From a bacterium SCSIO 12643 (GTDB lineage: Bacteria; Bacteroidota; Bacteroidia; Flavobacteriales_G; Salibacteraceae), in NCBI GenBank assembly GCA_024398135.1, contig CP073750.1, positions 3,348,001 through 3,412,000 of the forward strand: DNA of 64,000 bases, given 5' to 3'. The position numbers were made by a program, and so were the translations under genes. This document shows, in pieces, positions 1-64,000 of this stretch (position 1 is the first letter of the stretch; every line of letters starts with the position of its first letter). The notes under the pieces are model-generated. The model made no database searches, had not been told where the DNA came from, and saw only the letters and a list, made by a program, of their open reading frames with translations.

Positions 1-998
1 TCTACGATAATTTCGTAGAGATGGAATATGACTTATCAAAAGTGATGTTTGTAGCAACGGCTAATAATTTGGCTGCGATTCAACCTGCTTTAAGAGATCG
101 TTTAGAGATTATTGAAGTGAATGGGTATACCGTTGAGGAAAAGACGCAAATTGCGAAAAAGCATTTGATTCCGAAACAGCTAAAAGAACATGGAATCAAA
201 AAGGAGCAATTTCAGGCACCAAATAAAACGATCGTCAAATTGGTGGAGGAATATACCAGAGAGTCTGGAGTAAGAAATCTGGAAAAGAGAATTACCAAGT
301 TGATTAGACAGACGGCAAAGCATATTGCAATGGAGGAGGAGTATGAAACAGAAGTGCTTCCTGATAAATTAAAGGATATTATTGGACCAGGTCATGCAAG
401 AAATAAATATGAAGGTAATGACATTGCAGGAGTAGTAACCGGTTTGGCCTGGACATCAGTTGGTGGCGATATCTTATTTATCGAAACTTCTTTGACTCCC
501 GGAAAAGGACAAATTACTTTGACCGGACAGTTAGGAAGTGTAATGAAAGAGTCGGCCACAGTGGCCATGCAGTATTTGAAAGCCCATGCTGAAGATTTAG
601 GATTAAAAGCAGAGGTTTTTGATAAATGGAATGTTCATTTGCATGTTCCGGCCGGAGCCGTTCCGAAAGACGGACCATCTGCTGGAATCACTATTTTTAC
701 AGCATTGGCATCATTGTTTACGCAACGTAAAGTCAGAAATAAAATGGCAATGACTGGAGAGATTACTCTTAGAGGTAAGGTATTACCTGTAGGAGGTATC
801 AAGGAAAAAATTCTTGCTGCGAAACGCGCAAATATCAATACCATCATTTTATGTGAAGATAACCGTCAGGATATTGAAGATATTGATGAAAGATATTTGA
901 AAGGATTAACATTCCACTTTGTTGAGGAAATGCATCAGGTTATGGATTATGCCTTATTAAAAGCGAAGGTGAAAAATCCAATACAGATTATGAAATAA
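1..998 (+). CDS. lon: ATP-dependent Lon protease, C-terminal part (5' truncated by window edge)
   Basis: C-terminal portion of Lon, the cytoplasmic AAA+ serine protease that degrades misfolded and regulatory proteins. The frame is open to the left edge (first full codon at base 3). The first in-frame Met (base 21) sits inside the conserved AAA+ segment ending in V-A-T-A-N, so it is not the true start. Counted from that Met, the end of the AAA+ module and its helical lid fill about residues 1-115 and the protease domain about 130-320. The catalytic Ser is Ser220 (G-P-S-A-G) and the catalytic Lys is Lys263 (second Lys of G-G-I-K-E-K), 43 residues apart as in E. coli Lon. The gene ends at a strong terminator. 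The identity is secure; only the N-terminal half is missing. Confidence 0.96.
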   Translation, partial: YDNFVEMEYDLSKVMFVATANNLAAIQPALRDRLEIIEVNGYTVEEKTQIAKKHLIPKQLKEHGIKKEQFQAPNKTIVKLVEEYTRESGVRNLEKRITKLIRQTAKHIAMEEEYETEVLPDKLKDIIGPGHARNKYEGNDIAGVVTGLAWTSVGGDILFIETSLTPGKGQITLTGQLGSVMKESATVAMQYLKAHAEDLGLKAEVFDKWNVHLHVPAGAVPKDGPSAGITIFTALASLFTQRKVRNKMAMTGEITLRGKVLPVGGIKEKILAAKRANINTIILCEDNRQDIEDIDERYLKGLTFHFVEEMHQVMDYALLKAKVKNPIQIMK

Positions 999-1003
999 TA
1001 AAG

Positions 1004-1031
1004 AAAAAGCGGAGGTGACTCCGCTTTTTTT
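1004..1031. terminator. Terminator between convergent lon and threonine aldolase
   Basis: An 11-bp stem (AAAAAGCGGAG / CTCCGCTTTTT) closes a GTGA loop. A run of A lies before it and a run of T after it, so it can serve both lon (plus) and the aldolase gene (minus). Confidence 0.85.
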
Positions 1032-1036
1032 ATGAT

Positions 1037-2065
1037 CTAAAATAAGGTTTTTAGTTCTCGAATTAGTGTTTCTATGTGTTTAGGATAGATTTCTAGATGA
1101 GTCACAAAACGTACTTTATTGTTTCCCATAGAAGAGGCTAGAATACCTTTTTCTTTTAGTTTATTAATGACTTGAACATCGGTATAAGGAGTTTCAGGTT
1201 CAAAAATGACAATATTTGTTTCGACAGGAATAATACGCTTTACCCAGGAAAGTTGTAGTAGCGTTTCTTCAACGGTTTTAGCATGCTGATGATCTTCTGC
1301 CAGACGTTCCACATGATGATCCAAAGCATATTCTGCGGCAGCGGCTAATGATCCTGCCTGACGCATTCCTCCACCAAGAGCTTTACGATATCTTTTTGCT
1401 AAATGGATATCTGAACTATTTCCCAATAACACAGAGCCAACAGGAGCACCTAAACCTTTGGACATACAAATAGATATGGTATCAAATAATTGGCCGAATT
1501 CTTTTGGAGATTGAGCGTTTGCCACAAGCGCATTAAAAAGTCGGGCGCCATCCAGATGATATTTAAGTCCATTTTCATCGCAAACCTGCTTGATTTTCTT
1601 TAATTCTTCTAAACTCCATGTGGTTCCACCACCTTTATTACAGGTGTTTTCAATTGAGACCAGTTTAGAAACAGGTTTATGAATATCATCTGGATAAATT
1701 CTGGATTTAACCTCTTCAGATGAAAATTGACCCGAAGAAGAATGAATTAAACTTACAGAGCATCCCGCATTCATTCCGATTCCTCCACCTTCATATTGAT
1801 AAATATGGGAGAAATAATCACATATAATATCTTCTCCGGGTTTGGTATGCACTTTTATAGCAATTTGATTGGACATAGTTCCGGAAGGAACAAATAAAGC
1901 AGATTCCATTCCAAACAATTGAGCCATTTTATTTTCGAAATGATTGATAGAAGGATCTTCTCCAAAGACATCGTCACCTAAAGGTGCTTTGTACATAATT
2001 TCCAACATTTTTGATGTCGGTTTTGTCACTGTGTCACTTCTTAAATCGATCAATTTATCATTCAT
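1037..2065 (-). CDS. ltaE: Low-specificity L-threonine aldolase (PLP enzyme)
   Basis: PLP-dependent aldolase of the beta-eliminating lyase family that cleaves L-threonine/allo-threonine to glycine and acetaldehyde in the cytoplasm. The protein opens with the family signature D-L-R-S-D-T-V-T-K-P and has G-D-D-V-F-G-E-D-P near residues 30-38, H-L-D-G-A-R near 170-175, and the PLP lysine in S-K-G-L-G-A-P-V-G (Lys203 in a 342-residue protein). An in-frame Met lies 29 codons further upstream (base 2152), but those residues are not family-like, so the start at 2065 is preferred. Convergent with lon, divergent from typA. Exact substrate preference among beta-hydroxy amino acids cannot be read from sequence. 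Confidence 0.9.
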   Translation of the reverse strand: MNDKLIDLRSDTVTKPTSKMLEIMYKAPLGDDVFGEDPSINHFENKMAQLFGMESALFVPSGTMSNQIAIKVHTKPGEDIICDYFSHIYQYEGGGIGMNAGCSVSLIHSSSGQFSSEEVKSRIYPDDIHKPVSKLVSIENTCNKGGGTTWSLEELKKIKQVCDENGLKYHLDGARLFNALVANAQSPKEFGQLFDTISICMSKGLGAPVGSVLLGNSSDIHLAKRYRKALGGGMRQAGSLAAAAEYALDHHVERLAEDHQHAKTVEETLLQLSWVKRIIPVETNIVIFEPETPYTDVQVINKLKEKGILASSMGNNKVRFVTHLEIYPKHIETLIRELKTLF

Positions 2066-2200
2066 ATATAATTGGTTTATCAGGCGAAGGTAGGTATTTT
2101 GATTATCCAAAAATGTAATGGAAATCAGAATTTGATTATGATGCTTAAACAATAGAGATTAATAACCTTAAATTAAAACTGATTATCCGTATTTTAAATA

Positions 2201-2208
2201 TACTTTTG
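2201..2208 (+). promoter_or_regulatory. Probable -7 box of the typA promoter
   Basis: TACTTTTG matches the Bacteroidota -7 consensus TAnnTTTG. A CTG at 2179-2181, 19 nt upstream, is a near match to the -33 TTG. The typA start is 18 nt downstream. Confidence 0.5.
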
Positions 2209-2226
2209 CCGCTCAAAATTTAGAGC

Positions 2227-3990
2227 ATGCAATCAATAAGAAACATCGCAATTATAGCCCACGTTGACCATGGTAAAACAACGTTGATGGATAAAATTAT
2301 TCATGAATGTGAGGCAATGGATACACGTAAGGAAACAGGAGAACTGATTTTGGATAATAATGATCTTGAACGTGAGCGCGGGATTACGATTGTTTCAAAA
2401 AATGTATCGGTAAATTATGAAGGAGTTAAGATTAATTTGATCGATACTCCTGGTCACGCGGATTTCGGAGGTGAAGTAGAGCGTGTACTTAAAATGGCAG
2501 ATGGTGTTTTATTACTTGTTGATGCGTTTGAGGGCGCAATGCCGCAAACAAGATTCGTTTTGGGTAAAGCTTTGGAGTTAGGTTTGAAACCAATCGTTGT
2601 TGTCAACAAAGTAGATAAAGAAAACTGTACTCCTGATGTGGTACATGAGCAGGTTTTTGATTTGATGTTTAACCTGGAGGCAACTGAAGAACAATTGGAT
2701 TTTGTGACTTTATATGGTTCTTCGAAACAAGGTTGGATGAGTTTGGATCACACCAAACCAACTGATAACATTCGCCCGTTGTTAGATACTATTTTAGAAG
2801 TAATTCCAGAATCTCCTTACAGAGAAGGAACTCCACAAATGCAGATTACATCATTAGATTATTCTGCTTTCTTAGGTAGAATTGCTATTGGACGTGTATT
2901 TAGAGGGGATTTGGAGATAGGCAAAGATTATACTTTATGTAAGCGTAATGGAGAAAAGAAGAAAGTGAGAATTAAAGAACTTTCTGTATTCGTTGGCCTT
3001 GGTAAAGCAAAAGTGGAAAAAGTAAGATCCGGAGATATTTGTGCGGTTGTTGGAGTAGAAGGATTTGAGATTGGAGATACTTTGGCAGATTTAAATGAAC
3101 CTGAAGAAATGCCGAGAATTGCGATTGATGAACCAACAATGAGTATGTTGTTTACCATTAATAATTCTCCATTTTTTGGTAAAGAAGGTAAGTTCGTAAC
3201 ATCTCGTCACTTACGTGATCGTCTATATAAAGAAACTGAAAAGAATCTGGCGTTAAGAGTTGAGGATACAGATACTGAGGACAAATTCAATGTTTTTGGT
3301 AGAGGGGTGCTCCATTTATCAGTATTGATCGAAACGATGAGAAGAGAGGGGTATGAATTGCAGGTAGGTAAGCCACAGGTAATTGTTAAAGAAATAGACG
3401 GAGTCAAATGTGAGCCATATGAGATTATGGTGATTGATGTACCGGAAGAATTCGCCAGTAAAGCCATTAACTTGGTAACTCAAAGAAAAGGTGATTTAAT
3501 GATTATGGAGCCTAAGGGAGATTTACAACATTTAGAGTTTTACATCCCATCCAGAGGTATTATTGGATTAAGGAATCAAATGTTGACAGCTACTGCTGGT
3601 CAGGCGATTATGACGCATAGGTTTAAAGAGTTTGCGCCATATAAAGGTGAAATTGTGGGTAGAAGTAAAGGAGCCATCATTTCAATGGAAACTGGAGCAT
3701 GTACTTCGTTTGCTTTGAATAAGCTACAAGATAGAGGTGTTTTCTTTGTAGAACCAGCTGAAGTTATTTATAAGGGACAAGTTGTTGGAGAGCATTCAAG
3801 AGATAATGATCTAGAGATTAACCTGATTAAAGGAAAGCAGTTAACCAATATGCGTAAATCAGGGTCTGATGATGCGGTTAAAATTGCACCAAAAATTAAG
3901 TTTTCTTTAGAAGAATGTATGGAGTATATCAAAGAAGATGAATACTTAGAGATTACACCTGAGAGTTTAAGAATGAGAAAAATTAACTAG
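2227..3990 (+). CDS. typA: Translational GTPase TypA/BipA
   Basis: Ribosome-associated GTPase of the EF-G/LepA family, involved in ribosome assembly and stress adaptation. G motifs are complete: G1 A-H-V-D-H-G-K-T (residues 11-18), G2 R-G-I-T-I (51-55), G3 D-T-P-G-H (73-77), G4 N-K-V-D (127-130). These are followed by EF-Tu-like domain 2, EF-G domains III/V and the BipA-specific C-terminal domain. The length of 587 residues is close to that of other BipA proteins, so it is complete. It stands alone, with its own promoter-like box and a hairpin terminator. High sequence conservation makes the call secure. Confidence 0.96.
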   Translation: MQSIRNIAIIAHVDHGKTTLMDKIIHECEAMDTRKETGELILDNNDLERERGITIVSKNVSVNYEGVKINLIDTPGHADFGGEVERVLKMADGVLLLVDAFEGAMPQTRFVLGKALELGLKPIVVVNKVDKENCTPDVVHEQVFDLMFNLEATEEQLDFVTLYGSSKQGWMSLDHTKPTDNIRPLLDTILEVIPESPYREGTPQMQITSLDYSAFLGRIAIGRVFRGDLEIGKDYTLCKRNGEKKKVRIKELSVFVGLGKAKVEKVRSGDICAVVGVEGFEIGDTLADLNEPEEMPRIAIDEPTMSMLFTINNSPFFGKEGKFVTSRHLRDRLYKETEKNLALRVEDTDTEDKFNVFGRGVLHLSVLIETMRREGYELQVGKPQVIVKEIDGVKCEPYEIMVIDVPEEFASKAINLVTQRKGDLMIMEPKGDLQHLEFYIPSRGIIGLRNQMLTATAGQAIMTHRFKEFAPYKGEIVGRSKGAIISMETGACTSFALNKLQDRGVFFVEPAEVIYKGQVVGEHSRDNDLEINLIKGKQLTNMRKSGSDDAVKIAPKIKFSLEECMEYIKEDEYLEITPESLRMRKIN

Positions 3991-4018
3991 TTCAATTTGA
4001 AATTGTAGTTATAGAACT

Positions 4019-4047
4019 ATAAAGCCGCATCCTAGGATGTGGCTTTT
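4019..4047 (+). terminator. typA terminator
   Basis: A 12-bp inverted repeat (AAAGCCGCATCC / GGATGTGGCTTT) followed by T6. The single non-Watson-Crick position is G-T on the plus strand (a wobble pair in RNA) and C-A on the minus strand, which favours plus-strand transcription from typA. Confidence 0.8.
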
Positions 4048-4053
4048 TTATTG

Positions 4054-4872
4054 TTAAAATTTACTGTAAACGTTCAACATCATTTTGTCTCCAGTTCCTT
4101 CATAATAAACATAAAGAAGTCCCATTGACTGATTACATGATACAAACATTTGCGCATTTTTGGCTTCCATTTCGGGCCATCCGGAAAATTCAAATTCCTT
4201 TACATTTTGAGAGGAGTTTGGAAGTTTTTGACAACTCCATGCAGTAAAAATCATTGGGGGAACGAAGTTGCCAATTGTGTTTGGTATGTTTCCCGTGCAT
4301 ACAGTTTTACCTTCTTCAATAATCATGGTAAGATCTTTCTTGAAATGAATTTTATTATCCTTGAAACAGTTGTTAGTAATGGGCCATTGAGAGTGCCACT
4401 CTACAGCGCTCTGTCCATTTTTAGTATATTCTTTTAAAATATTGGTTAGTCTCCAGCTTGTGTTGGCTAATAAACCAATATTATTAGGTTCGATTGTTCG
4501 AGAAAGATCGTCATTGACTGGAAGCGTAATTGTGGGATAATTACCTTTTTGGACTTCTGATAGTTCCCAATTACTAGTGTCGTATTTTTCAATAAAAATA
4601 TAATACTTCCCTTCTTCATAAATTTTAGCACTCTCAAAATGTCCTGCTAAATCTGATTGTAATTGGACAACCATATTATGTCCTGTTAACCAGTCTTCGG
4701 GTGTCTTGAAAATTTTGATCGAAGCATTTACAACAGGTTGATTTTTAGAATTAATTACATCTCCTTTAAACGCATGTCGTTCCGATTCTTTTTTGCATGA
4801 AAACAAAAAAACAATAGAAAAAAACAAGAAATAACTAAAGAAGTTGTAATTAAATAATACAAATTTCTTCAT
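4054..4872 (-). CDS. Lipoprotein with carboxypeptidase-regulatory-like domain (paralog 1)
   Basis: Predicted lipoprotein of 272 residues. A hydrophobic signal peptide ends in L-F-S-C-K-K with lipid-attachment Cys26. Residues about 34-110 look like a carboxypeptidase-regulatory-like beta-sandwich (F-K-G-D-V-I-N...P-V-V-N-A-S-I-K-I-F). The remainder is a beta-rich region with four cysteines (N-N-C, T-V-C, W-S-C, S-C-N-Q-S) shared with its neighbour, likely forming two disulfides in the periplasm or at the surface. It is colinear over its whole length with the gene at 5050-5868, so the pair arose by tandem duplication. Function unknown; no enzyme motif seen. Confidence 0.8.
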   Translation of the reverse strand: MKKFVLFNYNFFSYFLFFSIVFLFSCKKESERHAFKGDVINSKNQPVVNASIKIFKTPEDWLTGHNMVVQLQSDLAGHFESAKIYEEGKYYIFIEKYDTSNWELSEVQKGNYPTITLPVNDDLSRTIEPNNIGLLANTSWRLTNILKEYTKNGQSAVEWHSQWPITNNCFKDNKIHFKKDLTMIIEEGKTVCTGNIPNTIGNFVPPMIFTAWSCQKLPNSSQNVKEFEFSGWPEMEAKNAQMFVSCNQSMGLLYVYYEGTGDKMMLNVYSKF

Positions 4873-5049
4873 ATGTAGGTGTTTGGTATAACGAATCTAC
4901 ATAAGAAGTTGGTTTAATATTTTAACCTATTCTGCATTGATTATAACGAAAAAGTCAATAAATCAAATGGTTATGATATTGAGTTATTTTATTTAAATAT
5001 TTTGTCTTCTAAAAAATTAGAAGAGGTAATGATGTGATTTTTTTACTAT

Positions 5050-5868
5050 TTAATCGCGTCTAGAATAAACATCTAGCATCATCTTACCATCGTCACCGCG
5101 ATAGTATACGTATAATTGTCCAACACTTTGATTACAAGCCAAAAACATTTTTCCTCCCTTAGCTTTCATTTCTGGCCAATTATAGTATTCAAACTCTTTT
5201 ACATCTTGAGATGTGTTAGGAAGATTAATGCAGCTATTAGAATTAAAAATTAAAGGGGGAACAAAGTTTGCAAGAATATTTCGTTCTTGTTTTGAACAAA
5301 CGATATCACCTTCAGAAATACGCATACTTAAGTCTTTATTAAAATAAATAGCATTATCTCTTCTACAGTTATTAATACTTGCCCAAATAGATTGCCATTC
5401 AATTGCAGTATGAGGAGGCTTTGTATATTCTCTATGGACGTTAGTTAGTACCCATTTGGTACTTGCCATAAGAGCCATATTATTAAAGTCAATAGTATGA
5501 GACCCTCCACTAGAAACAGGAATGTTTACTTTGGGATATATTCCTTTCTCAACTTGTCTAATTTCCCAGTTACTTGAGTCTAATTTTTCGACAAAAACAT
5601 AATAATCTCCAGACTCGAAAATTTTGTCACTTTCAAAATATCCAGCGAGATCAGACCTCATATTTGCGACTGCATTTAGTCCTGTTAACCAGTCTTCAGG
5701 TGTTTTAAATATTTGAATGGAAGCATTAGCTACAGGTTTATTGTCAGGATTAACTACATAACCGGAATAGCTGTGAAGTTCAGATTCTTTTTTACAAGAA
5801 CTAATAGAGACTGTTACGAAAGCAAGTAGTAACAGAAAAACGTATTTGTGGGGGTGGAGTGTTTTCAT
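5050..5868 (-). CDS. Lipoprotein with carboxypeptidase-regulatory-like domain (paralog 2)
   Basis: Second copy of the tandem lipoprotein pair, also 272 residues. The signal peptide ends in S-I-S-S-C-K-K with lipid-attachment Cys25. It shares with its neighbour the segment K-T-P-E-D-W-L-T-G, the block N-F-V-P-P, the stretch W-P-E-M-x-A-K and all four cysteines of the C-terminal half. Divergence is spread along the length, so both copies appear to be under selection and neither is broken. The 177-bp gap between the copies suggests separate transcription rather than tight coupling. A copy of the intergenic TTTGGTCAAA motif lies about 75-95 nt upstream of this start. Function unknown. Confidence 0.8.
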   Translation of the reverse strand: MKTLHPHKYVFLLLLAFVTVSISSCKKESELHSYSGYVVNPDNKPVANASIQIFKTPEDWLTGLNAVANMRSDLAGYFESDKIFESGDYYVFVEKLDSSNWEIRQVEKGIYPKVNIPVSSGGSHTIDFNNMALMASTKWVLTNVHREYTKPPHTAIEWQSIWASINNCRRDNAIYFNKDLSMRISEGDIVCSKQERNILANFVPPLIFNSNSCINLPNTSQDVKEFEYYNWPEMKAKGGKMFLACNQSVGQLYVYYRGDDGKMMLDVYSRRD

Positions 5869-6230
5869 GCGACAATATTAACATGTGAATGTTGATTGAA
5901 AAAGAATTTCATCACAAAGTTTTTAATATCGCCCCATTTCTTTTAAATATTTGGTCAAATTAGTGGTAAATTGGGGTAAAGGTCTAATTATTAGAATAAT
6001 GTTTTGACTAAAAAAACTCGAAATGAACGTATATTTAAATAAGTTTTTAAACAAAATCGAATCTAAATCTTGATATATTTGAATATATAAATAATATCAA
6101 GTGATAGTTTTTTTTCGAATTTTATAAGACTGATAATCAGAAAAAAGACTAGTTGTCAGGTAGGGATCAGATTTAATTGGGCAACTTTTATCGAAAAAAA
6201 AACATCGTGTACTTAGAATCTGAATGAAGA
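5869..6230. other. 362-bp AT-rich intergenic region between divergent lipoprotein and sigma-factor genes
   Basis: No open frame of note on either strand. It holds one copy of the recurring motif TTTTAAATATTTGGTCAAAT at 5941-5960 and a TATATTTG (-7-like, plus strand) at 6074-6081 with no recognisable -33 element. The rest is A/T-rich sequence without strong hairpins. Confidence 0.5.
5941..5960. repeat. Copy 1 of the intergenic motif TTTAAAnnTTTGGTCAAA
   Basis: TTTTAAATATTTGGTCAAAT. The core TTTGGTCAAA is an inverted repeat of TTTG/CAAA around GT, preceded by the palindrome TTTAAA. Related copies lie at 34126, 34147 and 46716. Confidence 0.35.
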
Positions 6231-6770
6231 ATGACCGAGGGAGAACTGATAGAAGCGTGTATAAATAAGGATAAACGTGCTCAGAAAAGACTGTTCGATC
6301 AATTCTCTCCAAAACTAATGGGAGTCTGTTTGCGTTATGCGCAAGATAGAGATGAGGCTCAGGATATGCTTCAAGATGGTTTTATAAAGATCTTTCAAAA
6401 AATCGAAACTTATAGTGGCAAGGGATCATTTGGAGGGTGGCTGCATCGTGCAATGGTAAATACTTGTCTGGATCATATTCGAAAAAACAGTAAGTTTAGA
6501 TATAAGGTAGAAATTGAAAAGGCAGAATTAGAAACGGACAATGCTGAATCTGCATTATCAGTATTGAGAACCAAGGAGTTGTTACAGCTTATTCAAGAAC
6601 TACCGGAAGGATATAGAATTGTATTTAATATGTTTGCAATTGAAGGTTATGGTCATAAAGAAATTGCTAAAGAGCTGAGTATTACAGAGAATACCTCAAA
6701 ATCTCAGTATAGAAAGGCAAGACTGTACCTTCAAAAAGCAATATCCAAATTGGATAGAGTAGAACAATAA
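6231..6770 (+). CDS. ECF-family RNA polymerase sigma factor
   Basis: Sigma-70 family ECF sigma factor of 179 residues. Region 2 spans about residues 22-87 and includes the core-binding segment D-E-A-Q-D-M-L-Q-D-G-F and the -10 recognition helix with W-L-H-R-A-M-V-N-T-C-L-D. Region 4 spans about 118-170 with the helix-turn-helix Y-G-H-K-E-I-A-K-E-L-S-I. There is no region 3 and no C-terminal extension. It is followed four bases later by a membrane-anchored protein whose N-terminus looks like the partners of Bacteroidota ECF factors, so the two probably form a sigma/anti-sigma-like unit. Which promoters it serves cannot be told from the window. Confidence 0.92.
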   Translation: MTEGELIEACINKDKRAQKRLFDQFSPKLMGVCLRYAQDRDEAQDMLQDGFIKIFQKIETYSGKGSFGGWLHRAMVNTCLDHIRKNSKFRYKVEIEKAELETDNAESALSVLRTKELLQLIQELPEGYRIVFNMFAIEGYGHKEIAKELSITENTSKSQYRKARLYLQKAISKLDRVEQ

Positions 6771-6774
6771 TATT

Positions 6775-7923
6775 GTGGAAGAAAAAGATAACATAAAGGA
6801 GTTATTTCAAGATCGGTTTAAAGATTTTGAAGCGCAAGTAGATCCTGGTGTTTGGAATAATATCCAATCGGAGATGACGAGTTCTCCGGATATTTCGTCT
6901 AGTGCAACATCTGGTTCTATTAGTAAAACAATGATGTGGGTGGCTGCTGTTTCTGTTGCAACGGTTTCAGCTATATCAATTGCTGTGTTTAATACTTCAG
7001 AAGAAGATTTAGTCTCAAATAATTCAGTTCAGGTTGAAGAAACCGTACAATTAGATATTAAAGAGGAAAACGCATCTATAACGTCAAATAAACAGATTGT
7101 AATTGAAGAATCTGCAAGCGTGGATGATATAGCAAAAAATGAAGAAGCGGTGTCTGAGGTAAAGGAAGAAGTGGTTACTGATAAAGTTTCAGGTAATGAA
7201 ACAGGTGAGGTAGTTGTTGCTTCTAAAAATAATGATCAATTGACGGTAACATCAACAGTGAATGTAGCTGAAGTAGTTAAGGATAATAGAAAACAGGAAA
7301 AAACAGTTCAACAAATAAATGAAAATGTATCCACGAATATAGTTTCCAAAGCTCCAAGTTCGATTAATATTGAAAGTCAATCCAGAGTTGTAGCGTCTCC
7401 AATGGGAGGGAATGCACCGTTGGAAGTGAGTTTTAACTCTATATCTTCAGTAGAAAATATTAAATGGATTTTTGACGATGGGGAAGAGAGTATGGATTTA
7501 ACTCCAACTCATGTATACGAGAAACCTGGTGTTTATTTTGTGACAATGATGGCAGAGTTGGAAAATGGAGAAGTGGTTATGGATAAAGCGGTAATTGAGG
7601 TAAAAGAGGCGAATACCAAAAATGACAAAGTGGTTGAAGAGTCTAGCATTTTTGTACCGAATATTTTTACACCTAACGGAGATTCTGAAAATGATAAATT
7701 AGATGTTAAAGTAAAAAATGTAAATACGTTTACTATTTCGATTTATTGTGTGAATGGAAGATTGGTATATACTAGTGATAATCCTGAAGATCAATGGGAT
7801 GGAACAGATATGCGCGGAGAAGACGTAGAGGATGGAGTTTATTACTATCTGATTAACGCGATTGGAGAAAACAATAATGTATACGCTCCGAAGGGCTACG
7901 TTACCGTTAAAAGGTCTTATTAG
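6775..7923 (+). CDS. Membrane-anchored sigma-factor partner with PKD and type B T9SS (CHU_C) domains
   Basis: 382 residues from a GTG start four bases after the sigma gene; no ATG fits. Residues 1-35 (F-x-D-R-F-K-D-F-E-A-x-V-D-P-G-V-W) match the short N-terminal segment common to proteins encoded after ECF factors in this phylum. One transmembrane helix follows (about 52-72), then a low-complexity acidic/Val-rich linker, a PKD-like domain (about 208-276, with W-I-F-D-D-G and H-V-Y), and a CHU_C/type B sorting domain (about 291-382, with V-P-N-I-F-T-P-N-G-D and W-D-G-T). Inference: a cytoplasmic tail binds the sigma factor while the outer part senses the envelope or the type IX system. There is no cleavable signal peptide, which is odd for a T9SS substrate. 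Confidence 0.82.
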   Translation: MEEKDNIKELFQDRFKDFEAQVDPGVWNNIQSEMTSSPDISSSATSGSISKTMMWVAAVSVATVSAISIAVFNTSEEDLVSNNSVQVEETVQLDIKEENASITSNKQIVIEESASVDDIAKNEEAVSEVKEEVVTDKVSGNETGEVVVASKNNDQLTVTSTVNVAEVVKDNRKQEKTVQQINENVSTNIVSKAPSSINIESQSRVVASPMGGNAPLEVSFNSISSVENIKWIFDDGEESMDLTPTHVYEKPGVYFVTMMAELENGEVVMDKAVIEVKEANTKNDKVVEESSIFVPNIFTPNGDSENDKLDVKVKNVNTFTISIYCVNGRLVYTSDNPEDQWDGTDMRGEDVEDGVYYYLINAIGENNNVYAPKGYVTVKRSY

Positions 7924-8036
7924 GTTTAGATATAGAATTAATAATTACATATTGACGTATGAATTAGGAATAACCCGAACCCTCATGTCTGAAAATAAAT
8001 AATTGGTGTGAATAATTTGAAATTTATTTAGGACAT

Positions 8037-8070
8037 AAAAAAACCTGAAGGAAGCCCTTCAGGTTTTTTC
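8037..8070. terminator. Terminator between convergent genes
   Basis: An 11-bp perfect stem (AAACCTGAAGG / CCTTCAGGTTT) with loop AAGC, flanked by A and T runs on either side, so it can act in both directions. Confidence 0.85.
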
Positions 8071-8089
8071 GTTATCAGATTTTAATAGA

Positions 8090-10159
8090 CTATTTCACCT
8101 GGAAATTAGTATCGGAAATACTTCCACCAAGAACAATATTCTCAACTTTCATCTCCATTACCTGACCAGCATTATCTTCTACTGTTGTAAAAGGAACAAG
8201 GATACCATTTACACTTTGATAATCCTTAAGGAAGGTAGATGTCGTCATATCTCCTTGTGGAGTTGGCTTACTTTCCATCATCGCGATTTTTAATCCTGTA
8301 TTTACATCATAGAAGTAAAATTTAGAATGACCATCCTGATCGATAACTTCCATTTTGTAAGCTTTAACTCCGTTGATCTCTTCAATTTGAATCAGCTTGG
8401 CGGTCTTATTCATAAAAGTTAATTCTTCGAATGGTGCGTTTCCTTCCAGGTAAGATTTAATTTCATCTTCAGTTAAATCTTTAGCTCCCATCATACCAGA
8501 AATTTTTCCTGTGTTTTCATTAATCTTGATTGTCTGAATTTCCAGGTCACCACTTTTAACCGACATTAACATCTTAGTATTCCCTTTGGTCATGTAGTGA
8601 ATGGTTAAAGGCATACCCTGCATAGAGCTAGACATCGTAATGTCTTGTGAGTTTACTTTTTCTAAATCCTCACGTTTACCTATCGCATCTAAATACTTAT
8701 TGATAACGGTTTCAGCAGTTACACCTTCAGGAATTGGTTCTGCATCAGCTACAGGATTACCAAATGCATCATAATAATTGATCTTTCCGTTGGCAGCGAA
8801 AACTTTAAGCTTACTAGCTACTTCAGCTTTATTGCCAACTACAACAATATGCGACTGTTGTGGAAGTAAATATTTCTTTGCCACACGTTGAATATCATCT
8901 GCAGAAACTGCTTGTAACCTTTCAAGGTAAGTTGCGTAATAATCAGTAGGTAAATCGTATCTGGCAGTATTTAAAGCAAATCTGGCAACGGTTTGAGGTC
9001 TTTCTAAAGAACGTGCGAATCTACCATTTAAATAGTTCTTTACATTTTGTAACTCTTCATCGTTTACACGTTCTTTTGTAAGTCTTTCCATTTCGTATAG
9101 GAATTGAACAACAGCACTATCTGTAACTTCATTTCGTACTTCGGCACCAGCATAGAAATCACCAACTAAAGGATCAGATGCAAGGCTAGAATAAGCTCCA
9201 TAGGTATAAGCTTTATCTTCTCTGATATTTTGGATCAATCTGGCCATGAAACCACTATTACCTAAAATAGCGTTCATAACACTTGCTGCAATCGCATCGT
9301 CACTACCTGGTTTAAGATCTACAGGATAAACAATGCTAATTGTAGATTGAACGGCTCCTGGCTTATTGACAAAGTCAACTTCTGTTTTTTCAGGAGCTGT
9401 TGGCATAGCGAAATTATGTTTAGGAATCTCTCCTTTAGCCCAGCCATTAAAGTATTTCTCTACGAGTGGTTGTGCTTCTTTTTTAGAAATATCTCCAACA
9501 ATAATTAAATATGATGCGTTTGGTTTGAAATACGTGCTGTAAAAAGCCTGACACATTTCAGCGGTGATGGACTCAACAGATGCTTCGGTTTCCACCTCAC
9601 CATAAGGATGTTCTTTACCATAAGTAACAACCGCACTTACATTTTCAGACATTGCACCTGGATCAGAAGCATTTGCCATCAAACCAGATAAAGTTTGTTT
9701 TTTAAGTTTATTCAATTCTTCTTCAGGAAAAGATGGATGTAGGATGACATCGCTCATTAATTCCAGAGTAGTTTCTTTATGCTTGGATAGTGACGAAGCG
9801 TATGCACCGTAAGAAGAAGTAGACATACTTGCTCCAATAAAATCAATGGACTCATCGATCTCCGCTTTGTTTTTTGAGCTTGTACCGGTCATAAGCAAAC
9901 TGCCCATTAAACTATGCATTCCAGTGTTTTCACCTTCAGAAACTACCCCACGATCTACAAATAGTTGCCAGGATACTCTAGGCGTTTTATGGTTTTCAAC
10001 TAAAAATACCTGAAGTCCGTTATCTAAGGTAAAGGTTTCATAATTACCTAGTTGGGTTTTTGGAGCAGGACCTGGAGCAGGTGCTTTTGATCTGTCGATC
10101 TGCGCAAAAGATGCAGAAGAGATCAGTAACGTAAATATGAATATGATTAAATTTTTCAT
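8090..10159 (-). CDS. M16-family peptidase-like protein, zinc site lost (inactive subunit)
   Basis: 689-residue exported protein: signal peptide of about 19 residues ending A-S-F-A-Q, then two M16 halves (about 40-460). Where the active partner has H-F-F-E-H, this protein has H82-S-L-M-G, so the Glu and second His of the HxxEH zinc motif are gone and it should not bind catalytic zinc. The second half keeps the R/Y substrate-binding segment (A-Y-T-Y-G-A). A C-terminal extension (about 465-689) is beta-rich and resembles LolA/LppX-like lipoprotein-carrier folds. It follows the active M16 gene with a 29-bp gap. By analogy with alpha/beta mitochondrial processing peptidase, the two products likely form a heterodimer in the periplasm. 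Confidence 0.85.
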   Translation of the reverse strand: MKNLIIFIFTLLISSASFAQIDRSKAPAPGPAPKTQLGNYETFTLDNGLQVFLVENHKTPRVSWQLFVDRGVVSEGENTGMHSLMGSLLMTGTSSKNKAEIDESIDFIGASMSTSSYGAYASSLSKHKETTLELMSDVILHPSFPEEELNKLKKQTLSGLMANASDPGAMSENVSAVVTYGKEHPYGEVETEASVESITAEMCQAFYSTYFKPNASYLIIVGDISKKEAQPLVEKYFNGWAKGEIPKHNFAMPTAPEKTEVDFVNKPGAVQSTISIVYPVDLKPGSDDAIAASVMNAILGNSGFMARLIQNIREDKAYTYGAYSSLASDPLVGDFYAGAEVRNEVTDSAVVQFLYEMERLTKERVNDEELQNVKNYLNGRFARSLERPQTVARFALNTARYDLPTDYYATYLERLQAVSADDIQRVAKKYLLPQQSHIVVVGNKAEVASKLKVFAANGKINYYDAFGNPVADAEPIPEGVTAETVINKYLDAIGKREDLEKVNSQDITMSSSMQGMPLTIHYMTKGNTKMLMSVKSGDLEIQTIKINENTGKISGMMGAKDLTEDEIKSYLEGNAPFEELTFMNKTAKLIQIEEINGVKAYKMEVIDQDGHSKFYFYDVNTGLKIAMMESKPTPQGDMTTSTFLKDYQSVNGILVPFTTVEDNAGQVMEMKVENIVLGGSISDTNFQVK

Positions 10160-10188
10160 TTCTAATTATTTAAAATTCTGAGGAAAGA

Positions 10189-11499
10189 TTATTGTTTTGG
10201 CAAGTAGTATAATACAACACTATTATTTACAGTAAGGTACTTTTTTGCCACGTTCATGATGTCTTCTCTTGTGACAGCCTTATATCTTTTGATTTCAGTA
10301 TTGATTAGCTTGGTATCGCCATAATACATGTAGTATTGTGCTAAGCTTTCAGCAATACCCGCCTGGGATGAATATCCACTTACAATATCATTTTCAATTT
10401 GGTTTTGTAGTTTTTGAAATTCTTTTTCAGAAATCAACTCTGTTTGCAAACGCGTTACTTCTTCCATAATTGAGTTTTCCACGTCTTTTGGTTCTACACC
10501 AGCATTGGTCACCGAAAAAGCAATAAAAATTCCCGGATCTTCCAATGGAAAAGGGAATGCTCCAACGTAAACTGCTTTTTGTTCTTCCTCTACTATTCTT
10601 TTGTGTAAACGAGAACTTGATCCCTGAGATAAGATATTACTTACCATATCCATGGCATAAGCATCTTCTGTTCCTAAAGCAGGGGAGTGGAAAGCCATCA
10701 TCACTGCAGGAAGTTGAATATTATCATATACCGTATCTCTAACTTGCGCAGTTTTTTCCGGCTCAACAATATTTGGTCTTTCGATTTCAGCGCCCTTTGG
10801 AATTTCACCGAAATAAGCTTCGATTAACTTTTTGGTTTCCTTAATGTTGATGTCACCCGCAATAGATAAACATGCATTATTAGGTACATAGAATTTTTTG
10901 TAGAAGTTTTTATAATCAGCCTCTTCGGCCGCATCTAAATCTTCCATTGAACCAATTGGTGTCCATCTGTAAGGATGAACTTTATATGCATGACTCATGA
11001 TTTCTGCTTGAAAAGAACCGTATGGTTGATTATCCATACGCTGACGTTTTTCCTCTTTTACAACTTCTCTTTGGGTTGCAATACCCGTAGAATCTACTTT
11101 GGCGTGCATCATTCGTTCACTTTCTAACCATAATCCCAATTCTAATTGGTTAGAAGGCAATAAGTCATAATAGAAGGTTCTATCCTGAGAAGTATTTGCA
11201 TTTAATGCACCACCTGCTTTTTCTACATAGTTAGAAAACTCTCCACGTGGGATGTTTTTGGAGCCTTCAAACATTAGATGTTCAAAGAAATGGGCAAACC
11301 CGGTTCGGTTTGGGTCCTCATTTTTCGAACCTACGTGATACATTACAGATACCGCAACAATTGGAGTAGAATGATCTTCATGTAAGATGACATGTAATCC
11401 ATTAGGAAGATCGTATTCCGTATATTTAATTTTTTGTTGGGCTTTCACACTACCAAACCCTGTTGTAAAAAGGGCCAGCCCAAGAAGTAATTTTTTCAT
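10189..11499 (-). CDS. Periplasmic M16 zinc peptidase (active subunit)
   Basis: 436 residues with a signal peptide ending K-A-Q at about residue 21. The inverted zinc motif H70-F-F-E73-H74 is intact, and the distal Glu ligand is probably one of the pair in V-V-K-E-E-K-R near residue 150. Two M16 domains are present, as in processing-peptidase-like single-chain halves. It is the first gene of a two-gene operon with the inactive M16 homolog downstream. The likely role is degradation or processing of peptides in the periplasm; the substrate is unknown. A -7 box (CAAATGTA read on plus) lies 24-31 bp upstream of the start. Confidence 0.9.
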   Translation of the reverse strand: MKKLLLGLALFTTGFGSVKAQQKIKYTEYDLPNGLHVILHEDHSTPIVAVSVMYHVGSKNEDPNRTGFAHFFEHLMFEGSKNIPRGEFSNYVEKAGGALNANTSQDRTFYYDLLPSNQLELGLWLESERMMHAKVDSTGIATQREVVKEEKRQRMDNQPYGSFQAEIMSHAYKVHPYRWTPIGSMEDLDAAEEADYKNFYKKFYVPNNACLSIAGDINIKETKKLIEAYFGEIPKGAEIERPNIVEPEKTAQVRDTVYDNIQLPAVMMAFHSPALGTEDAYAMDMVSNILSQGSSSRLHKRIVEEEQKAVYVGAFPFPLEDPGIFIAFSVTNAGVEPKDVENSIMEEVTRLQTELISEKEFQKLQNQIENDIVSGYSSQAGIAESLAQYYMYYGDTKLINTEIKRYKAVTREDIMNVAKKYLTVNNSVVLYYLPKQ

Positions 11500-11522
11500 T
11501 TATCCTGAATTTTAATTTGGGT

Positions 11523-11530
11523 CAAATGTA
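11523..11530 (-). promoter_or_regulatory. Probable -7 box for the M16 pair
   Basis: TACATTTG on the minus strand, 23 nt before the start codon. No clear -33 element. Confidence 0.35.
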
Positions 11531-11684
11531 AGTTTTTTAGCCCTTTGAGAATGTGATATTCAGAGGTGTTTCAGGCCAAAAAATTAAAATTTGATGAGCG
11601 GTATTTTAGGCTGCGGGATTGCATCTATAATAAAATGAATGGAACCTCATCAATTATTATAATTGACTCAAGTAGGTAATGTGT

Positions 11685-12512
11685 TTATTTTTTGATCTTT
11701 TCAATGATCAAAACATCCTGAAAATCAAAGGATGCATTTTGATCTCTACCACACCAATGACCATAGCTGGCTTTTCTGATTTTAAATCGATCCAGCTTGA
11801 TAATTTCATTGAATAAGTACGCTTCTTCAAAAGCGACATTGGCCCCTTTAACTTTGGCATCCATTAAATAGTAACCATCCATTTTGTGATCGAAATTGAA
11901 ACCTGAGCTTTGATTCATAAACTTGCGATTTTCTTTATTAAGTATAAAGAAAGTGGCAAATATTACCCCGCCTGGTTTCATGACTCTGTCTAGTTCATTG
12001 AAGTAGTTCTCTACTTCTCTTGGTAGCATATGTGTAAATACTGAAACAGAACACGAAAAGTCAAAGTGCTGATCTGGATAATTGAATTTATAGTTTGCGG
12101 CATCATCCCCTGAATCTCTATACAAATCGTTTAATAACGGAACATATGTGAAATGGAAATTACGAAACTTAGAGCTGATATTTTTTTGACACCAATTTAC
12201 ACCAAGTTCAATCACGTCAAAACCTTCATAAGTGGCATCTTCATTAAGATATTCGGTAAGAGGAATAGCCACGCGTCCTATCCCACTGCCAATATCAAGA
12301 ACGGTAGCATCAGGTTGAAGCCCTCCTTCAGATTTGAATAAATTCACATACTGTCTGCCTTGACCTAAGAAATCCCCTCTTCCAGTATAAATGAGTCCTT
12401 TTGGTGGGATTAATTCATTTCTTGAAGAAAGTAAATCTTCAGGGAGAAAGACCAAACGTCTTACCCAAAACCTCCAGGATGAAGGTATGGCATAATATAG
12501 TTTTCTTAGCAT
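11685..12512 (-). CDS. Class I SAM-dependent methyltransferase
   Basis: 275-residue cytoplasmic methyltransferase. SAM-binding motif I is V-L-D-I-G-S-G-I-G-R (residues 71-80), followed by the acidic end of beta-2 (Y-E-G-F-D-V) and motif IV-like F-D-F-S-C-S-V-S-V-F-T-H. The N-terminal 60 residues are basic and aromatic-rich and not characteristic. It is monocistronic, with an unusually good promoter match (see 12569-12600). The substrate is not predictable: small molecule, sugar or lipid are all possible. Confidence 0.8.
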   Translation of the reverse strand: MLRKLYYAIPSSWRFWVRRLVFLPEDLLSSRNELIPPKGLIYTGRGDFLGQGRQYVNLFKSEGGLQPDATVLDIGSGIGRVAIPLTEYLNEDATYEGFDVIELGVNWCQKNISSKFRNFHFTYVPLLNDLYRDSGDDAANYKFNYPDQHFDFSCSVSVFTHMLPREVENYFNELDRVMKPGGVIFATFFILNKENRKFMNQSSGFNFDHKMDGYYLMDAKVKGANVAFEEAYLFNEIIKLDRFKIRKASYGHWCGRDQNASFDFQDVLIIEKIKK

Positions 12513-12568
12513 TATTAGAATTTATTCACTTACCCAAAAATCACTCACGGTAAGCTATCGCTCTATCA

Positions 12569-12600
12569 CAAACATAAGGGTAGAAGTTTGTAGAACCAAA
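12569..12600 (-). promoter_or_regulatory. Promoter of the methyltransferase gene
   Basis: On the minus strand TTTG (12600-12597), a 20-nt spacer, then TATGTTTG (12576-12569). Both elements and the spacing match the Bacteroidota -33/-7 consensus. The leader would be about 50 nt. Confidence 0.55.
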
Positions 12601-12673
12601 AGAAAGAAAGCGTTTAATTTTTGAGTTTTGAACATTCACCATCACTAATTGGATGATTACCGATCTTCACGAA

Positions 12674-13315
12674 TTATAATTTTCTGGCAATCATTAACCC
12701 ATCGCGGATTGGGAATAAAACATTTTGAACTCGTGGATCATCCTGCATTTTTTTATTAAACTCTAAAATAGCTTTTGTATCTACTTCTTCCCAGGTGGAT
12801 TCATCAATAACTTTTCCATTCCAAAGTACATTATCGGCAATAATATAACCACCTGATTTTACACGATCAAAAACCAAATCGTAATAGTTGGAATAATTGG
12901 ATTTATCGGCATCCAGAAATACGAGGTCCCATTCTAAATCTAATGTAGGGATGATGTCAATTGCATTTCCAATATGATAGGTGATTTGATCTTTACATCC
13001 AGATTTTTCAGCATATTCCTTAGCTAAATCTTCGAGCTCTTCATTAATATCAATAGTATGAATCACACCTTCAGGGGTAAGACCTTCTGCCCAGCAAATT
13101 GCAGAATACCCGGTGAAAGTTCCTATTTCTAGTACATTTTTTGGCTGTATCATGTGGCTTAGCATACTTAATACGCGACCTTGAAAGTGTCCGGCAAGCA
13201 TTCTGGGATTTAGAATTTCTAACCAGGTTTTTCGATTGAGATCTGCTAAAGCTTCAGGTTCCTTTTCAGTATGTTTTACAACATAAGAATCTAATTTGGG
13301 ATCTAAGAAATTCAT
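12674..13315 (-). CDS. O-methyltransferase (caffeoyl-CoA OMT / YrrM-like family)
   Basis: 213-residue metal-dependent O-methyltransferase of family Methyltransf_3. Motif I is V-L-E-I-G-T-F-T-G-Y (61-70). The metal-binding residues are the Asp of F-L-D-A-D-K (about 135-137) and D-N at 161-162. Members act on catechol-like groups or on hydroxylated wobble uridine in tRNA (TrmR/YrrM); sequence alone does not separate these. It overlaps the last four bases of the upstream M16 peptidase gene, so the two are translationally coupled, though no functional link is obvious. Confidence 0.85.
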   Translation of the reverse strand: MNFLDPKLDSYVVKHTEKEPEALADLNRKTWLEILNPRMLAGHFQGRVLSMLSHMIQPKNVLEIGTFTGYSAICWAEGLTPEGVIHTIDINEELEDLAKEYAEKSGCKDQITYHIGNAIDIIPTLDLEWDLVFLDADKSNYSNYYDLVFDRVKSGGYIIADNVLWNGKVIDESTWEEVDTKAILEFNKKMQDDPRVQNVLFPIRDGLMIARKL

Positions 13316-14550
13316 ATTGAATAGTTTTTTGGAACGTAAATTAATGAACTAAGTTCTTTAGGTGCGAAAACTTCATTAGCTACATCAGCTAAATCTGTTG
13401 CAGTAATTTTATCAATCTGTTGGAAGATTTCACTTATAAAATCAACTTTATTGAATGTTAGAAGGCTTTTCCCAAGTGATAACATAATGTTTAACCCACT
13501 TTCATGACCGAGAGCAATTTGGCCTTTGATTTGTTGTTTGGCCTGGTTGAGTTGAATCACGCCCAATTTTTCAGTTCGCAACTTATTTAACTCTTTATGG
13601 ATAAGCTCAATACTCTGATCCAATTGCTTATGATCGGTACCCATATAAATACTGAATTCACCGGAATCAGAAAAACCTGAATAATTGGATTCTAAATGAT
13701 ACGCAAATCCATGTTTTTCGCTGATATTTAGATTTAAACGGTTGTTGAGTGATGGACCACCAAGAATGTTATTGAGTAAAATTAGAGCTCTCTTCTTATC
13801 ATGATTGTAAGCATAGGCTTGATTTCCAATCATAATATGTGCCTGATGGACTTGTTTTTTTTGAATGATTTGTTGGACTGTATAATCAGAAGGAGCTGTT
13901 CTATGAACTTTTTCACCAGAGAGTTCCTTTTGAGGTAGAAATTTTTCTAACCACTTATGTAGTTGTTTGGTAGTTACATTCCCAACAGATGCAATGACCA
14001 TATTTTCAGGATGGTAATAGTTTTGATGGAACTGAAGTAGATTTTTCCTTTTTGCTTTCTTAATATGTTTAGGTGTCCCAAGAATAGAACGGCCTAAGGC
14101 ATGATTCGGGAAAATGATTTGATCAAAATCTTCAAAGATTTGATCAGATGGATTCTCTTTATACGCATAGAATTCATCTAGTATGATCAGTTTTTCACGG
14201 GTGATCTCCTTATCCGGAAAAGTAGGATTGAAAGCAATGTCAAAAGTAAGTTCAATGGCACGTGGGTAGTACTGTTTTAGAAAAGACGAATGTATAGTGG
14301 TTTCTTCCTTTGTAGTATATGCATTGAGTTCTCCTCCAATGTTGTCTAATCGATTGAGGATATGGTAAGCCCTTCTATTGGTAGTGCCTTTAAACATGCA
14401 ATGTTCCAGCATGTGGGCCAATCCAATTTCATCTTCATTTTCGTCACGACTTCCTACGTTAACGAATAGTCCTAAATGTGCAGCGTCACCATCTTTTTGT
14501 TGGTGAATAACCTGAATACCATTGGATAATGAAAAAACTTCGAATTCCAT
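13312..14550 (-). CDS. Cytoplasmic M16-family zinc peptidase
   Basis: 412 residues, no signal peptide. The zinc motif H46-M-L-E49-H50 is intact and the distal Glu is probably in the I-L-D-E-F region. Two M16 domains are arranged as in YmxG/processing-peptidase-like bacterial proteins. Unlike the pair at 8090-11499 it has no inactive partner next to it, and it probably acts as a homodimer in the cytoplasm on peptides. It is followed, with a four-base overlap, by the O-methyltransferase gene. Confidence 0.9.
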   Translation of the reverse strand: MEFEVFSLSNGIQVIHQQKDGDAAHLGLFVNVGSRDENEDEIGLAHMLEHCMFKGTTNRRAYHILNRLDNIGGELNAYTTKEETTIHSSFLKQYYPRAIELTFDIAFNPTFPDKEITREKLIILDEFYAYKENPSDQIFEDFDQIIFPNHALGRSILGTPKHIKKAKRKNLLQFHQNYYHPENMVIASVGNVTTKQLHKWLEKFLPQKELSGEKVHRTAPSDYTVQQIIQKKQVHQAHIMIGNQAYAYNHDKKRALILLNNILGGPSLNNRLNLNISEKHGFAYHLESNYSGFSDSGEFSIYMGTDHKQLDQSIELIHKELNKLRTEKLGVIQLNQAKQQIKGQIALGHESGLNIMLSLGKSLLTFNKVDFISEIFQQIDKITATDLADVANEVFAPKELSSLIYVPKNYSI

Positions 14551-14634
14551 GAATAGACTATTGATTTGGAATCTGCAAAGGTCAGTACCCCAAAATCAAA
14601 TAGCAAGTTTAAATTCAAAGAATGTGAATAATAA

Positions 14635-15885
14635 TTAAGATTTAGAGTTATTATTCCTTGGTGGGCGCTTTTTTCTATTGCGATTTTTATTGTTGTTACG
14701 ATAACGTTTCTTACCCTTTTTCTTTGGATTCATAGCCTCGGGATTGTATTCAGGACTTTCTCCAATTTCCTCAGGTGTAAGATATTTATCGACTTCTCTT
14801 TCTATCAGTTTTTCGATATAGGTAAACTTTAACTGATCTTCAGGACTAATAAATGTAATTCCTGCACCGTCTTTACCTGCCCTTGCAGTTCTTCCTATTC
14901 GGTGAACATAATCAGCAGCGTCACTCGGTACATCAAAATTAACCACATGACTCAAGTCGTCAATATCAATACCTCTTGAAACAATATCTGTGGCTACAAG
15001 AATTTCGTATTTACCGGATTTAAATAAACGAATAGCTTCATTTCGTTCTTCCTGCGTTTTATCACTATGCATCGCCACCACGGAAAAACCAAGTTGCCCC
15101 AATTTTCGTGTGATTTGATCTACCTGAACTTTTCTTGAAGCAAATACAATCATGTTTTTAACTTCCTGATGGTTTAGGTAATGCTCCAGTAATTGAATTT
15201 TATACTGGTCATATACCAGAAAAGCCACCTGATTAATTCCTTCTGCTGGTTTGGCAATTGCCAAATTGATCTCTTTAGGTTTGTTTAGCAATTTCTTCGC
15301 AAGTTGTTTGATTTTGCCATCCATTGTTGCTGAAAAAAACAAAGTCTGTTTTTGAGCGGGTAGAAGTTCATTGATTTTTAAAATGTCATTCACAAATCCC
15401 ATATCCAGCATTCGGTCCGCTTCATCGAGAACCAGCGTTTGAACTTTTTTTAGATCAACATATCCTAAATTGATATGCTGAAGAAATCTGCCGGGTGTAG
15501 CGATAATGATATCCACACCACTAGTCATAGAGTTTTTTTGTATCGAAAAAAGATCTCCTTGATTACCGCCATACACCGCTTGAGAAGAAACCGTTGTAAA
15601 ATATCCAAGTCCAGTAAGATTGACTTCAATCTGCTGGGCAAGTTCCCTGGTAGGAACCAATATCAAACATTTAATTCCAGACTCTGTTAAACCATCAAGT
15701 TTTTGCAATATTGGGATCAGAAATGCAGCTGTTTTTCCGGTCCCAGTTTGTGCAAACCCCATTAAGTCGGTGTTTTCTAATATGGCCGGAATGGCCTTTT
15801 CCTGAACCGGAGTAGGAGAGGTATATTGCATAGCATCTATACCATCTTGAATTGATTGGTTTAAATTGAATTTATCGAATCCCAA
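14635..15885 (-). CDS. DEAD-box ATP-dependent RNA helicase (RhlE-like)
   Basis: 416 residues with a complete motif set: Q motif (T-P-V-Q), motif I A-Q-T-G-T-G-K-T (45-52), P-T-R-E-L-A (79-84), T-P-G-R (131-134), D-E-A-D (155-158), S-A-T (186-188) and H-R-I-G-R-T-A-R (329-336). A short, strongly basic Lys/Arg/Asn-rich C-terminal tail after about residue 385 is an RNA-binding extension common in RhlE-like helicases. It likely works in ribosome assembly or RNA turnover at low temperature. Monocistronic. Confidence 0.93.
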   Translation of the reverse strand: MGFDKFNLNQSIQDGIDAMQYTSPTPVQEKAIPAILENTDLMGFAQTGTGKTAAFLIPILQKLDGLTESGIKCLILVPTRELAQQIEVNLTGLGYFTTVSSQAVYGGNQGDLFSIQKNSMTSGVDIIIATPGRFLQHINLGYVDLKKVQTLVLDEADRMLDMGFVNDILKINELLPAQKQTLFFSATMDGKIKQLAKKLLNKPKEINLAIAKPAEGINQVAFLVYDQYKIQLLEHYLNHQEVKNMIVFASRKVQVDQITRKLGQLGFSVVAMHSDKTQEERNEAIRLFKSGKYEILVATDIVSRGIDIDDLSHVVNFDVPSDAADYVHRIGRTARAGKDGAGITFISPEDQLKFTYIEKLIEREVDKYLTPEEIGESPEYNPEAMNPKKKGKKRYRNNNKNRNRKKRPPRNNNSKS

Positions 15886-16027
15886 GTTGTAATGTTTTGA
15901 TTATTGAGATTATTTGCAGTTTTGCAGCATCTCAAAGATTTTTTTAACGCCCTCAAAAATAGCCAATAGATTGAGTTAAAGTAGGAATGTATAAAATGTT
16001 TTGAACAGGAGAATGATGGTCCTCTTC

Positions 16028-16711
16028 CTAAGAAGTAATCTCTTTTTGTTTAACTGGAGTTCCATTCTTAAAACGAACAATCCTTTTTATGCTACCAGAA
16101 GTACCAAAGAAGAGCCATTTACCTTTTTTTAAACCTTCCTTAAAGTTTCCAACGGATTCAATTTTTCCGCTTGGAAAGAAGAATTTCCATTTACCCACCT
16201 TTTGAAGTTCCCATGTACTTAAATCTATTTTGGGTTCTTTTTTCCCAAAACTTTTCATACTACCATCGGGGTAATAGTTTTCTTCATAACAGCCAACCAC
16301 ATTTTTTTTCACATCCGTATAGTATTTGCGGATAGATCGAATGTTGTTGTTTTTAAAATGAAGTTGAATGGTAAAGAAATCCTGGTAGTGTTGGAGTGTA
16401 TATTTTAAAGCACCATCCTCCTCATAATATTTCCAAATTCCAAATGGAGTGTTGTTTTGATAATATCTACAGAATTTAAGTTGACCATTCGTCCAGAACG
16501 CTTCTTCAGTAATTAGGGAGATTTCAACATGAATTCCATTGGAAACCTGAATCGTACTGTCCACAAAAGTTTGCTTGTTTTGAGGACTATTTAAGTCTTC
16601 TTTGGTAAATCTTTTTGTAAAAGTAGCCAAATCATCATACACAATATTATGTGTTTGACCTAGTAGATTTAGTGACCAGAATAGCCACGTGAATTTTAGT
16701 ATTAGTTTCAT
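16028..16711 (-). CDS. Exported MORN-variant (YwqK-like) repeat protein
   Basis: 227 residues with a short signal peptide (M-K-L-I-L-K-F ... L-L-G-Q). The body contains several copies of a MORN-like repeat with the pattern G-x-W-x-x-Y/F-x-x-x-G-x-x-x-x, for example G-I-W-K-Y-Y-E-E-D-G and G-K-W-L-F-F-G-T-S-G. Such repeats are frequent in exported Bacteroidota proteins and in the YwqK family; the name 'antitoxin' given to YwqK in databases is not supported by context here, as there is no toxin neighbour. Function unknown. Confidence 0.72.
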   Translation of the reverse strand: MKLILKFTWLFWSLNLLGQTHNIVYDDLATFTKRFTKEDLNSPQNKQTFVDSTIQVSNGIHVEISLITEEAFWTNGQLKFCRYYQNNTPFGIWKYYEEDGALKYTLQHYQDFFTIQLHFKNNNIRSIRKYYTDVKKNVVGCYEENYYPDGSMKSFGKKEPKIDLSTWELQKVGKWKFFFPSGKIESVGNFKEGLKKGKWLFFGTSGSIKRIVRFKNGTPVKQKEITS

Positions 16712-16805
16712 TTGTTTAGGCTCGGTAAAACTAAACGAATGATGTAAACTGAAATTATACGAATTGTAAAATAAAGTTAAGATTTTGGGCTTGAAATGCA
16801 GAAGG

Positions 16806-17831
16806 TTAATGGAACGAATAACCTAGAGTTGTTGTGAAGCCATAATCATTATTCGAAGCATTATCCGAAGGAGGTTTGCTATCGAAATTGTAGTAAAATT
16901 TTCCACCCACGTAAAAGTTGTCGAAAACTTCTATGTTAACATCGATGTTATAATCCACACGATATCTCCCGCTATTATTGAAACTGGGATAAAGATCGAA
17001 CTTTGTATTTAATGAAATCTCCGGGAAAGTATAACGATATATCTGATAAGAAATAGAAGCTTGTCCCTCAAAGTTTGATGTTCTGTTTGCTTGTTGTTCT
17101 GAGATTTCCATGTTGGGAGCAACACCTAGCAAGACATATAATCTCTGACTATTTGTATGGTACACATCTCCAAGTATTCCCAGTCCTCCTTTTAAACGCA
17201 GATATAGGCCTAATTCGGTATTTTGACTTCCTCCAAGGTTACCTGACCAGGACCAAACTCCACTGATTTTTTTCTCGAAGTTTAAGTACAGGTCATATTT
17301 GCTGGATGTGGCAGCAGTGTCATTTGGAGAAAAGGTTTGAACATTACTTCCTGTTAACGAAACCAAAGACCCTTTATTTCTGTACTGTAGATTCCAATCC
17401 ACATTAAAACGGCCGATATCACTGGCTTTGGTATAGTTAAACCCCATATTGATTTTACCACTTGTTCTCAGGAAGAAGGTGTTTTTAATAGGATATATTT
17501 CTACAATTTGATAGAGGTGGAAATTACTTGAATCATAACCGGAATTAATATTGATCATACCTTGGATGCTGGTGGAATCGATAAATCCGTATATAGTTCG
17601 TCCGTGCGATGTGGTGAACTCAAAGAATTTATCTGATTTAATGGAAGAGATCTTATCGACATCTACAGTAACGGTTCCCATTCCATCCATTTTGAATGCC
17701 AATTGACCATAATCCAGTTTTTTTATTTCGCCCAATAAGATATTCCCGTTCACATGAAACAAGGAATCTGTTTTTTGACTCTGCACCAAAAAAGATATAC
17801 TTACGAATACAAATAGGACAAACGGTCTGAT
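16806..17831 (-). CDS. DUF481-like outer-membrane beta-barrel protein; apparent non-canonical (ATC) start
   Basis: Residues after the signal region comprise a small N-terminal beta domain and a DUF481/YdiY-type beta-barrel ending in aromatic Y-S-F-H, typical of outer-membrane insertion. The first canonical start is a TTG at 17787-17789, which leaves no signal peptide. In the same frame upstream, codons for R-P-F-V-L-F-V-F-V-S-I-S-F-L-V-Q-S-Q form a classic signal peptide, preceded by ATC at 17829-17831 and a stop at 17835-17837. No ATG, GTG or TTG exists between that stop and the hydrophobic run. A -7 box lies 20 nt before the ATC, the distance seen for ATG starts elsewhere in the window. Either ATC is used, or a start-codon change (or base-call error) has disabled the gene. 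Confidence 0.72.
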   Translation of the reverse strand: MRPFVLFVFVSISFLVQSQKTDSLFHVNGNILLGEIKKLDYGQLAFKMDGMGTVTVDVDKISSIKSDKFFEFTTSHGRTIYGFIDSTSIQGMININSGYDSSNFHLYQIVEIYPIKNTFFLRTSGKINMGFNYTKASDIGRFNVDWNLQYRNKGSLVSLTGSNVQTFSPNDTAATSSKYDLYLNFEKKISGVWSWSGNLGGSQNTELGLYLRLKGGLGILGDVYHTNSQRLYVLLGVAPNMEISEQQANRTSNFEGQASISYQIYRYTFPEISLNTKFDLYPSFNNSGRYRVDYNIDVNIEVFDNFYVGGKFYYNFDSKPPSDNASNNDYGFTTTLGYSFH

Positions 17832-17851
17832 GGTCTAAATTTTAATGGAAA

Positions 17852-17859
17852 CAAATGTA
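17852..17859 (-). promoter_or_regulatory. Probable -7 box for the DUF481-like gene
   Basis: TACATTTG on the minus strand, 20 nt before the ATC at 17831-17829. It sits beside the downstream arm of the nrdA terminator. Confidence 0.4.
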
Positions 17860-17898
17860 AAAAAAGAAAGCCTTTTTGAACTTGATCAAAAAGGCTTT
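17858..17898 (-). terminator. nrdA terminator
   Basis: A 13-bp perfect stem (AAAGCCTTTTTGA / TCAAAAAGGCTTT) with a 6-nt loop, followed on the minus strand by C-T7. It lies 20 bp after the nrdA stop. Confidence 0.8.
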
Positions 17899-17918
17899 AA
17901 AATCAGAGCTTTGCTTGT

Positions 17919-20273
17919 TTATCCACTACACATTTCGCAGTTATCTGGATTTTCAATTGAACATGCCAGAGCTTCGGCTTCCTGAATTTGTTGTGCGGTT
18001 AATTTTTGATTTTGGTCGGTATTTACCGTGAACTTAATTGCATCTCTTGCAGCTTTGGTACGTAAATAATACATACCTGTTTTTAAACCACTTTTCCAGG
18101 CATGGAAATGCATAGATGTGAGTTTGGCAAATGTTGGACTTTCAACAAATAGATTCAGTGATTGCGATTGACAGATATATGCGCCTCGATCTGCGGCCAT
18201 GTCAATGATGGCTCTTTGTTTGATTTCCCAAACGGTTTTATAGAGAGCTTTGATATCTTCCGGAATTTCATCGATATTTTGAATCGAACCATTTTCCATC
18301 ATGATCCGATTTTTGATTTCACTATTCCATAAACCCAATTGATTCAAATCATGAAGTAAATGTTTGTTCACCACGATAAACTCTCCGGATAATACACGTC
18401 TGGTATAAATATTAGAAGTATAAGGTTCGAAGCATTCATTATTTCCTAAAATTTGAGAAGTAGATGCTGTTGGCATTGGTGCTACTAACAATGAGTTTCT
18501 TACACCATGTTCTTTAATCTCTGATCTCAATTCGTCCCAGTTCCAACGATTCGAAGGAGTAACATTCCATAAATCAAACTGAAATAAACCTTGTGAAATT
18601 GGTGAACCTACATAAGATTCATAGACTCCTTCTTTTATTGCTAAATCTTTGGAAGCAGTCATCGATGCAAAATAAATGGTCTCAAAAATGTCTTTATTTA
18701 ATTGTTTTGCTTCCGGAGATTCAAATGGTAATCGCAATAAAATAAAAGCATCGGCCAATCCTTGAACTCCTAATCCAATTGGACGATGACGGAAGTTTGA
18801 ATTTTCAGCCTCTTTAACGGGATAGTAATTGTAATCTATAATTTTGTTTAAGTTCTTGGTAGCTACATAGGTCACATCATAAAGCTTTTGATGATCAAAT
18901 TTTCCGTTGTTAACAAATTTGGGAAGAGCCAATGAAGCCAAATTGCATACGGCAATCTCATCTTTGGATGTGTATTCAATAATTTCAGTACATAAGTTAG
19001 ATGAACGAATTGTTCCCAGATTTTTTTGATTGGACTTACTATTACAAGCATCCTTATAAAGCATGTAAGGTGTACCTGTTTCAATTTGAGATTCTAAGAT
19101 TGTGTTCCAAAGGTCCCTTGCCGGAATACTTTTTCGACCTTTTCCTTCTCGCTCGTATTTTGTATATAATTTCTCAAATTCTGCTCCGTGTGTATCGTAT
19201 AATCCTGGGCATTCATGTGGACACATCAATGTCCATTTTTCGTTGTTTTCTACACGTTTCATGAATAGATCAGGAGTCCACATCGCATAAAATAAATCTC
19301 TGGCTCTTTGTTCCTCTTTACCATGATTCTTTTTAAGTTCTAAAAATTCAAAAATATCTGCGTGCCATGGTTCTAAATAAATTGCGAAGGACCCTTTTCT
19401 TTTACCTCCGCCTTGATCTACATATCGCGCAGTATCATTAAATACTTTAAGCATTGGAATAATCCCATTAGAATTTCCATTAGTACCTTTAATATATGAG
19501 CCTGTGGCGCGAATATTATGAATGCTTAATCCAATTCCACCAGCGGATTGTGAGATTTTTGCCGTTTGTTTTAATGTATCATAAATCCCATCAATGCTAT
19601 CTTCTTGCATGGATAACAAGAAACAAGATGACATTTGTGGTTTTGGTGTTCCAGAATTAAACAGGGTAGGAGTGGCATGTGTAAACCATTTTTCAGACAT
19701 TAGGCTATAAGTTTCAATAGCGGCATCAATATCTTCTTTATGGATACCTAGAGAAACACGCATCAGCATATGTTGAGGTCTTTCAGCGATTTTGCCATTA
19801 ATCTTTAACAAATACGCGCGTTCCAGTGTTTTGAAACCAAAGTAATCGTAATTAAAGTCCCTATCATAGATAATTGCTGAATCTAGTTTTTCTGCATTGT
19901 TTTGAATGATTTGATGAACTTCTTCTGAGATTAATGGAGCGTCTTCTCCTGTTTTGGGATCGATATATTCAAAAAGTCTTTGCATTGTTGCTGAAAAACT
20001 TTTCTCAGTGCTCTTATGTAAATTAGATACTGATATCCTGGAAGCCAATAAAGCAAAGTCAGGGTGTTGTACCGTCATTGTTGCTGCGACTTCTGATGCC
20101 AGATTATCCAATTCCGTAGTAGTGACTCCATCAAACAGGCCTTCGATAACTTTCATGGCTACAGTCGTAGGATCAATCATGGGGTCCAAACCATAACATA
20201 GTTTTTTGATTCTTGCAGTAATTTTATCAAATTGAACTGCTTCTTTTCTACCGTTTCTCTTTTGTACAAACAT
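17919..20273 (-). CDS. nrdA: Class Ia ribonucleoside-diphosphate reductase, alpha subunit
   Basis: Large subunit of the oxygen-dependent, B12-independent ribonucleotide reductase that makes dNDPs for DNA synthesis. 784 residues: ATP-cone at about 1-90, then the catalytic ten-stranded barrel. Cys217 (M-S-S-C-F-L-L), the Cys of S-N-L-C-T-E, and the C-terminal pair C779-E-M-C782 are the redox cysteines. The C-terminal CxxC shuttles electrons from thioredoxin or glutaredoxin. It follows nrdB with a 35-bp gap and is the last gene of a unit headed by a cobalamin riboswitch. Complete, no odd features in the protein. Confidence 0.95.
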
Positions 20274-20308
20274 TGATAATGATTTAAATATTATTGGATA
20301 TGGATATT

Positions 20309-21313
20309 TTAGAAATCTTCATCCAGACTGAATTCATTTGTGGTAACCTGAGTATTTGAAACTCCTGCCTTTTGATATTCAGCAACTCTTTTTTCGAAAA
20401 AGTTTGTTTTTCCCTGAAGTGAAATCATATCCATAAAGTCAAATGGATTTGAGACATTATAGATTTTAGGACAACCCAATTGCGCCAAAAGTCTATCAGC
20501 AACGAATTGGATATATTGGTTCATCAGGTCCGCATTCATTCCAATAAGTTTAACCGGAAGTGAGCTAGTTACAAATTCAGCCTCAATATTTACAGCATCA
20601 GAAATGATTTTGGTGATTTTTTCTACAGATAGTTTATTTACCAGATGCTCATTATACAATAAACAAGCAAAATCCATATGCATACCTTCATCTCTTGAAA
20701 TAAGTTCATTCGAGAAAGTTAACCCTGGCATTAATCCGCGTTTTTTAAGCCAGAAAATAGAGCAGAAGCTACCCGAAAAGAAGATACCTTCAACTGCCGC
20801 AAAAGCAATTAAACGTTCCGCAAAAGTTCCATTGTCAATCCATCTTAGTGCCCATTCTGCTTTTTTACGAACCGGAGGGAAGGTTTCGATAGCATTAAAT
20901 AAATAATCTTTCTCTTTTGGATCTTTGATATAAGTATCTATCAGTAGGGAATAAGTTTCAGAATGTACATTTTCCATCATCACTTGAAAACCGTAGAAGA
21001 ACTTGGCTTCGGTATATTGTACTTCATTTAGAAAGTGTTCAGCCAGATTTTCATTCACAATACCATCACTAGCAGCAAAGAACGCCAGGATGTGTTTAAT
21101 GAAAAACCTTTCATCATCATTTAATTTGGTTTCCCAGTCCACAATGTCTGATGAAAGATCAATTTCTTCAGCGGTCCAAATACTGGCCTGCTGATCTTTA
21201 TACATCTGCCAGATATCGTTATGTTGAATTGGAAACAGAACAAATCGATTCGGATTTGACTTTAATATTGGTTCTTCCACAATTTTTGTTGAATGAATAT
21301 CTTTAGAATCCAT
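20309..21313 (-). CDS. nrdB: Class Ia ribonucleoside-diphosphate reductase, beta subunit
   Basis: Small subunit carrying the diiron centre and the tyrosyl radical. With the start at 21313 (334 residues) the key residues are Asp83, Glu114, His117 and Tyr121, one position off from E. coli NrdB Asp84/Glu115/His118/Tyr122. The second ligand set is in D-E-G-M-H. An in-frame Met at 21415 would add 34 unrelated residues and overlap the thioesterase gene, so the shorter start is chosen. The radical Tyr is present, so this is class Ia and not a Tyr-less class Ic variant. It lies between the thioesterase gene and nrdA. Confidence 0.94.
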
Positions 21314-21365
21314 AGTTTGAAGTATTAGAATACGGTTGTTTAATAGAATGAATGTATGAGGATGC

Positions 21366-21761
21366 TTATTCCGGTAATTGTAATGGAACAGCTTTTTTGT
21401 CATCGTTAATTGCAACCATAAGAAATTCGCCTTTTACAGCTAATTCTCTATGGTTTTTATGCATCTGCTCAATGTAGATTTCAACACGCACCTTAAGACT
21501 GGAGTTGCCAACCATGGTTATTTTTCCAATGAGTTCCGCAAAAGTTCCCGAAGGTATAGGCTGTTTGAAGTCTACTTTATCTGAACTTACAGTAACCATT
21601 TTTTGACGGCTAAATCGTGTTGCAGTAATGAACGCGACTTCGTCCATCCATTGAAGAGCAGTTCCACCAAATAAAGTATCATAATGATTTGTGGTATTAG
21701 GAAATACGCATTTTACCACATGTGTTTCGGCATTTTTAATTGCCTGTTTTTGTCGCTCCAT
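21366..21761 (-). CDS. Hotdog-fold acyl-CoA thioesterase (YciA/BFIT-like)
   Basis: 131-residue single hotdog domain. It has the family segment [16 protein letters not shown] with the active-site Asp at its end, and V-D-F-K-Q-P-I in the second half. It hydrolyses acyl-CoA, probably medium or long chain; specificity unknown. It is the first gene after the cobalamin riboswitch and 52 bp ahead of nrdB on the same strand, so it is likely co-transcribed with nrdBA. The pairing of an acyl-CoA thioesterase with ribonucleotide reductase is not explained by known pathways. Confidence 0.85.
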
Positions 21762-21835
21762 TGTAAATTGTAATGGAGGAATAAAGTTGAATGTTTTAAC
21801 TTTTATCCCCGAAAGTTTGTAACTATATGATTGAT

Positions 21836-21996
21836 TTTGGCAGATATCCTGACTTGCTCCTTATCTCCACACCTTCCCAATAGAATCTATCAGTGGTATG
21901 TTGTGAAAACTTATAAAGCTTACAGTTGCGGGTACAGTTCAGGCTTTTCACCTGATTCCCTTTTAATTCGCCATTTAAGGCAAAACCAAATTCGAG
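21836..21996 (-). promoter_or_regulatory. Cobalamin riboswitch upstream of thioesterase-nrdB-nrdA
   Basis: Read on the minus strand, the core (21964-21918) has the conserved order AGGGAA, then CAGGTGAAAA and GCCTGAACTGT, then CCCGCAACTGTAAGC. Further downstream come an ACCACTG segment (21894-21888), TGGGAAGG, and the B12 box AGTCAGGATATCTGCC (21854-21839). The order and spacing are those of the adenosylcobalamin riboswitch. The thioesterase start is about 75 nt downstream. No T-tailed terminator follows, so the switch probably acts on translation initiation. A -7 box just upstream gives it its own promoter. Confidence 0.9.
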
Positions 21997-21998
21997 TA

Positions 21999-22006
21999 CA
22001 AATGTA
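21999..22006 (-). promoter_or_regulatory. Probable -7 box ahead of the riboswitch
   Basis: TACATTTG on the minus strand, a few bases upstream of the first conserved riboswitch element. No clear -33 element. Confidence 0.4.
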
Positions 22007-22076
22007 GATGAGGTTATGTCTGATTTGTGAGGTTAAGTCAGATCATTTATTAAGAAGTTTTTCACATGGTGAAGTC

Positions 22077-22115
22077 CTCTAACCTACCAGGTCTATAAGA
22101 CCTGGTAGGTTAGAG
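22077..22115. repeat. REP-like hairpin at the 3' end of the Y1 transposase gene
   Basis: Perfect 18-bp arms (CTCTAACCTACCAGGTCT and its complement) around a 3-nt ATA loop. The hairpin overlaps the end of the transposase gene: its bases encode the last residues (S-N-L-P-G-L-I-D-L-V-G) and the stop codon. The sequence is closely related to the hairpin at 22711-22755. Confidence 0.8.
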
Positions 22116-22672
22116 AGGGTAAAATCTTTTTTCATTTTTAATGTTAATTTGAAATTTTCAACATCATCAAATAAACTAATTACTTCTTTTCTTGAAATTT
22201 CCGCTGGCACATTTGATATCAAATCTAGATAGGAAGAGTATTTATAGGTCTCAAAGTTGGCGATTCCATGATGAGAGGAATTGGTGTTTATATAAATGAT
22301 TAAGTTTTTCAAATAATCAGAATTATTAACTTTAATACGTTTGGGATGCTTTTGAAACAAGCTACCAGTTCTGCAATACATTTTATTAAATGCTTTTGCG
22401 TATGCGTTAAAAAAGTTAGAAAATGGTTGTGAAATTTGTCTTTGATTGAAATATTCAAAACTCAATTGATGTTCATCTTTTATTCTAAGAATTAAATGAA
22501 AGTGATTCGGGAGTAAACAGTAACTATATACATCAGCGACCGCAGGTAAATATTTAAACATGAGAGAAATAAAATATTGATAGTTATTATCGGACCGGAA
22601 AAGATTCTCTTTGTTGTTACCACGATTATAATAATGGTAAAAATTACCAGGTTCAAGTGGAGTTATTTTCAT
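22079..22672 (-). mobile_element. REP-associated tyrosine transposase (Y1/IS200-like, RAYT)
   Basis: 197-residue HUH single-strand transposase of the Y1_Tnp family. The HUH motif is H57-F-H59 in L-P-N-H-F-H-L-I-L. Tyr127 in the helix Y-I-N-T-N is the probable nucleophile. The family opening F-Y-H-Y-Y-N-R-G is present. The gene is flanked by two nearly identical hairpins (22077-22115 and 22711-22755), the arrangement expected for a RAYT with its REP sequences. It is apparently intact. It sits between the riboswitch and the M13 peptidase gene and interrupts no visible gene. Confidence 0.88.
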
Positions 22673-22710
22673 AAGGTTAAATTTTAAGGAGTAAAGATAT
22701 GAAATTAAAA

Positions 22711-22755
22711 GTCCTCTAACCTATCAGGTCTTTTAGACCTGATAGGTTAGAGGAC
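22711..22755. repeat. REP-like hairpin upstream of the Y1 transposase gene
   Basis: Perfect 21-bp arms around a TTT loop. The inner part (CTCTAACCTATCAGGTCT) differs by a single base from the arm of the hairpin at 22077. Confidence 0.8.
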
Positions 22756-22793
22756 AAAAAAAGCCCCTTTTGATTATCAAAAGGGGCTTTTTT
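22756..22793 (-). terminator. Terminator of the M13 peptidase gene
   Basis: AAAAAGCCCCTTTTGA / TCAAAAGGGGCTTTTT around a TTA loop, with T-runs in both directions. It directly adjoins the REP-like hairpin. Confidence 0.8.
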
Positions 22794-22809
22794 ATAGTTT
22801 AATTAAGTT

Positions 22810-24888
22810 TTACCAAATTGATACACGATCGTCTTTAGCAATATACATACTATCGTTTTCTTGAATTTTGAAAACTTCGTAGAATGCATCCACGTTTCTT
22901 AACGGTTCGTTTGCTCTATACATACCAGGTGCATGAGGATTGGTGTTGATTTGACTTCTTAAAGCCTCATCACGGTATTTTGTACGCCAGATGGTACCCC
23001 AGGACATGAAGAATCTTTCTTCAGGAGTAAGTCCATCAATGGTTTCTGTCTTACCATTAGCTTTAAAGTACGCTTGTAATGCATCCCAAGCTAGGTTAAC
23101 ACCACCTAAGTCACCAATGTTTTCTCCAAGTGTTAATTTACCGTTTACATGAACTCCAGGTAAAGCTTCAATTGCATCAAATTGAGCAATAAGTTTTTGA
23201 CCACGTTCCTGGAATTGTTTTAAATCAGTTTCAGTCCACCAGTTTACCATATTTCCACTTGCATCAAATTGACTTCCCTGATCATCAAACCCGTGGGAGA
23301 TTTCATGACCGATAACCGCACCAATTCCACCATAGTTTACAGGCGCATCTGCATTGAAATCAAAAAATGGAGGTTGTAAAATTGCTGCTGGGAATACGAT
23401 CTCATTTGCTAATGGGTTGTAATATGCATTAACGGTTTGAGGAGTCATTCCCCACTCAGATTTGTCCACTGGTTCGTGTAATTTAGCTACCTCATCTCTG
23501 AAGTTCCAGTTTTTAGCAGCCATTGCATTTCCAGCATATGATCCACCGTTTTCAACTGTTTTAATGTCTAAAGAACTGTAATCTTTCCATTTGTCAGGAT
23601 ATCCAATTTTTACAGTGAAACTTGCTAATTTCTCTTGTGCTTTAACTTTAGTTTCTTCAGTCATCCAATCCAGATTCTGGATTCTATTTTTCATAGCGTC
23701 AAGGATGTTACTCACCATTTCCTTTGCAGTTTCTTTTGCTTCAGGAGGGAATACTGCGTCTACATAAAGTTTACCAATCGCTTCACCAACGTATCTGTTT
23801 GTTGCGCTTAAGACTCTTTTCCATCTGTCACGCATTTCAGTAGTTCCGCTTAATTCTTTTCCGTAGAAATCGAATGAAGTTTGAACCATCTCATTGTTTA
23901 AGTAACCTGCATAGTTACTCATGATTTTGTAAGTCAGATAGTTTTTCCAAAGTTCAATATCATTTGCATTAATGATGTCTTCCATTTTTTGAATGAACTT
24001 TGGTTGCATTACGATTAAAGTATCCAGGTCTTCAATCCCCATTGTTTTGAAATACGCATCCCAATTAATAGAAGGAGCTAATTTGCTTAAATCTTCTTTT
24101 TTGTAAGGATTGTATTGCGCTTGAAGATTTCTACTCTCGGTAGAGTTCATTGAAGCAGAAGCTAAATCCGCTTCCAATTCATAGATTTTTTCTGCATTTG
24201 CTTTAGCATCTTCAGGAGTCTGTCCTTTGATGGTAAGCATGTTACTGATATAAGCTTTGTATTTGTTTTGGATATCAACAGATTTTTCATCTGTTTTAGA
24301 ATAGTAATCACTATCCGGTAATCCTAAACCGTCTTGCGCTAAATAAGCTGCTTTTACATTTGAATTTTTAACGTTTGGAAAAATTGCAAATCCAAAGAAT
24401 GAACCTCCACCATAAGTTTCTTCATATGCTAAATAATTCACCAATTCATCTTTGTTTGAAATCGCATCAATTTTACTAAAGAACGGATCTAATGGAGTTA
24501 ATCCCGCTTTTTCAGCTGCAGTACTATCCATACCTACTGCGTAGAAGTTAGCCGCTTTCTTTTGATCGCTGTTCGCATCATATTTGTTACTACTAGAAGC
24601 ACTTTCTAAAACTTCTAGAACTACTTTATTGTTGTTCTCTCTTAGTTCGTTAAAAGCTCCCCAGGAACCTTGATCACCAGGAATTTCTGTATTCTTAACC
24701 CAGTTACCGTTTACGTGCATAAAGAAATCGTCTTGAACACGCATAGACTCATCCATATTCGATAGGTCTAAACCATGATGTTTTTCCACCACAGGTTTTT
24801 CCTCCTGTTTTACAGTAGCATTATCGCTCGCACATGATGTGGCTAAAGCTACCAACGGAAGAATAAAAATTGATTGGTTGAATTTCAT
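22810..24888 (-). CDS. pepO: M13-family zinc metallopeptidase lipoprotein (neprilysin/PepO-like)
   Basis: 692-residue exported endopeptidase. The signal peptide ends in L-A-T-S-C with lipid-attachment Cys19. The N-terminal M13 helical domain covers about 45-430, the catalytic domain about 480-692. Zinc ligands are His528 and His532 (H-E-I-S-H) and Glu589 (G-E-N-I-G-D), and the usual substrate-binding N-A-Y-Y-N-P is present. The C-terminus ends in Trp, as in neprilysins. It probably degrades peptides in the periplasm or at the outer membrane. Transcribed from a strong divergent promoter with about 100 nt of leader. Confidence 0.93.
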   Translation of the reverse strand: MKFNQSIFILPLVALATSCASDNATVKQEEKPVVEKHHGLDLSNMDESMRVQDDFFMHVNGNWVKNTEIPGDQGSWGAFNELRENNNKVVLEVLESASSSNKYDANSDQKKAANFYAVGMDSTAAEKAGLTPLDPFFSKIDAISNKDELVNYLAYEETYGGGSFFGFAIFPNVKNSNVKAAYLAQDGLGLPDSDYYSKTDEKSVDIQNKYKAYISNMLTIKGQTPEDAKANAEKIYELEADLASASMNSTESRNLQAQYNPYKKEDLSKLAPSINWDAYFKTMGIEDLDTLIVMQPKFIQKMEDIINANDIELWKNYLTYKIMSNYAGYLNNEMVQTSFDFYGKELSGTTEMRDRWKRVLSATNRYVGEAIGKLYVDAVFPPEAKETAKEMVSNILDAMKNRIQNLDWMTEETKVKAQEKLASFTVKIGYPDKWKDYSSLDIKTVENGGSYAGNAMAAKNWNFRDEVAKLHEPVDKSEWGMTPQTVNAYYNPLANEIVFPAAILQPPFFDFNADAPVNYGGIGAVIGHEISHGFDDQGSQFDASGNMVNWWTETDLKQFQERGQKLIAQFDAIEALPGVHVNGKLTLGENIGDLGGVNLAWDALQAYFKANGKTETIDGLTPEERFFMSWGTIWRTKYRDEALRSQINTNPHAPGMYRANEPLRNVDAFYEVFKIQENDSMYIAKDDRVSIW

Positions 24889-24992
24889 AATTGTTAAATT
24901 TGGGGTCGAAAATAATCTATATTTTTAAAGCCTCCGTTAAATTGTGAAAGAACGATCAATTATCATGATAGACGGAGATACTTTGGTATAAA

Positions 24993-25024
24993 CAAAATTA
25001 GGATTGAACAGTTTCATCCTCAAA
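24993..25024 (-). promoter_or_regulatory. Promoter of the M13 peptidase gene
   Basis: On the minus strand TTTG (25024-25021), a 20-nt spacer, then TAATTTTG (25000-24993). It overlaps the oppositely directed promoter at 25004-25036. Confidence 0.55.
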
Positions 25025-25036
25025 TTATTACATTTG
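25004..25036 (+). promoter_or_regulatory. Promoter of the AI-2E transporter gene
   Basis: TTG (25004-25006), a 22-nt spacer, then TACATTTG (25029-25036), 17 nt before the start codon. It is interlocked with the divergent promoter of the peptidase gene. Confidence 0.55.
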
Positions 25037-25053
25037 ATTGATTATTACATTTT

Positions 25054-26115
25054 ATGACAGATATTAACGAATCGAAAAAAGCCTTTCCAACTATATTTTA
25101 TTTAGCCGCTATTGTTATTGTATTAGGAGGGATTATGTATGCTTCCGATATTGTAACTCAATTTTTAATGGCTGTTTTTGTGGCAATTATTGCGTCTAAA
25201 CCAGTACGATATCTCCAAAAGAAAGGTGTGCCCGCAGGTGTTTCTGTAACTATTGTATTGATATTTATCATTTTGCTCACTTCATTTCTAGGTGGTGTAA
25301 TAGGATCATCAGTTGCGAAGTTTACCTCAAATCAAGACTTATACAGTGAGAAGGTGTCTCATGCAACACATGGCTTATTTGATTTTCTGGAAGCGCGAGG
25401 AATTAATACTTCTAAAGAAAGAATTATTAAGACAGTAGATCCGGGAATGATCATGAATTTTACAGCCAAAATTTTGAATGGATTGGGAAGTTTGATGGGC
25501 AATATGGCGATGATATTGTTAATTGTAGCTTTTATGCTGGCGGAACAGACTAGCTATGGAGTCAAGATACGCGCTATTATGAATAAGCCGGAAAGTTCGA
25601 TGTCCAATATTACCGTAGCCATGGATCAAATCAATCAGTATCTGGGAATTAAAACTATAACAAGTTTATCTACAGGTGTGATCATTGGTTTACTACTATG
25701 GGCCATAGGAGTAGATTTTCCTTTTATGTGGGGCTTGATCGCATTTTTGATGAATTACATTCCAAATATTGGTTCGATCATAGCAGCTATTCCCGCTATG
25801 TTTATGGCATTTATTAGTTTGGGCTTAACAGGAATGATTTGGACTATTGTGATCTTTCTAGCTGTAAATATCATTATCGGAAGTATCATTGAACCTCGCA
25901 TCATGGGGAAGGGGCTCGGTATTTCGACTCTGGTTGTTTTATTGTCTTTGATTTTTTGGGGCTGGATTCTGGGGACAACAGGAATGTTCTTGTCAATACC
26001 GTTGACTTTAGCCGCTAAAATAGCTTTTGAATCTCAAGAGTCAACTAAATGGATGGCTGTTTTATTAGGGACAGAAGAAGATGCAAATGAAATAATAAAA
26101 CAGCGAGGAAATTAA
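25054..26115 (+). CDS. AI-2E family transporter (PerM-like permease)
   Basis: 353-residue inner-membrane protein with about eight hydrophobic helices, including the paired C-terminal helices and the conserved block N-Y-I-P-N-I-G-S (about 231-238) and P-R-I-M-G-K-G-L-G-I-S of this family. Members export small molecules, cations or autoinducer-2; some are Na+/H+ antiporters. The substrate cannot be told from sequence and no luxS or peptide partner is nearby. Its 3' end overlaps the terminator of the convergent carboxylase gene. Confidence 0.9.
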   Translation: MTDINESKKAFPTIFYLAAIVIVLGGIMYASDIVTQFLMAVFVAIIASKPVRYLQKKGVPAGVSVTIVLIFIILLTSFLGGVIGSSVAKFTSNQDLYSEKVSHATHGLFDFLEARGINTSKERIIKTVDPGMIMNFTAKILNGLGSLMGNMAMILLIVAFMLAEQTSYGVKIRAIMNKPESSMSNITVAMDQINQYLGIKTITSLSTGVIIGLLLWAIGVDFPFMWGLIAFLMNYIPNIGSIIAAIPAMFMAFISLGLTGMIWTIVIFLAVNIIIGSIIEPRIMGKGLGISTLVVLLSLIFWGWILGTTGMFLSIPLTLAAKIAFESQESTKWMAVLLGTEEDANEIIKQRGN

Positions 26116-26125
26116 TTCCTCACTG
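26095..26125 (-). terminator. Terminator of the acyl-CoA carboxylase gene, overlapping the 3' end of the transporter gene
   Basis: Ten-bp stem CAGCGAGGAA / TTCCTCACTG with loop ATTAA. The one mismatch is C-A on plus but a T-G wobble on minus, and a T-rich tail follows only on the minus strand. Confidence 0.55.
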
Positions 26126-26138
26126 TTAGTTTAGCATT

Positions 26139-27779
26139 TTACGTTTGAATAACTCCAACGTTATATCTTTCTGTAATAGGTTTATGATTGGCCATTTCAA
26201 TCCCCATAGAAACCCATTTTCTGGTATCTAATGGGTTAATAATAGCATCTAACCATAATCTGCTTGCCGCATAATATGGTGTCGTTTGGTTATCGTAGCG
26301 TTGTTTGATTTTGTTAAACAATGCTTCCTCATCTTCTTTTGATAGTTCTTCGCCTTTGGCTTTTTTGCTACTTACTTCGATTTGTAATAAAACTTTTGCA
26401 GCTTGAGCGCCTCCCATAACGGCTACCTGGGCAGATGGCCATCCCACAATAAGTCTAGGGTCATAAGCTTTACCGCACATTGCATAGTTACCTGCACCAT
26501 AAGAGTTACCGACAACAATTGTAAATTTAGGAACAACTGAATTAGCCATAGCATTTACCAGTTTTGCACCGTCTTTAATGATCCCACCGTGTTCTGATCT
26601 AGAACCTACCATAAAACCTGTCACGTCCTGTAAGAAAACTAAAGGAATTTTCTTTTGGTTACAGTTCATAATAAAACGAGCAGCTTTGTCGGCAGAATCA
26701 GAATAAATAACACCACCAAATTGCATTTCACCTTTTTTACTTTTTACCATTTCTCTCTGGTTGGCTACAATACCTACAGCCCACCCATCAATTCTGGCGT
26801 AACCGGTGACAATACTTTTACCATAACCTTCTTTATACTCGTCAAATTCAGAGTTGTCTACCAAACGTTTAATGATTTCACGCATTTGATATGGTTTGGC
26901 ATTACTTTCCGGTAGAATTCCAAAAATTTCGTTTGGATCAAATTGTGGTTCGGCAGATTCTTTTCTATTAAAACCAGCTTTTTCACTTGCTCCAATTTTA
27001 TCCATCATTCTTTTGATGCGATCCAAGGCATCCTGATCATCCGCACATTTATAATCTACAACTCCGGAAATTTCGCTATGTGTTGTACCACCTCCTAAAG
27101 TTTCATTATCAATATCTTCACCAATAGCCGCTTTTACGAGGTATGAGCCTGCTAAGAAAATAGTACCTGTTTTATCTACAATTAAAGCTTCGTCACTCAT
27201 GATCGGTAGATAAGCTCCACCGGCAACGCAAGAACCCATGACAGCAGCGATTTGTGTAATTCCCATGCTAGACATTTTCGCATTGTTTCTGAAAATACGC
27301 CCGAAATGCTCTTTGTCCGGGAAAATTTCGTCTTGCATCGGTAAGAAAACTCCTGCGCTATCTACCAGGTAAATAATAGGTAGATTATTTTCCATCGCAA
27401 TTTCCTGAGCTCTCAAGTTTTTCTTACCTGTAATTGGAAACCATGCACCTGCTTTTACTGTAGCATCATTTGCAACAACGATACATTCTTTACCAGCAAC
27501 ATAACCAATCTTTACGATTACACCTCCGGCAGGACAACCTCCGTATTCCGGATACATTTCATCTCCAGCAAAAGCGCCAATTTCAATTTGCGGAGCATTG
27601 TCGTCTAATAAATATTCAACACGTTCTCTTGCGGTGAGTTTGCCCTGAGCATGTTGTTTATCAATACGTTTTTGTCCACCACCTAAGTAAACCTTTTCTA
27701 ATTTTTGGTTAAGCTTGGAAACTTTAAGTTTATTTCGGTCTTCGTTTTTATTAAATTCTAGTTCTTCTTTTTTAGTCAT
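26139..27779 (-). CDS. Acyl-CoA carboxylase beta (carboxyltransferase) subunit, methylcrotonyl-CoA type
   Basis: 546-residue carboxyltransferase subunit of a biotin-dependent acyl-CoA carboxylase. The N-terminal block G-K-L-T-A-R-E-R-V and two crotonase-like domains are present. The C-terminal segment G-A-G-N-Y-A-M-C-G-K-A-Y is of the 3-methylcrotonyl-CoA (MccB) type rather than the propionyl-CoA type, which points to leucine catabolism, but specificity is uncertain. The start at 27779 is preferred over the Met at 27803 because a -7 box occupies 27801-27808. No biotin carboxylase or biotin carrier gene lies next to it, so the alpha subunit must be encoded elsewhere. Confidence 0.88.
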   Translation of the reverse strand: MTKKEELEFNKNEDRNKLKVSKLNQKLEKVYLGGGQKRIDKQHAQGKLTARERVEYLLDDNAPQIEIGAFAGDEMYPEYGGCPAGGVIVKIGYVAGKECIVVANDATVKAGAWFPITGKKNLRAQEIAMENNLPIIYLVDSAGVFLPMQDEIFPDKEHFGRIFRNNAKMSSMGITQIAAVMGSCVAGGAYLPIMSDEALIVDKTGTIFLAGSYLVKAAIGEDIDNETLGGGTTHSEISGVVDYKCADDQDALDRIKRMMDKIGASEKAGFNRKESAEPQFDPNEIFGILPESNAKPYQMREIIKRLVDNSEFDEYKEGYGKSIVTGYARIDGWAVGIVANQREMVKSKKGEMQFGGVIYSDSADKAARFIMNCNQKKIPLVFLQDVTGFMVGSRSEHGGIIKDGAKLVNAMANSVVPKFTIVVGNSYGAGNYAMCGKAYDPRLIVGWPSAQVAVMGGAQAAKVLLQIEVSSKKAKGEELSKEDEEALFNKIKQRYDNQTTPYYAASRLWLDAIINPLDTRKWVSMGIEMANHKPITERYNVGVIQT

Positions 27780-27800
27780 ATCCGAGATACTTATGTGCCC

Positions 27801-27808
27801 CAAATATA
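27801..27808 (-). promoter_or_regulatory. Probable -7 box of the carboxylase gene
   Basis: TATATTTG on the minus strand, 21 nt before the start at 27779. It overlaps the upstream in-frame ATG and so argues against that start. Confidence 0.45.
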
Positions 27809-27865
27809 CGTGTATTGAGTGGGATGTAAAGAGAAAAACTGGAGGTAAAATCTAAAATTAAACGC

Positions 27866-28495
27866 TTATGTGAAGCTTAGGTTTAGTTTTAATAAGTAAT
27901 CCTCCGTTTCAGGTCCAAGATTGAATAGCGCATCAAAAATGGAAAGATCCGAAATAAATGGTTTGTCGTATGAAAAAACTTGTTGGTATTTAGGAAATGT
28001 AGTGGATTGTGGATGAGGCTTCTTTGAGGTATATATCGCTCTTAAATCATTTCGATCTATTGGATGAAAAGAGTGCGTAAATTGTTCTTGAACAGGTAAT
28101 TGTAGACATCGTAAAATAACATGATGGATATCCATGTTGAATTTCCATAATGAATCGTATCTTTTCTGAAAGATAGGTTCTAAAAGAAACGCGTAATATT
28201 CGAAAAATGGAGAGGCTTGATATGCAGATACCAATGTTTTCCAGTGATCTCTTTGCCAGGATTCGATATTTGAAATTTCTACATCAGTTATTTTAATCTT
28301 TTGAGACCCTGACTTAACAGGAACGGTTAATGTTATAGGTCCATTGGCGCCATAAATTTTTGCTCTATTTCTAAAAGTTTGCTTTTGAAAATTCTCATGT
28401 GCATCTATAAATCGATCGAATTTTACCCAATAGGAATAATACGAAATTGGACCGGCATATAAAAGAGGAAAAATATGAGAAGAATCAGGTGTCAT
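27866..28495 (-). CDS. WbqC-family protein
   Basis: 209 residues matching the WbqC family: conserved opening Y-Y-S-Y-W-V-K-F-D, then F-R-N-R-A-K-I, P-V-K and the central W-x-R-D-H-W-K-T. Members are often found near polysaccharide or lipid A genes and are proposed to act in glycan or aminotransferase-linked pathways, but no biochemical role is firmly established. Here it stands alone, 86 bp upstream of the carboxylase gene on the same strand, so context does not help. Confidence 0.8.
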   Translation of the reverse strand: MTPDSSHIFPLLYAGPISYYSYWVKFDRFIDAHENFQKQTFRNRAKIYGANGPITLTVPVKSGSQKIKITDVEISNIESWQRDHWKTLVSAYQASPFFEYYAFLLEPIFQKRYDSLWKFNMDIHHVILRCLQLPVQEQFTHSFHPIDRNDLRAIYTSKKPHPQSTTFPKYQQVFSYDKPFISDLSIFDALFNLGPETEDYLLKLNLSFT

Positions 28496-28654
28496 ACTGA
28501 ATAAAATAATGCGGTAAAACTAATCAAAATCATGTTTCAACAACCTTAAAATGATGTAAATTAGTAAGTGAAATAAAAGTTAAATCAAGAGCGTTTTAGA
28601 GCCTGTAGAACTTGATTTTTATGGTCTCTGATGCTAAACAAAAATTATATAGTT

Positions 28655-29059
28655 ATGAGCAGTGAAGTGTTGCCAGTCGAAAAAAGAGTTTATGTAAAAG
28701 ACTTAAGTTTTGATCATGAATTATGGGATAATGAAATGAAGTTCTACAGAAATGAACTTGAAATCTTTGATCACAGATTAGAACAGGATGTGGTTAGATT
28801 ATCCGAACAAGAGGCTTTACGTGAACTCGAACATTTTCAAAATCAATTTATTCGCCAAAATGAGGTATTAGATATTTTGAACAAGAGAGTAAGACAAAAT
28901 AGAAAAAGCATCACAAGAAATTCGGTTGATGGAGAGATCAAGAATAACGATGAGATTATCAATGAATATAACAGTTTAAGAGACGAATTCGAAACATTTG
29001 AAAGAATATATGCGGATTTAAAAAAGAACTTTTTAGATTTCAATCATAAACATTTTTAA
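28655..29059 (+). CDS. Small predicted coiled-coil protein
   Basis: 134 residues from the ATG at 28655 (an ATG at 28631 would add eight residues). The composition is highly charged (Glu, Lys, Asp, Asn, Arg) with heptad-like hydrophobic spacing from about residue 20 to the end, for example F-x-x-E-L-E-x-F-D-H-R-L. This indicates a long alpha-helical coiled coil with a break near residue 90. No signal peptide, no cysteine. I do not recognise a family. It has its own strong terminator and is likely a monocistronic cytoplasmic protein. Confidence 0.7.
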   Translation: MSSEVLPVEKRVYVKDLSFDHELWDNEMKFYRNELEIFDHRLEQDVVRLSEQEALRELEHFQNQFIRQNEVLDILNKRVRQNRKSITRNSVDGEIKNNDEIINEYNSLRDEFETFERIYADLKKNFLDFNHKHF

Positions 29060-29079
29060 AATTAACTCTTTAAGTTTTA

Positions 29080-29108
29080 GGCCCCTATTGAGAGATAGGG
29101 GCTTTTTT
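29080..29108 (+). terminator. Terminator of the coiled-coil gene
   Basis: Eight-bp GC-rich stem GCCCCTAT / ATAGGGGC with loop TGAGAG, followed by T6. Confidence 0.85.
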
Positions 29109-29179
29109 ATGAAGTGAACATTGGAAAGTTTCCGGTTTTAGTATGAAATAAATATATATTCGAGTTTTAAAGCATAACG

Positions 29180-30811
29180 ATGAAGTATCAAAAGGTGATC
29201 AAGGCAAATATTGTAGATATCCGTAATCGAAAAATTTATGGTGCAGAAATAGAAGTTGTTGGGGACAGGATTAAGGAAATTAGGAAGTCATCGGAACAAT
29301 TTGATACCTATGTTTTACCTGGTTTTATTGATGCGCATATTCACATTGAGTCTTCCATGTTGGTACCTTCAGAGTTTGCAAGGTTGGCAGTGCCACATGG
29401 AACTGTTGCTACGGTTTCTGATCCACATGAAATCGCTAATGTTTTAGGTATAGATGGCGTGAAGTATATGATCAATAATGGAAAAGAAGTTCCTTTTCAT
29501 TTTTATTTTGGCGCATCACCATGCGTACCTGCAACACCATTTGAGACCGCAGGAGCTGAATTGAATGTTCAGGACGTTGAAGAGTTATTGAAAATGGATG
29601 AGGTGAAGTATTTATCAGAAATGATGAATTGGCCTGGTGTTTTGCATCAGGATCAAGATGTAACTGCTAAAATTGATTTGGCAAAAAAATATAATAAACC
29701 TGTAGATGGTCATGCACCAGGATTAAAGGGCGAGCAAGCTCAAAAATATATTGAAGCCGGAATTTCGACCGATCACGAATGTTTTACGGAAGAGGAGGCC
29801 ATAGATAAGTTGAAATTGGGCATGAAAGTTCAAATCAGACAGGGGAGTGCAGCAAGAAATTTTGAAGCGTTATTTGGGTTGATTGATAAATATTATGCGT
29901 CAATGATGTTCTGTTCGGATGATAAACATCCGGATGATTTACAGAAGGGACACATCAACGAATTGGTTGCTGAATCCGTTCGTAGGGGAAAGGATGTTTT
30001 TAAGGTGTTGCAAATGGCTTGTATTAATCCGGTAGATCATTATAAACTTGAAGTAGGCCAGCTAAGAGAAGGAGATTTAGCAGATTTTATAGAAGTGAAC
30101 AACCTGGAAGAGTTTGATGTCATATCGGTTTGGGTAAAGGGTAGAAAAGTCGCGGAGAATGGGAAATCATTCATTAAAAGTGTACCAGTTGAAACTGTAA
30201 ATAAATTTGGAATTTCACCAATTCAATTAAATGATATTGAGCTTTCGTCATCAACGGAAAAGGTAAATGTGATTGAAGTTTTAGACGGTGAGTTGGTGAC
30301 AAACAAGATTACCGGAAATGCTGTTTTGAAAGAAGGGAAGCTCGAATCAAATACAGACGAAGATGTGCTTAAAATGGTTGTAGTAAATCGATATGAACAA
30401 CATAAACCTGCCGTGGCTTTTATTCAAAACTTTGGATTAAAAAGAGGCGCTATCGCTTCATCAGTTGCTCATGATTCCCATAACATTATTGCTGTAGGTA
30501 CTAGCGATGACGCTATTGTTAGATCGATTAATCTGATAATCGAAAATAAAGGTGGGTTATCAATAGTTGATGGTAAGGTTGAAAAGAGTTTATCTCTGCC
30601 GGTTGCAGGTATTATGTCTGATCAATCTGCAGAAACTGTAGCGCAGGAATATCACGAGTTATCATTAATGGCGAAAGCGCTTGGGAGTCCTTTGAGAGCA
30701 CCATATATGTCATTGTCATTTATGGCTCTACTGGTAATTCCGTCTTTAAAACTTAGTGATAAGGGATTATTTGATGGAGATAAGTTTGAGTTTACAGATG
30801 TTATCGCTTAA
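29180..30811 (+). CDS. ade: Adenine deaminase
   Basis: 543-residue amidohydrolase that converts adenine to hypoxanthine and ammonia in purine salvage. The metal-binding opening D-A-H-I-H-I-E-S-S and V-S-D-P-H-E-I-A-N are typical of the Ade family. D-G-H-A-P-G-L and D-H-E-C supply further His ligands, and the family-specific C-terminal domain (with A-V-A-F-I-Q-N-F-G-L and H-D-S-H-N-I) is present. The length is normal. Convergent with miaA, with one base between the stop codons. Confidence 0.93.
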   Translation: MKYQKVIKANIVDIRNRKIYGAEIEVVGDRIKEIRKSSEQFDTYVLPGFIDAHIHIESSMLVPSEFARLAVPHGTVATVSDPHEIANVLGIDGVKYMINNGKEVPFHFYFGASPCVPATPFETAGAELNVQDVEELLKMDEVKYLSEMMNWPGVLHQDQDVTAKIDLAKKYNKPVDGHAPGLKGEQAQKYIEAGISTDHECFTEEEAIDKLKLGMKVQIRQGSAARNFEALFGLIDKYYASMMFCSDDKHPDDLQKGHINELVAESVRRGKDVFKVLQMACINPVDHYKLEVGQLREGDLADFIEVNNLEEFDVISVWVKGRKVAENGKSFIKSVPVETVNKFGISPIQLNDIELSSSTEKVNVIEVLDGELVTNKITGNAVLKEGKLESNTDEDVLKMVVVNRYEQHKPAVAFIQNFGLKRGAIASSVAHDSHNIIAVGTSDDAIVRSINLIIENKGGLSIVDGKVEKSLSLPVAGIMSDQSAETVAQEYHELSLMAKALGSPLRAPYMSLSFMALLVIPSLKLSDKGLFDGDKFEFTDVIA

Positions 30812-30812
30812 G

Positions 30813-31715
30813 CTAAGATTTTTGATCAGATTCGATTAATTCCATAATCCCGGATACATCATGAGCTTCTATCCAATGATATGCAGGGTCACGCCTAAAC
30901 CATGTGAGCTGTCTTTTTGCGTATCTTCTTGAATTTCGTTTAATCAATTCAATGGTTGTGTCGCGATCAGTTTTGTGCTCGAAATAATCGAAAAACTCTT
31001 TGTATCCTACAGTTTGGAGCGCATTGAGGTGTTTAAATGGAATTAAATTTCGACATTCCTCTTCAAGTCCCATATCAAGCATAAGATCAACCCTGGTGTT
31101 GATTCTTGCGTAGAGTTTTTGTCTTGGATGATCGAGAACAAATTTGATAGTACGGAATGGTCGTAAAGCTTTTTTTCCCGTTCGAAGCTCAGTATAAGTT
31201 TTATGGGTACTTAAACAAACCTCTAAAGCTCGGATGATACGTTTGGGATTTTGAGCATCTACAATTTGAGCATATTCAGGATCGAGTTTTTGAAGTTGTT
31301 CAAATAGAGGTGCTATTCCCTGTTGCTCAAATGTGGTATTTAATTCTTTCCTGGTCTCAGGATCCACGGAAGGCATCTGATCAAAGCCATTAACTACGGC
31401 ATCAATAAATAGTCCCGAACCTCCAGTAAGGATAACAGAATCATATTTTTCGAATAGTTCGCTCAGTAATGGTAGAACAAGGTTCTCGAATTTACCTGCG
31501 TTAACTTCTTCCTGAATAGAGTGGGAGTCCACAAAATGATGTTTCACCCCATCCATTTCTTCTTTGGTAGGTTTCGCTGTTCCAATCGACATTTCTTTAT
31601 AGAATTGTCTGGAATCACAAGAAATAACCTCTGTTCCTAGTTTTTTTGCAATTTCAACGCTTACAGATGTTTTACCACAAGCTGTTGCTCCGGTTATAAC
31701 TATAAGCTGTTTCAA
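30813..31715 (-). CDS. miaA: tRNA dimethylallyltransferase
   Basis: 300-residue enzyme that adds a dimethylallyl group from DMAPP to N6 of A37 in tRNAs reading UNN codons. The P-loop is G-A-T-A-C-G-K-T (9-16), followed by D-S-R-Q-F-Y (34-39). The family motifs G-G-S-G-L-F-I and R-R-Y-A-K-R-Q-L-T-W-F-R near the C-terminus are intact. It is the third gene of a minus-strand operon after the cca-like gene and the pRiA4b ORF3-like gene, with a 4-bp gap to the latter. Confidence 0.96.
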   Translation of the reverse strand: MKQLIVITGATACGKTSVSVEIAKKLGTEVISCDSRQFYKEMSIGTAKPTKEEMDGVKHHFVDSHSIQEEVNAGKFENLVLPLLSELFEKYDSVILTGGSGLFIDAVVNGFDQMPSVDPETRKELNTTFEQQGIAPLFEQLQKLDPEYAQIVDAQNPKRIIRALEVCLSTHKTYTELRTGKKALRPFRTIKFVLDHPRQKLYARINTRVDLMLDMGLEEECRNLIPFKHLNALQTVGYKEFFDYFEHKTDRDTTIELIKRNSRRYAKRQLTWFRRDPAYHWIEAHDVSGIMELIESDQKS

Positions 31716-31719
31716 AAAT

Positions 31720-32265
31720 CTAGTATGAAGGAAAGTTATTATCTAAATCCAAATCTAGATCGATGTCCCCAAAAGGATTTTCATCATCATCAGAATCAGG
31801 CATCATCTCGGATTTCATGGCACCAAATAAATCCTCAGCTGATTTTGAGTTTTGATCTGGAGCATCACCTACTGATAATAAAACGTTTGGATATTCTGTA
31901 TCTGAAGAGAACTCACCTACAGAAACTACTTCAACGAAGAAGGTCCACATCAGTAAGAAGTCGAAGATGTACAACATTTTCTCTCCTGGCTTAGATAGGA
32001 TATCCTGAAGCAAGGTATCACGCATTAAACGAACCTTTTGCTTATCGTCCATGCTCATATCCATCAGCATAATTTCGTCACCACGCTCCCATGAATCATC
32101 CGATTCATAAAATGAAGCCATTTGGGAGTTGTCAAAATTAAAGTGCTCCTGAATGGCCAGATGCAATTCTTCAAAATTGGCAGAAGCAGGCATTTCAATA
32201 TCCCTAAATATATTGTTTTCTCCTTCTGTATCGACCAGAACTCTTAGTCTTAATGTTGTACTCAT
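31720..32265 (-). CDS. Plasmid pRiA4b ORF-3-like family protein
   Basis: 181 residues. Residues about 1-130 resemble the pRiA4b ORF-3/IS1096 TnpR-like domain: L-R-V-L-V-D at the start, A-I-Q-E-H-F-N-F near 32-39, F-Y-E-S-D near 47-51, and the helix ending Y-I-F-D-F-L-L-M-W. The C-terminal 50 residues are very acidic (D-S-D-D-D-E-N, D-L-D-L-D-L-D) and unlikely to fold. The family name comes from plasmid and IS genes, but in Bacteroidota this protein is a stable chromosomal gene. Lying between a tRNA nucleotidyltransferase-like gene and miaA suggests a link to tRNA or RNA metabolism; this is inference. Confidence 0.78.
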   Translation of the reverse strand: MSTTLRLRVLVDTEGENNIFRDIEMPASANFEELHLAIQEHFNFDNSQMASFYESDDSWERGDEIMLMDMSMDDKQKVRLMRDTLLQDILSKPGEKMLYIFDFLLMWTFFVEVVSVGEFSSDTEYPNVLLSVGDAPDQNSKSAEDLFGAMKSEMMPDSDDDENPFGDIDLDLDLDNNFPSY

Positions 32266-32294
32266 TGGTAATTTTAGTTTTCAAAACAAATGTA

Positions 32295-33773
32295 TTAGCC
32301 TTTTACGACTTTTAGGCCAATTTGTTCCCCTAATTTAAGCATTAATTGAAAAGCTTCTTGTTTATCGTTACTGATGTCTCCTTCAAGGATAGCATCTTTT
32401 ATTTGTGTTTTAATCGTACCAATTTCTCTACAGGGTTGTAGACCGAATGTTTTCATGATTTCTTCACCGGTAATTGGAGGTTGAAAATTTGTGATGCGAT
32501 CTCTTTCCTCTACCTCTTTCATTTTGCTACGGACACGCACAAAGTTTTGACGATACTTGCGTACGCGATACGGATTTTTTGAGGTGATGTCTGCATCACA
32601 TAAGGTCATCAAATCATCAATATCATCTCCAGCATCAAAAAGTAATCTTCGGACTCCAGAATCACTTACATCGTCATTCACGAGAGCAATAGGTCTGGAA
32701 CTTAAATAAACCAGCTTTTTTACGTATTGAAGTTTATGATCCAGAGGGAGTTTTAAACGTCTAAAAATTTTGGTGATCATTTTTGCACCTACAGCCTCAT
32801 GTCCATGAAATGTGAATCCCACTTTTTTATCGAACTTTTTAGTTGGTGCTTTTCCTATATCATGAAATAAAGCAGCGTATCTCAGCCAAATATTATCTGT
32901 GTTTTCCGAGATGTTATCTACCACTTCTAATGTATGATAAAAATTTTCTTTATGCGTTTGTCCCTCTTCTTCGGTAACTCCCTTTAACGCTGTTAGTTCA
33001 GGAATAAGAATCTTAAGTAGACCGGTTTTTTCCAGAAGCAATAAACCAATAGAAGGTTTAGAGGATAACATGATCTTTCCCAATTCGACATTGATTCGTT
33101 CTTTTGAGATAATATGGATGCGTTCTTTTTGGGAAGTTATTGCCTGAAACGAGTTTTTATCAATCTTAAACCCCAATTGAGATGCAAAGCGAATAGCTCG
33201 CATCATTCTTAATGGATCATCAGAATATGTTTTAATGGGATCTAGAGGAGTCCTTAAAATGCCATTTCTTAAATCATCAATTCCGTTGAAAGGATCAATT
33301 AACTGACCTTCTTTTTCACCACTTAATCCAATTGAAAGAGTGTTAATGGTAAAATCTCTTCGCTTTTGATCATCAGTTAAAGTACCCGGAGATACATAAG
33401 GTTTTCTGGAATTGAAATCATAACTTTCCTTACGTGCACCAACAAATTCATATTCCATTTCTTTGGACTTGATCATCGCAGTGCCGAAATTTTTAAAAAT
33501 ATTGACTTTCTTATGATGGAGAACTTTAGCTGTTTCCTTAGCCAATTCTATTCCATTTTGCGGAGTCACAATATCAACGTCCTTAGAATTACGATTTAAT
33601 AATAAATCACGCACCCAGCCACCAATGACATATGAATCTATTTTTAGATTCTTTCCAGCCTGAACTACAGGTTTAAAAATTGGATGTGTTTCCGTAAGTT
33701 GATCAATACCAACGTTTTTTATTTGTTGGTACTTGTCTTCATCAAATTTAAAATATGGTTGATTGGTACTCAT
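32295..33773 (-). CDS. cca: CCA tRNA nucleotidyltransferase / poly(A) polymerase family with HD domain
   Basis: 492-residue class II nucleotidyltransferase. The head domain has G-G-W-V-R-D (51-56) and the metal-binding D-V-D (65-67), followed by R-R-D-F-T-I-N and the flexible-loop and nucleotide-binding region. A C-terminal HD domain has A-L-F-H-D-I-G-K. Such proteins add or repair the CCA end of tRNA; the HD domain gives phosphatase/phosphodiesterase activity in many of them. The start at 33773 is preferred because a -7 box occupies 33792-33799, at the alternative Met (33794). First gene of the operon with the pRiA4b-like gene and miaA. Confidence 0.9.
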   Translation of the reverse strand: MSTNQPYFKFDEDKYQQIKNVGIDQLTETHPIFKPVVQAGKNLKIDSYVIGGWVRDLLLNRNSKDVDIVTPQNGIELAKETAKVLHHKKVNIFKNFGTAMIKSKEMEYEFVGARKESYDFNSRKPYVSPGTLTDDQKRRDFTINTLSIGLSGEKEGQLIDPFNGIDDLRNGILRTPLDPIKTYSDDPLRMMRAIRFASQLGFKIDKNSFQAITSQKERIHIISKERINVELGKIMLSSKPSIGLLLLEKTGLLKILIPELTALKGVTEEEGQTHKENFYHTLEVVDNISENTDNIWLRYAALFHDIGKAPTKKFDKKVGFTFHGHEAVGAKMITKIFRRLKLPLDHKLQYVKKLVYLSSRPIALVNDDVSDSGVRRLLFDAGDDIDDLMTLCDADITSKNPYRVRKYRQNFVRVRSKMKEVEERDRITNFQPPITGEEIMKTFGLQPCREIGTIKTQIKDAILEGDISNDKQEAFQLMLKLGEQIGLKVVKG

Positions 33774-33791
33774 ATACATCTTTAATGAGTG

Positions 33792-33799
33792 CAAAATTA
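33792..33799 (-). promoter_or_regulatory. Probable -7 box of the cca operon
   Basis: TAATTTTG on the minus strand, 18 nt before the start at 33773. No clear -33 element. Confidence 0.45.
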
Positions 33800-33977
33800 A
33801 GCAAACACAAAGCTTACGAGTAGTTTATTAATTAGAAAGAATCACCGAGTATGATAATTAAAATTGAGGTTAGGTCATATTTGAAATTGAAATGGTACGG
33901 TTATTGAAATGCAACAGAATAATATTTCAATGAATAATACATTACGGATAGATTAATTTTTAAAGGTTAAATACAAT

Positions 33978-34011
33978 GCATAAAAAAAGAGGAGTAACAA
34001 GCTCCTCTTTT
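33978..34011 (-). terminator. Minus-strand terminator in a gene-free region
   Basis: Ten-bp perfect stem AAAAGAGGAG / CTCCTCTTTT with loop TAACAAG. On the minus strand the stem runs directly into T7; on the plus strand only four T follow. The nearest minus-strand gene ends 350 bp upstream. Confidence 0.7.
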
Positions 34012-34125
34012 GAACCTAACAAACTAAACCATTGAAAATTAATCTATCAAACCCCTAAAACGTAAAATTTGATTAATCTTTACTGGTAATTGCCTTACAA
34101 ATAACGCACTTATTTCGGGTTCATG

Positions 34126-34170
34126 TTTTAAATATATGGTCAATAATTTTAAACATTTGGTAAAATTAGG
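34126..34170. repeat. Two tandem copies of the intergenic TTTAAAnnTTTGGTCAAA motif
   Basis: TTTTAAATATATGGTCAA at 34126-34143 and TTTTAAACATTTGGTAAAAT at 34147-34166, 21 bp apart start to start. Each differs from the consensus at one or two positions. Confidence 0.35.
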
Positions 34171-34360
34171 TTTGTCCCGAATATGGAATTACAAAATTAT
34201 TAGTTGTTTAGTGTGTGTGTAGGGAAATTTTATTAATGTATGGTGCTTTGGTTTTAGCATAAACCAAATAAAATGGATTCCAGTTTACGCTATTGGGTCA
34301 AAAATTGAAAGTATATAATCGATTATTTGGTCAGGATTTTAAAGATTTGATAATGTTAAA

Positions 34361-34867
34361 TTATAATTCATCTAACTCCAGTTCAGTATAATCCCGCAGA
34401 TTTTGAATGAGAAACTCATGCAGCTCAACGCTTTCAGGATGTGCTATTTTTTTTCCTGTTTTTCCGGCAAAATAAACTACGCTAAAAATGATGATACTGA
34501 TAGGTAGTAGCCAGAGTGCAAGTGGAGGGTTTTCCATACTCCATTGACCTACTCCAATGATGGTTCCTCCAATACCTAAAACTCCAGCGATCGCATTAAA
34601 AAACATAAATACAGTCCATACGTTTGGTCTGGGGCCAATAAGACCTCTAATTAAAGTCCCTTTTTCATATTTCTCTAAATTAAGATCAAGTTGTGGCGAC
34701 CAGAAATGTCGGTCTTTTTCAGGAAAGTCAACGACCACATGATATTTTAAAGCTGTACCAATGAATTTACGTTCCGGATCTTTAAAAATAGCTTTAAACT
34801 GTTCAGCTAGCTCTTTGGGTGGAGTTGGAACATAGTATCTAAAACGCGGTCTTAAATGATCGGACAT
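34361..34867 (-). CDS. Predicted membrane protein, two helices, family not recognised
   Basis: 168 residues. A soluble N-terminal part (about 1-80) rich in Pro and aromatic residues, with a Y-V-P-T-P-P-K-E-L segment, is followed by two hydrophobic helices (about 82-106 and 115-133) and a charged C-terminal tail (H-P-E-S-V-E-L-H-E-F). No signal peptide. It is the last gene of a minus-strand run with nfeD-like, small membrane protein and mltF-like genes, 24 bp after the latter. That context suggests an inner-membrane role, but I cannot name the function. Confidence 0.7.
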   Translation of the reverse strand: MSDHLRPRFRYYVPTPPKELAEQFKAIFKDPERKFIGTALKYHVVVDFPEKDRHFWSPQLDLNLEKYEKGTLIRGLIGPRPNVWTVFMFFNAIAGVLGIGGTIIGVGQWSMENPPLALWLLPISIIIFSVVYFAGKTGKKIAHPESVELHEFLIQNLRDYTELELDEL

Positions 34868-34891
34868 GAATGGTTGATTTGATATTGATTG

Positions 34892-36337
34892 TTACAGGGA
34901 GTCGAAATTTAGGTAATTTTGATAAAGTGAGAATATTTTATTGACATAATTATATGCTTCAAAACCTCTACAGTAGCCATGTCTCACCACTGGATCTCTA
35001 TAATACTCCTTCTGAGATAACCGCGTAATCATTTGGGCTACATTTTGATCCCATATAAGAGCGTTCAAGCCATTTTCTTTTGCAAGTCGCTGTGCATCCA
35101 ATACATGACCTTTACCAATATTATATGAAGCCAAAGTAAATTTAATGGCTTGAATGGAGTCAGGGATAATTTCTTTCCAATAATCATAAAGTCTACCATT
35201 AAGTCGAACACCAAGTTCAATGTTCTTTTGTGGATTGACCATGTTGCTATCGTGTGAATTCAAATAAGCCGCTGTAGCTGGCATGATTTGCATTAACCCT
35301 TGGGCTCCGGCCCATGATTCTTTGTCGTTTTGAAAACCAGATTCCACGCTAATCTGAGCTGCCACTAATTTCCAATCCCATCCTATTTTTTGCGCATTTT
35401 GTTTGATTATGGCGTCATATGGGGAGATTTTACCATTTTCAAGGTTATAACCACTAAATGCTTTAGTGTTCATGTTTTTATTGTGCTTGAAATATTTGTT
35501 GTAAATGAATGCCCAGCTGGTTTTGTTTTTGTTATCTGCGATCCAATGGTTAATGGTATCCAATAATGCATTAGAATTTTTTGGAACAGCCCAGGCAATA
35601 TTCTGGTTGAAACTTACTGGAGTTTTAATATCTAAATCGGGATAATAGCGTTGAAAAAATTTTGCGGTATACTCTTCAGTAATAGCGTATTTGATTTTTC
35701 CGGAACTGACCATTGACATTAAACTATCAATATCAATGCTTCCAGAGTAGGTGAGTACCCGAATACTATCTCCAATTTCATTTTGTAGACTGATAATTCT
35801 ATCGAAATACGCGGAACCTTCTTCCACATAAACTTCTTTCCCTGCCAGTTGGGTTACATCACGTAGTACATGATCATCCAATTTTTTTGATGACATAGAA
35901 GCATAACCCTCAGGTTTTTTTTGAATTAAAACCTGATGCGTTTGAGTAATTGGGTTTGAAAAATCTACTCTTTTTTTGCGGTCTCCAAGAATGGTAAGTC
36001 CGGAAGCAAGAATATCTGCTTTTTTGAGTTCTAAAGAGTCTATGGCGTCAGGAATAGAAGGAATAATTCTGATTTCTAATCCAACGTTCAAACTTCTGGC
36101 AAACCGATTTAGTAGTTCATATTGATACCCCATGGGTTTGCCCTTATATATGAAATAGCTGGTTGGTGTATTATTTGTTATGGCTATGATTTTACCACGG
36201 GCGAGAATACTATCAAGGGAAATTCCTTCAGGTTGCGTAGTAATTTTTTGAGAAGTATTCCGATCAGTTTCACCGCTACATGAAAATATAAAGGCAATAC
36301 AACATAAAATGAATATGGTTTTTAAAGATTTTATCAA
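34892..36337 (-). CDS. mltF: MltF-like membrane-bound lytic transglycosylase (SBP_bac_3 + SLT)
   Basis: 481-residue lipoprotein with lipid-attachment Cys20 (F-I-F-S-C). An amino-acid-binding-protein type 3 domain spans about 45-270, followed by a soluble lytic transglycosylase domain about 310-440. The catalytic Glu is Glu332 (I-S-V-E-S-G-F), followed by the family motifs G-L-M-Q-I-M-P and A-S-Y-N-I-G. It cleaves peptidoglycan glycan strands with formation of anhydromuramic ends; the binding domain regulates activity in E. coli MltF. It overlaps the preceding small membrane-protein gene by four bases. Confidence 0.93.
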   Translation of the reverse strand: MIKSLKTIFILCCIAFIFSCSGETDRNTSQKITTQPEGISLDSILARGKIIAITNNTPTSYFIYKGKPMGYQYELLNRFARSLNVGLEIRIIPSIPDAIDSLELKKADILASGLTILGDRKKRVDFSNPITQTHQVLIQKKPEGYASMSSKKLDDHVLRDVTQLAGKEVYVEEGSAYFDRIISLQNEIGDSIRVLTYSGSIDIDSLMSMVSSGKIKYAITEEYTAKFFQRYYPDLDIKTPVSFNQNIAWAVPKNSNALLDTINHWIADNKNKTSWAFIYNKYFKHNKNMNTKAFSGYNLENGKISPYDAIIKQNAQKIGWDWKLVAAQISVESGFQNDKESWAGAQGLMQIMPATAAYLNSHDSNMVNPQKNIELGVRLNGRLYDYWKEIIPDSIQAIKFTLASYNIGKGHVLDAQRLAKENGLNALIWDQNVAQMITRLSQKEYYRDPVVRHGYCRGFEAYNYVNKIFSLYQNYLNFDSL

Positions 36338-36525
36338 GACGCTAATAGTTTTACTGTCGCGTAGAAGATAATCATTACTAAAACAATTACACCCAATACA
36401 GATAAAGCTCCTTTTGAGTGAACTCCCAAGTTTTTGATGTCACTTCTATATGCGAAAATCATAACGATTACAAATGCAATAAAAAATGCGATAGCGAAAT
36501 ATAATTGCCCTTCAGTGAATGCCAT
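36334..36525 (-). CDS. Small two-helix membrane protein
   Basis: 63 residues with two transmembrane helices (about 9-27 and 41-60) separated by a charged loop (Y-R-S-D-I-K-N-L-G-V-H-S-K-G). It is encoded between an nfeD-like and an mltF-like gene, 7 bp after the first and overlapping the second by four bases, so it is co-translated with both. No named family recognised. The tight packing suggests a small subunit or adaptor for the membrane protease or the transglycosylase; this is inference. Confidence 0.8.
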   Translation of the reverse strand: MAFTEGQLYFAIAFFIAFVIVMIFAYRSDIKNLGVHSKGALSVLGVIVLVMIIFYATVKLLAS

Positions 36526-36532
36526 GTTCTAT

Positions 36533-37876
36533 TTAAATTTTTCTAACTAATAATTGTGGACCTTCGGTTCCAATAACTTCAATTTGTTCTCCTTTATCGA
36601 TATAAGTGCCAACTGAAAAAGCATCGTAATGTTGAGATTCTATTTCAATTTTTCCTGATGGTCTTAAGTCGGATATGGTAATACCCGAAATACCAACCAT
36701 TTTATTTAATGACTGATCTACACTACTATAACCATCTTCTACTTCCTGACTTGATCTCAGAACCAATTTATCTAATCTACCAGATGAGAGCATTTTGGGT
36801 AATAGAATAATGGATAGAATAGCCATAAAAAGAGTCGCCATCAATACCACAGAGAATGAGAGTAAAATACCATCTAATTCAACCATAGAAAAGTCAAAAT
36901 CAATATTTTTAACCATGCTCAATGTAAGTCCTGTCATGATCATAATAATGCCAAGAATACCTGTGATTCCGGTTCCAGGGATAATTAATATTTCTACAGC
37001 TAACGCAACGATACCAATAACAAAAATTACAATTTCCCAGTTTTGAGCCATTCCTTCTATGTAAAGTGGTGCGAAAAAGAGTAAAGCTCCAATAAATGCT
37101 GCTGCAATTGGAAATCCAATTCCTGGCGATTGCAACTCAAAGTAAATGCCACCAATCATGATCATGATTAAAAAGCCGCTGATCATTGGATGAATTAAAA
37201 AGCTAATGATTTTATCGATAGAAGATAATTTGTGATGAATGATTTGTGCATTTTGGAGATTGTTATCAACCAGTACTTCCTGTAGGTTGTTGACCTCTTT
37301 ATCACAATATCCATGAGTTAGCGCCTCGGATACGGTGAAAGTAAGTAACTTGCCCTTTTTAGTGATTCCTTCAATTTCAAGATCCTCGTCAACCATAGCC
37401 TCAGCAATATCTGGATTTCGGCCCTTAACTTCCGCGGTCGCACGCATTTTACTACGAAAATAAGATTGGATTTTATCTGGAGCTTTTACTCCTTCTTGTG
37501 TAACAACTGTAGCGGCTCCTATTGTAGAACCTGGAATCATATAAATTTTATCACATGCGATTGAAATCAAAGCTCCGGCAGACGCTGCATTGTTGTCGAT
37601 CAGAATATAAACCGGAATAGGACTATGTAATATAGCTGTCCGTATTGAATCTGCCATATCTACCGTACCTCCATAAGTGTCTAGTTCAATCATCAGATAA
37701 TCGGCATTATTTTCTTTGGCTGCGTCAATTGCTTTTTGGAAGTTATGCCAGATAGGTTGTGCAATTTCTTCTTTGATATCAAAAACATAAACAATAGAAG
37801 AATCATTTGAAGCAAATGAAAGCAACCCATTTAGGATGAATAAACTAAATAATAATATGTTGCGGTACAGTTTCAC
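36533..37876 (-). CDS. nfeD: NfeD-like membrane-bound serine protease (ClpP-class)
   Basis: 447 residues: signal peptide (about 1-22), a ClpP-class protease domain (about 28-215) with catalytic Ser99 in A-A-S-A-G and a candidate catalytic Lys near residue 135, several transmembrane helices (about 230-360), and a C-terminal NfeD OB-fold domain (about 385-447). The family cleaves membrane proteins such as stomatins; no stomatin/SPFH gene is adjacent here, which is unusual because the two are often linked. First gene of the operon with the small membrane protein and the mltF-like gene. Confidence 0.9.
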   Translation of the reverse strand: MKLYRNILLFSLFILNGLLSFASNDSSIVYVFDIKEEIAQPIWHNFQKAIDAAKENNADYLMIELDTYGGTVDMADSIRTAILHSPIPVYILIDNNAASAGALISIACDKIYMIPGSTIGAATVVTQEGVKAPDKIQSYFRSKMRATAEVKGRNPDIAEAMVDEDLEIEGITKKGKLLTFTVSEALTHGYCDKEVNNLQEVLVDNNLQNAQIIHHKLSSIDKIISFLIHPMISGFLIMIMIGGIYFELQSPGIGFPIAAAFIGALLFFAPLYIEGMAQNWEIVIFVIGIVALAVEILIIPGTGITGILGIIMIMTGLTLSMVKNIDFDFSMVELDGILLSFSVVLMATLFMAILSIILLPKMLSSGRLDKLVLRSSQEVEDGYSSVDQSLNKMVGISGITISDLRPSGKIEIESQHYDAFSVGTYIDKGEQIEVIGTEGPQLLVRKI

Positions 37877-37993
37877 GAGCGATAAAAGTAAGTCAATAAC
37901 GGGAAAATCAGGGCAGAGATATCTGCAAAGTTTATTTATAGTGATGTAACGATTTGATATAATGGAGACCTAATTTGTAGGAAGAAAAAAGTT

Positions 37994-38001
37994 TAATTTT
38001 G
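37994..38001 (+). promoter_or_regulatory. Possible -7 box of tpx
   Basis: TAATTTTG, with a TTTG 16 nt upstream (37974-37977, a short spacer). The leader would be about 45 nt. Confidence 0.35.
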
Positions 38002-38049
38002 GGCTCCTGAAATTGAAATAGGTAATAGAAAATATTAGATAAATTAAAG

Positions 38050-38559
38050 ATGGATAGAATAAATCTAAAAGGGTTTCCGGTTCAATTAATTGATGATGTA
38101 GTGGAGCCAGGAGTGGTAGCGGAAGATGTAACATTCGTATCTAGAGATTTGAATGAAGTGAGTTTATATGACATTGAGGCCAATGTGAAAGTATTGATCT
38201 CGGTTCCAAGTTTAGATACTGGAGTATGTCAGGCTGAAGCAAGAAAATTTAATGAAGAGCTTGGTAAAAGAGATGGGGTGATGGGATTAATTATCTCTAA
38301 AGATTTGCCGTTTGCTTCTAAGCGTTTTTGTGATTCTGAAGGAATTCAGAATATTATGACTTTTTCGGACTACCGTTATGGAGATTTTGGAAAAGAGTTT
38401 GGAACAGAAATGGTAGAGGGTGCTTTGAAAGGTTTGTTGGCCAGAGTTGTTTTTGTATTAGATAAGGATAATAATGTCGTTCATACAGAAATGGCTAATG
38501 ATATTTTAGAGGAGCCGGATTATGCAAATGTTCTAGCCAAAGTTGACGAACTGATTTAA
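38050..38559 (+). CDS. tpx: Thiol peroxidase (atypical 2-Cys peroxiredoxin)
   Basis: 169-residue Tpx that reduces hydroperoxides with electrons from thioredoxin. Peroxidatic Cys60 is in S-L-D-T-G-V-C and resolving Cys94 in K-R-F-C-D-S, the same 34-residue spacing as E. coli Tpx Cys61/Cys95. The conserved P-S-x-D-T and the Arg near the C-terminal third (L-L-A-R-V-V-F) are present. Cytoplasmic, no signal peptide, full length. Probably monocistronic. Confidence 0.95.
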   Translation: MDRINLKGFPVQLIDDVVEPGVVAEDVTFVSRDLNEVSLYDIEANVKVLISVPSLDTGVCQAEARKFNEELGKRDGVMGLIISKDLPFASKRFCDSEGIQNIMTFSDYRYGDFGKEFGTEMVEGALKGLLARVVFVLDKDNNVVHTEMANDILEEPDYANVLAKVDELI

Positions 38560-38615
38560 GATAAAGATTACGAAATTTCATAAAATAAACGTAACTTTAT
38601 CGGGTTGTTTGTAAT

Positions 38616-39194
38616 ATGAAATTATTGATAATCATAATATTTAGCATTTTTCCGTTTTTGGTTTTAGGTCAAAACGGGACAACGGTACATGCAAGGGTGA
38701 TTGATGGAGATACCGTTCCGGAGATTACCCTTTCTTCTTTCCAGATATCAGCGAAAAGAACCTGGAAATCCAGAGCTGACTATAATAGATTCAAACGATT
38801 AGAAAAGAAAGTTGTTAAAGTATATCCGTTTGCACATTTAGCTGCGCAAAAATTGGAGGATTATGCTAAACAATTGGAAAAAGTTGAATCTGAAAAAGAA
38901 AAAAGAAAGTTCTATAAAAGAATCGAGCAAGAAATTAAAGACGAATACGAAGGTGAACTTCGTAAGCTTACCGTATCTGAAGGACGTATTTTAATTAAGT
39001 TGCTTGATCGTGAAACGGGAAACACATCCTATACGTTAGTTACAGAATTGAGAGGGAAATTTTCTGCATTTTTCTGGCAGGGATTGGCACGTGTATTTGG
39101 ACATAATTTAAAGTCTGAATATGATCCCGATGGTGCAGATCGTGATATAGAGTTTATTGTAAAACGAATAGAAGCTGGGTTAATTAAGATTTAA
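38616..39194 (+). CDS. DUF4294 family exported protein
   Basis: 192 residues matching the Bacteroidota-specific DUF4294 family. A signal peptide of about 18 residues (ending V-L-G-Q) is followed by a short beta segment (V-I-D-G-D-T-V-P), then a long helical, Lys/Glu-rich middle (about 55-110) with V-Y-P-F-A-H, and a conserved C-terminal block with L-L-D-R-E-T-G and W-Q-G-L-A-R-V-F-G-H-N-L-K. The function is unknown; the strong conservation of the C-terminal block hints at an enzymatic or binding role in the periplasm. No functional link to tpx seen. Confidence 0.85.
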   Translation: MKLLIIIIFSIFPFLVLGQNGTTVHARVIDGDTVPEITLSSFQISAKRTWKSRADYNRFKRLEKKVVKVYPFAHLAAQKLEDYAKQLEKVESEKEKRKFYKRIEQEIKDEYEGELRKLTVSEGRILIKLLDRETGNTSYTLVTELRGKFSAFFWQGLARVFGHNLKSEYDPDGADRDIEFIVKRIEAGLIKI

Positions 39195-39317
39195 TAAGAC
39201 GATCAGGATTTAAATTGACTTGGAATGTTGACAGCCGTATCGTAAAAAGACTGGTTTTAAACGATTTCATTTGATTAAATAAGCCTGACGAGTGTGGTAT
39301 AAAACGTGCATTTCCTT

Positions 39318-39325
39318 TATGTTTG
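39318..39325 (+). promoter_or_regulatory. Probable -7 box of the WG-repeat operon
   Basis: TATGTTTG, 24 nt before the ATG at 39350. It covers the TTG that would otherwise be the longest start, so it excludes that start. Confidence 0.45.
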
Positions 39326-39349
39326 TATATCCAAAAAATGATACATTAT

Positions 39350-41449
39350 ATGTATAAAAATATTATCGTATTTGCCCTTGCTATGATTTCAATTCCTGTA
39401 TTTGCTGGTAAATTGGAAAAGGGATTTGAGGCACTTTTGCAGTTCGATTATTTTAAAGCAAAAGAATATTTTGAGAAGAGTTTAGAAAAGCAACCTGCTG
39501 GATCTGCATTTGGTTTGTGCAAAGTATATGGAGCTGAAAAAAGTCCGTTTTTCAATGTGGATACGGCATATAAGTACATTTCAATTTGTGACAAAGCTTA
39601 TAAATCGACACCTGAGAAAGAGTTAGTGGAACTAACAGGTTTGGAGATAAACCCTTCGACTATTAATGCGGAAAAGGTAAAGCTGGCGCCTTATTTTTTT
39701 GATAGAGCGGTAGATTCAAATTCTGTAGAGTCATTTCAGGAATTTATGGATGATCACCCTACATCGAATGAGTATGAAGAAGCCGAGAAATTGAGAAATC
39801 ATCTGGCATATATAAGAGCTTTGGATATCAATACAATGGAAGAGTGGGAAATCTACATGAAGAATTATCCAAACGCCATTGATTTTCCCGCAGCTAAGAA
39901 GAGTTTCCAATTATTAGAATACCAGAAGTTGACCAGGAAAGATGATGCTTACAGCTATCAGGTATTTATTAAGAATAAAACAGACAATCCATATGTTGTT
40001 GATGCGCAGGATGAGGTATATAGAATTTATACGATGGATAAGAAACCTGAGTCCTATGAGAAGTTTATCAAAGAGAATCCGGAGAATAAGCATTTTAATG
40101 ATGCCTGGAATTATTTATATAAGTGTAAGACCAGTAAGTTCACTACAGCAGCAATATCTGAGTTTATTATTGATTATCCGGAATATCCGAATCAAGATAA
40201 GCTAAAAGAAGATTTGGAGTTGTCTAAAACGATGTTTGTTCCTGCAAAAAAAGGAGATTTATGGGGATTTGTGGATACAGTAGGAAATTGGAAAATTAAA
40301 CCGCAGTATACCTGGGTTTCTTCGTTTAACGAAGGTAAATCAATAGTGGGTTTTTTAGGAAAGACGGTTTTTATCAATAAGAGGGGAGGTTTAATATTCC
40401 CGCATTTATTTGATGATGCGGTACAGTTTGAAGATGACTTAGCTATCGTTGAATTGGAAGAAAAGTATGGCGTGATTAATTATATGGGAGATACCGTCAT
40501 TCCAATTATTTATGATGAAATAGGTGAGTTTTCTCAAGGATTGATTTATGCAGGTGTGGATGGAAAATATGGGTACTTTAATGAAAAAGGTGAGGAGAAG
40601 ATCCCGTTTATTTACCAATCGGCTTTTGATTTTAAAAACAATAAAGCAATCATTCAGCAGAATGATCAATATGGGGTTATTAATGTTTTAGGACAACCAT
40701 TGTTGCAACCTGTTTATGAAAGAATTATTCCGGATAGTAATCAATATGTAATAAAGAAAGGAATGCTTTATGGATTGATTTCTGCATCTGGTGATACTTT
40801 ATTGCCGTTTGAATATGATCAAATTAGTTCGTTTGTAGATGACCGCGCGATAGCTGTTAAAGGAGATAAGTATCAGTACATTAATGGTAAAGGTGAAGTA
40901 GCTTTTAAAGGCGAATATCCGTTTGAAGAAACTACAATGAATTATAGCAGTTATTATAATGGCTATGCACGTATAAAATCAAGAGGTAAAGTAGGTATTA
41001 TTGATGTAGATGGAAAACGTGTATTTCCTGCAATATTCTTAGATGTGGGTATTTACGACTCTTTATTGACTCCGGTAAACAAAACAGGTAAGTGGGGATT
41101 TGCCAATAGTGAAATTGAATTATCGATACCTTATGACTATAGATATGCTTACAATTTTAAGTATGGTTATGCGGTGGTAGAGAATGATACGGCTCAAGCT
41201 TTAATTAATACTAATAATGAGTTTATTCTACCATTTGGATTTGATAAAATTGAGCAATTGGATAGTAACTATATTTTGGTAGAAAAGGCAGGTAAAAAGG
41301 GACTGGTAAACTACGCTAATGAGGTAATAGTACCAGTAGAATTTGATCAGGTGAATCAAAGTGGTGAGCAGATTTTGTCATTTGAAAAGGAAGATAAGAT
41401 GGAATTGTTTTTACTGAGTTCTGGAAAAGTAATTTACAAAGAAGAATAG
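39350..41449 (+). CDS. Exported WG-repeat protein
   Basis: 699 residues with signal peptide M-Y-K-N-I-I-V-F-A-L-A-M-I-S-I-P-V-F-A-G. The N-terminal third (about 20-290) is helical and TPR-like, with repeats of the type F-x-x-F-x-x-x-x-P-x-S-x-x-x-x-A. The rest is a string of about eight WG/KWG repeats (W-G-F-V-D-T-V-G, Y-G-V-I-N, Y-G-Y-F-N-E-K-G, and so on), a beta-rich binding module. The start at 39350 is chosen over in-frame codons at 39323 (TTG) and 39338 (ATG) because of the promoter box and the signal peptide. First gene of an operon with a TonB-like protein and DUF4301. Confidence 0.85.
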   Translation: MYKNIIVFALAMISIPVFAGKLEKGFEALLQFDYFKAKEYFEKSLEKQPAGSAFGLCKVYGAEKSPFFNVDTAYKYISICDKAYKSTPEKELVELTGLEINPSTINAEKVKLAPYFFDRAVDSNSVESFQEFMDDHPTSNEYEEAEKLRNHLAYIRALDINTMEEWEIYMKNYPNAIDFPAAKKSFQLLEYQKLTRKDDAYSYQVFIKNKTDNPYVVDAQDEVYRIYTMDKKPESYEKFIKENPENKHFNDAWNYLYKCKTSKFTTAAISEFIIDYPEYPNQDKLKEDLELSKTMFVPAKKGDLWGFVDTVGNWKIKPQYTWVSSFNEGKSIVGFLGKTVFINKRGGLIFPHLFDDAVQFEDDLAIVELEEKYGVINYMGDTVIPIIYDEIGEFSQGLIYAGVDGKYGYFNEKGEEKIPFIYQSAFDFKNNKAIIQQNDQYGVINVLGQPLLQPVYERIIPDSNQYVIKKGMLYGLISASGDTLLPFEYDQISSFVDDRAIAVKGDKYQYINGKGEVAFKGEYPFEETTMNYSSYYNGYARIKSRGKVGIIDVDGKRVFPAIFLDVGIYDSLLTPVNKTGKWGFANSEIELSIPYDYRYAYNFKYGYAVVENDTAQALINTNNEFILPFGFDKIEQLDSNYILVEKAGKKGLVNYANEVIVPVEFDQVNQSGEQILSFEKEDKMELFLLSSGKVIYKEE

Positions 41450-41479
41450 TTTAGTTCCTGGTAGGAATGAAGAGAAGGC

Positions 41480-42250
41480 ATGTTGAGATTTTTGGAACGT
41501 CATAAGTTTGGGTTACTGGGTACGGTTTTGTTCCACTTTCTATTTTTATACATCGCGATGTATGTGTATTTACCGAGTCCGAAAATAGAAACGGAGCACG
41601 TGTTGGTAATCGATTTCCCGGAGTATAAGCCTGAAGAAGAAATCAAAGAAGAACGTGAGGAGGATCAGCAGCAGTCAAAACAAACAGATAATAACTCTAA
41701 CAAAGCTGTAAATGAAGCTGCTCCTGATAATGTTGAAAAAGGAGATTATAATGAGTATAATAGAGAGCCAAGTTCAACAAGCAAAGAGAATTTTGAAAAG
41801 CAATTGGCAGAAGAGCTAAAAGCCCTGGAAGAGCAGGTTATTCAGGAACAAAGAGATGCTGGTTATGGGTATACACAGGAGCAAATAGATGATTTATTAG
41901 ATGCTAAGAAAAATAAAGAATTGGATAAGGTCCCTGAACAAAAACCAAGGTCAGAATCGGCATATAAAGGAAATACGAATATTACCTATAAACTAAAAAA
42001 CAGATTTGACACACATCTTCAAGTACCGGTATATATGTGCCAGTACGGAGGAGTCGTTGTAGTGAATATAGCAGTAAATCAAGATGGATATGTAGTCTCT
42101 GCAAAACTGGATGAGGAATCAACCAAAACTTCCGATCCATGTTTGATTGAGGCAGCTTTAAAAGGAGCAAAGAATACAAAGTTTAACCGAAAATCAACGG
42201 CAACCAAAATACAAAAGGGGAGTATTACCTATAGATTTTTGGAACAGTAG
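41480..42250 (+). CDS. TonB-like energy-transducer protein
   Basis: 256 residues: one N-terminal transmembrane helix (about 12-32), an acidic/Glu-Gln-rich periplasmic linker (about 45-160, with K-P-E-E-E-I-K-E-E), and a C-terminal TonB-like domain (about 170-256) with Q-D-G-Y-V-V-S-A-K and ending I-T-Y-R-F. The linker is not Pro-rich as in classical TonB, and the N-terminal S-x-x-x-H motif is not clear, so it may serve a dedicated function rather than general siderophore uptake. Co-transcribed with the WG-repeat gene and DUF4301; no exbB/exbD neighbours. Confidence 0.78.
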   Translation: MLRFLERHKFGLLGTVLFHFLFLYIAMYVYLPSPKIETEHVLVIDFPEYKPEEEIKEEREEDQQQSKQTDNNSNKAVNEAAPDNVEKGDYNEYNREPSSTSKENFEKQLAEELKALEEQVIQEQRDAGYGYTQEQIDDLLDAKKNKELDKVPEQKPRSESAYKGNTNITYKLKNRFDTHLQVPVYMCQYGGVVVVNIAVNQDGYVVSAKLDEESTKTSDPCLIEAALKGAKNTKFNRKSTATKIQKGSITYRFLEQ

Positions 42251-42269
42251 AGTAGAATAAACCTAACAA

Positions 42270-43682
42270 ATGAGTGATAAATTAAATATTGCAGAGTTGG
42301 CTATTTCAGAACAAGTGATAGATCAACAAGTAGAGAATTTAAAAAACGGACCTAAAGAATTAAATCTAAAAAGACCTTGCACAGTAGGAGATGGAATTAG
42401 CGCCTTATCTGATGCTGAATTAAATCGATTAGTAGATGGCTATGAGGGTATGATTAATGGTAAAACAATATGTAGATTTACTCCAGCTTCTGGGGCGGCA
42501 ACAAGAATGTTTAAGCACTTATATGAGGGTGACCACAATTCTGGATTGCTAAAAGAATTCTTAGATCGTATTCAAGGTTTTGCTTTCTATGAAGCACTAA
42601 ATATTACAGATCATGATTCTGCTGAGCAAATTGTAAATAAAGTACTTGGAAGTGAAGGTTTAAATTATGGTAACCTCCCTAAGGCAATGATTGATTTTCA
42701 TAAGTACCCTAATGAGGTTAGAAAGTCAATAGATGAACAACTGGTAGAAGGTGTTGCGTATGCGAAGTCAAATAATCTTGTTGATTTTCATTTCACAATT
42801 TCTGAAGAGCACAAAGAAATTGTTCAGGAACACTTAAATAAAGTGCTTTCGAAATATGAGGAAAAGTTGGAGACTAAAATTAACATTAGTTATTCAACGC
42901 AGCTTAAAAGTACCGATACTGTAGCTTTGGATGTTGATAACAAGTTAGTGTATCAAGAAAATGGAGACTTACTGTTAAGACCAGGTGGGCATGGTTCTTT
43001 GATTCATAATTTGAATCAAATGGACGCTGATGTGATTTATGTAAAGAACATCGACAATATCGTAAGAGAAGAAAAGCAGCCGGAAATAATTAAATATAAA
43101 AAAGCACTTGGGGCTAAATTGATAGAACTTCAAACTACTGTTTTTAAATATTTAAATGAATTAGAAACTCAAGAAGTATTATCGGATCGTTTAAGTGAAA
43201 TGGCAGATTTTATCAGAGAGGAATTGAATGTAGATGTAAGTGCTAATCAAGAAGAAATATTTCAAAAATTAAATAGACCAATTCGTGTATGCGGTATGGT
43301 TAAGAATGAAGGAAAAGCTGGAGGAGGCCCATTTTGGGTGGATGATTCTGTTCAAATTGTAGAAAGTGCGCAAATGAATTTGGATAAACCTGAAGTACTG
43401 GCAATGTTAGAGAATGCGACACATTTTAATCCGGTAGATTTAGTCTGTGGAATAAAAGATTATAAAGGTCACAAATTTAATTTAGCCGATTTTATTGATC
43501 CAGAGACCTTCTTTGTGGCGTCAAAATCTTATATGGGAAAAGAGATTAAGGTTTTAGAACATCCGGGCCTTTGGAATGGGGCTATGGCGAATTGGAATAC
43601 CGTATTTGTAGAGGTCCCGGTATCAACTTTTCATCCTGTTAAAACGGTAAATGATTTGCTTGCTGAAGCGCATCAGGCTTAG
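42270..43682 (+). CDS. DUF4301 family protein
   Basis: 470 residues matching the Bacteroidota DUF4301 family. Conserved segments are C-R-F-T-P-A-S-G-A-A-T-R-M-F (about 68-81), L-L-R-P-G-G-H-G-S-L-I-H-N-L (about 236-249) and G-G-G-P-F-W-V (about 352-358). The glycine-rich and Arg-containing motifs resemble nucleotide-sugar pyrophosphorylases, so a nucleotidyltransferase-like fold is plausible, but no activity is known to me. Cytoplasmic. Last gene of the operon with WG-repeat and TonB-like genes. Confidence 0.85.
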   Translation: MSDKLNIAELAISEQVIDQQVENLKNGPKELNLKRPCTVGDGISALSDAELNRLVDGYEGMINGKTICRFTPASGAATRMFKHLYEGDHNSGLLKEFLDRIQGFAFYEALNITDHDSAEQIVNKVLGSEGLNYGNLPKAMIDFHKYPNEVRKSIDEQLVEGVAYAKSNNLVDFHFTISEEHKEIVQEHLNKVLSKYEEKLETKINISYSTQLKSTDTVALDVDNKLVYQENGDLLLRPGGHGSLIHNLNQMDADVIYVKNIDNIVREEKQPEIIKYKKALGAKLIELQTTVFKYLNELETQEVLSDRLSEMADFIREELNVDVSANQEEIFQKLNRPIRVCGMVKNEGKAGGGPFWVDDSVQIVESAQMNLDKPEVLAMLENATHFNPVDLVCGIKDYKGHKFNLADFIDPETFFVASKSYMGKEIKVLEHPGLWNGAMANWNTVFVEVPVSTFHPVKTVNDLLAEAHQA

Positions 43683-43686
43683 TGAG

Positions 43687-43735
43687 TTATTGCATCACAT
43701 TTTAATTTAGTTTTTATTAAAATGTGATGCAATAA
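43687..43735. repeat. Perfect 20-bp inverted repeat
   Basis: TTATTGCATCACATTTTAAT (43687-43706) and its exact complement (43716-43735) around the 9-nt loop TTAGTTTTT, starting 4 bp after the DUF4301 stop. No T-run follows on either strand, so it is not a standard intrinsic terminator. Its right arm covers the -33 position of the TATATTTG box. Confidence 0.75.
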
Positions 43736-43752
43736 AATATAGAAAATCATGT

Positions 43753-43760
43753 TATATTTG
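43753..43760 (+). promoter_or_regulatory. Possible -7 box of the solo HTH gene
   Basis: TATATTTG. It would give the HTH gene an unusually long leader of about 230 nt. Confidence 0.35.
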
Positions 43761-43998
43761 CAGCTGTTTGACCAACCCTAAAAGAGGTTTAACCGTTTAA
43801 ATAAATGATGATTGTATTGAAAAATTAAACACCCTAGATTAATGAAAATTTTGATACCCGAAGTGTTTTGAGTTAGAATAACTCTAAAATCTGTGTAAAT
43901 AGTAAAATATTAATTGCAATAATTTTTTTGCAGCTTAAATCCTAGTATGAAGTAAACTGCATAAGTAGTTTACAACCCTTTAATAAACCACAAAATCA

Positions 43999-44241
43999 AT
44001 GCAAATGCAGAGACAACTGAGCCTTAGAGAACGTCAAGTTTTAAAATTAATGTTGGCGGAGTACACCCAAAAAGAAATATGCGCAGCATTAAACATTCAT
44101 TCCAGTACAGTTAGTACTATGAAACAAAAAATCATGGAAAAATGGGATGTAACCACAATGGTGGGAATGGTTAAAGAAGCCATAAAACGTGGGTATTTAG
44201 AAATTGAGAGTTTTACTCCCGTAATGAAAATTGTTCGTTAA
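43999..44241 (+). CDS. Solo LuxR-type (GerE) helix-turn-helix protein
   Basis: 80 residues that are almost entirely a LuxR C-terminal DNA-binding domain: L-S-L-R-E-R-Q-V-L-K-L-M-L (about 6-18), then Y-T-Q-K-E-I-C-A-A-L-N-I-H-S-S-T-V-S-T-M-K (the helix-turn-helix), and a C-terminal helix W-D-V-T-T-M-V-G-M-V-K-E-A. There is no receiver, sensor or ligand domain, so regulation must come from a partner or expression level. The start could also be the second Met at 44005. Its last four bases overlap the end of the convergent radical SAM gene. Confidence 0.82.
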   Translation: MQMQRQLSLRERQVLKLMLAEYTQKEICAALNIHSSTVSTMKQKIMEKWDVTTMVGMVKEAIKRGYLEIESFTPVMKIVR

Positions 44242-45368
44242 CTAAATAAAGGAAAAGTTTCTTCTCTAATGTGGTCAATTTTACCATTTTGGAGATGAAA
44301 TTTTTCCCAGTGCGTGGATAAGTCCTGAGCCCACATGTATTGTAATATTTCTTGTAGTTGATCCTGGATTCTTTTTGATGATAGGGAAGAAATATATGTT
44401 TTGATTTTTTGATCAATCTGTTCCTTTTTCGAATGCGGAAGAATTTGGATGTTATAATGTATAGGACGCTCTAAAATATTGATGTAAAGACCTTTTTCTG
44501 AAATCATGTGATTATCAAGAGTGTATGAGATTAAATCTGTGATGCTTTGAATATTTAAAACAGAAATTGTGGGTGAAATTTTGAATTGAATATTGGGAAT
44601 AGATTGAATGCGATTAAAGTTTTGGATAACTTTATTCCATTTACTCCCGCTTCTTATATAGGTGCTTAGAGGGCCTATAGCATCCAGACTAGCCATAACT
44701 TCTACGGATTCAAAATTTTGCCATAATTCAAGCACATCATGCTGTTTGTATTTTAAGAACGTGAAATTGGTATTGTATCTGAGTTTAACTTTAGTTTGAC
44801 GCTGTTCTATAAGCCAATTAAGAAGAAGATAATGTTCTTCAGTTACCAAAGGTTCTCCACCAGCAAAATAAATCTCCTTTGCATTCCGTAAGTAAGTCCC
44901 AAGTTCGGCTATGAAACGATGAAAATCCTGAATGTTTTGGATTACGGCTTTTTGTCCTTTTTGAGTTTTTAGCTTTTTTGCATCCTCAAACCAGGATGAA
45001 CTGGCTCCATGCCAACACGTTCTACATTTTAGGTTACACACATTCGAAAAACGAATATCAAAGTAAATGGGAACAGGGCTGTCTAATGAAATATCTAAAT
45101 GAGCAAATTTTTCATAAGTCTCCTGACGGATACTTTTTCCTCCAGCGGCTTCCAGATTTACACATTGTGCACACCTTTTATCAGGTTCACCATTTAAAAA
45201 ACGGGATCTGAGTTTTTGAATAGATTCTCCATTCCAAATATCCTCAAAAGGAGAAGTGTTGATATTTCCAAAAGGAATATTTGCAACACAACACGCTTTC
45301 GCTAATCCATTATCTCCTACATGAAAATGAATCCATGGCATTAAACAGTATGGTTTGGAGTTCTCCAT
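44238..45368 (-). CDS. N-twitch-type radical SAM protein
   Basis: 376 residues. The radical SAM cluster motif is C111-N-L-K-C115-R-T-C118. The N-terminal ~95 residues carry the twitch/SPASM-like cysteine set (Cys8, Cys26, Cys27, Cys66, Cys69) with P-W-I-H-F-H-V and W-N-G-E-S-I-Q-K-L-R-S-R-F, which bind an auxiliary Fe-S cluster ahead of the main domain. The pattern fits the twitch-domain radical SAM group, which is common in Bacteroidota and often found near glycan or peptide-modification genes. No precursor-peptide or glycan gene is adjacent here, so the substrate is unknown. Tail-to-tail overlap of four bases with the HTH gene. Confidence 0.85.
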   Translation of the reverse strand: MENSKPYCLMPWIHFHVGDNGLAKACCVANIPFGNINTSPFEDIWNGESIQKLRSRFLNGEPDKRCAQCVNLEAAGGKSIRQETYEKFAHLDISLDSPVPIYFDIRFSNVCNLKCRTCWHGASSSWFEDAKKLKTQKGQKAVIQNIQDFHRFIAELGTYLRNAKEIYFAGGEPLVTEEHYLLLNWLIEQRQTKVKLRYNTNFTFLKYKQHDVLELWQNFESVEVMASLDAIGPLSTYIRSGSKWNKVIQNFNRIQSIPNIQFKISPTISVLNIQSITDLISYTLDNHMISEKGLYINILERPIHYNIQILPHSKKEQIDQKIKTYISSLSSKRIQDQLQEILQYMWAQDLSTHWEKFHLQNGKIDHIREETFPLFS

Positions 45369-45440
45369 TAATGCAAATAAAAGACAAATAAGAGCAGTAA
45401 TAAATTCAGTTAGACCAGAATTTTATTCTTTGATTAATTC

Positions 45441-45448
45441 TATTTTTG
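45441..45448 (+). promoter_or_regulatory. Probable -7 box of yaaA
   Basis: TATTTTTG, 21 nt before the yaaA start codon. No correctly spaced -33 TTG. Confidence 0.4.
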
Positions 45449-45469
45449 GAGGGAACATAAAGGACAAAA

Positions 45470-46246
45470 ATGATTACAGTAATATCACCGGCAAAGACAT
45501 TGGATTTAGAGACAAAAGTGGAATCTGAGATTAAGTCTTATCCAAAGTTTAATGCGGAACCTGAACGATTAATTAAAAAACTGAAAACTTTATCCAGAAA
45601 GAAAATCTCCAATTTAATGTCTCTAAGTGAGAAATTATCTGATTTGAATTATCAGCGTTATCAAATGTGGTCACCTGAGCCGTCAGAGGAAATGGTTAAG
45701 CAAGCTGTTTTGATGTTTAAAGGTGATGTGTATCAGGGGTTAGAAGCTGAAACATTTACCGATGAGGAGTACCATAAGGCACAGGAGAACCTTAGAATAT
45801 TGTCGGGTTTGTATGGATATTTAAAGCCTATGGATTTGATTCAGGCTTATAGATTGGAAATGGGAACTAAACTACCGGTGGCCAGAAAAAAGAACTTGTA
45901 TGAGTTTTGGGGAGATAAAATTGCAAAGGAGATTAATAATGAATTGGAAGGTCATAAGCAGAAATATCTGATAAATCTGGCGTCAAATGAATACTTTAAA
46001 GCAGCAAACGAAAGGAAAATTAAATATCCGATAATTACTCCGGTATTTAAAGATGCTAAAAATGGAAACTATAAAGTTATTTCTTTTTTTGCTAAGCGTG
46101 CAAGAGGTGTAATGGCGAGATGGATCATTCAAAATAAGATTGAGGAGCCAGAAAAATTAAAGTTGTTCGATCAGGATGGATATTATTACAATGATCTTTT
46201 AAGTTCTGATAAAGAGATTGTCTTTACCAGAGAAGAAATGCAATAA
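45470..46246 (+). CDS. yaaA: Peroxide stress protein YaaA (UPF0246)
   Basis: 258 residues. The family signature M-I-T-V-I-S-P-A-K-T-L-D is at the N-terminus, followed by R-Y-Q-M-W, F-K-G-D-V-Y-Q-G-L (about 83-91), L-S-G-L-Y-G-Y-L-K-P (about 111-120), Y-R-L-E-M-G-T-K and the C-terminal block F-F-A-K-R-A-R-G-x-M-A-R. YaaA lowers intracellular free iron and limits oxidative damage to DNA during peroxide stress in E. coli; it has a DNA-binding-like cantaloupe fold. Full length, monocistronic. Confidence 0.94.
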   Translation: MITVISPAKTLDLETKVESEIKSYPKFNAEPERLIKKLKTLSRKKISNLMSLSEKLSDLNYQRYQMWSPEPSEEMVKQAVLMFKGDVYQGLEAETFTDEEYHKAQENLRILSGLYGYLKPMDLIQAYRLEMGTKLPVARKKNLYEFWGDKIAKEINNELEGHKQKYLINLASNEYFKAANERKIKYPIITPVFKDAKNGNYKVISFFAKRARGVMARWIIQNKIEEPEKLKLFDQDGYYYNDLLSSDKEIVFTREEMQ

Positions 46247-46278
46247 AAAAAGCTCCTAACACATTTGTTAGAAGCTTT
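46245..46278 (-). terminator. Terminator-like hairpin after yaaA, better paired on the minus strand
   Basis: Stem AAAGCTCCTAACA / TGTTAGAAGCTTT with loop CATT. The single mismatch is C-A on plus but a T-G wobble on minus, and T7 follows only on the minus strand. It may also end yaaA transcription, but weakly. Confidence 0.5.
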
Positions 46279-46355
46279 ATCCATTAAACATAAAATCTCT
46301 ACAATCGGATTTTAGGTGGTTTTAAGATGATATGTGAGGGGAGTAGTTTTATATT

Positions 46356-46387
46356 AAAAAAACTGCCCTACCTAAATGGTAGGACAG
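46356..46387 (-). terminator. Terminator of the small minus-strand gene
   Basis: Read on the minus strand: CTGTCCTACC, loop ATTTA, GGTAGGGCAG, then T7. The one imperfect position is a T-G wobble on the minus strand (C-A on plus), so it is built for minus-strand transcription. It begins 43 bp after the small gene's stop codon. Confidence 0.75.
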
Positions 46388-46429
46388 CCCTCACCTAAAA
46401 CATAACCTAGAATTATACAATCCACGTTA

Positions 46430-46576
46430 TTATGAAATTATTACAGCGTTTGGGTATAAGTTTTTCCAGTAATCAAACCTGGTCATATCTTTTAATGTGA
46501 TGATCGTTTTATGATCTAATCTAATTCTTACTTTCTTTTTGATTGTATCTGTGATTGAACTCTTTGAATTTTTCAT
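46430..46576 (-). CDS. Small basic protein of 48 residues, family not recognised
   Basis: ATG at 46576 to TAA at 46430. The protein begins M-K-N-S-K-S-S-I-T-D-T-I and continues with K-K-K-V-R-I-R-L-D-H-K-T-I-I-T-L, then a segment with F-D-Y-W-K-N-L-Y-P-N-A-V-I-I-S. The alternating V-R-I-R-L and T-I-I-T-L suggest two short beta strands followed by an aromatic helix; it is basic and has no signal peptide or cysteine. The reality of the gene is supported by the minus-strand-specific terminator 43 bp downstream and by a frame-wide amino-acid pattern typical of folded small proteins. Possibly nucleic-acid or ribosome binding; this is a guess. Confidence 0.6.
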   Translation of the reverse strand: MKNSKSSITDTIKKKVRIRLDHKTIITLKDMTRFDYWKNLYPNAVIIS

Positions 46577-46715
46577 AGTTTCTAATGTTTTAGTGATTTA
46601 TGTTTTAATTTAATTTGACTCTTTGCAATACATTACGAGTATCAAAAGGATATAGTTTCTATTGGGTTCTGTTTTTAACGGATGTTAACAATCGAAGCGA
46701 TTTTTTGGATGAAAC

Positions 46716-46736
46716 GTTTAAATGTTTGGTCAAAAT
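46716..46736. repeat. Copy 4 of the intergenic TTTAAAnnTTTGGTCAAA motif
   Basis: TTTAAATGTTTGGTCAAAAT preceded by G. It lies about 100 bp upstream of the subtilase start and 140 bp upstream of the small minus-strand gene. Confidence 0.35.
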
Positions 46737-46833
46737 GTAACCTGTACGTCATTTATTTTGATGACCGTAAACAGAATTTGTAAAATCATGAATAAAATGT
46801 AGATTGCATCCCTCTATCAAAACAAAATATTCG

Positions 46834-49800
46834 ATGAATAAATTTTTACCTGGGGTAATGCTGGGCGTTATTCTATTTGCTACGACTCAACTTTTTGGAA
46901 ATAATCACCATCTGCTAAAGTTAAAATCAGGAAACTATACTGTTGAAAGTAATATCAAAGACTTGGATTTTAAGCAATTTGAAAAATCTAAGTACAATGG
47001 TTACTATTATTTGTTACTTAATTTTAATTCAATTCCAACAAATGATATGAAGCGTGAACTTTTTCATGCAGGTGTAGAATTATTGGATTATTTACCTCAC
47101 AATACATTTCTATCTAAGATTAAAATGGGGGTAGGTGTTGATGTTTTAGATGCATATGATATTTATGGCGTATTGGCTGTTGAGCCAAAACATAAATTGA
47201 GCTACGATTTATCTATTGGACGTTATCCGGAGCACGCTTTAAATGGTAAAAAAATTCAAGTGGTGGTAAAGCACCATCCGGATATTTCGGGTGAAGAAAT
47301 GGATCGTTTTTATAGAAGTTTAGGAGCTAGTATAAAAGGACATTATGAGTTTTCATCATTAACAACTGTGGAGATTAATATAGATGAAGTTATTGCAGTG
47401 GCAAAACATCCATTAGTTAAATATATCGAGCCAATTGCCCCAGAGGCGGTACCTGAGGATGTTGTTGGGCAAAGCAATCATAGAACCAATTACATTTCTA
47501 ATCCTACGATTAATAATGTTCCTTATAATGGAGAAGGTGTTTGGTTGGCCATTGGAGATGATGGCGAACTCGGACCTCATATTGATTATGCAGGAAGGAT
47601 GGATCAGAGTTCAGCAGGACCAAGCACAGGAAACCACGGAGATCATGTAGGCGGAATTATGATGGGAGCCGGTAATGTGGATCCGGATGCACGCGGAATG
47701 GCATGGGGTGCGGACATTAAGGTATATGATGTTTGGGATGCAGTGAATAGTACACCAACATCCTATTTTAATCCGGGAGTTGTGGTGACGTCAACATCAT
47801 ATGGAAACGGGTGTAATGCAGGATATACCGGGTTTGCTCAAACTGCAGATCAGCAAGTGAGAACCATGCCGAATTTAATGCATGTCTTTTCCGCAGGAAA
47901 TTCAGGTTCTTCAGATTGTGGATATGGTGCAGGATCAGGATGGGGAAATATCACAGGTGGAATTAAAGCTGGAAAAAATGTGTTGGCTGTTGGTAATGTC
48001 ACTTTTACAGATGGATTAGCTAACTCAAGTAGTAGAGGTCCTGCGAGTGATGGTAGAATTAAACCGGATATATGTGCCAATGGGACACAAGTATATTCTT
48101 GTTTCCCGAATAACCAATATGTGAATAATACCGGAACATCTATGGCGGCACCTGGAGTTTCAGGAACATATGGTGCTTTGGTGCATGCGTATAGAGAATT
48201 GAATGGAGGAGTTACACCTCCATCTGCTTTGATTAAAGGTGCCATGTTGAATACCGCAGATGATTTGGGTAATGTAGGTCCAGATTTTAAGTTCGGTTGG
48301 GGACGTTTGAACGCCAGAAAAGTTTTGGAAGTATTCGAAAATAATACGTATATGCTGGATTCAATTTCCCAATCCGGATCGAATCAGCATAGTATTGTGG
48401 TTCCAACAGGTGTGAAACAGATGAAGGTCATGATATATTGGAATGACTACGAGGCAAGCGCATCGGCCAGTCAGGCTTTGGTAAATAATATAGATATGGG
48501 GATTGCAACTCCTGCTCCTAATCAACAATATCTGTTCCCATATGTTCTGGATCCAACACCAAACCCGACTAATTTGGATTTACCCGCCACATACGGTACA
48601 GATAGTTTGAATAATATGGAGCAAATTGTGGTGGATAACCCCGCTTCAGGTACTTACAATGTATTAGTAAGTGGTGTGTCAATACCTCAAGGCCCACAGA
48701 AATATTATATAATTTATGAATTTATCACCGAAGATATTATTGTAACTTACCCTACTGGTGGGGAGCATTTTGCAACAGGAACAATGGAAACTATAAGATG
48801 GGATGCACCATCTGGAACAAATTCATTTACAATAGAGTATTCTACGGATAATGGAGTTTCATGGACACAAATTTCTAATTCAGTCAATGCGGATAGAAGA
48901 TATTATAATTGGACGGTTCCAGCGTGGATTACAGGTGATGCTTTAATTCGAGTTTCTAGAAATGGAGTAACCGGACAATCTATGATGCCTTTTAATATGA
49001 TCGGTGTACCTACCAATTTGTCTGTAGTGAGTTCTTGTCCGAATGAGTTTGAGTTATCCTGGGACCCCGTTAGTGGCGCCACTGAGTATGAAGTAAGTGT
49101 ATTGGGGAATAAATACATGGATTCTGTAACAACAGTTTCGACCACTAGTGCCGTTTTAACAGGTTATTCTGCATTAAACACCTATTGGGTGAGTGTAAGA
49201 GCTAAAGCAAATGGAGTGGTAGGGAAAAGAGCTTATGCCATTGAAAAAACACCTGGAGTTTGGAATTGTGTAATTTCTGATGATATAGAACTGAGTTTAT
49301 TAGCTCCATCCGGTAATGCGTTGTTTGATTGTTATAGCATTTCGAATCAAGATGTTCAAGTGAGACTTAAAAACAATGGAACACAAGCTGTTAACACGGT
49401 TGATTTGTCCTATCAGTTCAATGCGACAGCAGTAAATAGTGAAACATATACAGGTACTATTTCTCCAGGGGATTCTGTTGATTTTACTTTTTCACAAACC
49501 ATATCAATTCCATCTATTCCGATTGCGCATAGCCTGGTCGTATGGAAAGACATTCCTGATGGAAACCCATTAAATGATACGGTAAGGAATGCGTTTGAAG
49601 TGTATTCAGGGACAACAATTAACTTACCATATATTGAGGATTTTGAAACGTTTAACAACTGTGCCACAACGAATAATTGTGGTCTTACACAATGCCCATT
49701 AATTGCGGGGTGGACCAATGTGGAAAACGGTGTGTATGATGATATTGATTTTCGAGTTAATAATGGAACTACACCTTCACAAGGAACAGGCCCTTCCATG

Positions 49801-50925
49801 GACCAGGCTCCGGGTACATCGTTTGGGAAATATTTATATCTGGAAGCATCAGGTAGTTGCGATGGAATGGAAAGTCAATTGTATTCTCCATGTATTGATT
49901 TAACGAACTCAGCACACCCTGAAATGTCTGTATGGTATCATATGAACGGGGCGGAAATGGGAGAATTACATTTTGATGTATATGCAAATAATACGTGGAA
50001 TAATGATGTGGTACCAATGATTTCTGGTGATAATGGCAATTTATGGAAGGAACAGAAAATTGATTTATCATCATATGTTGGAGGTGTGGTTACCATTAGA
50101 TTTAGAGGAATAACAGGAAGTGGTTGGAGAAGTGATATTGCAATAGATCATTTCTCTGTAATAGAGAATGGAATTGGTATTTTGGCGGATACGATGCCTT
50201 GTTTTGCAGATGGTGCGGTAACGATTAATAATACACCAATTACTGGAGGAACGAATTATACCTGGAACTTCGGGACCGATGCAAATCCTGCAACAGCATC
50301 GACTGCTGGACCGCATACTGTAACGTATTCCTCAAAAGGGATGAAAACAATTCAGTTATCTGTGACTGTAAACGGAACGGTTGAAAGTACTTCATTAGAT
50401 ATCCAATTAGTTGATTTACCAGTGTCTTCATTTACTTCTGTTTATAATTCTTCAAACAATACTGTAGAGTTCACAAATACTTCTCAGGACTATGCTTCAT
50501 CATTATGGGACTTTGGTGATGGGAATACGTCAACTCTTGACAATCCAGTTCATACATATGCTGCGATAGGGTATTATGATGTGACACTAACAACCACAAA
50601 TAGTTGTGGAGATCATGTGTTGAAACAAAAAATTGAGAATTTCCCACTTGGAGTTACTGGTATAGGAAGAACAGATTACGGTATTTTGGTATATCCAAAT
50701 CCTGCAAGTGATCAATTAACATTGCAAGTGAATGGAGCTGAAAACGGAGAAGGGGAAGTTGTGATATATGATATTAAAGGAAACCAGGTGTATAGAGATG
50801 ATGTAGAGATAAACTCAGGACGTCAGGAGTATGTGATTGATTTGAAAAGCTTGAGCAAAGGTGTTTATGTTTTGAGTTATAAATCAAATCAATTTTCGGA
50901 TAAACTGAGAGTCGTAATCCAGTAA
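46834..50925 (+). CDS. Secreted S8 (subtilisin-like) protease with T9SS type A sorting domain
   Basis: 1363 residues from the ATG at 46834 (an in-frame TTG at 46804 gives no better start). A signal peptide is followed by an inhibitor-like propeptide (about 25-205) and a subtilase domain (about 230-510) with catalytic Asp242 (D-D-G), His268 (N-H-G-D-H-V-G-G) and Ser436 (G-T-S-M-A-A-P). Then come a proprotein-convertase-P-like beta domain, a fibronectin type III domain (about 725-805), a MAM/jelly-roll-like region (about 935-1100), two PKD-like domains (about 1105-1270; W-D-F-G-D-G is seen) and a T9SS type A domain (last ~80 residues, with V-Y-P-N-P-A-S-D). It is exported through the outer membrane by the type IX system and probably degrades external protein. 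Confidence 0.93.
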   Translation: MNKFLPGVMLGVILFATTQLFGNNHHLLKLKSGNYTVESNIKDLDFKQFEKSKYNGYYYLLLNFNSIPTNDMKRELFHAGVELLDYLPHNTFLSKIKMGVGVDVLDAYDIYGVLAVEPKHKLSYDLSIGRYPEHALNGKKIQVVVKHHPDISGEEMDRFYRSLGASIKGHYEFSSLTTVEINIDEVIAVAKHPLVKYIEPIAPEAVPEDVVGQSNHRTNYISNPTINNVPYNGEGVWLAIGDDGELGPHIDYAGRMDQSSAGPSTGNHGDHVGGIMMGAGNVDPDARGMAWGADIKVYDVWDAVNSTPTSYFNPGVVVTSTSYGNGCNAGYTGFAQTADQQVRTMPNLMHVFSAGNSGSSDCGYGAGSGWGNITGGIKAGKNVLAVGNVTFTDGLANSSSRGPASDGRIKPDICANGTQVYSCFPNNQYVNNTGTSMAAPGVSGTYGALVHAYRELNGGVTPPSALIKGAMLNTADDLGNVGPDFKFGWGRLNARKVLEVFENNTYMLDSISQSGSNQHSIVVPTGVKQMKVMIYWNDYEASASASQALVNNIDMGIATPAPNQQYLFPYVLDPTPNPTNLDLPATYGTDSLNNMEQIVVDNPASGTYNVLVSGVSIPQGPQKYYIIYEFITEDIIVTYPTGGEHFATGTMETIRWDAPSGTNSFTIEYSTDNGVSWTQISNSVNADRRYYNWTVPAWITGDALIRVSRNGVTGQSMMPFNMIGVPTNLSVVSSCPNEFELSWDPVSGATEYEVSVLGNKYMDSVTTVSTTSAVLTGYSALNTYWVSVRAKANGVVGKRAYAIEKTPGVWNCVISDDIELSLLAPSGNALFDCYSISNQDVQVRLKNNGTQAVNTVDLSYQFNATAVNSETYTGTISPGDSVDFTFSQTISIPSIPIAHSLVVWKDIPDGNPLNDTVRNAFEVYSGTTINLPYIEDFETFNNCATTNNCGLTQCPLIAGWTNVENGVYDDIDFRVNNGTTPSQGTGPSMDQAPGTSFGKYLYLEASGSCDGMESQLYSPCIDLTNSAHPEMSVWYHMNGAEMGELHFDVYANNTWNNDVVPMISGDNGNLWKEQKIDLSSYVGGVVTIRFRGITGSGWRSDIAIDHFSVIENGIGILADTMPCFADGAVTINNTPITGGTNYTWNFGTDANPATASTAGPHTVTYSSKGMKTIQLSVTVNGTVESTSLDIQLVDLPVSSFTSVYNSSNNTVEFTNTSQDYASSLWDFGDGNTSTLDNPVHTYAAIGYYDVTLTTTNSCGDHVLKQKIENFPLGVTGIGRTDYGILVYPNPASDQLTLQVNGAENGEGEVVIYDIKGNQVYRDDVEINSGRQEYVIDLKSLSKGVYVLSYKSNQFSDKLRVVIQ

Positions 50926-51032
50926 ATCAACATTTTAAATTTGAAAACAGCAGTCGGGTAGTAATTATAGAATCGTAAAAAAATTGTAAATTCGTGGTTA
51001 TTAAATAATAAACCTAATAAACAAACACTATT

Positions 51033-51569
51033 ATGAAAAAAGGATTACTATTATTGGCAGTTGCTGCATTTGCATTTACCGGGTGCGATAAAGTTGCTAA
51101 TATTGAAAATTTTGCGATTAGCAATACATTTGAGGAAAAGGTAACTTTGGATGTAACTGATGCTGATCCTAATGCGTTCAGCAAAGACTTTACAATCGAT
51201 GCTGCTTCAGACAGTGATTTTAAAAACAACCTATCTAATATCTCTAGTTACGGCATTAAGAAGTTGACGTATAGAGTAAGTTCTTTCACCGGTGATGATG
51301 CGACTACAGCAACTGGAATGGCGCAGTTTTATGAGGGAAATACAGCTATTGGAGCGCCAATTGATATGGGCTTAATATCTTTTAAGGCTTTAGCGAATTC
51401 TGGGAATATCACTGAAATTTCGGTAAGTAATGAATTAAAGAAAACCATTGAACAAAAATTATTGGACAATAATTCAATTACTTTAAGAGTTACTGGAGTA
51501 ATTAGTAACAAACCAATGAAAGCTGATTTTGTGATTTCTATGGAGATTGAAGCTTTAGTTCGCGTTTAA
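51033..51569 (+). CDS. Predicted lipoprotein of unknown function
   Basis: 178 residues. The signal peptide ends A-F-T-G-C with lipid-attachment Cys18. The mature part has no other cysteine and alternates short beta segments (K-V-T-L-D-V, L-T-Y-R-V, I-T-L-R-V-T-G-V-I) with Asn/Asp/Thr-rich loops, consistent with a beta-sandwich. No family recognised. It stands alone between the subtilase gene and the ruvX operon, with its own strong terminator. Probably anchored in the inner leaflet of the outer membrane. Confidence 0.75.
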   Translation: MKKGLLLLAVAAFAFTGCDKVANIENFAISNTFEEKVTLDVTDADPNAFSKDFTIDAASDSDFKNNLSNISSYGIKKLTYRVSSFTGDDATTATGMAQFYEGNTAIGAPIDMGLISFKALANSGNITEISVSNELKKTIEQKLLDNNSITLRVTGVISNKPMKADFVISMEIEALVRV

Positions 51570-51590
51570 TTACATTTAATTTTAATAGTT

Positions 51591-51626
51591 AAAAAATCCC
51601 TGAAGTTGTTCTTCAGGGATTTTTTT
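51591..51626 (+). terminator. Terminator of the lipoprotein gene
   Basis: A 15-bp stem AAAAAATCCCTGAAG / CTTCAGGGATTTTTT with loop TTGTT. It ends 28 bp before ruvX. Confidence 0.88.
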
Positions 51627-51654
51627 ATACCATTGTTTCTGGATTATTAGCAAG

Positions 51655-52071
51655 ATGGGAAAAATACTTGGAATTGATTTTGGATTGAAACGAACAGGTT
51701 TGGCGATTACCGATGATTTGAAAATTATTGCAAGTGGGCTTGACACGGTTCCTTCAGACCAACTTATTGATGTGCTAAAACGTTATGTGGATAATGAAGC
51801 GGTAGAATGTTTTGTGATTGGACAAGCGCGCAGAGGTAGTGGTGAATTGTCAGCTATTGAAGCTAATATTTTGGAATTAATAAAAGTCTTAGAGCAAAAA
51901 TTTCCGCAAGTTGAAATTAAACGACAAGATGAGCGTTTTACGTCCAAGTTAGCTTTTGATGCTATGTTGCTGGGAGGTGTAAAGAAAAAGGATAGAAGAA
52001 ATAAGCAAAAAGGGCTTGTTGATAAGGTAAGCGCTACATTAATTTTGCAGGCATTTATAGAGAATCGATAA
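51655..52071 (+). CDS. ruvX: Putative pre-16S rRNA nuclease / Holliday junction resolvase-like YqgF
   Basis: 138-residue RNase H-like protein of the YqgF/RuvX family. The first acidic residue is Asp7 in G-I-D-F-G-L-K-R-T-G. The conserved D-E-R-F-T-S and the final Asp region D-K-V-S-A-T-L-I-L are present. In E. coli YqgF acts in 5' maturation of 16S rRNA; it was first proposed as a Holliday junction resolvase. It is one base upstream of def, so the two are co-transcribed, and the link to translation fits the rRNA role. Confidence 0.92.
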   Translation: MGKILGIDFGLKRTGLAITDDLKIIASGLDTVPSDQLIDVLKRYVDNEAVECFVIGQARRGSGELSAIEANILELIKVLEQKFPQVEIKRQDERFTSKLAFDAMLLGGVKKKDRRNKQKGLVDKVSATLILQAFIENR

Positions 52072-52072
52072 G

Positions 52073-52654
52073 ATGATATTACCAATAGTAGGTTATGGCG
52101 ATCCGGTACTTCGTCAGGAAACAGAAGAAATAGAACAAGACTATCCTGTAAAGGAGTTAATCGATAACATGTTTGAAACGATGTATCAGGCAAGTGGAGT
52201 AGGTCTTGCTGCACCACAAATAGGTAAGGCGATTCGTGTATTTATTGTGGATGGTTCTCCTTTTGCTGATTCGGATGATATGGATGAGCAAGAAAAGAAA
52301 GAGTTAGAGCGTTTTAAAAAGGTATTTATAAATCCAATCATTATAGAAGAATCTGGAAAAGAATGGGCTTTTGAAGAAGGTTGTTTGTCTATTCCGGGGG
52401 TTAATGCAGATGTCACTCGAAAAGAGACTGTATTGATTGAGTATTATAATGAGAAATGGGAATTAGTTGAAGAAACTTATTCAGGTATTGCAGCAAGAAT
52501 AATTCAACACGAATACGACCATATTGAAGGTATCTTATTTACTGATTTGGTGTCTCCTTTGAAGAAGAAATTTCTAGCGAAGAAGTTAAATAAAATTGCA
52601 GCGGGAGACGTGACTGCTAATTATAAAATGAAGTTTGTAAAAAGAAAAAGATAA
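52073..52654 (+). CDS. def: Peptide deformylase
   Basis: 193-residue metallo-hydrolase that removes the formyl group from the N-terminal Met of new proteins. Motif 1 is G-V-G-L-A-A-P-Q (42-49), motif 2 is E-E-G-C-L-S with Cys104, motif 3 is H-E-Y-D-H (146-150); Cys104, His146 and His150 bind the metal. A short acidic insertion (about 63-80) is usual in Bacteroidota. Its stop codon overlaps the start of the next gene by one base (TAATG). Confidence 0.96.
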   Translation: MILPIVGYGDPVLRQETEEIEQDYPVKELIDNMFETMYQASGVGLAAPQIGKAIRVFIVDGSPFADSDDMDEQEKKELERFKKVFINPIIIEESGKEWAFEEGCLSIPGVNADVTRKETVLIEYYNEKWELVEETYSGIAARIIQHEYDHIEGILFTDLVSPLKKKFLAKKLNKIAAGDVTANYKMKFVKRKR

Positions 52655-53250
52655 TGCGAATATTTTTTTTAGATATAACTAAAGCTGTTGTTTTTGTGGG
52701 TGCTATGTTCTTTGTTGCTGGGTGTGGTTCAGAAAGCACGAATGGAGGAGAAGAGAATTCAGATTCTGAAAAAGCAGAAGAGGTAATAACATATACGCCT
52801 GAAACTTTGCTGAAAGAGATTCAAGAAATGGAGAAGTCATTGGAGAATCCAACCATCCCTCAAAAACGAGAGTTAACGGAACAGTTGGTTGAATTTTATT
52901 TGTCGTATGCGGATTTATTTCCGAAGAATCCAATGGCCGGAGATATGGTTTTCAAAGCAGGAAATCAATCAGTGAATTTGGAAAAATTTGATGATGCACT
53001 GGCACATTATGATAGAATCGACAAGTATTTTCAAACATATCAGAAAAGACCAGAGAGTATTTACTTGCAAGGGTTTATCTACGATACTTACAAAGACGAA
53101 TTTGGTAAGGCTAAAGAAAAATACGAAAGATTGATTTTGCTTTATCCGAATCATGTGTTGGCAGAGCAAGCCAAACAAAGTATAGCACATTTAGGTATGT
53201 CAGATGAAGACATTATTCGTTCTTTTGAGAAAAATTCGGCAAACAATTAA
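52654..53250 (+). CDS. Lipoprotein with TPR-like repeats
   Basis: 198 residues. The signal peptide ends V-A-G-C-G with lipid-attachment Cys24, followed by an acidic low-complexity linker. Residues about 50-185 are helical with TPR-like periodicity (A-D-L-F-P-K-N-P-M-A-G-D, K-F-D-D-A-L-A-H-Y-D, L-Y-P-N-H-V-L-A-E-Q-A), resembling BamD/YbgF-type outer-membrane assembly lipoproteins but shorter. It overlaps def by one base. Function unknown; a role in envelope protein complexes is plausible. Its last four bases overlap the convergent cdaA gene. Confidence 0.78.
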   Translation: MRIFFLDITKAVVFVGAMFFVAGCGSESTNGGEENSDSEKAEEVITYTPETLLKEIQEMEKSLENPTIPQKRELTEQLVEFYLSYADLFPKNPMAGDMVFKAGNQSVNLEKFDDALAHYDRIDKYFQTYQKRPESIYLQGFIYDTYKDEFGKAKEKYERLILLYPNHVLAEQAKQSIAHLGMSDEDIIRSFEKNSANN

Positions 53251-54035
53251 GGAGCAAGTAGTAGCTTGTGGAGTTGACTTTGTAATTTATCCAGCTGTAT
53301 ATTTTCGGTGAATTTGTTTTGGTAAGCGGTCATTATTTTTCCGGTTTCTTCTGAAACCAGAATGATAAAAGCATTACTTGATTCACTTAACCCTAAAACT
53401 GCACGGTGTCGTAATCCAAAACTTTTAGGAAGATCTTTTCGGTCAGAATTTGGTAAAATACATCCTGCGGCTAAGATGCGTTCGTTTGAAATAATTACAG
53501 CACCATCGTGCAAAGCATTATTCTTAAAGAATATAGAGGTGATTAATTCTGTACTGATTTCAGCATTAATCTTGGTGCCAGTTGACGCAATCGCTTCCAG
53601 ATCTGAATCTCTTTCAATAACGATAATAGCACCAGTTTTGGTTTGAGACATGTTCTCCACAGCTACAGTAATTTGAGAAATAGCGGAAACGTCTACAGAT
53701 TCTTTTTTGGAAAATCTAAACCAACCTTTGGCGCTTAAATCAAAAGCAATTTGATTGGAACCAATTCTAATTAAGAATTTTCGCAGTTCTGGTTGGAATA
53801 TGATGACGAATGCGATGGAACCTACACCGATAAACGTTTCTATTAGGTCAGCAACAAGTTCCATTTGTAGCGCTTTAGTGGTTTTCCAAAAGATTAAAAC
53901 GACCAGAAGACCGATCAGAATCTTCATTGCCACCGTACCTCTTACCAATGTGTAGAAGTATGATATGAAAAACGCTACTAGAACGATATCTAAAATATCA
54001 AGCCATCGAACAGTTATGAATAGGAGTAGATTCAT
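53247..54035 (-). CDS. cdaA: Diadenylate cyclase (CdaA/DacA family)
   Basis: 262 residues with three N-terminal transmembrane helices (about 10-75) and a DAC domain (about 100-250). The catalytic motifs are D-G-A-V-I-I and R-H-R-A-V-L-G-L-S-E. It makes the second messenger c-di-AMP from two ATP, which controls potassium and osmotic balance and cell-wall homeostasis. Bacteroidota commonly carry this single CdaA-type enzyme. It follows folP on the same strand 48 bp away, a common arrangement in the phylum. No CdaR-like regulator is adjacent. Confidence 0.92.
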   Translation of the reverse strand: MNLLLFITVRWLDILDIVLVAFFISYFYTLVRGTVAMKILIGLLVVLIFWKTTKALQMELVADLIETFIGVGSIAFVIIFQPELRKFLIRIGSNQIAFDLSAKGWFRFSKKESVDVSAISQITVAVENMSQTKTGAIIVIERDSDLEAIASTGTKINAEISTELITSIFFKNNALHDGAVIISNERILAAGCILPNSDRKDLPKSFGLRHRAVLGLSESSNAFIILVSEETGKIMTAYQNKFTENIQLDKLQSQLHKLLLAP

Positions 54036-54083
54036 TTTGAATTACAATATTAAATGAAATCCTTTTCGTGGTATCAGTGAGGT

Positions 54084-54935
54084 TTAGTTTTTTAATTTTT
54101 CCCAAATGGTAATTGTTTCACGTGCTTCTTTGATATCATGAACTCTTAGAAAACTGGCACCATTATTTAAGGCCCACATATGAATAGCCGTTGTACCGTT
54201 TAAAGCTTCTTGAGGAGTTGAATCGAAAAGTTTATAGATCATTGATTTTCTAGAAACTCCAACCAGCAAAGGATGTCCGAGAAACTCAAAGTCTTTTAAG
54301 TGCTTCAGAATATGGTAATTCTGATCTAATGTTTTTCCAAAACCGAATCCAGGGTCTATGATGATATCATAGATTCCGGCTTGAGTCATGAGGTTTATCT
54401 TTTTGGAAAGTTCAAGAATAATATCATCCAGTACATCATTATATGAGATGTCTTTTTGCATCGTTTGTGGGGTGCCTTGCATATGCATAGCTACATAGGG
54501 AACTTTGTATTTTGCAGCGACACTCCATATATCCGGATCCATATTTCCAGCAGAAATATCGTTGATCATTAAAGCACCTGCTTCAATAGCAGTTTCAGCT
54601 ACTTTACTTCTAAAAGTATCTACTGAGATTTTAGTTTGTGGAAATTGTTTTAAAATTTCAGTCAAAACAGGAAGCATTCGATCAATTTCCTCTTGTTCTG
54701 AAATATGATTTGCCCCAGGTCTGGATGAATATGCTCCCAGATCAATTATATCTGCCCCGGATTCTAGCATTTTTTTAACATTTTCAATTGCAGCTGATAG
54801 ACTATTGTGTTTTCCCCCATCGTAGAAGGAGTCTGGGGTAGCGTTTAAAATTCCCATGATTTGAGGCCGGTTAATATCTTCCAAATTTCCTCTAAAATTT
54901 AACGAAGTTTTTTTGCTGATTAACTTATCTTGCAT
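54084..54935 (-). CDS. folP: Dihydropteroate synthase
   Basis: 283-residue TIM-barrel enzyme that condenses p-aminobenzoate with 6-hydroxymethyl-dihydropterin diphosphate in folate synthesis; target of sulfonamides. Signature 1 is M-G-I-L-N-A-T-P-D-S-F-Y-D-G-G (about 28-42), signature 2 is D-L-G-A-Y-S-S-R-P-G-A, and I-I-D-P-G-F-G-F-G-K-T and R-V-H-D near the C-terminus are intact. It is divergent from the DUF1599 gene with only 41 bp between the starts, and upstream of cdaA on the same strand. Confidence 0.95.
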   Translation of the reverse strand: MQDKLISKKTSLNFRGNLEDINRPQIMGILNATPDSFYDGGKHNSLSAAIENVKKMLESGADIIDLGAYSSRPGANHISEQEEIDRMLPVLTEILKQFPQTKISVDTFRSKVAETAIEAGALMINDISAGNMDPDIWSVAAKYKVPYVAMHMQGTPQTMQKDISYNDVLDDIILELSKKINLMTQAGIYDIIIDPGFGFGKTLDQNYHILKHLKDFEFLGHPLLVGVSRKSMIYKLFDSTPQEALNGTTAIHMWALNNGASFLRVHDIKEARETITIWEKLKN

Positions 54936-54976
54936 GCTGATTTGAAAATAAAAATTAGACTATTTTATCGACATAA

Positions 54977-55534
54977 ATGATGGAAAAAACCCTCAAACAA
55001 TACGATTCAATAATTACACAGTGCAAAGATATTTTTTCTAAAAAGATGAAAGATTATGGAACGGCATGGCGTGTATTAAGACCAAGTTCAATTACCGATC
55101 AATTATACATCAAAGCGAAGCGAATTAGTACTATTGAAGAGGCAGGAGTATCTCGTGTAAATGAGGGAGTTGTACCAGAGTATATTGCAATTGTAAACTA
55201 CTGTGTAATGGGATTGGTACAATTAGAAATTGGTCCATCGGATTCTAATGAGGATTCTGAAGAGCAGGTTTTGAATTGGTATCAGCATCATATTGATACG
55301 GCAAGGACATTAATGATCGATAAAAATTCTGATTATGGTGAAGCATGGAGAGAGATGCGAGTTAGTTCAATAACTGATCTGATTTTGATGAAGATTCACC
55401 GCACTAAGCAAATTGAAGACAACAAAGGAGCTACATTGATTTCAGAGGGTATCGATGCAAACTATCATGACATGATTAATTATGCCATTTTTGCGATGAT
55501 CCAGTTGGAAGAAATAAGCGAAACATCTAAATAA
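54977..55534 (+). CDS. DUF1599-domain protein with two tandem copies
   Basis: 185 residues made of two DUF1599 repeats (about 8-85 and 100-180). Each has the pattern K-D-Y-G-x-A-W-R/E-x-x-R-x-S-S-I-T-D and a following K-x-x-R-x-x-x-I-E-x segment. The family is related to nucleotide pyrophosphohydrolase-like (MazG/all-alpha) folds and is nearly always located in this operon position in Bacteroidota; its activity is not established. The start may be the first or second Met (54977 or 54980). First gene of a tight five-gene operon. Confidence 0.85.
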   Translation: MMEKTLKQYDSIITQCKDIFSKKMKDYGTAWRVLRPSSITDQLYIKAKRISTIEEAGVSRVNEGVVPEYIAIVNYCVMGLVQLEIGPSDSNEDSEEQVLNWYQHHIDTARTLMIDKNSDYGEAWREMRVSSITDLILMKIHRTKQIEDNKGATLISEGIDANYHDMINYAIFAMIQLEEISETSK

Positions 55535-55541
55535 AATCGAT

Positions 55542-56903
55542 ATGCAATTTAATAAAGTTACAATTTCCCGGTTGCTGGTAGGTTCGTTATTTATTATTTC
55601 TGGATTAATCAAAGCTAACGACCCACTTGGATTCTCATATAAATTAGAAGAATACTTCGCTTTTGACGTGTTAAACTGGACATGGTTTCAAGGAACTGAG
55701 GTGTTTCTGGCTGCATTTATTTCTATTGGAGAAATTGTTTTGGGAGCAGCTTTAATTGCAGGTGAGAAAATCAAGTTATCGGCCTGGTTATTGTTGATCA
55801 TGATGATATTCTTCACTTTCTTAACAGGTTATACCGCAATAGGTAATTGGTTCTTTGAACACCCTGAAAGAGATTTTACCATTTTTATGGAAGGATTATT
55901 TGGCTTTACAGCAAGAGAAATCCATTATTTTAAAGATTGTGGATGTTTTGGTGATGCGATTCCATTTACGCCATGGGATTCTTTTGTGAAGGATTTGGTT
56001 CTATTTGTATTTACCATTATCATTTTTAGAGGAAAAGATGCTGTTGTACCCAATACGCAAAAAGAAGATACATTCTATTATGCCATTTCTTTCATCTTGA
56101 TTTCAGGATTTGCTCTTATGGTGACTCATTGGGTTTTCCCTGTGGTATTTGTGGCGATTCTATTTGGAGGCATGTTAGCCGTTAAATATATGGGTAAAGA
56201 TTATTCAGGTTGGCTAATGGGAGGAGTTGCATTTGTGATTACTGCTTTATTCCCTGTATATACTTTGGCATATTTACCGATTAAAGACTTCAGACCATTT
56301 GCAATCGGGGAGAATATTCAAAGAAATATGGAACTCCAGGAAGGAGAAGAGCCGCCATTGTATACTGTGGACTATACAATGAAAAGTATTTCTACTGGTG
56401 AGGAGTCAGTAGTTTCAGCTATCCAATACATGGAACAGGAGGTATGGAAAAATACAGACTTAGAGATTGTGGCTACAGGTGAACAGTATCTGTTTAAAGA
56501 TGGAGTTGTACCTCCAATTCATGACTTTGTATTAGAATCAATGACAGATGGTGAGGATTACACGTACTCCATTTTGTCAGAGCAAAATGCATTATTATGG
56601 ATCATGTATGATTTGAGTCAGGCAAATGCGGACGCTCAAAAAATGGTCAAAGAAATTACAGATGCAGCTGTTGAAAATGGAGTACCGGTTTTTGTTTTAA
56701 CCGCAAGCAACTTCGAGGAAGCAGAGAACTTTAAGCAAATGCATGATTTAAATATCGGGATGTATACATGTGATGCAACCACTTTAAAAACAGTGATTAG
56801 ATCTAACCCCGGGTTAGTGATTATAAATGAAGGAACAGTAACGAATAAATATCCATTTAGAAGTTTGAATGGATTTAATGATATTAAAAAAGATTTAAAA
56901 TAG
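55542..56903 (+). CDS. BT_3928-family membrane protein (DoxX-like + thioredoxin-like domain)
   Basis: 453-residue inner-membrane protein. The N-terminal part (about 5-150) is DoxX-like with four helices and the motif S-G-L-I-K-A-N-D-P. There are two or three further helices (about 180-250), then a periplasmic C-terminal domain (about 285-453) with a thioredoxin-like fold that lacks a CxxC motif. The family is named after the Bacteroides protein BT_3928 and its function is unknown. It is encoded 7 bp after DUF1599 and 7 bp before tpiA, a conserved arrangement in the phylum. Confidence 0.85.
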   Translation: MQFNKVTISRLLVGSLFIISGLIKANDPLGFSYKLEEYFAFDVLNWTWFQGTEVFLAAFISIGEIVLGAALIAGEKIKLSAWLLLIMMIFFTFLTGYTAIGNWFFEHPERDFTIFMEGLFGFTAREIHYFKDCGCFGDAIPFTPWDSFVKDLVLFVFTIIIFRGKDAVVPNTQKEDTFYYAISFILISGFALMVTHWVFPVVFVAILFGGMLAVKYMGKDYSGWLMGGVAFVITALFPVYTLAYLPIKDFRPFAIGENIQRNMELQEGEEPPLYTVDYTMKSISTGEESVVSAIQYMEQEVWKNTDLEIVATGEQYLFKDGVVPPIHDFVLESMTDGEDYTYSILSEQNALLWIMYDLSQANADAQKMVKEITDAAVENGVPVFVLTASNFEEAENFKQMHDLNIGMYTCDATTLKTVIRSNPGLVIINEGTVTNKYPFRSLNGFNDIKKDLK

Positions 56904-56910
56904 TTAGGAA

Positions 56911-57672
56911 ATGCGAAACAAGATTGTTGCGGGAAACTGGAAAATGAATACGACCCTTGAGGAAGGGAAAACTTTAGTTGCCGAGGTTTTAGAGAAGATT
57001 GAAAATGTTGATTTGACCAATAAAAAAGTGGTTTTTGGGATCCCCTTTGTAAGTATTCATTCTGTTGCACAAATTGTGAATGGCAAAGAAAGAGTTTATA
57101 CCGCAGCTCAAAATATTTCATCTTACGACTCTGGTGCATATACCGGAGAGGTAAGTGCGAAAATGTTGACAGCATGTGGCGCGGAGATGGTGATTATTGG
57201 ACATTCTGAAAGAAGAGCTTATTTCGGAGAGACCAATCAGATTTTAGTAGAAAAAATTGATCAGGCGTTAAATAATAATTTGGTGCCAATTTATTGTTGC
57301 GGTGAAGTTTTAGAAGATCGTAAAAATGCATCTTACAAAGATGTGATTCATGCACAGATTGAAGAGGCATTATTTCACTTGTCTAATGACCAAATTAAAA
57401 ATGTTGTAGTAGCATATGAACCTGTTTGGGCGATTGGAACAGGAGAAACTGCATCTCCGGAGCAAGCGCAAGAAGTACATAATTTTATACGAGGACTTAT
57501 CGCAAATAAGTATGGTGCTGAGATCGCGGATAATATGAGTATTTTATACGGAGGATCAATGAAGCCAGGAAATGCCAAAGATTTAATGTCTATGGAGGAT
57601 ATTGATGGTGGTTTGATTGGAGGAGCTTCATTGAAATCTGATGATTTTGTGGAGATTATTTTAGCAATGTAA
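56911..57672 (+). CDS. tpiA: Triosephosphate isomerase
   Basis: 253-residue glycolytic TIM-barrel enzyme interconverting DHAP and glyceraldehyde-3-phosphate. Catalytic residues are Lys11 (N-W-K-M-N), His98 (I-I-G-H-S-E-R-R) and Glu170 (V-A-Y-E-P-V-W-A-I-G-T-G); the phosphate loop I-L-Y-G-G-S is near the C-terminus. Complete. In an operon with BT_3928 upstream and prmA downstream (9 bp gap). Confidence 0.97.
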   Translation: MRNKIVAGNWKMNTTLEEGKTLVAEVLEKIENVDLTNKKVVFGIPFVSIHSVAQIVNGKERVYTAAQNISSYDSGAYTGEVSAKMLTACGAEMVIIGHSERRAYFGETNQILVEKIDQALNNNLVPIYCCGEVLEDRKNASYKDVIHAQIEEALFHLSNDQIKNVVVAYEPVWAIGTGETASPEQAQEVHNFIRGLIANKYGAEIADNMSILYGGSMKPGNAKDLMSMEDIDGGLIGGASLKSDDFVEIILAM

Positions 57673-57681
57673 TCATATCTG

Positions 57682-58515
57682 ATGCAGTATACAGAGGTTA
57701 AGTTTTCGATTGAACCATATGAGCCCTGGGCAGATGTTTTATCTGCCGAGTTAGGGGAGATTGGTTTTGAGTCTTTTATTGAAGAAGATGGTTTTTTGCT
57801 TGCTTATGTTGATGAATCATTATTTTCAGAAGATGCCCTGAAAAATGTGGATACAATGAAGATGGATGATGTGGAAGTATCCTATTCCACAAAAGTTTTA
57901 GAGCAACAAAATTGGAATAAAGAGTGGGAATCAAATTTTGACCCCGTATATGTAGATGATCAAATATGTGTCAGAGCGACCTTTCATCAACCCGAACCGC
58001 AATATCCTTATGAAATTATTATAGATCCTAAAATGTCTTTTGGAACGGGGCACCATGCAACGACTCATTTGATGTTGTCACAAATGCAATCTGTTGATTT
58101 TAAGGGGGAGTCTGTTTTGGATATGGGATCAGGGACAGGAGTTTTGGCCATCTTTGCAGCGATGAGGGGGGCAAACCCGGTCTATGCTATAGATATTGAT
58201 GAATGGTGTAGTATTAATGCGCGTGAAAATGCAGAAAGAAATGGAGTAGAGTTCATTGAGATTATGCATGGAGGAAAGGAAAAAATTCCGGGAATGAAAG
58301 TAGATGTGATTTTAGCCAATATAAATCGAAATATTCTGTTAGATCAGCTGGAATTATATGCGACAGCATTAAATGATCATGGAATTTTACATATGAGTGG
58401 ATTTTATCAGGAAGATGTGGAATCTTTGCTAAATGAAGCAATTAAGTACGGTTTAAAATTTATAAGTCAAAAATCCAGAGGATATTGGACCACAATAAAC
58501 CTGGTTAAAGAATAA
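57682..58515 (+). CDS. prmA: Ribosomal protein L11 methyltransferase
   Basis: 277-residue SAM-dependent methyltransferase that trimethylates ribosomal protein L11. The N-terminal substrate-binding domain (about 1-95) is followed by D-P-K-M-S-F-G-T-G-H-H-A-T-T-H-L-M and motif I V-L-D-M-G-S-G-T-G-V-L-A-I. A-N-I-N-R-N-I-L supplies the N-P-P-Y-like acceptor motif. It is 2 bp upstream of the gene for the 1512-residue exported protein. Confidence 0.94.
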   Translation: MQYTEVKFSIEPYEPWADVLSAELGEIGFESFIEEDGFLLAYVDESLFSEDALKNVDTMKMDDVEVSYSTKVLEQQNWNKEWESNFDPVYVDDQICVRATFHQPEPQYPYEIIIDPKMSFGTGHHATTHLMLSQMQSVDFKGESVLDMGSGTGVLAIFAAMRGANPVYAIDIDEWCSINARENAERNGVEFIEIMHGGKEKIPGMKVDVILANINRNILLDQLELYATALNDHGILHMSGFYQEDVESLLNEAIKYGLKFISQKSRGYWTTINLVKE

Positions 58516-58517
58516 AA

Positions 58518-61500
58518 ATGAAAAAAATATTACTACTCTTAAGCGTCTTGTTGCATCTGACCGCTTTTTCTCAAAAAAAGTCGGGGCAAACGTTTTCATT
58601 GGACTTTGAGAAATTTCCAAAGAATGTTGAGAGCTTTTTACAGAGATCTAATAAAACGCAAAGTGTAGAAATAAGTAAAGCATTTACTAAAGTTTGGGAG
58701 TCTGGATTTTATTCTCCGGACGAACAAAAGCGAATTATTGATGAAGCCAATAATTTGGCGGATATTAAGGTTAGAACATTTCCTGATTTTGCTTCATATA
58801 TTCAGATGGTAATAGGATATCCTGAATCAGGTATGGATAAAGTCCTCTTTGATGAATGGTTTGATATTCTGGAAGGATATAGTAAGAGCCCTTCTCAAAA
58901 GAAGAAAGTTGGACGTTTGTTGAACTTTTCTAAGGGTTTTTTTGATACAAAATCGTTATTCAAAACACAATCTAAATCTGTTGATTGGCAGGTAGACAAT
59001 TATGGTTTCGTATTTGAAGCAACCAAGAAATCCATTAAGTTGGTATTTAATCAGGTGAATTTAAAATGTCAGGCAAAAGGTTCTGAAATTGTCCTTGAAA
59101 ATACCAGAGGCGTTTATGATGTATTTCAGAATTACTGGACTGGAGAAGGTGGTAAAGTAACCTTTGAAAGAGCAGGAGCAGACCCTAGTAATGTTTGGGT
59201 GGATGTGATCAAGTATAACATCAAGATGAAGTACTCAAATTATCAGGCGGATTCTGTGATATACCACAATAAAACCTTCTTAAAAGAGCCGTTATCCGGA
59301 GTGTTAATTGACAAGGTTTTAGCGAAACAGTCTAGTGGACGAACTAGTTACCCTCGATTCCAATCATATAATGTACATATTCCGATTAAGAATCTGGTAA
59401 AAGAGGTAGATTATATGGGTGGGTTTGCGCAACAGGGTGCAAGAATTATTGGTACAGGTACGGATGAAACGCCTGCGGTTTTAAATTTCGAAAGAGAGGG
59501 GAAACCTTTTATGAAGGTTACATCGAAACGATTTTTAATGAATGTAAATGTAGCAGCTCAGGATAGTATCGAAGAAGATAGTAAGGACCAGAGAAAGAAA
59601 CGTTCAGCCCGTAATAGTGTAGTGTCTTCAGATGCGCGTGTGGTAATTTATTTGGATGGAGATTCTATTTTGCATCCGGGATTAAAGTTGAATTTTTATA
59701 CGGATGAGCGCCTTGTAAACTTAATCCGTGTGCGTGGTGAAATGTCTGAAACCCCATATTTTAATTCATACCATAAAGTGGAGATGAGGTTTGAGCTGTT
59801 AAACTGGGATATGGATTATCCGTTAATGGATTTTACTTCATTTGATATGAATTCAGAAAAGACCGCAACTTTTGAGTCAGAAGGATTCTTTAGAAAGAAA
59901 AAATATGAGAATCTAATGATGACCAGTGACTGGCATCCTTTAGGACGTATGCGTAATTGTGCGCAGCGGTATGATACCAATGTGCTAAGCCTCCAGGAAA
60001 TCACAGGGTGTTTACAAATTCCGGTTACAGGAGTGGAGCCAATGTTACTAAGATATACCGTTATGGGGTATTTGTCTTATGATGCAGATGTAAAGGAAGT
60101 AACGCTATACCCTAAATTATTTCATCAGGTAAATTCATATGGTGGTAAAGAAGATTACGATGTGTTATTGGTTTATTCTAATGGTAATGCTTCACCCTCA
60201 AGAAAGAATGCAACATTGAATTTGATGAACAACGATTTAACCATTAAAGGAGTGAATAGCGTTGTTTTGAGTTCAAACCATAATGTGAAAGTATTACCGG
60301 ACAGTGGGACGATTGTCATGAAAAGAAATCGAGATTTTGATTTTAATGGGATTATTAGTTCAGGTAAGGTAGATTTTTATGGGCATGGCTTTTCGTTTAA
60401 TTACGATGACTTTAAACTAGATATGCCAGTTCTGGATTCCATGCAGATATGGGCGACAACCAAAGAGGTAGATAAACAAGGATATGCATTAGAAGCGAGA
60501 GTAAGAACGGTGGTAGAGCAGTTGACCGGGGACTTAAAAATTGATCATCCTGATAATAAATCAGGTAAGGAAGATTTACCTGAATATCCAATTTTTAGAT
60601 CCAAAGAAAAGTCATATGCATATTATGACAAGAAATCTATTTTTAATAAAGTGTATAACAGGAATGATTTCTATTTTGAGTTAGAACCATTTGAAATTGA
60701 TTCATTGGATAAGTTTAAAAATGAGGGGATTGCTTTTGATGGGACATTATACTCAGCAGGTATTTTCCCGGATATTGAAGAGTCATTAACGCTTCAAGAA
60801 GATTATTCGCTAGGATTTAAGCGAATTGCACCACCAGGTGGATATCCTTTATATGGAAATAAAGGTAAATTTAAAAATGAAGTACATCTGTCTAATCAGG
60901 GTTTAAAAGGAGATGGATTTATTACGTATTTAACTTCCACTGCGGCTTCAGAAGATTTTTATTTCTTTCCGAAAGAAGTGCAGGGGGTAACCAAAATGGT
61001 AGAAATTGAGGAACAGATGGCTGCTGTAGAGTATCCAAATGTAACTGCAGATACGACAAAGCTAAGGTGGATTCCATATCAGGATGAGTACTTTTTATCT
61101 ACAATGCCTAAAAAATCACCAATTAATATGTTTGGTGGAAAAGTGAAACATACCGGAAGATTAAAGTATACTCCTTCTAATATGACGGGTAGAGGAGTGA
61201 GTGCTTTTGAAGGGGCAAAACTGTATTCAGATTCAATGTTGTATTCTTTCTATAAAATCCACGCAGATACATCCAATTTTGAGTTAGGGTTAAAGTCTTT
61301 ACAGACATTGGATTTCTCCTCGGAAAACGTAAAAGCCGATGTAGACTTTAATGAGCGTAAAGGTGAGTTTGTATCTAACACTGGGGCTAGTTTGACCAAG
61401 TTTGATAAAGTAATGTATCAGGCATATTTGGATAGATTTACCTGGTTTATGGATCAGGAGGAGTTAGAATTATCAGCAGCTGGTGGTAAGGTCAATCGAG

Positions 61501-63056
61501 GTGCCAATGAAGTCCAGGTAGAAGGAGCGGAATTTATATCGATTAATCCGAAACAGGATTCGTTACGATTCTATGCGAAGACGGCACGGTATAGTTTAAG
61601 GAATATTAAACTGGAAGCTAGAGAAGTAGATTTGATTAATGTAGCAGATGCAGAGGTTGTTCCAAATAAAGGTTTAGTAACCATTTTCGAAAATGCAAAA
61701 ATGCAAAGGCTTGATTCGTCTATAATCATTGCGAATACGGAGTTAAGATATCATAAGATTTATGATGCAAGTACGCAAATTACAGGACGCTGGAAGTTTA
61801 AATCATTCGGAAAATATGATTATGTCGATGAGAACGGGTTAAAGCAGGTACTGGAATTTACTGATGTTGGAGTGGATACAACGCGACAGACCTATGCGAA
61901 AGGTATTATTCTAGGCGAAGACGATTTTACATTGAGTCCAATGTATTCCTATAAAGGAGATGTGAGATTACAAGCTAACAGAAAGAATTTGACATTTGAT
62001 GGTTATGGTCGTATGGTGCATGATTGTAAAGAAATTCCAGCTATCTGGTTCTCTTTTGAAGGAGAGGTAGATCCAAATGAAATTGTAATTCAGATCGATG
62101 AAAATGTCGTGAATCAAGATAACAATGCATTGTTTGCTTCTTTGATTATGCCAAGAGATTCTAATATTATGTATGGAGCTTTTGTAAATCAGAAGCATCA
62201 TTACAGAGATGTTCCTGTGAGTTTGGCTACCGGGTATTTGGAATTTGATCCATCTGGAAGGAAATATCGAATTTCTAATCTTCAGAAGTTAAATGAGTCT
62301 TCTTTCCCTGGGAATTATGTAGCATTAGATATCAAGAATTGTACTTTGGAAGGTGAAGGTAAGTTGCAGTTAACACAAAAAACCGGACGTGTTGAGGTAG
62401 CAGCCGTTGGTAATTACGATTTTAATAGTATTAATCATAAAGCCACATTTGATGCGACAATGACTATAGACTTCTTGTTTGATGATGGTTTGTTAAACTT
62501 AATTGTGGAAGATGCTAAAAAGTCAGAGTTAGAACCAACAGAAGAAAATCCAAATTATGAGTTGACATTGAGAGAGCTTTTGAAGAAAGAAGATGCGGAT
62601 GAAATGATTAGTAAGATTGGAATGGCAAAAAATGTCAAAATTCCTGAGGAACTAAGAAAGACCATCTTTTTCTCTAAGTTGAACTTGATTTGGAATGAGG
62701 AAACGTCATCTTATATTTCAAAAGGTCAAATAGGTATTGGTAATATGGGTAAGATACCTGTCAACATGATGTTTGATGGGGGAGTGGAGTTAGTTCAAAA
62801 AAGAGGAGGAACAGATATTACGATCTATTTGGAAATCTCGCCTAGTAAGTGGTATATATTTAGTTACAGATCATCAACAGGTATAATGTCGGTATTCACT
62901 TCGAATAAGGAGTTTATTGAGAAAATGCGTGAGATTAAGCCCGATAAGAAAAGGATTAAACGTGAAGGTGAGTTAAAACAGTATCAATATATGCCTGGCT
63001 CTAAACGTTTAAGATCACAATTCTTATTGAGATTAGAAGATGCCAATAGCAAATAA
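58518..63056 (+). CDS. Very large exported protein of unknown function (1512 residues)
   Basis: The signal peptide M-K-K-I-L-L-L-L-S-V-L-L-H-L-T-A-F-S-Q is followed by about 1490 residues with strong beta periodicity. A helical N-terminal section (about 25-150) precedes long runs of parallel-beta-like repeats, for example V-N-R-G-A-N-E-V-Q-V-E-G-A and A-D-A-E-V-V-P-N-K-G-L-V-T-I, which recall OstA/LptA-type beta-taco or beta-helix folds. A short basic insertion is seen near residues 355-370. There are no transmembrane helices beyond the signal peptide, no lipobox and no T9SS domain, so it probably stays in the periplasm or lines the outer membrane. It closes an otherwise housekeeping operon, 2 bp after prmA. 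I do not recognise a named family. Confidence 0.8.
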   Translation: MKKILLLLSVLLHLTAFSQKKSGQTFSLDFEKFPKNVESFLQRSNKTQSVEISKAFTKVWESGFYSPDEQKRIIDEANNLADIKVRTFPDFASYIQMVIGYPESGMDKVLFDEWFDILEGYSKSPSQKKKVGRLLNFSKGFFDTKSLFKTQSKSVDWQVDNYGFVFEATKKSIKLVFNQVNLKCQAKGSEIVLENTRGVYDVFQNYWTGEGGKVTFERAGADPSNVWVDVIKYNIKMKYSNYQADSVIYHNKTFLKEPLSGVLIDKVLAKQSSGRTSYPRFQSYNVHIPIKNLVKEVDYMGGFAQQGARIIGTGTDETPAVLNFEREGKPFMKVTSKRFLMNVNVAAQDSIEEDSKDQRKKRSARNSVVSSDARVVIYLDGDSILHPGLKLNFYTDERLVNLIRVRGEMSETPYFNSYHKVEMRFELLNWDMDYPLMDFTSFDMNSEKTATFESEGFFRKKKYENLMMTSDWHPLGRMRNCAQRYDTNVLSLQEITGCLQIPVTGVEPMLLRYTVMGYLSYDADVKEVTLYPKLFHQVNSYGGKEDYDVLLVYSNGNASPSRKNATLNLMNNDLTIKGVNSVVLSSNHNVKVLPDSGTIVMKRNRDFDFNGIISSGKVDFYGHGFSFNYDDFKLDMPVLDSMQIWATTKEVDKQGYALEARVRTVVEQLTGDLKIDHPDNKSGKEDLPEYPIFRSKEKSYAYYDKKSIFNKVYNRNDFYFELEPFEIDSLDKFKNEGIAFDGTLYSAGIFPDIEESLTLQEDYSLGFKRIAPPGGYPLYGNKGKFKNEVHLSNQGLKGDGFITYLTSTAASEDFYFFPKEVQGVTKMVEIEEQMAAVEYPNVTADTTKLRWIPYQDEYFLSTMPKKSPINMFGGKVKHTGRLKYTPSNMTGRGVSAFEGAKLYSDSMLYSFYKIHADTSNFELGLKSLQTLDFSSENVKADVDFNERKGEFVSNTGASLTKFDKVMYQAYLDRFTWFMDQEELELSAAGGKVNRGANEVQVEGAEFISINPKQDSLRFYAKTARYSLRNIKLEAREVDLINVADAEVVPNKGLVTIFENAKMQRLDSSIIIANTELRYHKIYDASTQITGRWKFKSFGKYDYVDENGLKQVLEFTDVGVDTTRQTYAKGIILGEDDFTLSPMYSYKGDVRLQANRKNLTFDGYGRMVHDCKEIPAIWFSFEGEVDPNEIVIQIDENVVNQDNNALFASLIMPRDSNIMYGAFVNQKHHYRDVPVSLATGYLEFDPSGRKYRISNLQKLNESSFPGNYVALDIKNCTLEGEGKLQLTQKTGRVEVAAVGNYDFNSINHKATFDATMTIDFLFDDGLLNLIVEDAKKSELEPTEENPNYELTLRELLKKEDADEMISKIGMAKNVKIPEELRKTIFFSKLNLIWNEETSSYISKGQIGIGNMGKIPVNMMFDGGVELVQKRGGTDITIYLEISPSKWYIFSYRSSTGIMSVFTSNKEFIEKMREIKPDKKRIKREGELKQYQYMPGSKRLRSQFLLRLEDANSK

Positions 63057-63135
63057 AATTAACACTTGTAAGTGTCAGTTTCTGAGTGAAATATAAATGT
63101 AATAAACATTTTTTTGTTTATATCCTGTTTATAAC

Positions 63136-63167
63136 TTGTTCATAACTTATCATTTTACCTATATTTG
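63136..63167 (+). promoter_or_regulatory. Promoter of the membrane-protein gene
   Basis: TTG (63136-63138), a 21-nt spacer, then TATATTTG (63160-63167). The start codon at 63175 is only 7 nt beyond, so the mRNA would be leaderless or nearly so. Confidence 0.5.
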
Positions 63168-63174
63168 GCCTCTC

Positions 63175-63765
63175 ATGAACGTAACTGAACTCATACTTGT
63201 TGCTTTTTTGGTGTGGCAAATTAGTGCGATGCCAATTCCTTCCTGGATTGCATCTGCATTCTTTGGAGTGGATAGCGAGGAATTCAATTCTGCTGTGGAT
63301 TGGTCTGAAAATAAGTTCTCTAAGGTGAGTGGGTATTGGAGTTATTTGGTATTTACGTTAGAATTTCTAAAAGGTTTCTTAGCCATTTCGTTGCTGGGCT
63401 TTGTGAATCAAGAACCAATATTCATTATGGGAATTCCATATGAATATCTATTAGGTTTAGTAATCATTCTAGGTCATACATTTCCTATTTATAATGAGTT
63501 CAATCGTACCAGAAGTCTGGGTGCGTATTTTGGCGTGTTTGCAGGTCTATGGTTGGTTCCAGCGATAATAGCAACAGCGCTATTTGTTTTACTTTGGATA
63601 TTCATCAAAAAAGTAAAGCTAAGCTCATTGTTTATTTCGTTAGGTATTTTGTTAATTATTACCTTTATGCAATTGGATGTGAGCACATTTGCAATTGCAG
63701 CGATCTTATCACTTTCTTTAGTGGTCAGTAATTTTCAATACAAAGTTGAGGCTGTTAAGGCTTAA
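63175..63765 (+). CDS. Polytopic membrane protein, family not recognised
   Basis: 196 residues with five or six hydrophobic helices (about 2-22, 58-82, 84-105, 120-142, 148-168 and 172-190). An upstream TTG in frame (63136) lies inside the promoter and is excluded. The pattern resembles glycerol-3-phosphate acyltransferase (PlsY)-like membrane enzymes: there is a G-H-T-F-P-I-Y-N near residue 100 and an S-L-G-A-Y-F-G motif near 111, like the G-H-x-F and G-G-K-G segments of PlsY, but the match is partial. It precedes the TPR gene at the right edge by 39 bp. Confidence 0.7.
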   Translation: MNVTELILVAFLVWQISAMPIPSWIASAFFGVDSEEFNSAVDWSENKFSKVSGYWSYLVFTLEFLKGFLAISLLGFVNQEPIFIMGIPYEYLLGLVIILGHTFPIYNEFNRTRSLGAYFGVFAGLWLVPAIIATALFVLLWIFIKKVKLSSLFISLGILLIITFMQLDVSTFAIAAILSLSLVVSNFQYKVEAVKA

Positions 63766-63804
63766 GTGCTTTTCTTTGTAGCATTAACATTGACCGATTT
63801 CCGT

Positions 63805-64000
63805 ATGTCTCAAGTTTACCGAGAATATCATCACAAACTATTGATTATAATATTTTTATTGTTGTCCATTCCAGTAATTGGACAAGATAAAGATGTGGAG
63901 GATGTGAAGAAAAGAGCGAGTGAATTTTTTGAGCAGGAAGATTATTCTCAGGCAAAAGAATTATACTCACAATTAGTTTCATTATACCCTAAAGATGAAA
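63805..64000 (+). CDS. Exported TPR-repeat protein, N-terminal part (cut by window edge)
   Basis: ATG at 63805, open to the right edge (65 codons seen). After a hydrophobic signal segment ending P-V-I-G-Q (about residues 12-27), the protein continues with K-K-R-A-S-E-F-F-E-Q-E-D-Y-S-Q-A-K-E-L-Y and L-Y-P-K-D-E, a TPR motif. In this phylum such openings commonly lead into TPR/PD40/OmpA-type outer-membrane proteins, but the rest is not visible. 39 bp after the membrane-protein gene on the same strand. Confidence 0.75.
   Translation, partial: MSQVYREYHHKLLIIIFLLLSIPVIGQDKDVEDVKKRASEFFEQEDYSQAKELYSQLVSLYPKDE

Follow-up and report, generated by a model that had tools for sequence, protein, structure and literature searches.

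The present study identified a two-gene operon that encodes an ECF sigma factor and an anti-sigma-type partner ending in a C-terminal domain (CTD) of the type IX secretion system (T9SS). T9SS CTDs are address labels that mark cargo for this secretion system. The operon lies in the window, by which we mean the whole 64,000-nucleotide stretch of DNA that was analyzed. The pair has a Dma-like, envelope-spanning anti-sigma layout, with the T9SS CTD in the place of a beta-barrel. Anti-sigma-type partners with a T9SS CTD are real and conserved, and they are apparently undescribed: no description was found in the open literature searched. A promoter motif located before T9SS cargo genes suggests that the pair probably links T9SS to the transcription of its cargo.

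Architecture of the sigma factor and its partner

The sigma gene (6231–6770, plus strand; 179 aa) is followed after a 4-bp gap by the partner gene (6775–7923, plus strand; 382 aa, GTG start). The first-pass annotation had described an ECF sigma factor with a PKD/CHU_C partner four bases on, and open reading frames, Pfam, and NCBIfam confirmed this description. An ECF-type autopromoter, GGCAACTTTT-N13-CATC (6180–6206, plus strand), is located 24 nt upstream of the sigma ATG, with a spacing of 17 nt between GCAAC and CATC. The operon of the two genes ends at a bidirectional terminator-like hairpin (8038–8069; RNA fold -19.9 kcal/mol, z -5.5). Two paralogous lipoprotein genes of 272 aa each are present at 4054–4872 and 5050–5868, the second of which is divergent from the sigma gene; their relatives were found near the pair in the same genus only.

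The sigma factor matched Sigma70_r2 (4.9e-19) and Sigma70_r4_2 (4e-15) in Pfam. Among its first ten homologs, identity was 69–70% in the same genus and 44–56% elsewhere. The best NCBIfam subfamily was TIGR02985, with a score below its cut-off, and the tree grouped the window sigma with barrel-paired sigmas by kinship.

The partner begins with a predicted sigma-binding segment (residues 5–38; 6787–6888, plus strand) that was recognized using hhalign and AlphaFold and has the pattern LFxxRFxxFEAxVxPxxWxxI. Hydropathy revealed one transmembrane helix at residues 54–72 (6934–6990, plus strand) after approximately 50 hydrophilic residues, and the position of this helix is conserved among homologs. 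Since the N terminus is hydrophilic and no Cys is close to the helix, the sequence argues against a signal peptide or lipobox. The helix is followed by a predicted periplasmic, low-complexity linker (residues 73–201; 6991–7377, plus strand; pLDDT <50), a PKD domain (residues 203–277; 7381–7605, plus strand), and the CHU_C/T9SS type B CTD (residues 290–380; 7642–7914, plus strand). The protein ends in PKGYVTVKRSY.

Both domains exceeded the curated Pfam cut-offs (PKD_4, 5.7e-9; CHU_C, 9.3e-18 over residues 293–378, 64.6 bits against a cut-off of 27). TIGR04131, the NCBIfam T9SS type B sorting domain, scored 38.8 bits against a cut-off of 35, and with CHU_C and TIGR04131 both above their curated cut-offs, we regard the domain as a type B CTD. 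In the AlphaFold model, which was built from a 38-row alignment, short N-terminal helices were predicted at residues 7–16 and 24–34 and disorder at 36–201, and the PKD and CHU_C domains were folded, mostly with pLDDT >90. The PKD domain matched solved PKD domains with Z of approximately 10. The structure comparison of CHU_C returned Ig-like matches with Z of 8–10, including a stretch of PorZ (Z 8.3), and no match specific to type B CTDs; according to Paillat et al. 2025 (PMC12618676), no type B CTD structure has been solved.

Conservation of the pair

We searched for relatives with the partner protein and examined 395 genomes of the class with a partner profile. Full-length partner homologs were present in several families, and a sigma gene of the same type adjoined all 31 of them, directly upstream with a gap of -20 to +48. 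Therefore, the pairing of sigma and partner is not due to chance. The first-pass annotation had named homologs without the sigma gene or the N-terminal segment as the case that would speak against its reading; we looked for such homologs and none was seen. The anatomy that it had proposed, a sigma partner in the inner membrane with a T9SS CTD outside, was borne out by the sequence predictions and is conserved across many families of Bacteroidota.

It had also called for a survey of other genomes for sigma partners with CHU_C domains. We surveyed the partner types of 80 sigmas that were taken from GTDB genomes and are closely related to the window sigma, which gave a combined set of 110 distinct sigmas; because this set was drawn by similarity to the query, its proportions are not a census. 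The commonest partner among these close relatives was the T9SS-CTD type: 39 partners had one PKD and a CTD, 30 a CTD only, and 5 two PKDs and a CTD, while 19 had a barrel-like end and 15 were short. Pfam detected CHU_C in 29/29 of the CTD-only and 38/38 of the one-PKD CTD groups (67/67 combined), as well as in 5/5 of the two-PKD group, with a score below the cut-off in the member shown. OMP_b-brl_2 was detected in 16/18 of the barrel types. The linker had a median length of 132 aa in the partner homologs, and the medians of the CTD types were similar, at 114–146 aa. In the two-PKD partners of Bacteroidales (L117, L120, L123, L124, and L134), the CTD is of a divergent type that lacks the FTPN block and retains a KMGxVTL end.

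Relationship to barrel-ended anti-sigma factors

In Dma proteins, a sigma-binding segment is combined with one helix, a tether that is disordered, and a barrel at the C terminus (PMC13088901). Three of these features were recovered in the pair: the anti-sigma-type N-terminal segment beside an ECF sigma gene (31/31, hhalign to barrel-type partners), and the single transmembrane helix with a long disordered tether (hydropathy, AlphaFold). The C-terminal outer-membrane beta-barrel is missing and is replaced by PKD and CHU_C. Therefore, we describe the partner as Dma-like and do not file it as a Dma protein.

The profiles of the CTD and barrel partners aligned over 34 N-terminal residues only (probability 96.8, E 2.7e-10, hhalign). 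Parsimony on the sigma tree indicated four changes between CTD and barrel labels. A Bacteroidales barrel clade (100/99) was located among CTD rows, and a Bacteroidales clade of the PKD-PKD-CTD type joined a barrel row (100/96). The shared N terminus and the four changes on the tree suggest a single anti-sigma stem on which two ends directed to the outer membrane have replaced each other. The closest known relatives of the window partner are the barrel-ended Dma anti-sigma factors, which the first-pass annotation had overlooked, and the window partner's own anti-sigma activity is predicted with high confidence.

The genome that contains the window encodes a further CTD-type pair, located at 2574240, along with two pairs of the barrel type, one of them with a barrel match below the cut-off. 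The partner of the second CTD-type pair (L175; sigma gene C1:2574240–2574776) carries two PKDs and a CHU_C domain, the C-terminal end of which is weakened. At another locus (L184 and L344; C1:1544521–1546381, minus strand), an ECF sigma gene overlaps that of its partner (446 aa; one helix, linker, FGE-sulfatase domain). In NCBIfam, this domain best matched GldK/PorK of the T9SS ring, at 5.7e-48 and under the cut-off; it is a second T9SS-related domain on a likely anti-sigma factor.

Promoter motif upstream of the sigma operon and T9SS cargo genes

The motif CAAC-17-C(A/G)TC was found upstream of 34/39 sigmas with PKD+CTD partners, usually 10–30 bp before the start and in 33 cases as GCAAC, against a shuffle expectation of 0.0005 per upstream region. 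It also preceded 14/15 sigmas with short partners, 12/19 with barrel partners (with small variations), and just 11/30 with CTD-only partners. Based on this conservation, the window sigma operon is predicted to be autoregulated via GCAAC-N17-CATC, a conserved promoter that is newly reported here.

We then considered where else this motif is located. A scan of the whole genome with the strict form GCAACY-N16-CRTC gave 25 hits, in comparison with 15 for the reversed control. After correction of gene starts (that of the gene at 1485627 was corrected), eight of the 25 hits were intergenic with a gene just downstream. Besides the sigma operon itself, these genes were four type B cargo genes (1797639, 1802213, 1467107, and 1485627), two genes with type A sorting domains (3071630 and 2433838), and one gene for an uncharacterized, secreted-looking protein. 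The gene at 1485627 encodes approximately 3700 aa and is followed by a PorP/SprF gene. A scan of the same genome with the exact CATC had returned the sigma operon as the only sound site; the cargo genes appeared once CGTC was allowed. Near C1:1797696–1811304, a tandem array (L230, 4697–18305) contains three near-identical giant T9SS type B genes of approximately 1476 aa and then a fourth related gene, with a sigma-type promoter before two of the first three and none before the third.

Three other genomes were also scanned. In G001, where 15 of 19 strict hits were examined, the sound sites were the sigma operon, one CHU_C gene, and one gene homologous to the type B gene at 1797639 (39% over 441 aa). 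In G014, the sigma operon was the only sound site among approximately half of the hits that were examined. A looser motif, (A/G)CAAC-16/17-CGT(C/T), counted together with the strict form, was found upstream of CHU_C genes in 11/22 cases in the own genome, 5/19 in G001, 6/14 in G002, and 3/19 in G014. The background was approximately 0.006 expected per region, and none of 51 window genes had the motif. Since the looser motif was defined after the sites in the own genome had been seen, G001, G002, and G014 are the independent test. The motif was just upstream of none of 16 CHU_C genes of more distant families; hence, the link between this promoter and cargo genes is shown for this family only. 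The first-pass annotation had proposed that the pair couples T9SS status to transcription. Its transcriptional side gained support from the presence of the motif before cargo genes, both in this genome and in its near relatives, whereas the sensing of T9SS is still something that we infer.

The -10 element differs between CATC at the window autopromoter and CGTC at the cargo promoters, and this raises the question of which sigma factor reads the latter. A paralogous ECF sigma, such as that at G000:C1:2574240, may own the cargo promoters, in which case the window pair would mainly control itself. Other ECF sigmas of this genome are preceded by CAAC...CGTT, and the 2574240 paralog, itself with a two-PKD CHU_C partner, is the most relevant of these. 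The GSFxGW loop of this paralog is similar to that of the window sigma, and overlapping ECF promoters have been suggested in F. psychrophilum (PMC9723704). However, two cargo genes share the spacing of 17 and the GGCAACTTTT box exactly with the window autopromoter. Furthermore, CGTC autopromoters exist within the same sigma family (L068, L091, L111, and L116), so CATC and CGTC may both be read. We consider ownership by a paralog, which would be compatible with either of the sensor functions discussed below, to be the less probable arrangement, and we favor, with some reserve, the window sigma as the factor that reads the cargo promoters.

Proposed mechanism and alternative explanations

We speculate that the N-terminal 38 residues of the partner keep the sigma factor bound on the cytoplasmic side, while the helix anchors the partner in the inner membrane. 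The linker of approximately 130 aa would allow PKD-CHU_C to reach T9SS parts in the outer membrane, where the CTD may be engaged by a PorP/SprF-like shuttle or the SprA translocon. This engagement would pull on the linker or expose it to a protease, and the freed sigma would transcribe the sigma operon together with T9SS cargo genes. When real cargo occupies T9SS, the CTD would be free and the sigma bound; therefore, cargo synthesis would track secretion capacity. The CTD may thus be a sensor or decoy for T9SS load, as the first-pass annotation had put it. The chance that T9SS engagement is the signal for sigma release falls slightly short of even, and we hold the whole model, an autoregulated Dma-like pair with a T9SS CTD end and a sigma that drives cargo, with a similarly tentative degree of confidence.

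In one alternative, T9SS or the CTD does no more than deliver PKD/CHU_C to the outer membrane or the cell surface; the signal there would be a glycan, a surface, or damage to the cell envelope, and T9SS status would not be the signal. PKD domains often occur in surface proteins with adhesive roles. Such sensing has been proposed for Dma2, with a surface glycan as the presumed signal (PMC13088901), and envelope stress elicits a response from a related barrel-type pair (PMC9308784). The interchange of CTD and barrel ends on the sigma tree is also consistent with surface sensing. However, this function by itself leaves the motif at T9SS cargo genes unexplained, and the 30 CTD-only partners have no recognized domain from the linker to the CTD. 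We regard a surface ligand sensor as rather unlikely.

Whether the CTD still acts as a T9SS signal bears on a further alternative, in which CHU_C is not recognized by T9SS and, having been co-opted as an ordinary Ig-like binding domain, reports stress in the periplasm or envelope. Type B CTDs require five conserved motifs and a PorP/SprF shuttle, as stated by Paillat et al. 2025 (PMC12618676). By our reading of the motifs, the window CTD appears to carry the regions necessary for type B secretion; it retains recognizable type B blocks, and the last strand is among them. Of the PKD+CTD members, 30/39 retain the final G-x-hydrophobic motif, and the window protein is one of them; such retention is not expected under neutral co-option. 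Among cargo CTDs, the motif is retained in 32/33. In contrast, only 2/20 partners of the Crocinitomicaceae branch retain the motif and 18/20 have lost it, and the CTD of one representative is still predicted to fold (AlphaFold, pLDDT >90). With the motif lost and the fold kept in this branch, the plain sensor-domain function survives as an explanation; sorting function may have disappeared from some lineages while persisting in the window protein. No PorP/SprF gene was found within 30 kb of the pair, which is in line with a periplasmic sensor, and seven are present elsewhere in the genome. SprA is encoded in the own genome and present in 385/395 genomes of the class; therefore, the co-occurrence of the pair with T9SS is uninformative. 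We consider a periplasmic sensor to be improbable for the window protein.

The type B domain of the window partner is intact, as it would be in ordinary T9SS cargo that has an odd N terminus, is cleaved and exported, and shares an operon with a sigma gene incidentally; however, the sigma linkage in 31/31 homologs, the conserved N terminus common to barrel-type anti-sigmas, and the 50 hydrophilic residues before the helix make this very improbable.

Significance and comparison with known systems

The present findings bear on how bacteria with T9SS match the production of very large secreted adhesins and enzymes to their export capacity. The control known so far, by PorXY-SigP and in F. psychrophilum SM6, concerns genes for the machinery. 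With an anti-sigma-type partner that is widespread and carries a T9SS signal, and with a promoter motif pointing toward cargo genes, direct feedback can be put to the test. Moreover, the newly described class of envelope-spanning anti-sigma factors is extended past beta-barrels.

FlgM-FliA is the flagellar export checkpoint, in which FlgM, a soluble protein, leaves the cell through the flagellar T3SS. If the proposed mechanism is correct, the window pair resembles it in that an anti-sigma factor with an export signal ties secretion competence to the transcription of secreted products. The window partner differs from FlgM in being membrane anchored, and its export is hypothetical. A FlgM-like T9SS checkpoint, in which the translocon or shuttle pulls on the anti-sigma factor and frees a cargo-transcribing sigma, is conceivable, although we rate it as unlikely on balance. 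In this view, the exchange of the T9SS end for a barrel in other lineages of the same sigma family would give a modular class of envelope-spanning anti-sigma factors.

PorA-PorXY-SigP of Porphyromonas gingivalis is similar in that an ECF sigma and T9SS-related genes are under the influence of a T9SS CTD protein (PMC7712824). However, PorA is secreted as a free protein and acts ahead of a two-component system, whereas the window CTD is fused to an inner-membrane sigma partner; PorA-PorXY-SigP targets machinery, whereas the candidate targets of the window pair are cargo. ECF control in F. psychrophilum also concerns the T9SS machinery (PMC9723704). The type B substrates with PorP/SprF shuttles, such as SprB with SprF (PMC12618676), share with the window partner the CHU_C/TIGR04131 domain and its conserved C-terminal motif. 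In contrast to these substrates, the window partner is membrane anchored with a predicted cytoplasmic sigma-binding segment, no cleavable signal peptide was seen in it, and no shuttle gene is adjacent.

The strongest resemblance is to Dma1 and Dma2 of Bacteroides thetaiotaomicron (PMC13088901) and the anti-sigma factor of Phocaeicola vulgatus (PMC9308784). They are alike in the adjacent sigma gene, the N-terminal sigma-binding segment, the single helix, the long disordered tether, and the outer-membrane-directed C terminus; the profile match of the N-terminal segment was obtained with the barrel-type partners of the present study, and the B. thetaiotaomicron Dma proteins were compared by description. 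These anti-sigma factors end in a beta-barrel and have vesiculation or PUL genes as their regulon, whereas the window partner ends in PKD and a T9SS type B CTD, and the candidate regulon of its pair is T9SS cargo.
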